DNA of 35,054 bases from Acidobacteriaceae bacterium (GTDB lineage Bacteria > Acidobacteriota > Terriglobia > Terriglobales > Acidobacteriaceae): the NCBI GenBank assembly GCA_003152695.1, contig PMAT01000090.1, positions 15,712 to 50,765 of the forward strand, read 5' to 3'. Within the stretch, counting starts at the first letter, position 1. Every line of letters starts with the position of its first letter. The notes beneath the pieces were generated by a model, which searched no databases, was not told where the DNA came from, and was given only the letters and a program-made list of their open reading frames with translations. Both the position numbers and the translations under genes were made by a program. This document shows positions 1 through 35,054 of the stretch, in pieces.

Positions 1-2
1 CC

Positions 3-191
3 AAGTCGGTTCGAAAGCGCATGAAGGACAAAGCCTTCGCGCGCTCCGTCAGTCGCGAGGATATTATCAACGGCGCTGCCGGACTGGGCATTGATCTGGA
101 CGAGCACATCGCGTTTTGCATTGATGCGATGACAGGGATTGCGGGGGGACTGGGCCTGGAGGGGAAAGAGCCACAACAGAACGAGCCGTGA
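3..191 (+). CDS. HD-superfamily hydrolase, C-terminal fragment
   Basis: The reading frame is open from the window edge to a TGA at 189-191 and gives about 62 residues, so the start lies outside the window. The tail contains KSVRKRMKDKAFARSV, then REDIINGA and LDEHIAFCIDAM. This resembles the C-terminal end of the small predicted HD-superfamily hydrolases (COG2316 type). The catalytic HD motif would be upstream and cannot be seen, so the assignment rests on the tail only. The gene runs in the same direction as the permease that starts 57 bases further on. Confidence 0.55.
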   Translation, partial: KSVRKRMKDKAFARSVSREDIINGAAGLGIDLDEHIAFCIDAMTGIAGGLGLEGKEPQQNEP

Positions 192-247
192 AATGTGGGC
201 TCGCGTTCACTGCCCGGAAGGTTCGTGTTACAACTTGAGCGAGCCTT

Positions 248-1324
248 ATGAACAGCAAACGCGCCACTATCATATTTCTTTCCGTGCTGTTGCTGATTGC
301 GCTCGGGCTCACGTTTGTCATTACCAGGTCCTTCCTGGAGCCGTTCGCCTTCGCGATCATTCTTGCGGTCGTCTTTTATCCAATGCACGAACGCATTCTG
401 CAACGGAACCACCGGCGGCCCGGCAGTTCCGCGCTGCTTTCCACGCTGCTCCTGGTCCTGCTGTTTGCGGTGCCGAGCTTCATCATTGCGGTGCTGGCAG
501 CCAACGAAGCGCTGGTGGCGGCGCATTACCTGAGTCGCAGAAGCTTCGAAGAGGGCGGATTCGCATCGCTGGTAATGACCCTGGCTAAGGGCCCTCTCAG
601 CTATGTTGGCCGCTGGGTCGACCTTTCCAAATACGATCTGAACGACATGATCAGCGCCAACACGCAGAAGGTCAGTGTGTGGCTGGTCGGCTTTGGCGCC
701 AGCGTCTTGGGTGGTATCGCGCGCTTCGTCATCGGCGCGCTGATCACGTTCGTGGTCGTGTTCTTTCTGTTTCGTGACGGCGCGCAGTGGGCGTATCGCG
801 CGGGGGCGCTGCTTCCACTGTCTCGCGAGCAGGTGGTGCGGCTGTATCGCAATATCTCCGACACCATCATCGCCAATGTTTACGGCATCCTCTCGGTGGG
901 GGTGGCGCAGGGCACGCTGGTCGGAGTCGCTCTACGCCTCATGGGCATGCAGTCTTCCCTGTTGCTGGGTTTGGCTACCGGTTTTGCTTCCATCATTCCA
1001 GTAGTGGGCTCGGCGCTGATTTGGGTCCCGGTCGTGATTTACCTGCTGGCAACCGGTTCCATTGCGAAGGGCGTGTTTTTTCTGGTTTATTGTGTCGTGA
1101 TCGTCAGCAGCGTCGACAACATCCTCCGCCCGTGGATTGTGGGTGGGCGCGTGGAGTTACATCCGCTGGTCCTGCTCTTCTTTATCTTCGGCGGCGTGGA
1201 AGCGTTCGGGTTCCTGGGATTGTTTCTGGGGCCGGTGGTGGCGTCAGTTCTGGTGGCGCTGTTCGACATTCTGCGCGAAGAACTGAAGGAGGCCAAAACC
1301 TTGCCCGCGGCGGGCGATGCGTGA
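248..1324 (+). CDS. AI-2E family (PerM-like) membrane permease
   Basis: The product has 358 residues, close to the usual 340-370 for the AI-2E/PerM transporter family. Paired N-terminal helices (about residues 8-45) and a helix near 65-85 are followed by a soluble stretch. A C-terminal block of hydrophobic segments contains the family-typical FFLFRDG (about 172-178) and several Gly/Pro-rich helices such as GLATGFASIIPVVGSALIW. The protein should lie in the inner membrane; members export small molecules or ions, and the substrate cannot be told from sequence. The ATG at 248 precedes the first helix; the ribosome site is weak. The gene converges with the monooxygenase gene, with only four bases between their stops and no clear terminator. 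Confidence 0.9.
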   Translation: MNSKRATIIFLSVLLLIALGLTFVITRSFLEPFAFAIILAVVFYPMHERILQRNHRRPGSSALLSTLLLVLLFAVPSFIIAVLAANEALVAAHYLSRRSFEEGGFASLVMTLAKGPLSYVGRWVDLSKYDLNDMISANTQKVSVWLVGFGASVLGGIARFVIGALITFVVVFFLFRDGAQWAYRAGALLPLSREQVVRLYRNISDTIIANVYGILSVGVAQGTLVGVALRLMGMQSSLLLGLATGFASIIPVVGSALIWVPVVIYLLATGSIAKGVFFLVYCVVIVSSVDNILRPWIVGGRVELHPLVLLFFIFGGVEAFGFLGLFLGPVVASVLVALFDILREELKEAKTLPAAGDA

Positions 1325-1328
1325 CGCG

Positions 1329-1622
1329 CTACTCGCCGGAAAGCGGAGTATACGACTCGCCTTCTTTGCGTTCTCCGATGTCCTTCAGCGCAGCGATCGC
1401 GTACTGCTGAAAATGCGCGGATTCGCGATGGGCCTCCAGAGCGGTCTCGTCGCGATACTGCTCGTAGATGAAGAATCGCGTGGCGTCCGTTCGGTGCCGA
1501 TGCACGATGTACATCAGGCAGCCCGGCTCTTGCCGCGAAGCGGTCTGAAGTTTGCCGAATATCCTGGCGACTTCGTCTTCATGCCCCGGGTTTGCCATCC
1601 AAGTCACGGCCAGTACGACCAT
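1329..1622 (-). CDS. YgiN-like antibiotic biosynthesis monooxygenase domain protein
   Basis: This 97-residue protein is the usual size of a single ABM-domain protein, a dimeric ferredoxin-like alpha-beta barrel. It starts VVLAVTWMANPGHEDEVARIF, has the central QEPGCLMYIVHRH, then FFIYEQYRDETALEAHRES, where the second strand and helix carry the EQY/ALEAH signature. Family members act on quinols or polyketides, or bind haem; the substrate here is unknown. It lies 27 bases downstream of purA on the same strand and may be read through from it. There is no sign of damage. Confidence 0.85.
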   Translation of the reverse strand: MVVLAVTWMANPGHEDEVARIFGKLQTASRQEPGCLMYIVHRHRTDATRFFIYEQYRDETALEAHRESAHFQQYAIAALKDIGERKEGESYTPLSGE

Positions 1623-1649
1623 TCCATCCTCCAGTTTGCGCCCTTGCTC

Positions 1650-2978
1650 CTATTCACTTTTCCCGCTGACGCTGTTCAGCGTTTTCGCGAACTCGGGAAT
1701 AAACATGGTCTGCTCGCGATCGGGGCCAGTCGAAACAATACCGACCTTCGCGCCCGATTCCTTCTCGACGAATTCCAAATATCGTTTCGCCTTCGCCGGC
1801 AACTGATCGTAGCTGTTCATGCCAAACGTGCGCGACTTCCAACCCGGCAGCTTGGCATAAACCGGCTCGATCTCCTCGTATCCTGACGCCTGCGCGGGAA
1901 TCTCCTGCGCTTCCTTCCCGTTAACCTTATAGCCGACGCAAATCGGGATCTCCGGCTGATCATCCAGCACGTCGAGCTTGGTCACGACCAGCCAACTGGT
2001 GCCATTGATCATGTTGGAATAGCGCAGCAGCGGCAAGTCCAGCCAGCCGGTCCGACGCGGACGTCCGGTTACGGCGCCGAACTCGTTGCCTTTCTTGCGC
2101 AGCGCCTCGCCGACCTCCTCTTTCAGTTCGGTGGGGAACGGCCCTCCGCCCACGCGCGTGCAGTAGGCCTTGGTTACGCCGATCACCATGTTGATTGCCG
2201 TCGGGGGCACGCCCGTGCCGGTCACCGCTCCTCCGGATGTCGCGCTGGACGAGGTGACGAACGGATAGGTTCCGTGATCGATGTCGAGCATGGTGCCTTG
2301 CGCGCCTTCGAACATCACCGACTCGCCATTGGCGATGGCGCGGTTCAGCAGCAGCGCAGTGTCGGTCACGAAAGGAGCGACGCGGTCGGCGATCTCCGCA
2401 TAGTCGGTGAACATCTTGTCGGGATCCAAAGGCTCGCTGTTGAACAGGGCATGCGCGATGGTGTTCTTCTCGCGGCAGGCGTTCTCAATGTGCTTCTTCA
2501 GCAGGGTCTTGTCGAGCAGGTCCTGCACACGCAATCCGCTGCGCGCCATCTTGTCTTCGTAAGTGGGCCCGATACCGCGCGAAGTGGTGCCGATCTTCAC
2601 GCGCCCGGGAGCGTTCTCCGATGCCAGCTCAATCATGCGGTGGTAGGGAAGGATCACGTGCGCGCGGTTACTGACAAACAGATTGCCGTCAACATGCACG
2701 CCGGTCGCGCGCAGCGCATCCACTTCCTTCATGAAGGCGAAGGGATCGAGCACCACCCCATTGCCGATCACGCCGCGGCATCCCTCGCGCAGCACGCCGC
2801 AGGGTATGAGCTGAAGGATGAACTTCTTGCCCTTGATGGTGACCGTGTGTCCGGCATTGTGGCCGCCCGAATAGCGCGCGACTACATTGAAGCGCTCGGA
2901 GAGAACGTCAACGATCTTGCCTTTACCTTCGTCGCCCCATTGCGCGCCGACAATTACTGCTGTCTTGCCAGTTTTCAA
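1650..2978 (-). CDS. purA: adenylosuccinate synthetase
   Basis: It makes adenylosuccinate from IMP, aspartate and GTP, the first committed step from IMP to AMP. The N-terminus has the GTP-binding VGAQWGDEGKGKIVD loop, followed by YSGGHNAGHT, then GTTSRGIGPTYEDK, FEGAQGTMLDIDHGTYPFVTS and the C-terminal KLDVLD block, so the catalytic parts are complete. I chose the TTG at 2978 because GGAG sits seven bases upstream and the product then begins (M)KTGKTAVIVG. An ATG at 3008 would add ten unconserved residues and has no ribosome site. The length of 442 residues is normal (about 430). The gene is divergent from mutM. Confidence 0.97.
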   Translation of the reverse strand: MKTGKTAVIVGAQWGDEGKGKIVDVLSERFNVVARYSGGHNAGHTVTIKGKKFILQLIPCGVLREGCRGVIGNGVVLDPFAFMKEVDALRATGVHVDGNLFVSNRAHVILPYHRMIELASENAPGRVKIGTTSRGIGPTYEDKMARSGLRVQDLLDKTLLKKHIENACREKNTIAHALFNSEPLDPDKMFTDYAEIADRVAPFVTDTALLLNRAIANGESVMFEGAQGTMLDIDHGTYPFVTSSSATSGGAVTGTGVPPTAINMVIGVTKAYCTRVGGGPFPTELKEEVGEALRKKGNEFGAVTGRPRRTGWLDLPLLRYSNMINGTSWLVVTKLDVLDDQPEIPICVGYKVNGKEAQEIPAQASGYEEIEPVYAKLPGWKSRTFGMNSYDQLPAKAKRYLEFVEKESGAKVGIVSTGPDREQTMFIPEFAKTLNSVSGKSE

Positions 2979-3254
2979 CTTCGTACTCCATTTGCGGACG
3001 CCCGGCATCGAGCGCGAACGGCCGCGCAGATTCGCACACAGCTCGCCTCTGGATTGCGAAACCGGATCAGAATTCGGGGAAGTTTAGGGAGACGAACCGC
3101 GTACTCTTGATTTTACAGGGTGGACTAAAGATGGTGCAATGCACAGGCGATAGGCAGACCCGCCTTAGCCAAAGGATCGCTGGAACGGGGCACCCCGGTC
3201 TTGTGCATCTTCTAGAATGCCCGCTCTGCCCGAATCGCCGTACACTAACAGTCT

Positions 3255-4106
3255 ATGCCCGAACTCCCCGAGGTCGAAACTGTTGCCCGCGGACTGAACC
3301 AGCGGATCGCTGGCGATGTGATCGACTCGGTCTGGCTGGGAGAAAAGCCTGAACCGCTGAAATCGCCTGCCGCCGAGATCGCGTCCGTGCTGGAGCATCA
3401 TCGAATCGTACAAGTGCGGCGCGTGGGCAAGCATATTGTTTTCGATTTGCAGCGTGCCCGACGGAACTCGTCGAGAAAACCGGCTGCCATTGACGGGCAA
3501 TGGATTGTGCACCTCGGAATGACTGGCCGCCTGCTGATCGCGTCTCCAGAAATGGAAACGGCCAAGCATACTCACGCCGTGTTGAAGCTGGCCTCGGGAT
3601 GGGAACTGCGGTTTGTCGATCCCCGGCGCTTTGGCCGCCTTGCGGTGGTTCGAATCGAACCGAAGAGCACCGCCGGCTTTGCCGCGCCCGGCGATGAGCC
3701 GCTAAAGTCGCTGATCGGGCCATTCATGGCTCTGTTTCGCGGACGCAAAACTCCCATCAAGAGCGCATTGCTGAACCAGAAGCTGTTAAGCGGGGTGGGA
3801 AACATTTATGCTGACGAGTCGCTGTTTCGCGCCGGAATTCGGCCGCGCAGGCGAGCGGCGTCGCTCACCCGCGCTGAGCTGCAAAGACTGCACGTCGCGC
3901 TGAAGGCGGTGCTGCGCGAGGCGATCAAGCTGGGCGGGTCGTCGGTCAACGATTACGTCGATGCCGAAGGCCACGAAGGATTCTTTCAACTGCGGCATCG
4001 CGTGTATGGCAGAGAGGGCGAGTCCTGCCTGGTATGCGGTGCCGCCATCAAGCGGGTTATCATCGCAGGACGCAGCAGTCATTATTGTTCGCGCTGTCAG
4101 AAGTAG
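3255..4106 (+). CDS. mutM: formamidopyrimidine-DNA glycosylase (Fpg/MutM)
   Basis: This is a base-excision repair enzyme that removes oxidised purines such as 8-oxoguanine and nicks the strand. The N-terminus is MPELPEVETVARGL, with catalytic Pro2 (Schiff base) and Glu3. The conserved VGKHIVFDL lysine segment, HLGMTGRL and the helix-two-turn-helix LLSGVGNIYADESLF follow. The last 25 residues form the zinc finger with CLVC and CSRC pairs. At 283 residues it is full length. It lies 37 bases upstream of the ROK kinase on the same strand. Confidence 0.97.
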   Translation: MPELPEVETVARGLNQRIAGDVIDSVWLGEKPEPLKSPAAEIASVLEHHRIVQVRRVGKHIVFDLQRARRNSSRKPAAIDGQWIVHLGMTGRLLIASPEMETAKHTHAVLKLASGWELRFVDPRRFGRLAVVRIEPKSTAGFAAPGDEPLKSLIGPFMALFRGRKTPIKSALLNQKLLSGVGNIYADESLFRAGIRPRRRAASLTRAELQRLHVALKAVLREAIKLGGSSVNDYVDAEGHEGFFQLRHRVYGREGESCLVCGAAIKRVIIAGRSSHYCSRCQK

Positions 4107-4143
4107 AGCGGTGTAGTTAGCGAGAGGAGCCGTGAGGTTGCAC

Positions 4144-5169
4144 ATGGGCGTGTATTCCATCGGAGTTGATCTGGGCGGCACCAACCTGCGCATCGCCGCG
4201 GTCGATACCGACGGCAAACTGCTGGAGAAGCTGACCACCGGAACCGAGGTAGGCCGTGGGCGCGACTGGGTCATCGGCGAAATGTGCGATGCCATTCAGT
4301 CGTTAAAGGTGAAGTATCGCAACTTGGGGCAACTGGCGGGAATCGGCATCGGGGTCCCCGGATTCATCGACATGGATACCGGCACCGTCATGCAATCGCC
4401 CAACCTCCCCGACTGGGCGAACTTTCCGGTGCGCGATGAGATTCAGCGCCGGCTGGGAACGCCGGTGATTCTGGAGAACGATGCCAACTCCGCTGCCATG
4501 GGAGAAAAATGGCTGGGCGCCGGCCGCGATACCGACCACATGGCCATGTACACACTGGGCACCGGGGTGGGAGGCGGCTTGGTGCTGAATGGACGTCTCT
4601 GGCATGGCATGAACGGCATGGCCGGAGAGCTCGGCCACTTCTGCGTCGAACCAGACGGGCATCCCTGCGGTTGTGGAAGCCGGGGCTGCCTTGAGCAGTA
4701 CGCTTCCGCGACGGCCATCGTGCGCATGGCGCATGAGGCGATCGCCAGCGGACAGGCGGACGATCTGGCACGGGCCACACGCGGCAATGTCGAGTTCAAT
4801 TCGCGGGTCATCTACCAGTTGGCCATTCAAGGCGACGTGTCGGCGCAGCGGATCTATCAAAAGGCGGGACGCGCGTTGGGTATTGGCATCGGTAGTATGG
4901 TCAACGCGCTGAATCTACCGATGTACGTGATCGGTGGCGGAGTGGCCAGTGCGTGGGACGCTTTCGCGCCCACCATGTTCGACGAGTTGAGACTTCGCTC
5001 CTTCATCTACAAGGTCACGGCCCCCGATGGCGCTATGGCGGGAAAGAAGCACACCATTGTCACGCAGGCCTTGATGGGCAGTGATGCCGGACTCTACGGC
5101 GCAGCCCGATTGCCTATGCTAGCATCGCTGACACAAACGGAGCCAACCCGCAGCCAGCAATTTTCCTAG
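4144..5169 (+). CDS. ROK-family sugar kinase, probable glucokinase
   Basis: It probably phosphorylates glucose or a related hexose with ATP in the cytoplasm. The N-terminal phosphate loop is IGVDLGGTNLRIAAVD, the sugar-binding ENDANSAAMGE follows, then GTGVGGGLVLNG. The ROK zinc site is intact: GELGHFC then CGCGSRGCLEQYAS. I chose the ATG at 4144 (MGVYSIGVD), which has TGAGG six bases upstream. GTG at 4132 and TTG at 4138 would add three or four residues. The product is 341 residues, slightly longer than typical ROK glucokinases (about 320). It could be specific for another hexose. Confidence 0.9.
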   Translation: MGVYSIGVDLGGTNLRIAAVDTDGKLLEKLTTGTEVGRGRDWVIGEMCDAIQSLKVKYRNLGQLAGIGIGVPGFIDMDTGTVMQSPNLPDWANFPVRDEIQRRLGTPVILENDANSAAMGEKWLGAGRDTDHMAMYTLGTGVGGGLVLNGRLWHGMNGMAGELGHFCVEPDGHPCGCGSRGCLEQYASATAIVRMAHEAIASGQADDLARATRGNVEFNSRVIYQLAIQGDVSAQRIYQKAGRALGIGIGSMVNALNLPMYVIGGGVASAWDAFAPTMFDELRLRSFIYKVTAPDGAMAGKKHTIVTQALMGSDAGLYGAARLPMLASLTQTEPTRSQQFS

Positions 5170-5435
5170 ATTCCCTTTGCGCCTTAAGATTATTTCGATG
5201 CCAGGCATAGCTGTAGTCGGTGCAGCCGCATGAGCCTGGTGTCGGACATGGAAATCCATCCACGGCTCAGCGATGAGTCATCCCTGAACTGATTCGCGCC
5301 ACTTAGGTGTGTAGGTTGCCGCAAAATTAACCTATTACAAGAAATTCGCTGGAGCAAAGTCAAGAGTTGTGGTTCATACTATTGCAACCGTCGAGGCTGC
5401 TATCAGCCCACTTCTCTTTTTTGCGGGGTGGTGTT

Positions 5436-5954
5436 GTGTCTCCTGAGCTGGAACATATCCGCCGTGAAGTGGAACGCATCACCAGTACCATGTCGCCGCA
5501 CGACTGGCGCTATGCTCCGCCACGGAAGTGGAGTTGCGCCCAAATTCTGGAACACCTTCTGTTGAGTTACACGGCCACTACCCAGGGGACCCAGACCGCC
5601 CTGCAAACGGGCAAGCCGCTGGGAGGCCAGCCTACGTTGAAGGACAAACTAGCGACCTTTTATGTGGCCAAAATGGGATTGCTTCCCAGCGGGCGGAGGG
5701 CGCCGAAGACGAGCTACCCGGCGAATGGTTCCGGCGTGGAGTCGTTGCGGCAATTCAATGACGCCCTGGTGGCCATGGATGCGACGCTGGCCAATGCGGA
5801 GAAACGATTCGGCAGGGTGGCCAAGATACTCGACCATCCGGTCCTCGGCCCCATGAATGCGAAAGACTGGCGCCGTTTCCATCACACCCATGCCCGGCAC
5901 CATCTCAAGCAAATCGAGAAGCGATTAAAGCAGGCCAGTTCTGGCCGCGCTTAA
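5436..5954 (+). CDS. DinB/DUF1569-like four-helix protein
   Basis: This is a helical protein of about 172 residues. The pattern is that of the DinB-like superfamily: an early helix (ELEHIRREVERI), WSCAQILEHLLLSY with a histidine, a middle region, then HHTHARHHLKQIEKRL near the C-terminus. The histidines in those helices usually form a metal site. These proteins are thiol-dependent or metal-dependent enzymes, or uncharacterised; no substrate can be inferred. The GTG at 5436 gives a product starting (M)SPELEHIRREVE. Earlier TTG codons (5367, 5382) would add an unconserved tail. It stands alone after a noncoding gap of about 260 bases. Confidence 0.7.
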   Translation: MSPELEHIRREVERITSTMSPHDWRYAPPRKWSCAQILEHLLLSYTATTQGTQTALQTGKPLGGQPTLKDKLATFYVAKMGLLPSGRRAPKTSYPANGSGVESLRQFNDALVAMDATLANAEKRFGRVAKILDHPVLGPMNAKDWRRFHHTHARHHLKQIEKRLKQASSGRA

Positions 5955-6044
5955 CCGATCCGCAATAGCTAGAGCGAGAGTGGCTGCAGCTTGGGTAGTG
6001 CCCGCGCTACCCGTACCAGCGGATGCACCAATCCTGGAACCGCT

Positions 6045-6932
6045 TTAGAAAGAACTCAGATACCAGCGCCATATTGACTCGCCAAAAAAAACTGCGGCCA
6101 GAGAACACGCGCCCAGAAATACGCCGAACGGCAGTTCCTGCGCCAGAAACCTTTCTCGAGCAGAAGATTGCCCGGCCAGCGCTTCGCCCACCTCCGGTGT
6201 CTTGCGGAAACGCCCCGCGAGCAGCAGGAAGGCAGCATAAACGGTGGCCGCCAACGGCGCGGTGAAAATCACAAAGAGCGTGAGCTTCAGCCCCAGAAAC
6301 GCTCCCACCAGGGCTATGAGTGCAATATCGCCGAATCCCAATCCGTGACGTTTGCGAAGCAGGTAGTACAACGCCCACGCCAGGTAGAAGAAGCCGGCGC
6401 CAAGCAGAGCAGCGATGGCGGAGTCGAGCAGCGCCAGTTGAGCATGAGTCGGACGCTGCGCGCCGTACGCGCGCAGAAAAAATTGTGTTGCGGCGCTATC
6501 GGCCGGGGCGAACCAGGAGAGCGCCAGTCCCAGCACGATTCCGGAATAGGTGAATTCCCGCGGCAGCAGGCCCGTCTCCGCATCCATGAAAATCAGTCCC
6601 ACCAGCAGGAAACAAAAGAGGCAGAGTTTTGCCGTCGCCAGCGTCGGACCGAATGACAGGTAGCACGCGGTGAACAACACGGCGGTCAGCAACTCGACGG
6701 CGGGATAACGCAGTGAAATTGGCGCTCCGCAAGCGCGGCAGCGGCGGCGCAGTAGCAGCCAGCTTAACAACGGAATATTGTCGTGCCAGCGCAGAAAAGC
6801 GCCGCACGCCGGGCAGTGCGACCTGGGGCGGATGACGGACTCATCGCGGGGAAGGCGGCTGATGCAGACATTCAGGAAACTGCCCAATGCCAGCCCCACG
6901 ACGAACAGCGCGCATTCGATAGCTAGGTCCAA
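6045..6932 (-). CDS. type IV prepilin peptidase / N-methyltransferase (A24)
   Basis: An inner-membrane aspartic protease that cleaves the leader of type IV pilins and pseudopilins. The N-terminal half carries the cytoplasmic zinc motif of two CxxC pairs (Cys40/43 and Cys65/68). The catalytic aspartates lie in FMDAETGLLP (about Asp117) and GFGDIAL (about Asp202). The hydrophobic helices fit the eight-helix PilD/GspO fold, and 295 residues is normal. The DAETG and GFGDIA variants differ slightly from the classic motifs but keep both Asp. It lies 22 bases downstream of the glycosyltransferase on the same strand, probably one transcript. Confidence 0.93.
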   Translation of the reverse strand: MDLAIECALFVVGLALGSFLNVCISRLPRDESVIRPRSHCPACGAFLRWHDNIPLLSWLLLRRRCRACGAPISLRYPAVELLTAVLFTACYLSFGPTLATAKLCLFCFLLVGLIFMDAETGLLPREFTYSGIVLGLALSWFAPADSAATQFFLRAYGAQRPTHAQLALLDSAIAALLGAGFFYLAWALYYLLRKRHGLGFGDIALIALVGAFLGLKLTLFVIFTAPLAATVYAAFLLLAGRFRKTPEVGEALAGQSSARERFLAQELPFGVFLGACSLAAVFFGESIWRWYLSSF

Positions 6933-6954
6933 AGCGTGTTGTGGTCGTCCTCTC

Positions 6955-7434
6955 CTACGGTTGAGGAAGTCGCAGCAGGTCGCCGCTCAGTTTCATTTCG
7001 CCGGGCTCGTCCGGCGGCATCTCACCTATCCAGTTCACCAGCTTGCGATTGACCAGCCGGGTTTCGGGGGGACAGCTTTGCCACTCCCCGTTGCCGTTCT
7101 GTTCACGGATCGAGATCCGATAGCCTGCTATGTTCTGTGCGGGCTCCTCGTTCTTCCAATCGAATAGAGCCGCTTCCAGATCGTCGGAGAGGGTCTCGTC
7201 GGGGCGAAGGCAGAGAATCCAATCATGCGCGGCGTCGGCGGCATAGGCGCCAATCGTGACGCCGGGGATCGCAGTCTTCAGAGTCGCTCCATACTCGCGC
7301 GCGACCCGCGAAGTATCGTCTTCCGAGCCTTCGTCAATCACCAGCACCTCGTCGCAGGGACGGAGCGAGTCCAAGGCGCGGCCCAGGCGAAGCGCATCGT
7401 TATGGGTGTGCAGCAGCGCGGTGATTTTAGGCAT
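6955..7434 (-). CDS. short glycosyltransferase family 2-like protein
   Basis: The start MPKITALLHTHNDALRLGRALDSL is the first beta-alpha unit of GT-A enzymes. DEVLVIDEGSEDDTSRVAREYGA carries the nucleotide-binding acidic residues, and WILCLRPDETLSDDL corresponds to the DxD-region strand. The protein ends near residue 159, well short of the 230-300 usual for the family, and the C-terminal part (residues 100 on) is unlike a full acceptor domain. It may be a reduced transferase or a binding protein. The ATG at 7434 puts the conserved strand at the N-terminus; the alternative upstream start at 7482 adds an unconserved stretch. It precedes the prepilin peptidase. Confidence 0.72.
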   Translation of the reverse strand: MPKITALLHTHNDALRLGRALDSLRPCDEVLVIDEGSEDDTSRVAREYGATLKTAIPGVTIGAYAADAAHDWILCLRPDETLSDDLEAALFDWKNEEPAQNIAGYRISIREQNGNGEWQSCPPETRLVNRKLVNWIGEMPPDEPGEMKLSGDLLRLPQP

Positions 7435-7492
7435 GGAGTAACTCTGGTTAGGATACCGCAGCCCCGGAAGACTGCGTACCAACCTGGACGCG

Positions 7493-7523
7493 AAAAAGGC
7501 GCAGCCGGGTCGTGGCTGCGCCT
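7493..7523 (-). terminator. intrinsic terminator of the BON lipoprotein gene
   Basis: A perfect 10-bp stem (AGGCGCAGCC, 7497-7506, with GGCTGCGCCT, 7514-7523) encloses a seven-base loop. Read on the minus strand it is followed by five T (7493-7497), the arrangement of a rho-independent terminator. It lies 22 bases after the stop of the BON-domain gene. Confidence 0.88.
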
Positions 7524-7545
7524 GCGAATCGCTTCGAGTAATCGT

Positions 7546-8631
7546 TTACGACAGCGGTGTGCGTCCGGCGTTACGTTCATTGCTGTCTTGCGGGGTAACG
7601 GTCAGGGCGTTGATGGTCTGGAAGTTCAACACCGCCTCAGCCGGCAACTGGATCTGCTGTCCCTTCTTGGAGGCTGCAACTCCGGTTCCGGCGCCCGCTC
7701 CGGCCGCGGCGCCAATCGCGGCGCCTTTGCCACCGCCAAAGATGCCGCCCAGAACGGCGCCGGCGGCAGTGCCGACACCCACCTTAGTCGCCGTGCTTTT
7801 GCCCTGGCCGTTTCCGGCGCGGGTCCATCGGTTGGTCTGAATGTTGTAAGTCTTGCCGTTCACCGATAGCGAGGTCAATTCCAGGGTTAAGACCGAATTG
7901 CCGGCGAAGCGGCCAGCGCTTTTCACATCGTCCACTCGGCCCACCACTTCCGCGCCTGACGGAATCACAGTTTCACCGTCCAGCATAATCGGATTGCTGA
8001 GCGAACCATGGAAAGTGTCGCCGACCTGGTTGCGCTCCGAATCGAGGGGATTGTCCAGTCTGATGGTCAACTGCGTTCCCGCCGGCACCGTGACCTTCTT
8101 TGGAGGAGCGGGTGGCGGCGAAGGAGGCGGAGGCGTCTGCTCAGCGGAGGCATCCGGCGCAATGTCGTCGGCCACGAGAGCGCCAGCCCCAGCGTTGTCC
8201 GCATCGTTTTCGCTCTGGCGGCGATGGCTGGCGCGGTTGGATTGAGACATGGACAGCTTGCCCGGCTTAGCAGGAGAAGGCCTAGGTGTCATTCGCCGGG
8301 TTAGTTGCGCGCCCGGCGCCGGCGCCGATACCTCGGCCTGCTGCACCTGAAGGTTATTGACCACCGTCTTAACGCCTTCCACGGTGGCCGCATCGCCAGC
8401 CGCTGCGGCACGTTCGGCATCGTTGCCAACCTGGCCGTTGAGCGTGACCACGCCATTGGCGGCCTGCACTTCGATCTGCCGACTCTGGATGGCCGAATCG
8501 CTGTAAAGCTTGCTTTGTATTTCAATCGCAATCTGGGCGTCGGTGGGAGTTGCTTTCCGAGAGCACCCAGCCAAAACACCGAGCGCCATTGCGAGCATCA
8601 AAATGGCATACAGGGATGCCTTGGTTCTCAT
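7546..8631 (-). CDS. BON-domain lipoprotein with Gly-rich C-terminus
   Basis: A lipoprotein signal (MRTKASLYAILM to the lipobox LAGC) is followed by a BON domain (about residues 28-100: AIEIQSKLYSDSAI, VTLNGQVGNDAERAAA, VEGVKTVVNNLQV). A Pro/Ser-rich linker comes next. A second domain (VTVPAGTQLTIRL, then VIPSGAEVVGRVDD) resembles VirB10/TrbI-like or TraK-like beta domains. It ends in a Gly/Ala-rich block (KVGVGTAAGAVLGGIFGGGKGA) of the glycine-zipper kind. The BON domain binds phospholipid, so attachment to the outer-membrane periphery is likely. The ATG at 8631 has CAGGAG 11 bases upstream and starts the signal peptide; an upstream ATG at 8784 would put 51 residues before it. Confidence 0.82.
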   Translation of the reverse strand: MRTKASLYAILMLAMALGVLAGCSRKATPTDAQIAIEIQSKLYSDSAIQSRQIEVQAANGVVTLNGQVGNDAERAAAAGDAATVEGVKTVVNNLQVQQAEVSAPAPGAQLTRRMTPRPSPAKPGKLSMSQSNRASHRRQSENDADNAGAGALVADDIAPDASAEQTPPPPSPPPAPPKKVTVPAGTQLTIRLDNPLDSERNQVGDTFHGSLSNPIMLDGETVIPSGAEVVGRVDDVKSAGRFAGNSVLTLELTSLSVNGKTYNIQTNRWTRAGNGQGKSTATKVGVGTAAGAVLGGIFGGGKGAAIGAAAGAGAGTGVAASKKGQQIQLPAEAVLNFQTINALTVTPQDSNERNAGRTPLS

Positions 8632-8786
8632 GTTCACTATCGCTCCTGAATAGGATTTTAGTCCGAAAGACGGTGCTTGGAAATATAAACACTCGCCCGT
8701 CAGAGTTGTCGCGCTGGGCTGAAACCGCGCTTTGTGATGGCGATGATGGAACCCTAGCCGACGATTCAACTCCCGCGGTCGCAAAA

Positions 8787-9461
8787 TTAATTCTGCTGGT
8801 CAGTAAGATGATTGTTGATCGCAAATAGCGCCAGCTCCAGGCGGCTGGCCACGCCGACCTTGTCGAAGATGTTGGTGAGGTGATGTTTCACCGTGTCTTC
8901 ACTGAGCGTAAACCGGCGCGCGATCTCCTTATTGCTGAGCCCGGCCACGATGGCGGCAAGGATCTCCATTTCGCGTTTGGTAAGGCCGAAGTTTCGCGGC
9001 GGTTTTTCTCCCGAGGCATTGGTGCGCATGAAGTCCACAATGTCGCCGACGGCCTCGCGCCCGATCCAGTACTGGCCGCTCATGACGGTGCGAATGGCCT
9101 TCATCAGCAGTTGGGTGGCGGCTTCCTTCATGACCACGCCACGTGCGCCCATCTGCAGCGCCTGCACGATCTGAAGGCGCTCGACCGCCGCGGTGAGCAC
9201 GATGATCTTGGTCTTAAGCGCCTCGTCCGCGCTCGACAGCTCGCGCAACGCATCCATTCCCGGCACCCGCGGCATGGCCAGGTCCAGCAGAAGAATGTCG
9301 GGAGTCAGGCGGCGGGTTTGGGTGACGGCCTCAGCGCCGTCCGCCGCCTCGCCCACGACTTCCAGCTCGGGCTCGGCCTCCAGCAAGCGGCGCAGGCCGT
9401 CGCGAAAGATGGTGTGGTCATCGGCGATGACAATGCGCACCGACGGGTCGTTCTTATCCAT
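8787..9461 (-). CDS. NarL/LuxR-family response regulator
   Basis: The 224-residue product has a receiver domain (RIVIADDHTIFRDGLRRLL; acidic pocket Asp14/Asp15, phospho-acceptor Asp60 in ILLLDLAMP; Lys in the KTKIIVLT strand) and a LuxR-type HTH (LTKREMEILAAIVAGLSNKEIA, then SEDTVKHHLTNIFDKVGV). It should bind DNA as a dimer when phosphorylated by the kinase encoded just upstream. The two genes overlap by eight bases, so translation is coupled. No target sites could be assigned. Confidence 0.96.
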   Translation of the reverse strand: MDKNDPSVRIVIADDHTIFRDGLRRLLEAEPELEVVGEAADGAEAVTQTRRLTPDILLLDLAMPRVPGMDALRELSSADEALKTKIIVLTAAVERLQIVQALQMGARGVVMKEAATQLLMKAIRTVMSGQYWIGREAVGDIVDFMRTNASGEKPPRNFGLTKREMEILAAIVAGLSNKEIARRFTLSEDTVKHHLTNIFDKVGVASRLELALFAINNHLTDQQN

Positions 9462-11367
9462 AGGACTCGTTTCCTTTCTGCGGAATGGTGATTTCGAGTT
9501 TGGATCCGTGGCCCGGACTTGATTCCAGCACCATGTCTCCCCCCACTGCCCGGACTCGTTCCTTGATGACGGTCGGTCCGCGGCGGAATTCGTCGAGCTC
9601 GGTCAAGGTGAAGCGGCCGGTAAACGGAAAGCCCTTGCCGTCATCGTCAATGACCAGCTTCCACGAACCGCTTTGCGAACCGAAGTGCACCATGGCCGAC
9701 TGCGCGCCGCTGTGTTTCCGAATATTGACCAGACCCTCTTGCACCACCCTGGCCAGCTCGCGGCACGTAGCAGCGGGCAGGGTGACTTCCTGCAATTCCG
9801 AGACAAAGCGGGCGGCCACCCCGGTGTCTCTGGAAAAACGTTCTACGAGTTGGGCAATAAAGTCAAGGAATTGATGCGGCCCAACATCGGGAGGCCGCAT
9901 GGTCTGCATCAGTTCGCGAAGGTTCAAGACCTCCTGGCGCAGCAAATCCTGGATCCGTTGCAACTCGGCGGGGAGTTGAGAATCATTGTTGCCGCGGCGG
10001 CGCAACACATCGATTTGCATCTCGATACCGATCAGCGACTGGATCACGGTGTCGTGCAACTCGCGGGCCACCCGGGCGCGTTCCACCGCCCCGGCCCGGG
10101 AACGAAAGTGGCGAAACAGATAAACCGAATAAAGCGCCGGTCCAACCTGGCGCATGATGTTCTGCGCAAAACGAAGTTCCAGTTCGCGCCGGCGGCCGAC
10201 GTAACCGTTTACCACCACAAACCGGCCACTCCAATCCCGTCCCATCTCGTGGCTAACCGCCAGGACCGAATGGGCCCCCGGGACAGGCATGGGCAGATGC
10301 TGCAGCTGCGAGGCTTCCAGCCGCCGTCCTTCGTCGTCCAGGGCGGCGATACGGTATCTCTGTTTCTGACCCGTGCTCTGCATGTAGAAGGTGTGAGGAT
10401 AACTCCGCAGGAGTTCCGATGCATGTTGAGCTGGAGCAATTTCCTGGGTTGCGACGGGCCGCTCCGGAGAGGCCGTAGGTACCCACTTAAAGACGCGCCC
10501 GGTGCTGCTCTGGCAGACAACTTCGTACACCTGCTGACTGTCAAAGACGCGGCCCAATTCCATCAGGGCGTCGTGCAGAGACACCGCGAATCGACCGCCG
10601 ACCCGGGCCAGCGACAGGAGTCGATTGGTCAGGTCGATCTCGGCGCGCAGCTCTTTCTCCCCTTCGGCAAGAAAACCCAGCAGAAATCCCGTCAACAACA
10701 GAAAACCGCCGCGCAACACCAACCGCGGCGCGTCCACATTGGTAGAGAACATATGCCGCAGCAGGGGAGATCCGTATCTCACGATTGCCGCCTGAAATAG
10801 CAACAGCCCGGTCCCGATCACGGCGGTTGTCATGGTTTCCACAAAGCCCCATCGGAAAGCCGCCGCTAGCATGGCGAAGAGAAAGAAAATAAAAAAGATA
10901 CTATTGGGCGCATCGGTAAACAGACACAAAAGTGAGGGCCATGCGATGTCGCTGACCTGGGCCCAAACTACGAAGCCCCGAGTCGGCACGCGGTGTATCT
11001 GCAGTAGCGCCAGCAGCAGCAGACTGTGGGCGGCATAGCCCAGCAGGACAAATTGTCCGAAGTGGTAATACGGGCTGCTGGCTAGGGGGTGGATCTGCCA
11101 GGCGACCAGTGACGTCAGTGCCAGAAATAAACGTGAAAGCGCCAGCACCTGTTCCACACGCCGGTCTTCGTACCGGGGCCCAAAAGCCTGGAGCCGGGAC
11201 AGAAATCTGCGAGAAGACGAAGGTGGTTGCAAAGTTATACCTTCAGGCGAATCTGCGGGAAGTTGCTCGATTATGCCACTAAAGCGCCAAACCGCAAACC
11301 TGAATCGAGTGCTGACAGGCAAGAAAGTCGCATTTGGAGATCGCTGGACGAAGGACTCAAAGCTCAA
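9454..11367 (-). CDS. NarX/DesK-type sensor histidine kinase
   Basis: A membrane sensor kinase of up to 637 residues. The N-terminal third has about five or six helices (LSRLFLALTSLVAW onward), then a GAF-like cytoplasmic region, a HisKA_3 dimerisation helix with the phospho-His in RVARELHDTVIQSLIGIEMQ, and an HATPase domain (VVQEGLVNIRKHSG, then DDGKGFPF and GHGSKLEITIP). It overlaps its response regulator by eight bases. The start is uncertain: TTG at 11367 (GGAAG six bases upstream) and TTG at 11232 (GAAGG seven bases upstream) are equally good, and the second removes 45 unconserved residues before the first helix. The signal is unknown. Confidence 0.93.
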   Translation of the reverse strand: MSFESFVQRSPNATFLPVSTRFRFAVWRFSGIIEQLPADSPEGITLQPPSSSRRFLSRLQAFGPRYEDRRVEQVLALSRLFLALTSLVAWQIHPLASSPYYHFGQFVLLGYAAHSLLLLALLQIHRVPTRGFVVWAQVSDIAWPSLLCLFTDAPNSIFFIFFLFAMLAAAFRWGFVETMTTAVIGTGLLLFQAAIVRYGSPLLRHMFSTNVDAPRLVLRGGFLLLTGFLLGFLAEGEKELRAEIDLTNRLLSLARVGGRFAVSLHDALMELGRVFDSQQVYEVVCQSSTGRVFKWVPTASPERPVATQEIAPAQHASELLRSYPHTFYMQSTGQKQRYRIAALDDEGRRLEASQLQHLPMPVPGAHSVLAVSHEMGRDWSGRFVVVNGYVGRRRELELRFAQNIMRQVGPALYSVYLFRHFRSRAGAVERARVARELHDTVIQSLIGIEMQIDVLRRRGNNDSQLPAELQRIQDLLRQEVLNLRELMQTMRPPDVGPHQFLDFIAQLVERFSRDTGVAARFVSELQEVTLPAATCRELARVVQEGLVNIRKHSGAQSAMVHFGSQSGSWKLVIDDDGKGFPFTGRFTLTELDEFRRGPTVIKERVRAVGGDMVLESSPGHGSKLEITIPQKGNESYG

Positions 11368-11537
11368 CGCGAGCTTCCGAGGGCCGGACGGAGGCCAGCA
11401 AGCTCAGGCAAAGGATCACCCGCTTTTGTGACCCGGCTCACTGCTTCCTGTGAAGCTCTGGAGCTACGTTTAAGCTTGCAGAGCAATGAGTTTGGGACGC
11501 ATATGGCGTCGCAAGATCGCCACAGCCGTTTAGGTAA

Positions 11538-11584
11538 GACGCGGTGGGACCCCAGGGGGAAAGCTCCGCGTCCGGGTGCGCACC
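11538..11584 (+). other. possible structured leader of the small secreted-protein gene
   Basis: Two inverted repeats lie 50-95 bases upstream of the start codon: GACGCGG (11538-11544) pairs with CCGCGTC (11566-11572), and GGTGCGCACC (11575-11584) is a perfect palindrome. They could fold in the 5' untranslated RNA or be protein-binding sites. They match no riboswitch class I know. Confidence 0.35.
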
Positions 11585-11632
11585 TCCTTTGGAGATGCCG
11601 GAGTGTTTTGTGGCCGGAAGGAAGTACCGATT

Positions 11633-12067
11633 ATGAACTCCAGATTGTGGTTGAAAGCCCTATTCATCGCTGCCGTCATGGCTTGGATCTCATCCGCGGC
11701 TTGGGGGCAGCACCCAGGCAAGACAACGGGCCCCAAGTATGACAGGGCCAACGAGGTAAAGATCAAGGGCGTCATCGTAGAAGTCCGTGAGGTGCCGGGC
11801 GAATTCGAAGGTCTTCACCTGGTCGTGAAAACCGAGAGCAACACGGTGCTGGTGCACGTCGCTCCCAGTGAATTCCTGAAAGAAATAGACACCTCGTTCA
11901 ATAAAGGGGACCAGGTGGAGGTGGTGGGCGCAAGAGCTCCGGATGCGCCGGAAGAAGAGATACTGGCCCGCGAAATCATCGATGGAACCAATACGTCCAC
12001 CCTGCGCGACGAGAAAGGCGTTCCCATCTGGGCTGGGTGGAAGCCCTCAAAGTCCGCAGGGAAATAG
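11633..12067 (+). CDS. small secreted protein, OB-fold-like, function unknown
   Basis: This 144-residue protein has a Sec signal peptide (SRLWLKALFIAAVMAWISSAAWG, cleaved near AWG-QH). The mature part alternates beta strands (EVKIKGVIVEVREVPG, LHLVVKTESNTVLVHVAP, GDQVEVVGARAP, EILAREIIDG) in the pattern of a small OB-type barrel. Related unannotated periplasmic proteins are common in Acidobacteria, but I do not recognise a characterised family. The ATG at 11633 has an AAGGAAG ribosome site. It converges with the lipoprotein gene. Confidence 0.7.
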   Translation: MNSRLWLKALFIAAVMAWISSAAWGQHPGKTTGPKYDRANEVKIKGVIVEVREVPGEFEGLHLVVKTESNTVLVHVAPSEFLKEIDTSFNKGDQVEVVGARAPDAPEEEILAREIIDGTNTSTLRDEKGVPIWAGWKPSKSAGK

Positions 12068-12101
12068 ACGTTAGTCTGGTGGGAGCTCCCTGCATTCGTG
12101 C

Positions 12102-12124
12102 GGGGAGAGTTTCCCCTTATTTTT
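12102..12124 (+). terminator. probable terminator between convergent genes
   Basis: A short stem GGGGA (12102-12106) with TCCCC (12112-12116) is followed by TTATTTTT. A second perfect palindrome, GGGAGCTCCC, lies at 12081-12090. The T-run overlaps the stop codon of the opposite lipoprotein gene. The stem is short, so confidence is moderate. Confidence 0.5.
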
Positions 12125-12755
12125 CGACCCGCACAAATTCCCCGCTGGTGGCATCCACGGCAATCCGCAACTTAGCTTCATCCTGACTGCTTCCGTAGAT
12201 CACGTGCCATAGCAATTGGCTCTTCGAGGCGTCCCAGTCGAGAACGAAGAAGACCGGCTGTTTGGCGTCCTTTTGCGTGAGTTTCTCGCCGCCGTGCTTC
12301 TGTGCCACCGAGTAAGCAGCATCGCTGTCCACCTTGAGAAATCCCGGATCGAACACCTCAGTTGACGTGTTACTTGGGTTCCAGGAATCTTCGGCGGAAA
12401 AGCTGATGCCCTGTTCCGGCGCGTCGGGCCCCACCAAACCTGACCAGACAAACAGTTTCATCATGCGCTTGGCCGGGGAAGCGAACGAGCCGCGCCAGAG
12501 GCCGCTCTTACCTTGGCCGGTGGGAGCGTCGGCAGAGAACTGCGACTGCAAGCGGAATGGCTTCACGTCCGCCGCCCACATGCGGGCCGACACATATAGC
12601 TTCTGAAAGGCAGTGCGCCCGGTTTCGTATTCGGCTTGTTTGGCGACAGGTTTGGCGGACGGGTACGATTCATTGCCGCCGTTAGTTTTGTTGCCCGACG
12701 AACAGCCCGCCAGCAAACCAAGCAGCGCAAAGCAGAGGATGACAATCTTTCTCAT
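12117..12755 (-). CDS. lipoprotein of unknown function
   Basis: The 212-residue product has a lipoprotein signal (MRKIVILCFALLGLLAGCSS). The mature part shows no known catalytic motif. The C-terminal half (VFFVLDWDASKSQLLWHVIYGSS then LRIAVDATSGEFVRVEK) resembles PepSY-like strands, which often bind or inhibit peptidases; this is a weak resemblance. The ATG at 12755 begins the signal. An ATG at 12800 lies in the repeat array and is unlikely. No good ribosome site is visible, and the gene starts directly next to the heptad repeat. Confidence 0.7.
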   Translation of the reverse strand: MRKIVILCFALLGLLAGCSSGNKTNGGNESYPSAKPVAKQAEYETGRTAFQKLYVSARMWAADVKPFRLQSQFSADAPTGQGKSGLWRGSFASPAKRMMKLFVWSGLVGPDAPEQGISFSAEDSWNPSNTSTEVFDPGFLKVDSDAAYSVAQKHGGEKLTQKDAKQPVFFVLDWDASKSQLLWHVIYGSSQDEAKLRIAVDATSGEFVRVEK

Positions 12756-12762
12756 GAAGAAG

Positions 12763-12908
12763 CACTTAGCATTTAGTAATTGGCCCTTCAGCCGATGCAA
12801 TTATGCGGCCTGCCAGTTGCTAATCGCAAACTGCCCAATTTCTGAATGCTGAATGCGAAGTGAGATTACTAAATGCTAAGTGCCAAGTGCTAAATGCCAG
12901 GTCGCTAA
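12763..12908. repeat. degenerate heptanucleotide repeat with 19-bp inverted arms
   Basis: An inverted repeat (12762-12780 with 12865-12883, perfect over 19 bp, 84-bp spacer) frames a stretch that divides into 7-base units of the TGCTAAN/TGCCAAG type: TGCCAGT TGCTAAT at 12811, TGCTGAA TGCGAAG at 12847, and TGCTAAG TGCCAAG TGCTAAA at 12874. It fills the whole gap between the lipoprotein and the beta-propeller gene. The last unit supplies the TAG stop of the latter (12905-12907). Confidence 0.8.
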
Positions 12909-14773
12909 TTCCCTGCCGACAACAGTCCGTAAACGCTCAATTGATCTGCCGTGCCGACGAATACTCGGCCATTCGCAATGGTAGGGACGGTGAACTTCGA
13001 CGCCGGTCCGGGGTTATCGCGAGCCAGTCGCTGATTGGAGTTGTACAACTCGCGTCCCAGGTTCCTAGCGTCGTAGGCGTGCAGCACAGCGGCGCCAGGC
13101 GGCTTGGATGTGTAGTATCCGTCGGTCTGCACCGCCCACACGATTCCATTCGCGTCGCCATTCGCCGAGACGCTCACGGTGTTGCGCGTCAAGGAATAGA
13201 CGGCCTGGGTTTGCGAAGCCGCGGGATGGGACAGCATTCCCTTGTGGATAGGGAAAGCGCGTATGGAATCCTTGAACGGGCTGACTCCTGATCCAAAATA
13301 GACGTAGCCATTCCAATAGGCGGGCGTACCCATCTGCTCGCGCAGCCCGGAGATTTCCTGCACCACCTGGGGATTGCGGCTTCCGTCCGCCCGGTAGCCG
13401 CCAAGAGCGTCACGGTTGAGGACGTAGATGTGGCCGTTCTTGCCGCTGGTCACCGCCAGATGCGGATAAGCACCGGGTTGGTCCGGCAGCAGAACCACGC
13501 CGGCCGATCCCAGGTCCAAATCATCGCGCGCCATGGCTGCCTGATTGAAAGGCGTGAAGTAATCCAGCAGCGACAAACCGGCCGGTCCCGGCTTCAACTT
13601 TACGACGCTGTCGCTCACATTCACACCCGGCGGCTCGCCGAATGCGTCGAACGGACCATTGGCGACCGAGAAATAAAGATTACCCTCGGCGTCCGCGGAG
13701 ATCCCGCAGCCGCTCATCCAGATGCCTCCCTGATAGCCGTTGGGAGTGGTCACCCAACTTCCGGTCTGCTTCAGGGTGGTTGCGTCGTAGGCAACGATCC
13801 AGCCGTGATAAGCGCCTAAATCGCCGTAGGAGGCAAAGGCGACATACAGCCGGCCTTGGTCGAGCAGAAGCGCCGCTCTTTGCAGGTGGATGCGGGAGTC
13901 GAAAGCCAGCACGCCATCTACGCTTTCGCGCGCGGCCCCCGGATACGTCGCCTGGATGGGCTGCGGCCCGCCGAATTTTTCCGCGCCCGACGCCAGATCC
14001 AAAGCGTGGAGGCGGTGATAAAAAGCGCCATTCTCCTTGGTGGCGGCCACTACATAGATCGTGTTGCTGGCTACGTCGATGACGGGAGTGCTGGTGATTC
14101 CTATCTCCGGCACGATGTCGCTCGCGTTCACGTCCGCCGGGCTCACGGTGGTGATGCCGGCATCTGGGTTCAGGAAGTTGGCTCGCCACAGCGGCGTCGC
14201 GGAACTGGAGTCGGCATCGAAGGCATAAACACTGTCGCGCTGGGTCGCCACCACCACGACGTTGTGGACCCCGTTTCCCGGAATCGCCACCTGCGGCATG
14301 TAGAGCGGCTGGGCGTAAACATAACCATCCAGCGGATAGGAATAGAGCTTGCCGAAGCGCGCGGGATTCACGTTCGCTGGCGTCAACACAGTTTCATTGA
14401 TGTACTGGCCGGTACGGGCATTGTCGTTGTGGTAGGTGCTCACGGCGGCGAGAGCGGCTTGGTCAACAATCCCAGCTCCGCTGGCCGCAAACGGCTCGGC
14501 TGCTGCTATGAGGTCTTCACCATTGGCGCCTGCCGGCTGGGTCCGGCCCCAGTGGTGCATCTGGAAGACAATCACAAGCAGCGTCATGCCCGCTCCCACG
14601 GAAAATAACTGCGAGCGGCTGCGCGATAGAGCAAACACAATTCTGGAGAAGTGGCGCAGACCAAAGTACGCGGCCAGACCGACGCCGAGACACAGGACTG
14701 CCATCACGGCCGGAGCTTTCAATACTGCCAAACAGAATTGCAGATGCATAACATCAGTACTTGCGGATGGCAC
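12905..14773 (-). CDS. membrane-anchored PQQ-like beta-propeller protein
   Basis: The 622-residue protein has two N-terminal helices (about residues 18-38 and 55-73). It then has a large domain of repeated beta-propeller blades of the PQQ/quinoprotein type: VVVVATQRDSVYAFDADSS, TIYVVAATKENG, RLYVAFASYGD, YVYFGSG, RVFVGTADQLSVYG. Short blades with YAFDA/LHALD motifs are as in PQQ-dependent dehydrogenases and BamB-like scaffolds. No intact catalytic PQQ or calcium site was confirmed, so it may be a structural propeller rather than an enzyme. The start is the ATG at 14773 or the in-frame ATG at 14749. The IS insertion lies upstream of its start. Confidence 0.78.
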   Translation of the reverse strand: MPSASTDVMHLQFCLAVLKAPAVMAVLCLGVGLAAYFGLRHFSRIVFALSRSRSQLFSVGAGMTLLVIVFQMHHWGRTQPAGANGEDLIAAAEPFAASGAGIVDQAALAAVSTYHNDNARTGQYINETVLTPANVNPARFGKLYSYPLDGYVYAQPLYMPQVAIPGNGVHNVVVVATQRDSVYAFDADSSSATPLWRANFLNPDAGITTVSPADVNASDIVPEIGITSTPVIDVASNTIYVVAATKENGAFYHRLHALDLASGAEKFGGPQPIQATYPGAARESVDGVLAFDSRIHLQRAALLLDQGRLYVAFASYGDLGAYHGWIVAYDATTLKQTGSWVTTPNGYQGGIWMSGCGISADAEGNLYFSVANGPFDAFGEPPGVNVSDSVVKLKPGPAGLSLLDYFTPFNQAAMARDDLDLGSAGVVLLPDQPGAYPHLAVTSGKNGHIYVLNRDALGGYRADGSRNPQVVQEISGLREQMGTPAYWNGYVYFGSGVSPFKDSIRAFPIHKGMLSHPAASQTQAVYSLTRNTVSVSANGDANGIVWAVQTDGYYTSKPPGAAVLHAYDARNLGRELYNSNQRLARDNPGPASKFTVPTIANGRVFVGTADQLSVYGLLSAGN

Positions 14774-15044
14774 TTAGCTTCGTAACACCAGAATGGATCC
14801 AAAGTGGCGACGCGGGCGACCACATTCTCAATTCGCGGCACGTTCCTTAAATAAGATGCTCGTGCCGACCTCAGTGATGCACGCGGCACGGCTGCCCAAG
14901 CGCCACTGTGACTTGTTTATTTATTTTGCAGTTGGCGGCGTAAGGCGGCGTAAGGCGGTTTTTGGCGGTTCTTATCGCCTCAAAATTCGACGAAACGCGA
15001 CCTTGTTTGTTCGGAATTGGTTTGCAGTGTCGCGTGATCGGACG
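14774..15044. other. intergenic region left of the insertion, no gene seen
   Basis: No supported gene lies here. It holds a short imperfect 10-bp tandem repeat and presumably the promoter of the leftward beta-propeller gene. The possible short frames on both strands give no recognisable protein. Confidence 0.6.
14931..14970. repeat. four imperfect 10-bp tandem repeats
   Basis: Units GTTGGCGGCG, TAAGGCGGCG, TAAGGCGGTT and TTTGGCGGTT follow each other without gaps, and each shares a GGCGG core. The period equals one turn of DNA, so the cores lie on one helix face. Confidence 0.7.
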
Positions 15045-15052
15045 CTTGTAAC
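15045..15052. repeat. left target-site duplication (8 bp)
   Basis: CTTGTAAC directly precedes the left inverted repeat and is repeated exactly at 18080-18087 after the right one. Eight bases is the duplication length known for the IS1595 family. Confidence 0.93.
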
Positions 15053-15083
15053 GGCAATAAAACGCTTGACACACATGTGTTCG
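15053..15083 (+). repeat. left terminal inverted repeat of the IS1595 element
   Basis: The repeat starts GGCAATAAAACGCTTGACAC and ends CATGTGTTCG. It matches the right end with four mismatches (positions 5, 13, 19 and 29). It contains the -35 box of the transposase promoter and a 10-bp palindrome ACACATGTGT at 15071-15080. Confidence 0.93.
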
Positions 15084-15094
15084 TAGTGTACTAT
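15066..15094 (+). promoter_or_regulatory. sigma70-type promoter of the transposase
   Basis: TTGACA (15066-15071), a 17-base spacer and TACTAT (15089-15094) make a near-consensus promoter eight bases before the transposase ATG. The -35 box lies inside the terminal repeat, so transposase binding could repress it. Transcripts would have a very short leader. Confidence 0.78.
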
Positions 15095-15101
15095 TCTAGG
15101 C

Positions 15102-16124
15102 ATGGAACGCCTCAAGACTTTGCAAGGTGCAATCGCCTACTTCAGCGAGCCGCAACAGGCTTTTGATGCCGCCGTCCAGTTCCGCTGGCCCGGCGGGAAT
15201 GTAACGTGTCCGCGCTGTGGAGAAGCCAAGCATTCGTTTATTAAGACGCGGCGCTTGTGGTTCTGCTACGTATGCCAGAAGCAGTTCACCGTCAAGGTGG
15301 GAACCATCATGGAAGATTCGCCGCTTGGACTGGACAAGTGGATGACGGCGCTTTGGCTGTTGGCGAACTGCAAGAACGGGATCAGTAGCTATGAACTCGG
15401 CAAGGCTCTCGGCATCCGGCAGAACTCGGCATGGTTCATGCTTCACAGAATCCGCGAAGCTATGAAGGATGATCGTAGCTTTAAGTTCGGCGGGGAAGAT
15501 GGCGGGCCAGTAGAAAGTGACGAAACCTTTGTCGGCCCGAATCCATACAAGATGCACAGGAACCGGAAGAACACATTGCGCCAGCGTCGCGGACAGGAAA
15601 TGCGTGGGGATAACTACCTCGGCAAAACGATAGTATTTGGAGTGCTTGATCGTGAACTGCGACAGGTGCGCTCGAAGGTCATTCCGAACGTCAAGCGGGA
15701 GACTTTGCAAAACGAAATTCTCAAGAACGTTCACTATGGCAGTAAGGTCTACACTGATGCCGCTGTTGGCTACGATCATTTCAGCAAAGAGTTTGTCCAC
15801 GAAGTCGTCAACCATGCAGTGGAGTACGTCAAGGGGCAAGTACACACGCAGGGATTGGACAACTTCTGGTCGCTCCTTAAGCGGACGTTGCGTGGAACCT
15901 ACGTTGCTGTTGAACCGTTCCATCTTGACCATTACCTTGACGAACAGGTGTTTCGTTATAACAACCGTGCGACGAAAGACAATCCGTTAAACGATTCCGA
16001 CCGCTTCGCCTACCTCATGTCCAAAGTGGCGGGGAAGCGACTCACCTATGCCCAACTGACGGGCAAGGGAGTTGACTCGCTCCACCATTCGGCGGCAGCA
16101 CAGGGGCAAGAGGAGCCGTTTTAA
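15102..16124 (+). CDS. IS1595-family (ISXO2-like) transposase
   Basis: The 340-residue protein has an N-terminal zinc ribbon (Cys36/Cys39 CPRC and Cys55/Cys58 CYVC), a helical DNA-binding region, and the ISXO2-like DDE-type domain. Catalytic residues fit DDN: Asp140 in VESDETFVG, Asp219 in VYTDAAVGYDHF and Asn254 in TQGLDNFWSLLKR. It should move the element by cut and paste. No frameshift or internal stop is present. The ATG at 15102 has only a weak AGG close by; translation may be leaderless or low. Its TAA overlaps the stop of the antisense 47-codon gene. Confidence 0.96.
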   Translation: MERLKTLQGAIAYFSEPQQAFDAAVQFRWPGGNVTCPRCGEAKHSFIKTRRLWFCYVCQKQFTVKVGTIMEDSPLGLDKWMTALWLLANCKNGISSYELGKALGIRQNSAWFMLHRIREAMKDDRSFKFGGEDGGPVESDETFVGPNPYKMHRNRKNTLRQRRGQEMRGDNYLGKTIVFGVLDRELRQVRSKVIPNVKRETLQNEILKNVHYGSKVYTDAAVGYDHFSKEFVHEVVNHAVEYVKGQVHTQGLDNFWSLLKRTLRGTYVAVEPFHLDHYLDEQVFRYNNRATKDNPLNDSDRFAYLMSKVAGKRLTYAQLTGKGVDSLHHSAAAQGQEEPF

Positions 16125-16264
16125 CCCTTGTTCTTGCCGGATGCTTTGCGGGCGGTAGCTTTCTTGGGCTGCCGCTTTTTCTGCGCTTTGGCCCGAAAAA
16201 CAGCCTTCGCCAGCCGTTCAAAGTTTTCTCTTGCTTCTTGGCCTTCTTTGTATTCTGCTTTCAT
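16121..16264 (-). CDS. small basic protein (47 aa) of the IS1595 element
   Basis: An open frame runs from ATG at 16262-16264 to TAA at 16121-16123, with GGAG eight bases upstream. The protein starts MKAEYKEGQEARENFERLAKAVF and ends in a lysine/arginine-rich tail (KKRQPKKATARKASGKNKG). The EGxxAxxNFE(R)xxKAxF start resembles short proteins seen beside IS1595-type transposases in other genomes (from memory, not searched). The basic tail suggests nucleic-acid binding. Its stop overlaps that of the transposase in the shared palindrome TTAA, so the two genes are convergent by design. It is below common length cut-offs and easily missed. Confidence 0.75.
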   Translation of the reverse strand: MKAEYKEGQEARENFERLAKAVFRAKAQKKRQPKKATARKASGKNKG

Positions 16265-16357
16265 TTCCTGTACTCCGTAATTCCCTTATACGCCACAACC
16301 CAGAGGGCGATAACCTCGATGATCAGTAATGCGCTTAACACACGAAGGGAGAGGGGC

Positions 16358-17089
16358 ATGTCAGATATTTCGTCTCTGACTTCGCAAGTCCAACAACTCG
16401 GCCAATCAGTGGACTTTTGGGGAGTTGCGGTCAACGTGCTTTTGATGTTTACCGCTCTCGTCACCGTCTTGTATATCGGCTCAACGCTTCGCCAAAGCAC
16501 AGTCGCCAAGAAGCTACGCACTGCACAGGAACTATTACTCCAAGCTAAAGATCGCCAACTTTCTACTGACTTACGTGACAAGGATGTTGAGATCGCGGGA
16601 CTTAAAAAAACTACCGAAGACGAGCGATCAGCCAGGGTGAAGATAGAGGCAGCAGTTGAGTGGCGTTCACTTTCAAAGAAGCAACAGGAACGACTAGCTA
16701 CGCAACTATCGCGCTTCTCGTCGCAGAACTGCCTTGTGGTATTTATGGCCAACGATTTGGAATCATCTAACTTCGCAGATGATATTGTTTCTGCGCTGCA
16801 AAAAGCCCACTGGAAGCTTCCTGAACCCTTAGAAATGATGATGATGCGGGAAGGACCCTCCCCAATCTGGACCCACAAGCGGCTGGAAAACGGTATGGCC
16901 GTTTTGAGCACCGGAGATACAAGCAGCCGCGAGTCCGCCTCAGTATTTGTTGATAAACTCAACAAACTGGGATTCGATACGGAAAAATTACCGATGCTAG
17001 ACAAGAGCCCCATCCCCCGCGTAGAGATTTGGGTGTACCACCGACCTAAGGGGCCGCAAGGCGAAGCCAAACTAGCAAGACACAAGTAG
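16358..17089 (+). CDS. passenger gene 1: single-helix membrane protein with coiled coil
   Basis: The 243-residue product has one membrane helix (about residues 20-41, WGVAVNVLLMFTALVTVLYI), a charged coiled coil (about 45-115), and a C-terminal globular domain (about 116-225: LSRFSSQNCLVVFMANDLES, FADDIVSALQKAHWKL, SASVFVDKLNKLGF, VEIWVYHRP). The last part looks like an alpha/beta domain as in uncharacterised membrane proteins, and no enzyme motif is seen. The ATG at 16358 follows GAGAGGGG closely; an earlier frame start would add 40 residues and cross the divergent small gene's promoter region. It lies eight bases upstream of passenger gene 2. Function unknown. Confidence 0.75.
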   Translation: MSDISSLTSQVQQLGQSVDFWGVAVNVLLMFTALVTVLYIGSTLRQSTVAKKLRTAQELLLQAKDRQLSTDLRDKDVEIAGLKKTTEDERSARVKIEAAVEWRSLSKKQQERLATQLSRFSSQNCLVVFMANDLESSNFADDIVSALQKAHWKLPEPLEMMMMREGPSPIWTHKRLENGMAVLSTGDTSSRESASVFVDKLNKLGFDTEKLPMLDKSPIPRVEIWVYHRPKGPQGEAKLARHK

Positions 17090-17097
17090 GTAGGCTC

Positions 17098-18018
17098 ATG
17101 GACATCATCACTCAGCGGTTCATAGCGATTGGCAACAAACTCCTCGCGGAGTTGCGGCGCATTGGGGATGCGCTCCGTATCCTGCACACTGACAGCCAGC
17201 AGCAGATTGAAACCATAAGCAAAGCCAATGATGCCGCAGAGAAGCGCCGCCAAGCCCCACCAATGCCAAGGCCCGAGCTTGAAATTCCACAGCCCGAAAA
17301 ACATCAACAGCAACGAGCTAATGCAGAGAAGAAGTGGCTTGAGCGCGGCAAGATTCTGCTCGAAGTGCTCACCTTGGCTGCTATTGTCGTCTATGCGATT
17401 TATGCCTGTCGCCAGTGGATAACGATGAACAATACCTACAAGGAAATTCAGCAGCAAACTTCCCCGTGGGGTCAAAAACCGTTCGTAGATTTGTCCAGCG
17501 CCACTGTGTTCAAACCACCAACCGACAAAGGGGGTATTGCCATGGTTGTCTTGTCGTTCACTAACCGAGGCAGAACGCCAGCCAAAAACGTCAGGGTAGT
17601 AACGCACATGGCTATTCGCCAAGCAGGATCGCAACCATGTCCACCCTCCGTCAGCGCCTTCCCCGCAAACGGGCCTACCTATCCCTCCGACACCCCTCAA
17701 AAGCTCCTTGAGCGAATACAGATAACTCCCGCCCAACTTGAAGCCTACAAGAGCGGCACGGCTAGGCTTTACGTATGGGGAAGGTTTATGTACCTGGATT
17801 TTTGGCTCTTTAGAAACCCTGATTCCAATCCTCGTACTAGCATTTTCTGCCGTTCCTTCGGAATTGAAGACGAGCAGATTATGCGAATGACTCCCGCTCC
17901 CGATGGGGCTTCGATAATGAGTCCATGCACTGCTTCCGAATGGCCATTCGATGACCTGACCGGAGACCAGTGGGACAAGTATGAAGCCTGCAACCAGAAG
18001 GAAAAAGGCAAACAATAG
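17098..18018 (+). CDS. passenger gene 2: membrane protein with coiled coil and outer domain
   Basis: The 306-residue protein starts with a helical, Gln/Lys-rich cytoplasmic part (about residues 1-85, coiled coil and Pro-rich stretch). It has one helix (about 86-104, ILLEVLTLAAIVVYAIYA) and then a soluble beta-rich domain (about 125-290) with VVLSFTNRGRTPAKNVRV, which has the NxGxxPAxNV pattern of an immunoglobulin-like fold. Similar unnamed proteins are frequent in mobile DNA. The last codons reach 61 bases from the end of the transposon. It is probably co-transcribed with passenger gene 1. No function can be assigned. Confidence 0.75.
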   Translation: MDIITQRFIAIGNKLLAELRRIGDALRILHTDSQQQIETISKANDAAEKRRQAPPMPRPELEIPQPEKHQQQRANAEKKWLERGKILLEVLTLAAIVVYAIYACRQWITMNNTYKEIQQQTSPWGQKPFVDLSSATVFKPPTDKGGIAMVVLSFTNRGRTPAKNVRVVTHMAIRQAGSQPCPPSVSAFPANGPTYPSDTPQKLLERIQITPAQLEAYKSGTARLYVWGRFMYLDFWLFRNPDSNPRTSIFCRSFGIEDEQIMRMTPAPDGASIMSPCTASEWPFDDLTGDQWDKYEACNQKEKGKQ

Positions 18019-18048
18019 CCCTGTCACGGCGAGCCAAGTGTCCCATTT

Positions 18049-18079
18049 CGGACACATGTGCGTCAACCGTTTTAATGCC
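18049..18079 (-). repeat. right terminal inverted repeat of the IS1595 element
   Basis: Read on the minus strand it begins GGCATTAAAACGGTTGACGC and ends CATGTGTCCG. Just inside is a 6-bp hairpin, GTGTCC (18038-18043) with GGACAC (18050-18055). Confidence 0.93.
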
Positions 18080-18087
18080 CTTGTAAC
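18080..18087. repeat. right target-site duplication (8 bp)
   Basis: CTTGTAAC is identical to 15045-15052. Joining the two flanks at this sequence restores an intergenic empty site between the beta-propeller and clc genes. Confidence 0.93.
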
Positions 18088-18108
18088 TGACTGATTCTTC
18101 GTGAGTGG

Positions 18109-19677
18109 TCAGGGTTTTCGTACACTTCTCGCGAACCTATAGCTGGTAGCCAGGCCAGAATCCAGTAACCTATTTAACCTAAGTAACTTAAACCCGTGGC
18201 CGTTGCCCTGCTGAATCAAATGCTGAAGCTCATGCCGCGGAACGACGCCAACCAGTTTCCGCTCGTGATCGACCACGGGATAAAGTTGTTGCCGCCGCCG
18301 GCTTTGTCCATCATGCAACGACTTGGCCAGGTCGGCGACCGTAGTGTCGGCGGGAATCGCCGCGATGTTCGACCGCATGACCTCCCGCACAAACAGGATC
18401 TCCAGCGGATCCACCGAGTATTCGCGGCTCAGGTGGTAGCCCCGGCGCGCTACCTTTTCCGTCAGGATGGAACGCTTCAAGGTCAGAACTGTGAAGCCAT
18501 GTGCGACCACCGACGCCAGCAGCAGGGGAAGAATGACGTTGATGTCGTGAGTCAGTTCCACCGCGAACACTACACCGGTGAGGGGTGAGCGCATGGTCCC
18601 TCCCAGAATCGCGCCCATGGCGATCAAAGGCCAGAAACCCATTCCTTCATTGGGCAAGAACGCGCTCAGCAGACCGCCCAATGCGCCGCCCATCATGAGC
18701 AGCGGAGCCAGAACGCCGCCCGATGTCCCGGAACCCAGAGATACCGCCCACATGACTGACTTCACCAGCAGGATACCGGCAATGGTTGTCAGCAACACGT
18801 GCCCTTGTAGCAACGATCCAATTGTGTCGTAGCCGACGCCCAACGCCTGTGGGAAGATCAATCCACCAACGCCCACGACGAAGCCGCCGATGATCGGCCA
18901 CCACATCCAGTGAATGGGCAGCTTGACGAAAGCGTCTTCCGCCGCGTACACCGCCAGAGTCAGTAGCGCCGACAGCGCGCCCGCCAAAATTCCTACGAGT
19001 ACACAGCCCAGTAGTCCAGCAGGTCCGATGAACGCAGCGTGAGGAGGCGTGGGGAACAAAGGTTCCATGCCAATGATGTAGCGGCGTGTCGCTGCCGCCG
19101 CGGCACTGGCTAACGCGACTGGAATCAGGCTGCGTGGCTTCCACTCGAAAAGCAGCAACTCGACTGACAGCAGAACCGCCGCTAACGGTGAAGCAAACGT
19201 CGCCGACATTCCTGCAGCAGCGCCTGCTACCAACAACGTTCTGCGCCCTATGCTGGTCAGATGGAAGAGCTGCGCGATTAAGGAACCAAACGCGCCGCCC
19301 GTCATGATAATCGGTCCCTCAGCTCCGAAAGGTCCACCCGAGCCAATGGAGATGGCCGATGAAATCGGCTTCAGAATAGCCACCCGGGGCTCGATCTTGC
19401 CCCCCTTCAGCAGAATGGCTTCAATGGCTTCCGGGATGCCGTGACCGCGGATACGCTCCGAGCCGTAGCGCGCCATGACACCGACGATGAGACCGCCGAC
19501 CATCGGCACAATAACTTCCAGCCAGCCGAGGTGATTGCCCGCGGGAGAAACAAGCGCAGTGCCCCAGCGCTGATAGAAGAACAGGTTAGTGAAAATTCCA
19601 ATCAGCCGCAGCAGGGCGAGAGCGATGAACGCGCTGAAGATCCCGATGCCGATCGCCAGCAAGGTGATCGGTATCAC
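18109..19677 (-). CDS. ClC-family chloride channel/transporter with C-terminal CBS region
   Basis: A multi-helix ClC protein of at least 522 residues. Family motifs are present: GSGGPFGAEGP (a GxEGP variant with Ala), SIGSGGPFGAEGPIIMTGGA, and GSGTSGGVLAPLLMMGGALGG (the GxFxP position is GGVLAP). A CBS motif follows (VREVMRSNIAAIPADTTVADL ... LYPVVDHERKLVGVV), but the second CBS half is missing and the tail is unconserved. The first usual start in frame is GTG at 19677, just before helix B. Conserved-looking residues (DRKNHDEHELGDFTTTSR) are encoded in frame upstream to about 19770 without an ATG, GTG or TTG. It follows marR on the same strand. Confidence 0.92.
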   Translation of the reverse strand: MIPITLLAIGIGIFSAFIALALLRLIGIFTNLFFYQRWGTALVSPAGNHLGWLEVIVPMVGGLIVGVMARYGSERIRGHGIPEAIEAILLKGGKIEPRVAILKPISSAISIGSGGPFGAEGPIIMTGGAFGSLIAQLFHLTSIGRRTLLVAGAAAGMSATFASPLAAVLLSVELLLFEWKPRSLIPVALASAAAAATRRYIIGMEPLFPTPPHAAFIGPAGLLGCVLVGILAGALSALLTLAVYAAEDAFVKLPIHWMWWPIIGGFVVGVGGLIFPQALGVGYDTIGSLLQGHVLLTTIAGILLVKSVMWAVSLGSGTSGGVLAPLLMMGGALGGLLSAFLPNEGMGFWPLIAMGAILGGTMRSPLTGVVFAVELTHDINVILPLLLASVVAHGFTVLTLKRSILTEKVARRGYHLSREYSVDPLEILFVREVMRSNIAAIPADTTVADLAKSLHDGQSRRRQQLYPVVDHERKLVGVVPRHELQHLIQQGNGHGFKLLRLNRLLDSGLATSYRFARSVRKP

Positions 19678-19760
19678 TCGGCTGGTAGTAGTGAAGTCAC
19701 CCAGTTCGTGCTCGTCGTGATTCTTGCGGTCCAGTACGCGCGCGATCGTTTCCCCAAATC

Positions 19761-20252
19761 TTATCTTGGACTGCGCCTCTCCGTTCCCGCTGCTCTGACA
19801 CGCCTTTCCTGGTGGCTCTTGCGACTGCCCTGTGTTGCGGCCATCACTTTTTTCAGCGTACTGACGAGAGCCGGGGCTGCGATCCGCAACTCCTCGCGAT
19901 TGTCCAGGGTTAATTGCTGCAGAATTCGCTCTCCCCGCGGCGTAAGTTTCACGTGCACTTCGCGCCGGTCTTCGTGGCTCCGGGTTCTCTGAATGAGTCC
20001 TCGCTTGGCCAGCCGGTCCACGAGCTCAACTGCGCTGTGGTGCTGGAGCTGGAGGCGCTCAGCGAGATACGCGATGTGGGGGCCCGCCGCTTCACCAGCC
20101 CCCTTCACGGCAAGCATCAATTGATGGTGCTGCGGCTCCAGACCTGCTTTGCGGGCCATTTCCTCGCTGAAGCGCAAGAAACGGCGGATTTGGTAGCGAA
20201 ACTCGGCTAGGGCCTGGTAGTCCGTAGTCTGTGGGTCATTGTTAGTCGACAT
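19761..20252 (-). CDS. MarR-family transcriptional regulator
   Basis: The 163-residue protein has the winged HTH of MarR regulators: HIAYLAERLQLQHHSAVELVDRLAKRGLIQR followed by the wing SHEDRREVHVKLTPRGERIL. It should bind as a dimer. The ATG at 20252 (MSTNNDPQTTD) removes an unconserved upstream stretch. There is no strong ribosome site. A perfect 7-1-7 palindrome lies 11 bases upstream of the start and is a good autoregulatory operator. The gene precedes clc, and the upstream clc-like coding overlaps its 3' end, so the two are probably co-regulated. Confidence 0.9.
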   Translation of the reverse strand: MSTNNDPQTTDYQALAEFRYQIRRFLRFSEEMARKAGLEPQHHQLMLAVKGAGEAAGPHIAYLAERLQLQHHSAVELVDRLAKRGLIQRTRSHEDRREVHVKLTPRGERILQQLTLDNREELRIAAPALVSTLKKVMAATQGSRKSHQERRVRAAGTERRSPR

Positions 20253-20262
20253 GGTTGCGCAA

Positions 20263-20277
20263 CACGATATTATCGTG
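20263..20277. promoter_or_regulatory. predicted MarR operator
   Basis: CACGATA-T-TATCGTG is a perfect 15-bp palindrome directly upstream of marR. It has the size and symmetry of MarR-family sites. A related half-site, TATCGTGATA, overlaps its right side. Confidence 0.6.
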
Positions 20278-20527
20278 ATACGATGCACTGTAGCATGTCG
20301 CACGCTGGTCCTGATCCAAGGATTAGCAGGTTTGCAACAAAGACAGGGGCCAATCCTAATCGTTGCGAGCTGAAGGACAGGTGATGCGCTATTGTGTTTC
20401 TTTTCCCTTTTCTCGCTGCCTCTTGTATGTCCGCAAGTATCGGCGAGACCAAAATAGAGTAGAAAGACGGCGGCATAGCGGTCCGGAGAGATTGCTTCGC
20501 ATTTTGTAATGACTTTGAGCGACTTCA

Positions 20528-20779
20528 ATGCCTAAAGCATTCAACATCGGCGACCACGTGAGATGGAATTCCGAGGCTGGCCGAGTTAGCGGAGTCATCA
20601 CCAAGAAGATCACTTCCGACACGAGGTTCAAGGGATACATGCATCACGCGTCGAGAGAAGCGCCCCAATATCTGATCAAGAGCGATAAAACCGACCATGT
20701 CGCGATCCATAAAGGAACTGCCCTTCGGCTAATCCCGAGTCGGGCAGCAAAATCTGGCAAGGGAACGAAAAAGAAGTAG
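20528..20779 (+). CDS. HVA1/DUF2945-like small TUDOR-fold protein
   Basis: The 83-residue protein begins MPKAFNIGDHVRWNSEAGRVSGVI and has the conserved HHASREAPQYLIKSDKTDHVAIHKG, the hallmark of the hypervirulence-associated/DUF2945 family. It ends in a Lys-rich tail. Members are small SH3/TUDOR-like proteins of unknown role, found in bacteria and fungi. It stands alone between the divergent marR and the small acidic gene. Confidence 0.88.
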   Translation: MPKAFNIGDHVRWNSEAGRVSGVITKKITSDTRFKGYMHHASREAPQYLIKSDKTDHVAIHKGTALRLIPSRAAKSGKGTKKK

Positions 20780-21041
20780 CAATTCATCCGTCGGCGGGCG
20801 TCCATAGACTGCGGTTAGCTATTGCGAAAACGGCTCGCGCTGCCGGGTAGCGCAGAGCTATTGAGGGGCGGCAAGAATAAACGCTCCAACCCACCCAAGT
20901 GTTCTCAGCATTGAGATGAGACCACAGGCACCCCAAAGCCGCACATCAAAGTCGAGTGTGTCCTCGCGTTCGAACAGTTCCTCCCGCCGCGATATTGGGA
21001 ATACCAGCGTTTGCTAAGGGGTACGAGGCGTACCATTGGAC

Positions 21042-21215
21042 ATGAGCAGAATGCATCCAGAATGCCCCGACTCACACCCTTCTGATCGGCCGGTAGCTGG
21101 CGATATTCTCCTTCGGCAGGAGCCTAACGAGGAAGAAGATGAAGAGGAAGACGAAGGCGATGGCACAGAACATGACGATAACGATGATGATGACGACGAA
21201 GGCTACTCGGAGTGA
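21042..21215 (+). CDS. small, highly acidic protein (57 aa)
   Basis: An open frame from ATG 21042 to TGA 21213 gives MSRMHPECPDSHPSDRPVAG, then DILLRQEP and a C-terminal tail of Glu and Asp with few other residues, ending GYSE. The repeated acidic codons cause a long hydrophobic false frame on the other strand. The ribosome site is weak. Its N-terminal HPECPDS ... RPVAGDILLRQEP followed by an acidic tail resembles small hypothetical proteins I recall from related genomes. Function unknown; a metal- or cation-binding role is only a guess. Confidence 0.6.
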   Translation: MSRMHPECPDSHPSDRPVAGDILLRQEPNEEEDEEEDEGDGTEHDDNDDDDDEGYSE

Positions 21216-21361
21216 GCGAGCGGGCCCGATTACATCGTGCCCTTTATCATAAGAATATTGAAGAGGTCTCCTCCAGCAAGGCCGGAGTCTGCGCAACAAA
21301 TCCGCCTAACGATCATCCATGACCGTCGGGTTGGTGCTGGTTCTCGGCAGTGTTAGCTAGT

Positions 21362-21859
21362 TTATTTCTTTGATGTCTTCCTCCCCGAACCGCTCACATC
21401 CGGCACTTCTTCGCCGAGAGCCGTGGCCAAATCAATTTGATGATCCTGCTCATCCACGAGGATTTGCCGAATCTGTTCGGCCATCGCGTACTCGCCCAGC
21501 TCTTCACACTGCTTGATCCGCTCGCGATAGTTGCGTATGGTTTCGCCCTCATTATCTAAATCGAAGCGAAGCATTTCCTTCGGATCTTCTGAAATTCGGA
21601 CGGATTTGGGCGTCACGACGGGCATCTTGCCAAGATAATCAATCTGCCTCGAAATAATGAGTGCATGATCGAGTTCCTGCTTCGCGTGGATTTCAAGCTG
21701 GTTTGCGATATTCATGTACGCCGCGCCCTTCAGCACCTGGGAATATACAACATACCCGATGATGGCTTGGTATTCGCGTGAAAGGTCTTCGTTCAAGAGA
21801 TCCGCCAGGCGATCACGGGAAATTGCTCTTTCGTTCTCAGCGGAATTCTGCTTAACCAT
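21362..21859 (-). CDS. ferritin-like / bacterioferritin-type diiron protein
   Basis: The 165-residue four-helix protein carries the ligand pattern of ferritin-like diiron proteins: Glu29 (SREYQAII), Glu62 and His65 (KQELDHA), and Glu137 and His140 (DEQDHQ). ExxH occurs twice, as in bacterioferritin and rubrerythrin-like domains. It may store or detoxify iron, or be an uncharacterised diiron oxidase. The ATG at 21859 has GGAGG six bases upstream. The tail is Ser/Lys-rich. It fits the iron/NO theme of the region. Confidence 0.85.
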   Translation of the reverse strand: MVKQNSAENERAISRDRLADLLNEDLSREYQAIIGYVVYSQVLKGAAYMNIANQLEIHAKQELDHALIISRQIDYLGKMPVVTPKSVRISEDPKEMLRFDLDNEGETIRNYRERIKQCEELGEYAMAEQIRQILVDEQDHQIDLATALGEEVPDVSGSGRKTSKK

Positions 21860-22303
21860 TTGAATCCTCCGGTGAACTGAAACTGAAATGATAACATCGG
21901 CATCTTAAACCCGCACGTCGCGGGAGACCATCCAAGGCGAGCCGGGCTATAACCGGCAAGCGCCCAGAAACGTCACACAATGAGCGCAATTTCGCTCACA
22001 ATCCCGCAGGGCTCGTGGTACAAACGGTTCGCGGGCTTCACATGGCCACCGAAATATGCCCCGTCCACTCGCTCAGACCCGATTGAGAACGGGCGTGCTT
22101 GGGCCAATGGCCACGGGACGGGTTGGTTCCCATAGCTTCCACAACGAAAGAATTCGCGACTGGCAATACTAACACCCAGGGTCGGCGTCTCTGTTTTGGT
22201 CGAACACTATCCAAAGTCGCGAAACAAGGGTTGATCTCTTTCGTTGTGACGGGGTCGAAAAACGTGCAAGACCTGTCCGACACCAAGCCCTCCGGAGAAG
22301 CTG
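21860..22303. other. intergenic region with three short hairpins
   Basis: No gene is recognised. Three inverted repeats occur: CCCGC/GCGGG (21910-21924), GCCGG/CCGGC (21941-21957) and TGAGCG-6-CGCTCA (21981-21998). They lie upstream of the ferritin-like gene and may act in its regulation. The rest shows no repeat or motif. Confidence 0.5.
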
Positions 22304-22823
22304 TTAAAAAGCGTGGTGTACATCACTCCCAATTTCGGGTTCGATGTCGGAAAACCCGCGGCCGATTTCTTCCTGTTCGGACGGTGAGAGCACCTGCTTG
22401 GCGATCGGGAACAACAGGTATTCCTCTTTCCAGATGTGCCGGGGATAGAAGGCCGCAATGTCGCGGAAGATCGTGGCCACCGGTTCGCGGCCCGCAACCG
22501 GATCCAAAACGTAACCGGACACAGCTTGCGCGAGTCCATTTGTCAACGTATGTACCCTGCGGTGCTTACTTTCGAGGGTCTTCAGCACGCGCCGGGTGTG
22601 CGGCACAGGATTCTTCGTCAGCGCCGGAAAAAGGTACTGTTCCTCTTTGCCGTGGTGGCATTGCTCGGCGAACATGCGCATGAACTGCACCAGATTACGC
22701 AGCATCTCCGCGTCCACTGCTTTTCCATCTGCCAACCGTTCATCGGCGAGAAACGCCATCGCACCGACTACTTTATTGATGGAACTTATGGTCGCGCTCC
22801 AGCGTCTCGGTAATGCTGCTCAT
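22304..22823 (-). pseudogene. hemerythrin-domain protein, broken by a frameshift
   Basis: The true start is ATG 22823 with AAGGAGG six bases upstream. It gives MSSITETLERDHK and then hits a TAA at 22773-22775. One base too many in the stretch 22781-22787 shifts the frame: in the next frame the protein continues SINKVVGAMAFLADERLADG and on to the end at 22304. The later part has hemerythrin ligands (EQCHHGKEEQYLFP, ESKHRRVH, HIWKEEYLLFP). The N-terminal helix carries the first His ligand in ERDHK. The intact copy at 30414 aligns across this join. It may be a sequencing indel or real decay; the frame after 22759 alone would lack a ligand. Confidence 0.8.
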
Positions 22824-22926
22824 GGCCTGCCTCCTTCTTGTGCCCTCAAATCATGCGTCTCATCAAAGGCAAGGACAATAGATCATTTGTACTGGTCCGA
22901 AGCACACGCGTAACATACCGAAAGAG

Positions 22927-23241
22927 GTGGGCATGAGCGGCATGGGATTCATGCCGGCAACGATAACTGTTAACGTTGGCGAGAAAGTGATTTGGAAGAA
23001 TTCTTCGCAGATCTTCCACAATGTGGTGGACGACTCGAGCAAGGCTTTGTATAAGGTGGATGTCAGCCTGCCATCCGGGAGCAAACCGTTTGACTCCGGT
23101 TTGCTGCAGCCCGGCCGGACCTTCTCCCGTGTTTTTACGACTCCTGGGGTTTATCGCTATGTTTGCACGCTGCATGAAGCCAATGGCATGAAGGGGGTCG
23201 TTATTGTGAGACCAGAACCAATGCTAGTAGTGCGTAAGTAG
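22927..23241 (+). CDS. cupredoxin-like blue copper protein, no signal peptide visible
   Basis: The protein of about 104 residues begins around GTG 22927 or ATG 22933 (MSGMGFMPATITVNVGEKVIW). All four type 1 copper ligands are present: His31 in SSQIFHNVVD, Cys80, His83 and Met88 in YRYVCTLHEANGM. Such proteins carry electrons in the periplasm, for example to reductases. No secretion signal precedes the domain. The frame is open upstream only to a TAG at 22879-22881, with no good start, so the N-terminus may be truncated. Confidence 0.85.
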   Translation: MGMSGMGFMPATITVNVGEKVIWKNSSQIFHNVVDDSSKALYKVDVSLPSGSKPFDSGLLQPGRTFSRVFTTPGVYRYVCTLHEANGMKGVVIVRPEPMLVVRK

Positions 23242-23310
23242 CTGGGTTGGCATTGTGGGTTGCTGGGCATGATCTGTCGAAGACCTTCTGCACCACGACA
23301 ATGACGACAC

Positions 23311-23832
23311 TCAGGTGTTCCTTTCGGCGGGTCGAAAGAAATTCGAGAACATCCGGAAGCCCGCGCCCGTGATACAGAGCACGGGAAGGACGAGGATCAA
23401 CTGCTCACGCATATTGTTCTGCCGCAGCATCGTGACCACTAGAATCAGGTCGGCGAGGAGTAACAGAGTCAACGAGAGCCCGCGGTGAAATTTGCGGAGT
23501 TCGGACTGTAACCACGAGTCGCGTTGGACCTCAATCACTCGGCCTTCGTCAGAATCAGTGCAGCGGCTCTTGATTGGACAGCTATTACAATGATGTGCTT
23601 GGGCTCGATAGCGTATAGCGCTCGATTCTCGCGTCATCTCGGTGCGATATAGGTGTTTGCCGGTGGGGCATTTCCAAATGTCCAGCTCCGGATGATAAGA
23701 GAACCCAATAGTGGGGATCTTCCGTGTCCGCTGATGCGAATGACGCGCGGCGAGTTCAAAGGCTGCCGCGACAAATGCTAGAAACATAGCGTAGCCGGAT
23801 GCTAACAGTACCTCAACATCTATCCCGTGCAT
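23311..23832 (-). CDS. three-helix membrane protein with Cys-rich transposase-like motif, coupled to qnorB
   Basis: The 173-residue protein has one helix at about residues 7-28, a cytoplasmic or periplasmic loop, and two helices (about 118-136 and 144-162). The loop carries four cysteines in Cys55-ProThrGlyLys, then CNSCPIKSRCTDSDEGR (Cys82, Cys85, Cys91). This pattern, including YRAQAHHCNSCPIKSRC, is that of the Cys-rich C-terminal region of IS1182/DDE_6-type transposases. The start at 23832 lies two bases after the qnorB stop and has AAGGA eight bases upstream, so the two are coupled. Related unnamed proteins exist (from memory, not searched). Possible redox or metal role; unknown. Confidence 0.7.
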   Translation of the reverse strand: MHGIDVEVLLASGYAMFLAFVAAAFELAARHSHQRTRKIPTIGFSYHPELDIWKCPTGKHLYRTEMTRESSAIRYRAQAHHCNSCPIKSRCTDSDEGRVIEVQRDSWLQSELRKFHRGLSLTLLLLADLILVVTMLRQNNMREQLILVLPVLCITGAGFRMFSNFFRPAERNT

Positions 23833-23834
23833 TG

Positions 23835-26126
23835 TTAACGTCCTTCTGTCTTGTCCGCCAGCTCCGTAAACAGAATGTCTTTTGGCTCCTCGGTCGTACT
23901 CTGTTTTCTCATGTGACGAACTCCCAGCCAACACAGATAAATAACCGGTAGTGTCCCGCCGAAAATGAAAACTGTGTCGCCAGGAAGTCGCAGCCACTCG
24001 ATAAGCGAATTGGTCGGGTTGCCGACGAATTTCAGGCTACGGGCGTCGTAGTATCCGTATGCGATGGAATGATAAAGTTGCAGAACTCCCAATGGAAAGA
24101 GGGTGGCAAAAACCATCCATGCTAAACCGAGATTCAGTGACCAGAAGCTGATCTTTGCGGCTCGATCCGACCAGCGTTCTTCCGGAATGATGTAACGAAG
24201 ACAGAACAGCGCCAATCCCACGGACAACATGCCGTATACGCCCATCATTGCGGCATGGGCGTGGTTGGGCGTGAGGGCTGTGCCGATCTCGTAGTACGAC
24301 ACAATGGGAAGATTGATCAGGAAACCGAAGATCCCGGCGCCCAGGAAATTCCAGAAACCGACCGCGGCCAGGAACATCACGGCCCAATAGTGTGGGAATG
24401 ATGTCTTCGACTTGGTCTCCTGCTGAGCTCCGAGTTGCAGGAAAGTCCATGCCTCCAGCGTCAAGAGCGTGAGCGGAATCACCTCGGCAGCGGAGAAGAA
24501 AGCGCCCAATGCCATGTGAATCGAGGGTTCGCCTGAAAAGTACACGTGATGCATCGTGCCGATCACACCACCGGCTGAATACAGCAACATATCGAGATAG
24601 ATCATCGTCAGCGCGATCCGCTCATGTACAACACCGAGCAGCACGAACACATAGGCGACCATAATCGTAGTGAACAGCTCTAAGAAGTCCTCGACCCAGA
24701 GGTGCACGACCCAGAAGCGCCAGAAATCGGTTGTCGTAAAGTGCGATCCAGGATGCGCGAGCAGGCCAACCCCGTAAAAGGCTGGTAACGACAAAGCCGA
24801 AAAGAAAAAAAGCCAGGGCATATTACCCATGTGCTCGCCATGGAGTCGCCCGCGAAGCCCACGAAAGAGGATGATCACCCAGAAAAAAAGGCCGACCGTA
24901 AGCAAAATCTGCCAGAATCGCCCCAAATCGAGGTACTCAAAACCCTGGTTGCCAAACCAGAGCCAGGCATTCTGGAACCGCCCTTCGATTCCGGCATACT
25001 CGCCAAATAAGCTTCCAAAGACCACGATTGTCAAAGCGCCCAACAGACCATACGCGAGAAAGTGTTGGCCTCGCGGTTCGCGACCGGCAATCATCGGCGC
25101 CAGAAAGATCCCGGCAGCGAGGTAAGAGGTCGATACCCAGAAAATGGCGAGCTGCAAATGCCACGTGCGAGCGATGTTGAATGGCAACAGACGCGCAAGA
25201 TCGATTCCGAAGAAGTTCGAGATCTCCGCGCGATAGTGCTGGGAGGCCGCGCCGACAAGCGTTTGCAAGAGAAATAGCAGCCCCATGACGAGGAAGAACC
25301 AGGCACACGCCCGTTGTGCGGGGGTCAACAGAACCTGGTTCGGAGGACGAAACGAGACCGTCTGCTGTTCGCGGCCATGCCAGCCTAAGAAGTTCCAGCG
25401 CCCAAACGCCGCGAACAGCAGCCCAATCCCACCCAGCAGCGCGATGAGCGACAGCACACTCCAAACAATGGCATCGGCAGTTGCGCGATTCTCGACGAGT
25501 GGCTCGGGCGGCCAGTTATTGGTGTAGGAGTATAGCTCGCCCGGCCTGAGGGCCGATGAGGTCCAGGCCGACCAGCTAAAGAAGGCGGTCAGTTGGCGAA
25601 TTTGCTCGGGGTCCCGAATGGCGTTGGGCCGAAGGCCATATTTGGTCGTTGGTTCTCCGAAGAACTCTGCGTAATGGCTGCGCAGCTGCTCAAACGCATG
25701 TACCTGCGCGGGCGTATAGATCAAAGTGTTGGCAGAGCTGTCGTATCGATTATTCTTAAAATCGGCAACCGTCTGCAGCTTTGCGCGGTCAGAGGATTCT
25801 CCTCCGTAAAACTCCATCACGCTGAGCGCCGCCCGATGCAGATAATCGGCAGTGAAATCGGGGCCCAGATACGCACCGTGCCCGAAGATCGAACCGTATT
25901 CCATCAGGCCGTTGCGGAGGAACACGCCTTGGCCGGCAAGGATGTCGCTACGCGTGAACAGAACATGGCCAGAGGTATCTGCGACACGTGCCGGGATCGG
26001 CGGTTCACCCGTGTAGGTCTGATACGCCAGCATACCCATCACGGTGAAGCCGAAAATCATGACGATTGCGACTGCCTGGACCCAGCCGCGCGAGACCAGT
26101 AACTGGCGCCTTGGTTCGAGTGCCAT
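23835..26126 (-). CDS. norB: quinol-dependent nitric oxide reductase (qNOR)
   Basis: The 763-residue protein is a fusion of the cytochrome-c-like N-terminal extension and the 12-helix NorB. It reduces NO to N2O with quinol. Metal ligands are visible: His323 in RTWHLQLAIFW, His475 and Glu479 in HLWVEDFLELF, the pair His526/His527 in TMHHVYFSG, and His622/624 in NHAHAAMMG. The N-terminal region (YGSIFGHGAYLGPDFTADYLHR) fits qNOR rather than cNOR. The length is normal (about 740-770). No NO-regulator box was confirmed in the 238 bases upstream of its start. It faces a cupin gene. Confidence 0.97.
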   Translation of the reverse strand: MALEPRRQLLVSRGWVQAVAIVMIFGFTVMGMLAYQTYTGEPPIPARVADTSGHVLFTRSDILAGQGVFLRNGLMEYGSIFGHGAYLGPDFTADYLHRAALSVMEFYGGESSDRAKLQTVADFKNNRYDSSANTLIYTPAQVHAFEQLRSHYAEFFGEPTTKYGLRPNAIRDPEQIRQLTAFFSWSAWTSSALRPGELYSYTNNWPPEPLVENRATADAIVWSVLSLIALLGGIGLLFAAFGRWNFLGWHGREQQTVSFRPPNQVLLTPAQRACAWFFLVMGLLFLLQTLVGAASQHYRAEISNFFGIDLARLLPFNIARTWHLQLAIFWVSTSYLAAGIFLAPMIAGREPRGQHFLAYGLLGALTIVVFGSLFGEYAGIEGRFQNAWLWFGNQGFEYLDLGRFWQILLTVGLFFWVIILFRGLRGRLHGEHMGNMPWLFFFSALSLPAFYGVGLLAHPGSHFTTTDFWRFWVVHLWVEDFLELFTTIMVAYVFVLLGVVHERIALTMIYLDMLLYSAGGVIGTMHHVYFSGEPSIHMALGAFFSAAEVIPLTLLTLEAWTFLQLGAQQETKSKTSFPHYWAVMFLAAVGFWNFLGAGIFGFLINLPIVSYYEIGTALTPNHAHAAMMGVYGMLSVGLALFCLRYIIPEERWSDRAAKISFWSLNLGLAWMVFATLFPLGVLQLYHSIAYGYYDARSLKFVGNPTNSLIEWLRLPGDTVFIFGGTLPVIYLCWLGVRHMRKQSTTEEPKDILFTELADKTEGR

Positions 26127-26364
26127 TCCCGACGCTCCTCATTTGCACTTATCGAATGCCGCCTGCTGCGTGTAGCCACACCAAATGATCGTGAATCTTA
26201 CCCCAACGCGTACCTTTGATGAGAGAGTACGACTGTCACCAGCACAGTGACGTTTGCTCCATTTGCGAAATTTCGTACACCGCTGAGCATCGTAATGTCT
26301 GTCGACGCAACCCATTTGTATTCGAGAGGCCGGCCGATAAGGTTGTTGATTTGGAGGTCAGCAG

Positions 26365-26799
26365 ATGAGTGTACGGGACGAAAACTGCCATTCCGATGAA
26401 CACCGCGCCAGTCTGACGAGGCTCCCCCAGTTGGCGGAGCCAACCATCCAGTTCAATGTAGCCCAAGAATTGGGACAACTTCATCATGCGGGGGCCTGGG
26501 ATCAGACCAGCGGGCGCAGCTCGAAGACCCTGGCGAAATATGCTGACTTCAGAATCGTGCTGGTTTCCATGAAGGCAAACACCCGCATGGATCAACATCG
26601 GGCCGAGGGCAGAATTTCGATTCAGTGTCTGGCAGGAAGGCTCCGTATACACCTTCCCAGTGCACAAAAAGCGGAGATGGCCGTTGGCGATTTATTAGTT
26701 CTCGATTGTGGCATTCCGCACGATGTGGAGGCCTTGGCGGAGAGCGCGTTTCTGCTAACCATCTGCTGGCCGCGTACGCCAGCAGCAGGGACCAAGTAA
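26365..26799 (+). CDS. small cupin-domain protein
   Basis: The 144-residue protein has a single cupin barrel in the C-terminal half: VLVSMKANTRMDQHRAEGRI, then CLAGRLRIHLP and GDLLVLDCGIPHDVEALAES. The last is cupin motif 2, with histidine and aspartate; motif 1 has DQHRAEG. Metal binding is likely. GGAGG sits seven bases before the ATG. The N-terminal 40 residues are unconserved. It probably belongs to the transcript that includes the SdhB-like gene. Function unknown. Confidence 0.72.
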   Translation: MSVRDENCHSDEHRASLTRLPQLAEPTIQFNVAQELGQLHHAGAWDQTSGRSSKTLAKYADFRIVLVSMKANTRMDQHRAEGRISIQCLAGRLRIHLPSAQKAEMAVGDLLVLDCGIPHDVEALAESAFLLTICWPRTPAAGTK

Positions 26800-26894
26800 G
26801 AGCTCCTTCTCTTCCATCTGAAGCGGGGAATGCCGAATGAGACGATTGCGGTTGGTGGAAGGAACATCCAGGAGGGCCAATACCGGACCAAATC

Positions 26895-27629
26895 GTGCAG
26901 TTCTCCATAAAACGACAAGCAACGCCAGACTCGCAGCCCTGCTGGGAAGACTTTGATGTTCGGTGGCGTCCGGGTATGAACGTCATTTCGGCCCTGATGG
27001 ATATCGCCGCAAATCCTGTAACACGATCCGGAAAGGCGACGGCACCGATCGTGTACGAATCGAACTGCCTGGAGGAGGTGTGCGGTTCATGCGCCATGCT
27101 GATCAATGGAAAAGCCGCAATGGCGTGCTCACATCTGTTGCGGACGCCTGGGGAGACGGTCCGGCTTGAGCCTCTCTCCCGCTTTCCTGTGGTGCGTGAT
27201 CTCATGGTCGACCGAAGGGTTTTCTTTGAGAACCTGAAGCGAGTGAAGGCGTGGGTTCCGGTTGATGGGACCTATGATCTGGGACCCGGACCTCGTGTGA
27301 CCCCTGCGGTGCAGGAGCAAGCCTATCCGCTTTCCCGTTGCATTTCGTGCTGCTTGTGCCTGGAAGTATGTCCGCAGATGACAGAAGAAACGCGCTTCGT
27401 GGGGGCAGCCATTATCAATCAGGTTCGTCTCTTTAATCTGCATCCGACAGGGAGAGCGCTGAAGCCGGAACGCCTAGAAGCGATGATGGGCGACGGCGGA
27501 ATACACGAGTGCAGCTATGCCCAGAATTGCGTTCGCGTCTGCCCGAAGAGTATTCCCCTGACCACCTCAATCTCGAGGGTTTATGGTCAAGTGATGAAGA
27601 AGGCGATACTCGATCTCTTTCAAAAGTAA
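26895..27629 (+). CDS. SdhB/FrdB-type iron-sulfur protein, orphan
   Basis: The 244-residue product has the plant-type ferredoxin domain (Cys58, Cys63, Cys66 and Cys78; NCLEEVCGSC ... AAMAC). It also has the two bacterial cluster motifs CISCCLCLEVCP (from Cys149) and CSYAQNCVRVCP. This is the fold of succinate dehydrogenase/fumarate reductase subunit B, which passes electrons between a flavoprotein and quinone. No sdhA, sdhC or sdhD is next to it, so it may serve another complex or be a duplicate. The GTG at 26895 is the only usable start; the ribosome site is weak. Confidence 0.93.
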   Translation: MQFSIKRQATPDSQPCWEDFDVRWRPGMNVISALMDIAANPVTRSGKATAPIVYESNCLEEVCGSCAMLINGKAAMACSHLLRTPGETVRLEPLSRFPVVRDLMVDRRVFFENLKRVKAWVPVDGTYDLGPGPRVTPAVQEQAYPLSRCISCCLCLEVCPQMTEETRFVGAAIINQVRLFNLHPTGRALKPERLEAMMGDGGIHECSYAQNCVRVCPKSIPLTTSISRVYGQVMKKAILDLFQK

Positions 27630-27702
27630 GTGAGTAGCCGTATTCACGCCCGTCCTGATTGCTGTGCCCCGCGTTTCGGAGCGCAGTCCCATCTCCCACT
27701 AC

Positions 27703-27716
27703 TTGATCGTGCTCAA
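27703..27716. promoter_or_regulatory. possible CRP/FNR/DNR-type site
   Basis: TTGAT-CGTG-CTCAA matches the TTGAT-N4-ATCAA consensus of FNR-like and NO-responsive DNR regulators with one mismatch in the right half. It lies about 180 bases upstream of the PAS-LuxR gene. It might equally be chance. Confidence 0.3.
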
Positions 27717-27893
27717 TAGCCAGCGAACTCCTCGGCGCGTATGTCGTCTTCCTTTACACCTGCTACTCAACTCGCTCATGATCTTCTACGTCTAGCGCTA
27801 TACTTGATGCATGAGCCGCAGTCTCAATGAACTGTTCGTACCGGTTTCAATCACAGATGCTTATTGGTGTCTTGTTTATTGGTCTCTCTGAAT

Positions 27894-28547
27894 ATGCTGG
27901 AAAGTGAGCTGTTTTCATTCCTGGAAAACACAGCGGATGCCGTGTTTGTCGTGACAGAGCAAGGCGAGATTCGATCCTGGAACAAGTCAGCCGAGAAGTT
28001 GTTCGGTTATTGCGCTGCCGAAGTGAAGGGGAAAACCTGCTTCGACCTCTTGCATGGCATCGGGACCCTGGGCACGACGGTGTGTCACGAGAACTGCAGT
28101 GTGATGGATTGCATCGGGAAAGGATCCGAGGTTCCAAATTTCGACCTGAACGTAAGCACGCGCTCTGGTGAACGATTGTGGGTCAATATCTCGACTGTGA
28201 TCTTCCACAACCAGCGGACTGGAGAAAGGTTGCTGGTTCATCTGGCGCATGACATCACGGAACAGAAAAAGCAGGATGAAGTGGTGCGCCAGGTGCTGAC
28301 GCTGTCAAAGGAGCTCAGCAGCTTGGGCGAGAGAATAGGCAAAACAGCGCCAGTCTCTCCACTGTCAACCCAAGAAATTGAAATCCTGAAGATGTTCGCA
28401 GCCGGCAACAGTCCCCAAAAAATCGCCAAGAAGCTTGGAATAAGTTCCCAAACTCTGCGCAATCACCTCCATCACATCAACCAGAAGCTGAGGACGCACA
28501 ACCGCCTTGAAGCGGTTATGCACGCAATGCAACGGAAGCTCATTTAG
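27894..28547 (+). CDS. PAS-LuxR-type sensor regulator with clustered cysteines
   Basis: The 217-residue protein joins a PAS domain (about residues 1-125; NTADAVFVVTEQGEIRSWN, then EKLFGYCAAEVKGKTCFDLL, ending WVNISTVIF ... HDITEQKKQ) to a C-terminal LuxR-type HTH (STQEIEILKMFAAGNSPQKIA, then SSQTLRNHLHHINQKL). The PAS loop holds four cysteines (Cys49, Cys64, Cys68, Cys73) in CFDLLHG ... VCHENCSVMDC, a spacing suited to metal, Fe-S or thiol-redox sensing. The ATG at 27894 begins the PAS helix. Whether it senses NO, oxygen or redox is inference from the neighbours. Confidence 0.88.
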   Translation: MLESELFSFLENTADAVFVVTEQGEIRSWNKSAEKLFGYCAAEVKGKTCFDLLHGIGTLGTTVCHENCSVMDCIGKGSEVPNFDLNVSTRSGERLWVNISTVIFHNQRTGERLLVHLAHDITEQKKQDEVVRQVLTLSKELSSLGERIGKTAPVSPLSTQEIEILKMFAAGNSPQKIAKKLGISSQTLRNHLHHINQKLRTHNRLEAVMHAMQRKLI

Positions 28548-28882
28548 ACCAGCTCTGCATTCTAGCAAGGGCCCGCTGTATCCTCTGGTCTACCGTTTCT
28601 TACATATCTCGCCTTCGGCTATCATCGCTCCGCGGCCTGAGGTCTTGATGCAGCCGAAGATCGCATCTGAACCAAAGCTTCACTGGGAAGCCAGCAGCCA
28701 TGTCCGGCCGCCTCTCCACCCATAGACGTTCGGAGGCTGAGGCTCGCCGACTCTCGCTCACGGCGCGAGGTTACCGGCCAGCCTAGTACGTGCCTCCTAG
28801 TGATCAGTACAAATGGTTCATTGTCTCAATTTCGGTGTTGGCAGATAAGTAAGACGGTTCAGCACTTCGTACGGAGCGGACC
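28548..28882. other. intergenic region with one hairpin, no gene seen
   Basis: The only structure is TAGACCAG (28545-28552) pairing with CTGGTCTA (28585-28592), 32 bases apart, followed by a short T-rich stretch. It may be a weak terminator of the PAS-LuxR gene. Nothing else stands out. Confidence 0.4.
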
Positions 28883-29206
28883 GTGATCAGGAAGTGTGCC
28901 AATCCCGACTGCGATGTCGAGTTTCGTTGTTCTGGTGAGGGACGGCTTTTTCCGTTCGAAATCAGGAACCCGACAGATCCCTGCCGCGATGTGCCTGCCG
29001 TGATCTGCGAAAAGAAACCTAAACTTGCCACCGTCTACTTCTGGCTCTGTAAACGGTGCTGCGGCCAATTCACTCTTCAATTCACAGTGAGCACGGGTCT
29101 AAGGCTCACGCCAGCATGCTCCAAGCAAGACCCTGATCGAAAAACGAACTTGCGAGCGAATGCGGCAATAGAGCCTGAGAGTTATAGACGGAGGTTGCAT
29201 GATTGA
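28883..29206 (+). CDS. small zinc-ribbon-like protein of unknown function
   Basis: The frame gives 107 residues: MIRKCANPDCDVEFRCSGEGR, then FPFEIRNPTDPCRDVP, and a second Cys pair in WLCKRCCGQFTLQF. The CxxxxC and CxxC pairs suggest a zinc ribbon, a kind of short protein common in Acidobacteria (from memory, not searched). The C-terminal 25 residues (KTNLRANAAIEPESYRRR) overlap the leader duplicated at 29946 and are probably not part of the original protein. The GTG at 28883 is the start. Confidence 0.6.
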   Translation: MIRKCANPDCDVEFRCSGEGRLFPFEIRNPTDPCRDVPAVICEKKPKLATVYFWLCKRCCGQFTLQFTVSTGLRLTPACSKQDPDRKTNLRANAAIEPESYRRRLHD

Positions 29207-29213
29207 ACTGAAG
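29141..29213 (+). repeat. leader repeat, copy 1
   Basis: This stretch shares about 80-85 percent of its bases over 73 positions, with a one-base gap, with 29946-30019. Shared blocks include AAAACGAACTTGCG, GCGAATGC, GAGTTA and GACGGAGGT before ATGAT. It ends in a short broken start of the DUF488 gene. Confidence 0.85.
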
Positions 29214-29237
29214 GGGTCTGCCGGACGCACTCAGTAA
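29199..29237 (+). pseudogene. remnant start of a DUF488-type gene
   Basis: ATGATTGAACTGAAG (coding MIELK) parallels the intact MIKLKRI start at 30005. The frame then ends at TAA after 12 codons. The leader and start were duplicated and the rest of the gene was lost or never copied. Confidence 0.55.
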
Positions 29238-29313
29238 ATCACCGTCTGACACACGGGACTGTAATACCAGTGACGTCGCCCATGGCGAACGCAACGCGAA
29301 CAGGAGGAGAACA

Positions 29314-29856
29314 ATGAAAAAGCAAGGTCGTTTGACAATTTCCATCTTGACATTTGGAGTCTTGGTCCTTGGCGGTTGGGCGCTGCCCGCTTTGGGCCAA
29401 GGCGGAAACCCGCCGGCTAGCACGAAGGAAAGCGGGCAGACTTCAGGCCGGGGCGAAACCGCTGTGGAACAAACCGTCAAAGGCAGCGATACCTCGGTGG
29501 CTCAGGCGCTGATCGCGCTGGAGAACAAGTGGGCTGAAGAGGCAAAGAACGGAAATGCGGACGGCGTGGCTCGGTTGCTGGCGGATGACTTCGTCGAGAC
29601 AGACGCCGACAGCTCCGTGCATAACCGGGAGCAAGCGTTGGCACTTATCAAGACAGGAAAGTGGGAGGCCAACCAGATCAGCAACCTGAAGGTTGCCGTG
29701 TATGGTAAGGCGGCCGTGGTGACAGGCACCTGGCTCGGAAAAGGAACAAGCAACGGCAAGCCCGTGGACGCCCGAGAGCGATGGACGGACACCTGGGTAA
29801 GGATGCCGAATGGGAGATGGCAGTGCGTCGCTAGCCACTCATCGCCGATAAAGTAG
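29314..29856 (+). CDS. secreted DUF4440/SnoaL-like protein
   Basis: The 180-residue protein has a Sec signal peptide (LTISILTFGVLVLGGWALPALG). After a Ser/Gly-rich linker it has a NTF2-fold domain (about residues 62-178): ALIALENKWAEEAKNGNADGVARLLADDFVETDADS, then AVVTGTWLGKGTS, VDARERWTDTWVRMPNGRWQCVASHSSPI. This matches DUF4440/SnoaL-like proteins; their substrates are mostly unknown. GGAGG lies before the ATG. It sits between the two leader copies. No catalytic residues can be assigned. Confidence 0.85.
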   Translation: MKKQGRLTISILTFGVLVLGGWALPALGQGGNPPASTKESGQTSGRGETAVEQTVKGSDTSVAQALIALENKWAEEAKNGNADGVARLLADDFVETDADSSVHNREQALALIKTGKWEANQISNLKVAVYGKAAVVTGTWLGKGTSNGKPVDARERWTDTWVRMPNGRWQCVASHSSPIK

Positions 29857-29945
29857 CAGGCCGCGAGATGGCCCAGAGGTCGCAAAGGTGGAGAGGCATT
29901 TGCGCGCCAAAATGCTGCTCAACCCATCGAGAAACCGCCACCCGG

Positions 29946-30019
29946 AAAACGAACTTGCGGGCGAATGCAGCACTAAAGCCTAAGAGTTACGGACGGAGGT
30001 ACTCATGATCAAACTGAAG
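29946..30019 (+). repeat. leader repeat, copy 2
   Basis: This copy is the actual leader of the intact DUF488 gene, ending in CGGAGGTACTC before ATG 30005. It matches copy 1 at 29141-29213. Confidence 0.85.
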
Positions 30020-30388
30020 CGAATCTACGAACCTGCAACGCGAGATGATGGCGTTCGTGTCCTGGTGGAACGGCTGTGGCCGCGCGGGGTAAAGAAGGCT
30101 TCCGCTCACTTGGACGAATGGGCAAAGGAAGTGGCCCCGAGTGGCGTACTACGCAGATGGTTTCATCACGATCCCACGCGATGGGACGAATTCAGGCGTC
30201 GATATTTTCGCGAGCTAGATGAAAACGAAGAGCGATGGAGGCCACTGTTGACGTCCGCTTCTAAAAGACGAGTCACTCCGGTGTACAGCTCACACGATCG
30301 CGAGCACAACAACGCCGTAGCTCTGAAGGAATATTTGGAACGCAGGCGGCAGAGTCGCTCCGGGCATGTCAGGAAAGAGGCGGCGTAA
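30005..30388 (+). CDS. DUF488 (YeaO-like) protein
   Basis: The 127-residue protein starts MIKLKRIYEPATRDDGVRVLVERLWPRGVKKA, the hallmark of DUF488/YeaO. WAKEVAPSGVLRRWFHHDPTRWDEFRRRY follows, then the C-terminal VTPVYSSHDREHNNAVALKEYL. The family is widespread and uncharacterised, often beside stress or redox genes. GGAGGT lies before the ATG. It is followed directly by the hemerythrin gene. Confidence 0.9.
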   Translation: MIKLKRIYEPATRDDGVRVLVERLWPRGVKKASAHLDEWAKEVAPSGVLRRWFHHDPTRWDEFRRRYFRELDENEERWRPLLTSASKRRVTPVYSSHDREHNNAVALKEYLERRRQSRSGHVRKEAA

Positions 30389-30413
30389 CTGGGAATATGC
30401 GAGGAGGCAGGAG

Positions 30414-31007
30414 ATGCAGCGAGCCACGGATAGTCTCGAACAGGAACACCGGACAATCGAAAAGATTCTTAGAGTGACGGGTGTGCTGGTGGACGAATTA
30501 GCGGAGAACCGCGACATTGACGATGACATTCTTCGGGATCTCTGCCAGTTTCTCCGGGTCTACGGCCACCAATGTCATCACGGCAAAGAAGAAAGTTATT
30601 TATTCCCAATGCTTGAAAGCCATGGCGTACCCGAGGAAGGTTGTCCTCTGGGCGCGTTGCGGCACGAACACGAGCGGTCACGAGTCCTGACACAAGAATT
30701 GGTGCAAGCTTCGGCGGATTATGCCGCTAATGGACATGATGGGTCCTCTGCTTTGTCAGAAGTACTTCGCAACATCGCTCAGTTCTATCCAGCGCACATC
30801 TGGAAGGAGGAGTACCTGCTCTTTCCGATGGCTAGAAAGGTGCTGTCGGAAGAAGATGATCAGCGTCTCCTCAAGGAATTCAAAAGTGTCGAATCCGATA
30901 TTTACTCCTATGCACACGAGAGTTACGAGCAGCTAGCAACAGAACTCGAAGACCGCGTCGTAAAAACTTCTCCGAAGATGATAGCCGGCACCGGACGTGT
31001 GGCGTGA
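30414..31007 (+). CDS. hemerythrin-domain protein
   Basis: The 197-residue helical protein carries the hemerythrin-type diiron ligands: His12 (LEQEHRTI), His56 with Glu60 (HQCHHGKEESYLFP), His84/His86 (RHEHERSR) and His128 with Glu132 (HIWKEEYLLFP). Such proteins bind oxygen or NO, or repair Fe-S centres as in the YtfE/RIC group; which applies here is unknown. The ATG at 30414 follows GGAGG; an earlier start would add 16 residues overlapping the DUF488 end. A frameshifted relative sits at 22304. Confidence 0.9.
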   Translation: MQRATDSLEQEHRTIEKILRVTGVLVDELAENRDIDDDILRDLCQFLRVYGHQCHHGKEESYLFPMLESHGVPEEGCPLGALRHEHERSRVLTQELVQASADYAANGHDGSSALSEVLRNIAQFYPAHIWKEEYLLFPMARKVLSEEDDQRLLKEFKSVESDIYSYAHESYEQLATELEDRVVKTSPKMIAGTGRVA

Positions 31008-31037
31008 GTCTTGTTCGCACGCTTAGGAGGGCTCCAG

Positions 31038-31535
31038 ATGAACATTCTCGAAGCGTTATCAGTTCGAATCCCATGTACCGCGTGTGAACAGTTTTATGAA
31101 GTGCCCCTGAACGACATCCTGCTCTCGCATGAAATGCTGGAGCAAGGCTGCCCCGTGCACGATGAGACAGAGTGTCCGCCAGTATTTCAGATAAGACTCA
31201 TTCCTCGTAACGTCTTGAATGATTTCGTTAAGGCATGGCAGCGGCTTGAGGAGAACATCCACCGGGACAATGGTGAACTTGTGCTCAGTGATTGCAGAGA
31301 AAGAAATGGTCAGCGCCGCGGACCTGTTGCATCGGCCAGGACATCACGTCGTGGCGTCGAGAAGTGCAGTTGTAGACCAAGGCTCGTGGGACAGGCGAGG
31401 GATCGAGGCTTGGACCAGACGCTAAGTGACACGTTCCCGTGCAGCGACGCTTTGTCGTCCATACCCAACCCTGCGGTGGAATCCGTGGTCGGGCAGTCAT
31501 CCCAGACGGACGAGTTGATTGAGGGTGCAGCATGA
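31038..31535 (+). CDS. Cys-rich N-terminal protein of unknown function, tail uncertain
   Basis: The 165-residue frame starts MNILEALSVRIPCTACEQFYEVPLND with a CxxC zinc-ribbon-like pair and a second pair around QGCPVHDETECPP, followed by a helix (VLNDFVKAWQRLEENI). After about residue 95 the sequence is Arg/Ser-rich with no pattern, so the conserved part may end there or a frameshift may follow. AGGAGG precedes the ATG. It overlaps the next gene by four bases (ATGA). Function unknown. Confidence 0.6.
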   Translation: MNILEALSVRIPCTACEQFYEVPLNDILLSHEMLEQGCPVHDETECPPVFQIRLIPRNVLNDFVKAWQRLEENIHRDNGELVLSDCRERNGQRRGPVASARTSRRGVEKCSCRPRLVGQARDRGLDQTLSDTFPCSDALSSIPNPAVESVVGQSSQTDELIEGAA

Positions 31536-31969
31536 AAAATTCAGATTCGGTTATAGCCCCCGAACGAGTATTTGAGAGATTGCGCGCACTCTGTACGGAG
31601 CGCACAGTCGAGGGATCGACGGTGCTATTTGGGCAAGGGGAAACTCCCAAAGAAGTGGTGCTCGTCTTGCACGGAGAAATTGCGCTGACTCCGGATGCTA
31701 CCGAACCGACCCTTTGCCGGATTGCAAGTGCTGGTGCGGTCCTGGGGGTCCCTGCCATTCTGGGGCGCAAGTGCCACAGCCTGACTGCCGTTTCGGTCAG
31801 CAAGTGCATGATTGCCGTCGTGCCTAGGGAACGCTTCCTTGCGACGCTTCAGACAGACCCGGAGATGACTTTGGGGATTGTTCGAATGCTGGCGGAAGAA
31901 ATTTCAGAGATGCAGAACTTGAGTGTGCAGTTCCGACTTGCTCACATGACCGAACTGGCCATCCAATGA
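31532..31969 (+). CDS. cyclic-nucleotide-binding domain protein without HTH
   Basis: The 145-residue protein has one cNMP-binding (Crp-like) domain: VLFGQGETPKEVVLVLHGEIAL, then GAVLGVPAILGRKCHSLTAVSVSKC and VPRERFLATLQTDPEMTLGIVRMLA. The C-terminal DNA-binding half found in Crp/FNR regulators is absent; it ends after the dimer helix (ISEMQNLSVQFRLAHM). It may be a sensor subunit that acts through a partner, or a shortened regulator. ATGA overlap with the preceding gene indicates coupling. The ligand pocket arginine is not obvious. Confidence 0.82.
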   Translation: MKNSDSVIAPERVFERLRALCTERTVEGSTVLFGQGETPKEVVLVLHGEIALTPDATEPTLCRIASAGAVLGVPAILGRKCHSLTAVSVSKCMIAVVPRERFLATLQTDPEMTLGIVRMLAEEISEMQNLSVQFRLAHMTELAIQ

Positions 31970-32052
31970 GGTAGAGCCGCGGACGAGTGCGAAAGCCCTC
32001 CTTCCGTCCGCATGGGGGCACCGCAGAGAGGGAACACAGGAAAGATCGAGGC

Positions 32053-32314
32053 ATGGTATACGTGATTGCTGAACCATGTATTGGGGTGAAAGACACCGCT
32101 TGTGTTGACGCCTGCCCTGTGGACTGCATTCATCCGAGAAAAGATGAAAGCCGCTTTGCTGAGGACCCCCCAGCTCTACATCGACCCTGTTGAGTGTATC
32201 GATTGTGGTGCATGTGTACCGGCATGCCCGGTGTCAGCGATCTTCGCGCTCGACGATCTCCCTACGAAGTGGAAGGAGTACACAGAAAAGAACGCTGAAT
32301 ACTATAGGCGCTGA
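32053..32314 (+). pseudogene. 7Fe-type ferredoxin broken by a frameshift in a C run
   Basis: The first frame starts at ATG 32053 (MVYVIAEPCIGVKDTACVDACPVDCIHPRKDES) and runs past the six-C tract at 32166-32171 to TGA at 32191-32193. The +1 frame continues QLYIDPVECIDCGACVPACPVSAIFALDD and ends at 32314. Joined, the two halves make a typical FdxA-type ferredoxin with Cys for a 3Fe-4S and a 4Fe-4S cluster. A C run of five instead of six would restore it, so this may be a real mutation or a sequencing/assembly error. Confidence 0.88.
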
Positions 32315-32388
32315 GTGCGCGCATCGAGCGTATGGTCCTGACAGGACGATCACAAGCATGTCAGCGGCAGTGAAAAGAGGGAGGATAC

Positions 32389-32652
32389 ATGGACTACAAA
32401 TTTATTCCGGACCTGGCTGCAGAGTTTGCAATGCCAAAGGATGGAATCATGAGCCGCGTACTCCACAAGGATGAGAAGCTCAATGTGACGCTATTTGGTT
32501 TCTCGACAGGCCAGGAGTTGTCAACCCATTCTGCCCCGACGCCGGCTCTGCTGTACTTCCTCCAGGGAGAAGCCGACGTGAGATTGGGTGACGACATCGT
32601 CGATGGAAAGCCGGGGTCTTTCGTCTCGTATAGTCAAAAAAGTCGTGCGTAG
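32389..32652 (+). CDS. cupin-like protein, C-terminus missing
   Basis: The 87-residue frame starts MDYKFIPDLAAEFAMPKDGI and has a half cupin (LNVTLFGFSTGQELSTHSAP, LYFLQGEADVRLGDDIVDGKPGSFV). The second cupin motif with the usual final histidine is absent: the frame ends in SYSQKSRA at the point where a normal cupin would continue into the PxxxPH strand. No continuation was found in the other frames. It is probably a truncated gene at the end of the accessory block. GGAGG precedes the ATG. Confidence 0.62.
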   Translation: MDYKFIPDLAAEFAMPKDGIMSRVLHKDEKLNVTLFGFSTGQELSTHSAPTPALLYFLQGEADVRLGDDIVDGKPGSFVSYSQKSRA

Positions 32653-32692
32653 GGCTGGACCCCTGAAAGGTCACTATCATGGTTTCAGGTTT

Positions 32693-33154
32693 TCAGGCGT
32701 GCTCTTGATTGAAGCCGCGGACAATCCGCGACCAGTACACCAACTGTGCCACCAGACTCAACATCCCAAACAGGACCACCACCTCGAATCTCCCCGAGCA
32801 CGGCCAGAACCCCTTCCAGCCTTGTCCTTCGATGCGTCGCAACAGGTTGTCCAAAAACAAAAAGAAAAATAACAGCGCCGTTAGGCTATATCCCTCCCTC
32901 GAATGCTTCTGCACGGTGCTAGGCTCCTCCTCATCTTCTTCTTCATGCTTCAGCCAACACAAGCATAGGAAGCCAGTCAGGAGATGCACCGCGTTGTGGC
33001 CCAGAAACGCCAGGAATGGCAGCATCAGTGGCGACTTCCGCTTGAACAACAGCCCCACACAGGGGACTACGACCTGCGCCTTCACCAGCGCAACGAAAAA
33101 GGGCGTAGCACCTGCACGATACCTGTAAGGAGCATCCTCGGAGTCGGAGGACAT
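32693..33154 (-). CDS. four-helix membrane protein downstream of the Ehr-like genes
   Basis: The 153-residue frame has four hydrophobic segments: FFVALVKAQVVVPCVGLLF, PFLAFLGHNAVHLLTGFLCLCWL, LTALLFFFLFLDNLL and FEVVVLFGMLSLVAQLVYW. An acidic stretch (KHEEEDEEEPS) lies between helices two and three. HNAVHLLTGF resembles small DUF4383-type proteins, weakly. It overlaps the 3' end of the NuoB-like gene by 73 bases; the true start may be a later codon. It is the last gene of this operon. Function unknown. Confidence 0.5.
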   Translation of the reverse strand: MSSDSEDAPYRYRAGATPFFVALVKAQVVVPCVGLLFKRKSPLMLPFLAFLGHNAVHLLTGFLCLCWLKHEEEDEEEPSTVQKHSREGYSLTALLFFFLFLDNLLRRIEGQGWKGFWPCSGRFEVVVLFGMLSLVAQLVYWSRIVRGFNQEHA

Positions 33155-33885
33155 CCTGGAATATATCCGTCAACGGGAATTACCGCGTCTACCGGGCCGA
33201 CTACGGCGTGGCTGGCGCGGAAGATTCCGCCGCTACAACCACAGGCCCCAACTGCAACCACCAGCTTCGGAGAAGGCACAGCATCATAAGCGTTCTTCAA
33301 CGCAGCCGCCATGTTTCGGGTAACTGGACCGGTGACCAGCAGCATATCCGCATGCTTCGGGGATGCGACGAAGTGAATTCCAAATCGCTCCAGGTCGTAA
33401 TAGGGGTTTGTGAGGGCGACGATTTCCGCCTCGCAGCCGTTGCACGATCCGGCGTCGACTTGCCGGATGTTCAGCGCCCGCCCGACCAGCGCCCGAATCT
33501 GCTCTGCTGCCTGAGATAGCGCAGGCTCGTCCTGGACAACTTCAGCCCGGCCCTGGATGTCCCAGCTTCGAATCAGCGCTTGCTTGCTCACACCGCAGCG
33601 AGTGACTTTTTCCGCGTACCGGAAAGTCCCGCCACCTGCTGCGATGCACCGGCCGCAGCCGGTACACTCACCATAGTTAAGAATCAGATGTGTTCGCCCG
33701 GCGTCCTCGTCAATTTTCAATGCCGATGTCGGACAGGCGGCCACTACGCGACGCGCAACCGCATCGGTAAGCAAGTCGGGTTGAACATCCGGCATGCGGC
33801 TTCCCGCGGCATTCACAAATAATTCGCCAATCGAAATCAGCACCTGGGGGCTTCTGAGACTGCGCGCGACGGCGTCGCCGATCAT
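33082..33885 (-). CDS. NuoB/HyfI-like subunit fused to a ferredoxin-like N-terminus (Ehr-type)
   Basis: The 267-residue protein has an N-terminal 4Fe-4S part (Cys51 in AACPTSAL; CTGCGRC at 74-80) and a C-terminal NuoB/hydrogenase small-subunit domain. In the latter the proximal-cluster cysteines are kept: CNGC (148/151), GACGCSGG (215/217) and PGCPP (245). So it can bind Fe-S clusters and pass electrons in a membrane complex related to group 4 hydrogenases and complex I. It overlaps the large subunit gene by four bases (ATGA). It is transcribed after it. Confidence 0.9.
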   Translation of the reverse strand: MIGDAVARSLRSPQVLISIGELFVNAAGSRMPDVQPDLLTDAVARRVVAACPTSALKIDEDAGRTHLILNYGECTGCGRCIAAGGGTFRYAEKVTRCGVSKQALIRSWDIQGRAEVVQDEPALSQAAEQIRALVGRALNIRQVDAGSCNGCEAEIVALTNPYYDLERFGIHFVASPKHADMLLVTGPVTRNMAAALKNAYDAVPSPKLVVAVGACGCSGGIFRASHAVVGPVDAVIPVDGYIPGCPPTPRMLLTGIVQVLRPFSLRW

Positions 33886-35054
33886 CGGTCACATCCGGAG
33901 TACGAGAGATTGAAGCTCTTGTTGATCAGGGGAAAGTCCGCAATGATGTTGCCGGGCATAGCCAACGGCAGCGCCGGCCAATTCTGAAACGAAGGCGATT
34001 TGATGTGGCAACGGGTGATCTTCCCGTTGCGTATTCTCACCCAGTAAAGAAGTTCGCCGCGCGGCGATTCGACGGCCGACAGAGCTTCTGCGTTTCCCGA
34101 TAGTGGCACGGGGACGAGAACCGATCCTGCTGGAAGTTCCTTCAGCGTTTCATTGATCAGGCCCATGGAGATGGCGGTCTCGTCGATTCGGATGCGCGCG
34201 CGCGCCAGCACATCTCCGGACTCATACTGGGGGACGTCCACCTTGATGTTGCGATAGCGCCCGGTGGGATGATCGCGACGAACGTCGAGTTTAATTCCGC
34301 TGGCGCGCGCCGCCGGCCCAACTATCGCCAACTGCTTGGCTATTTCGGCGGTCAGGATTCCCGTCGATTCAAAGCGGTTCTGCAGGGACGAAGTATGCAG
34401 GATAAGACGTGCCATCTGCGCGAAATCGCGGGCCGCTGTCGTGACCATCTGGCCGAGCTCGGCCGCCTCTGCAGAGGACAAATCACGGGTGACGCCCCCT
34501 GGCACGGCAATACCGCGCCAGTAGCGAGTACCGAAAAAGCGGGTTGAAGCCTGGAGCAGAGTTTCCTTAAGGCGCGCGGTGTAGGCGGCCGGCACGCCGA
34601 ATCCGACATCTCCGCACAGCGCCCCAACGTCGGCAATGTGGGCCAGCGTGCGTTCCAGTTCGAGTCCGATCAGGCGCACGGCCTGCGCTCGGGGTGGCAC
34701 AGAGATCGCCAATGCATTTTCAATTGCCTGGCAGTAGGCCACGGCGTGGGAGAAGCAGTTGTCGCCGGAAACTGATTCGGCAATCATCACCCCGTCCATC
34801 ACCGCGGTGTTTTCGAAGAGCTTCTCCGTGCCCTTGTGGGTGTAGAAGTGCCGCAATTCGAGATGGAGCACGGTATCGCCGACTACGCTGAAGCGGAAAT
34901 GCCCCGGCTCAATGATGCCGGCGTGTATGGGACCGACGGGCACTTCGCAAACCCCGTCTCCTTGCACTCTGAGGAAGTGGTATTGGCCTTCCGCCCACGG
35001 CACATGCGAAGGATCGTCGATCATGGGATGGACGTTTTCCGGCCAATTCTCGTG
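33882..35054 (-). CDS. NuoD/HycE-like large subunit of an Ehr-type complex, Ni ligands lost (5' partial)
   Basis: The frame is open to the window end (HENWPENVHP before ATG 35024), so the N-terminal NuoC-like part lies outside; 390 residues are visible. It is homologous to the HycE/HyfG large subunit. The two Ni-binding pairs are altered: in the CGIC position the sequence is SGDN (about 34758-34769, inside ESVSGDNCFSHAVAY) and the DPCxxC end is replaced by NLSYSG before CDR at the C-terminus. All four Cys ligands are therefore absent. Such proteins belong to energy-converting hydrogenase-related (Ehr) complexes that do not make hydrogen but may pump ions. Ligand loss is seen in the sequence; the role is inference. 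Confidence 0.9.
   Translation of the reverse strand, partial: HENWPENVHPMIDDPSHVPWAEGQYHFLRVQGDGVCEVPVGPIHAGIIEPGHFRFSVVGDTVLHLELRHFYTHKGTEKLFENTAVMDGVMIAESVSGDNCFSHAVAYCQAIENALAISVPPRAQAVRLIGLELERTLAHIADVGALCGDVGFGVPAAYTARLKETLLQASTRFFGTRYWRGIAVPGGVTRDLSSAEAAELGQMVTTAARDFAQMARLILHTSSLQNRFESTGILTAEIAKQLAIVGPAARASGIKLDVRRDHPTGRYRNIKVDVPQYESGDVLARARIRIDETAISMGLINETLKELPAGSVLVPVPLSGNAEALSAVESPRGELLYWVRIRNGKITRCHIKSPSFQNWPALPLAMPGNIIADFPLINKSFNLSYSGCDR

Follow-up and report, generated by a model that had tools for sequence, protein, structure and literature searches.

A cargo-bearing IS1595-family insertion sequence with a small convergent gene in an Acidobacteriaceae genome

The window, a 35,054-nt stretch of DNA from an Acidobacteriaceae bacterium (GCA_003152695.1, PMAT01000090.1) whose positions serve as coordinates throughout, contains a complete 3,027-bp element at 15053-18079, bounded by 31-bp inverted ends and an exact 8-bp target duplication. 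The span of 15045-18087 given in the initial annotation takes in both duplications as well as the element proper. The features are as follows.

15045-15052, no strand: left copy of the 8-bp target duplication, CTTGTAAC, the letters seen at both outer ends
15053-15083, + strand: left terminal inverted repeat, 31 bp, GGCAATAAAACGCTTGACACACATGTGTTCG, matching the right end at 27/31 positions
15066-15094, + strand: promoter-like TTGACA-17 bp-TACTAT, which begins within the left end
15102-16124, + strand: IS1595-family transposase, 340 aa (NF033547, PF12762, PF12760, catalytic residues)
16121-16264, - strand: gene for a 47-codon basic protein, convergent with the transposase gene, with a 4-bp stop-stop overlap
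16358-17089, + strand: c1, 243 aa, with one predicted membrane segment (22-40), a long helix and a C-terminal alpha/beta domain
17098-18018, + strand: c2, 306 aa, with an N-terminal helix, one predicted membrane segment (86-104) and a beta-sandwich domain (about 125-258)
18020-18030, - strand: subterminal motif GCCGTGACAGG, read on this strand, from the right-end alignment
18049-18079, - strand: right terminal inverted repeat, 31 bp, its complement matching the left end at 27/31 positions
18080-18087, no strand: right copy of the target duplication, the same letters as the left copy

The duplication and the termini were found exactly as first described. An alignment of nine right ends, from the 8 closest-clade elements and one remnant, shows the subterminal motif identical in five and with one mismatch in another. 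The element lies in a dispersed repeat that is uninterrupted in 12 other copies, 11 of them in three same-genus genomes and one in its own genome (all among loci L115-L127, of which L117 is another gene); these are other copies of the repeat rather than the orthologous site. The 8-bp target sequence occurs once in the uninterrupted copies, reading CTCGTAAC in L115. The element went into the repeat as one unit, duplicating 8 bp. It is not a composite transposon: there is one transposase gene, and the short ends are the only long terminal repeat pair. ARAGORN and Rfam reported no tRNA within it, and its DNA had no match in phage records at E 1e-5.

The ends, the duplication and the uninterrupted repeat copies together support the earlier reading of an IS1595-family element, complete and once mobile, that carries passengers, and the same 3 kb was not seen without duplication throughout the relatives. 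The alternative of an IS1595 copy lying next to unrelated chromosomal genes and a chance similar inverted repeat has a negligible probability: 23 of 30 sampled c1-family loci have neither transposase type in the fetched flank, as would fit, but the exact duplication at the outer ends and the uninterrupted repeat copies speak against it. Copies with the same cargo elsewhere, which the initial annotation had proposed as support for a mobile unit, were not found. A DNA search of the element's own genome returned six matches, one of them full and five covering stretches of the core only, and tblastn over the fetched loci gave no match to c1 at E 0.01 and two weak ones to c2. As no second copy was found, a single insertion is all the movement seen for the unit carrying c1 and c2.

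The transposase has a zinc ribbon and the DDN catalytic domain expected from its first description. It matches the IS1595 model NF033547 (E 1.8e-51; 175.1 bits, cut-off 75), the IS1595 transposase domain PF12762 (122.1 bits, cut-off 27) and the N-terminal zinc ribbon PF12760 (49.4 bits, cut-off 25.4), and residues D140, D219, N254 and K260 are invariant among 37 aligned transposases, the window's included. The -10 of the promoter-like sequence stands 7 bp from the transposase start codon, and the transcript would be nearly leaderless. Of spacings from 16 to 18 bp, 17 bp gives the best promoter-like match in 41 of 42 elements and 18 bp in one; a -10 match of at least 4/6 is present in 36/42 left ends versus 6/42 right ends.

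Searching related loci for ends with a duplication recovered ends in 39/75, compared with 5/375 tail-shuffled controls; in the 36 loci without found ends, the reason is for some that the contig stops. A relative of the 47-codon gene is encoded in all 40 elements with found ends (the window's and the 39 relatives), as counted with an HMM trained on the same elements, the three weakest best matches being those of L015, L016 and L063 (E 0.014-0.028). It is also present in 27 of the 36 loci without found ends. Across 100 genomes there are 82 small-gene matches. For 58 of these a listed IS1595 match is no more than 3 kb away, in 53 cases on the opposite strand; for the other 24 the distance to every listed IS1595 match exceeds 3 kb. 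Of the 150 listed IS1595 matches, 92 have no small-gene match. A stop-stop overlap occurs in 31 elements, although in four (L043, L049, L051 and L056) it involves a frame other than the small gene. Described initially as antisense, the gene is indeed present, but it converges on the transposase gene with this short overlap instead of lying across it. The protein reaches the cut-off of no Pfam or NCBIfam family, and PADLOC and PHROGs gave it no match at E 0.1; Pfam on four further small proteins gave one sub-threshold match (L054, PF24188, E 0.057) and nothing for the other three. In literature listings comprising titles and the starts of abstracts, neither this small gene nor this cargo set is described, which leaves room for an earlier description in fuller texts.

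The remainder of the element differs sharply from this conserved front. Elements keep their left end, their transposase and the small gene, and the DNA beyond them is replaced between elements. Elements L027 and L031 are 91.3% identical over positions 1-1268 with nothing alignable beyond, and the window's element and L007 are 74% identical over 1-1098, again with nothing alignable beyond. Even in the closest relative, whose transposase is 79% identical, the cargo DNA cannot be aligned to that of the window. Blastn gave matches for 755 element pairs; setting aside the identical pair L015/L016, one match longer than 60 bp ends past query position 1500, and it is 61 bp at the right end. Sister elements therefore have ends of the same kind and different cargo. 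The ends do not exclude the passengers: in the 39 relatives with found ends, the matched transposase region is followed by 667-2330 bp inside the ends, although in L015, L016, L032 and L042 this stretch has no frame of more than 110 codons.

These comparisons suggest that the 47-codon gene is a constant component of this IS1595 subgroup, belonging to the core rather than to random cargo. Three non-transposase genes are present, as first stated; only two of them read as cargo. It is unlikely, although a reading to be weighed, that the small gene is instead part of a cargo operon, such as an antitoxin or immunity partner. When cargo and small gene share a strand, the small gene is the next one downstream, with a 4-bp overlap in L010, L050 and L062 among nine listed, and it follows + strand cargo genes in L102 and L051; in two alphaproteobacterial elements, a PIN-toxin gene series likewise ends with a small gene unrelated in sequence. 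Against this, the gene is retained alongside unrelated cargo types and stays with the core when the cargo differs, as in L027 and L031, and in the window it is transcribed away from the cargo.

Cargo in the relatives includes DUF3800, HEPN, GmrSD/type IV restriction, RelA/SpoT and nucleotidyltransferase genes and tRNAs. The cargo scan covered 81 frames of at least 100 codons, overlapping shadow frames among them, taken from 38 elements (leaving out the identical L016, and L042, which had no such frame). In four relatives the cargo includes genes that match phage-defence models. On a tree of 36 transposases, the cargo type, as assigned by the analyst and for the L042 'tRNA' from peptide resemblance only, changes at least 17 times; ARAGORN and Rfam give no support to the L042 label. 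The changes are clustered (17 versus a shuffled mean of 23.5, with 0/200 shuffles as low), so cargo is not swapped freely. DUF3800 is scattered as if at random, with 9 changes for 10 rows and a shuffled mean of 9.0.

The window's own cargo consists of the two further genes noted initially, each with one predicted membrane segment. They are separated by 8 bp and probably form a two-gene operon, and both belong to membrane-anchored families. Neither has a family at the cut-off in Pfam or NCBIfam, where the matches are sub-threshold (c1, PF20068, E 0.0065; c2, NF040486, E 0.042), and neither matches PADLOC (2023 library) or PHROGs at E 0.1, an absence that does not exclude defence. The predicted structures are of middling confidence (pLDDT 68.5 for c2 and 69.3 for c1). 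The c1 model has no PDB fold match at E 0.001. For c2, Foldseek finds two PDB matches at E <=0.001 (3but and 4c47), and a second structure comparison gives as its best match 9i25_C (Z 8.6, rmsd 3.2 over 106 residues); the fold is a common beta sandwich, so no specific relative follows, and a c2 sequence profile has no match among PDB chains at E 0.1. An antisense frame at 16261-18066 could in principle be the real cargo gene, with c1 and c2 as its shadows. This is very improbable, and we rejected it: the frame is long (601 codons) and has a 599-codon counterpart at the same place in L091, but a Pfam search with its product gives nothing at E 1, and base composition hardly varies across its codon positions (0.49, 0.49, 0.55), unlike in the transposase gene, c1 and c2; it is c1 and c2 that have homologues, on the + strand. 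Identity between c1 and its relative in L093 is 0.50, 0.62 and 0.32 by codon position, a codon-like pattern of coding constraint.

Both families occur in eight other genomes among the listed places, on the same contig only in G045, about 4.2 kb apart. Other IS1595 elements do not have c1 and c2 side by side, although c2-type genes alone do occur there: of 30 sampled c2-family loci, eight (window included) are beside IS1595 parts. Some c1/c2-family members adjoin an IS1-like transposase, among them a further four of those c2 loci. In plasmid records c2 has no match at E 0.01. It is possible, if somewhat doubtful, that the element is an ordinary IS1595 transporter IS whose cargo is functionless hitchhikers caught by an occasional surrogate right end. 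The cargo is highly diverse, and among ten cargo proteins scanned individually two exceed the Pfam cut-off (L039 HEPN and L049 DUF3800), c1 and c2 having none. The recurrence of cargo families across separate transposase lineages, as with DUF3800, argues against hitchhiking, as do the c2-family loci beside the two transposase types and the coding constraint on c1.

We consider it very probable that the element is a cargo-bearing, or transporter, IS1595-family insertion sequence, with a conserved core and a fast-replaced cargo bay. By analogy with the family, the transposase would be expressed from the promoter that starts inside the left end, and would cut both ends and mobilise everything between. 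The core, which stays together, consists of the left end, the transposase and the small convergent gene. The bay extends from the small gene to the right end, its contents turning over far faster than the core diverges, and here holds the probable c1-c2 operon. The small basic protein most likely serves the transposon itself, perhaps by binding the ends or DNA, or by restraining the transposase through convergent transcription. The cargo probably earns its carriage by benefiting the host or by acting in conflicts, for instance in phage defence. For c1 and c2, such a conflict or defence role is suggested by association, since they lack PADLOC and PHROG matches and their matches elsewhere are sub-threshold.

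More tentatively, the subgroup, spread across Acidobacteriota, may be a chassis with an exchange bay for conflict genes, and the small protein a dedicated transposition or exchange factor. The resemblance to a chassis with interchangeable freight arises because relatives keep the front half and differ in cargo. The standard front would be the left end with its promoter, the transposase and the undescribed convergent gene. The genes swapped behind it would be restriction, HEPN, toxin-like alarmone synthetase, nucleotidyltransferase pairs, membrane pairs such as c1-c2 and odd tRNAs, exchanged by recombination between elements or by recruitment of a new right end. Insertion sequences are usually seen as bare transposases; in this subgroup all 40 bounded elements carry extra DNA alongside a single type of transposase and a helper-like gene that is always present, and in four relatives this DNA includes genes matching phage-defence models. 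If the small gene is truly such a factor, it would be a handle for finding these elements in unannotated genomes and would allow tests of the ways in which immune genes are picked up, exchanged and passed on by small transposons. Candidates for conflict assays can be drawn from cargo that is uncharacterised, c1-c2 being one example.

The founding paper of the IS1595 family is that of Siguier, Gagnevin and Chandler in 2009. According to excerpts of another paper, an 8-bp duplication is usual, an N-terminal zinc ribbon is present in all groups except IS1016, members usually have a single transposase gene, and ends beginning GG are given for the related Merlin elements (PMC8101967). As far as those excerpts go, the window's element is alike in its DDE_Tnp_IS1595 and zinc-ribbon domains, 8-bp duplications and GG-starting ends, and unlike single-gene members in its constant small gene and two cargo genes. 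Because three further genes lie inside its ends, it has the form of a transporter IS (tIS), defined in excerpts of three papers as an IS with passenger genes unrelated to transposition (PMC3129680, PMC7986276, PMC12888890); c1 and c2 are enclosed by IS ends with an outer duplication. In both, passengers lie within the ends of an otherwise simple IS. In the excerpted accounts, however, passengers occur in some members, for example 7/25 Pseudomonas IS66 members (PMC12888890), whereas here the small gene is present in 40/40, each of which continues for at least 0.6 kb past the transposase.

Eight plasmid loci were examined, with ends in four and, in one of these, a 7/8 duplication. The alphaproteobacterial plasmid IS1595 elements L105 (Methylobacterium) and L109 (Roseomonas) are similar in having ends and an 8-bp duplication; their cargo comprises a hypothetical gene, a PIN/VapC-type toxin gene and a 61-62-aa gene. 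They differ in that their transposases are 34-42% identical and their small protein has no match to the acidobacterial HMM at E 10. An element with an IS1-like transposase in genome G058 (L093, 4519-6825) has the closest c1 relative (41%) adjoining its transposase, an 8-bp duplication, CGCCGGCA, and 17/20 ends. Its transposase (PF03400, E 3.6e-4, below the cut-off) and its ends are of another kind, and it has no small-gene match. The cargo-bearing insertion sequence is a kind already named in print.

Our analysis places a complete IS1595-family transposon in the window, exactly where the initial annotation had drawn it: the ends match at 27 of 31 positions and are flanked on both sides by identical 8-bp duplications.

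15045–15052 and 18080–18087: target duplications, CTTGTAAC
15053–18079: transposon of 3,027 bp, carrying a transposase gene (340 aa), a convergent 47-codon small gene and two cargo genes, c1 (243 aa) and c2 (306 aa)
16261–18066(−): 601-codon open frame, antisense across c1 and c2
14903–15052 plus 18080–18190: dispersed repeat around the element, approximately 250 bp, of which the genus holds 12 or more further copies
18193–19660: chloride-channel-like gene region (labelled by eye), with a second copy at 79% identity at G000:C67:34088–35555

The transposase belongs to IS1595 by curated cut-offs, and residues D140, D219, N254 and K260 are invariant across 37 aligned transposases, the window's included; from the family, we infer that this enzyme would carry out transposition. 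Insertion of the element into a repeat goes beyond inference, because its two flanks, joined by script, match 12 uninterrupted repeat copies (three congeneric genomes supply 11 and its own genome 1); these are other members of the dispersed repeat and not the orthologous site. The best-matching copy aligns at 83% identity across 261 bp and has CTCGTAAC just once where the flanks meet. All four genes show a gene-like base composition across codon positions, and the 601-codon antisense frame a flat one; this frame and a similar one of 599 codons over the cargo of a relative (L091, 4006–5805(−)) are probably coding-bias shadows.

A transposase search returned 72 loci, 71 from Acidobacteriota and one from Syntrophaceae as we read the record titles. 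When these and three own-genome loci were tested, ends with a duplication matching at 7 or more of 8 positions were found in 39 of 75, compared with 5 of 375 shuffled controls. Including the window, this gives 40 bounded elements of 1,702–3,194 bp, among which L015 and L016 represent one insertion recorded twice. The window's genome holds three complete elements that differ in both duplication and cargo, namely the window's own, L002/L100 (ATTGTAAG) and L102 (CAAGTTTG), as well as truncated sister-element remnants at L006 382–1548 and L004 1501–1557; both remnants retain the small-gene start, and the former also a right end. A further c2-bearing element in genome G236 (L091, 2793–5779, duplication CTTATTTC) carries two c2-family genes in tandem. 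IS1595 elements also occur on alphaproteobacterial plasmids (L105, 693–4105; L109, 3918–6521), where the cargo is a hypothetical gene, a PIN/VapC-type toxin and a 61–62-aa gene.

The 40 bounded elements combine a constant core (left end, transposase and small gene) with a replaceable cargo bay. The left end is promoter-like: 17 bp is the best of three spacings between TTGA and a −10-like hexamer in 41 of 42 left ends, and at least 4 positions of this hexamer match in 36 of the 42, compared with 6 of 42 right ends. Nucleotide similarity between elements is lost at about the point where the small gene begins. Window and L007 share 74% identity over 1–1098 with nothing alignable beyond, yet L007 encodes as cargo a remote member of the c2 family, aligned at 17% identity and with no predicted membrane segment. 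Two elements from one metagenome-assembled genome, L027 and L031, are 91.3% identical over 1–1268 and unalignable thereafter, with cargo proteins 27% identical over 164 residues; their target duplications (L027 4929–7448, CCGCTAAA; L031 4929–7465, CCGCTAAC) are nearly identical. Cargo labels, which we assigned ourselves, require 17 changes on the transposase tree, below all 200 shuffles (mean 23.5) yet above the minimum of 9, and cargo is therefore partly inherited and often changed.

In 31 of 37 elements the end of an opposite-strand frame overlaps the transposase stop, and in 27 of them that frame is the small gene. A small-protein HMM, trained on the same bounded elements that it scored, detects a relative in all 40 (39 opposite the transposase strand, L051 on the same strand) and also in 27 of the 36 loci whose ends were not located. 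Because of this circularity we searched 100 genomes of the family, a set to which the window's own belongs, as perhaps do others that supplied alignment rows, and obtained 82 places in 42 genomes. Fifty-eight lie within 3 kb of an IS1595 match among those listed (about 0.2% expected by a rough even-spread estimate), 53 in the opposite orientation to it; the other 24 are not within 3 kb of any listed match. As 58 of the 150 IS1595 matches listed (at least 150 exist in these genomes) have the small gene, it marks a subgroup. We favour a role in serving the element itself, since the gene persists across differing cargo and keeps to the core. The alternative, that it belongs with the cargo, draws its strongest evidence from L010, L050 and L062, where the gene overlaps cargo on its own strand by 4 bp, and from L051 and L102, where it comes after plus-strand cargo genes; service to the element remains our preferred reading.

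Across 81 cargo frames from 38 elements, Pfam (E 0.01) matched DUF3800 seven times, GmrSD_N twice, and GmrSD_C, DUF6932, RelA_SpoT, HEPN, SIR2_2, NTP_transf_2, CUSTOS and Amphi-Trp once each. PADLOC gave no match for five of ten cargo proteins scanned.

Strong PADLOC matches among cargo proteins of relatives
L061: HEC-06, 2.7e-160
L043: PDC-S33, 2.5e-97
L019: NsnA, 1.8e-30
L051: PDC-M63A, 2.2e-23, with a weak PDC-M63B match (0.0011) adjoining

Some relatives enclose tRNA genes: L015/L016 6382–6468 (Rfam score 57.5 bits in L015), with a long variable arm and a UUA anticodon that would read the UAA stop codon, and L063 7134–7209 (46.3 bits) and L032 6229–6305 (44.1 bits), whose anticodon arms are mispaired or odd.

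The c1 protein is predicted to comprise one membrane segment, a long helix and an alpha/beta end domain, and c2 a helix, one membrane segment and a beta sandwich. The closest c1 relative (41%) is a passenger in a unit that has an IS1-like transposase and is bounded by matching ends and an 8-bp duplication (L093, 4519–6825), which puts the c1 family in another type of transposon as well. Profiles against 299 genomes of the class matched c2 in 53 and c1 in 29. Among 30 loci fetched per family (two c1 loci being pieces of one place in G006), the flanks contain an IS1595 transposase or small gene at 8 c2 and 4 c1 loci, the window counted in both, and an IS1-like transposase at 4 and 3, so both families lie repeatedly beside small transposons; most sampled members (18 c2, 23 c1) have neither nearby. 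The company they keep suggests a possible defence or conflict role, for which the PADLOC and PHROG libraries gave c1 and c2 no direct support.

The pattern of constant small gene and cargo bay did not appear in the portions of the literature surveyed, which lay outside the founding IS1595 paper, and we make no claim that it is absent from print. The kind of element is known: it is a transporter IS, a term that the consulted parts of two papers trace to that founding paper (PMC7986276, PMC3129680), with related wording in part of a third (PMC12888890).
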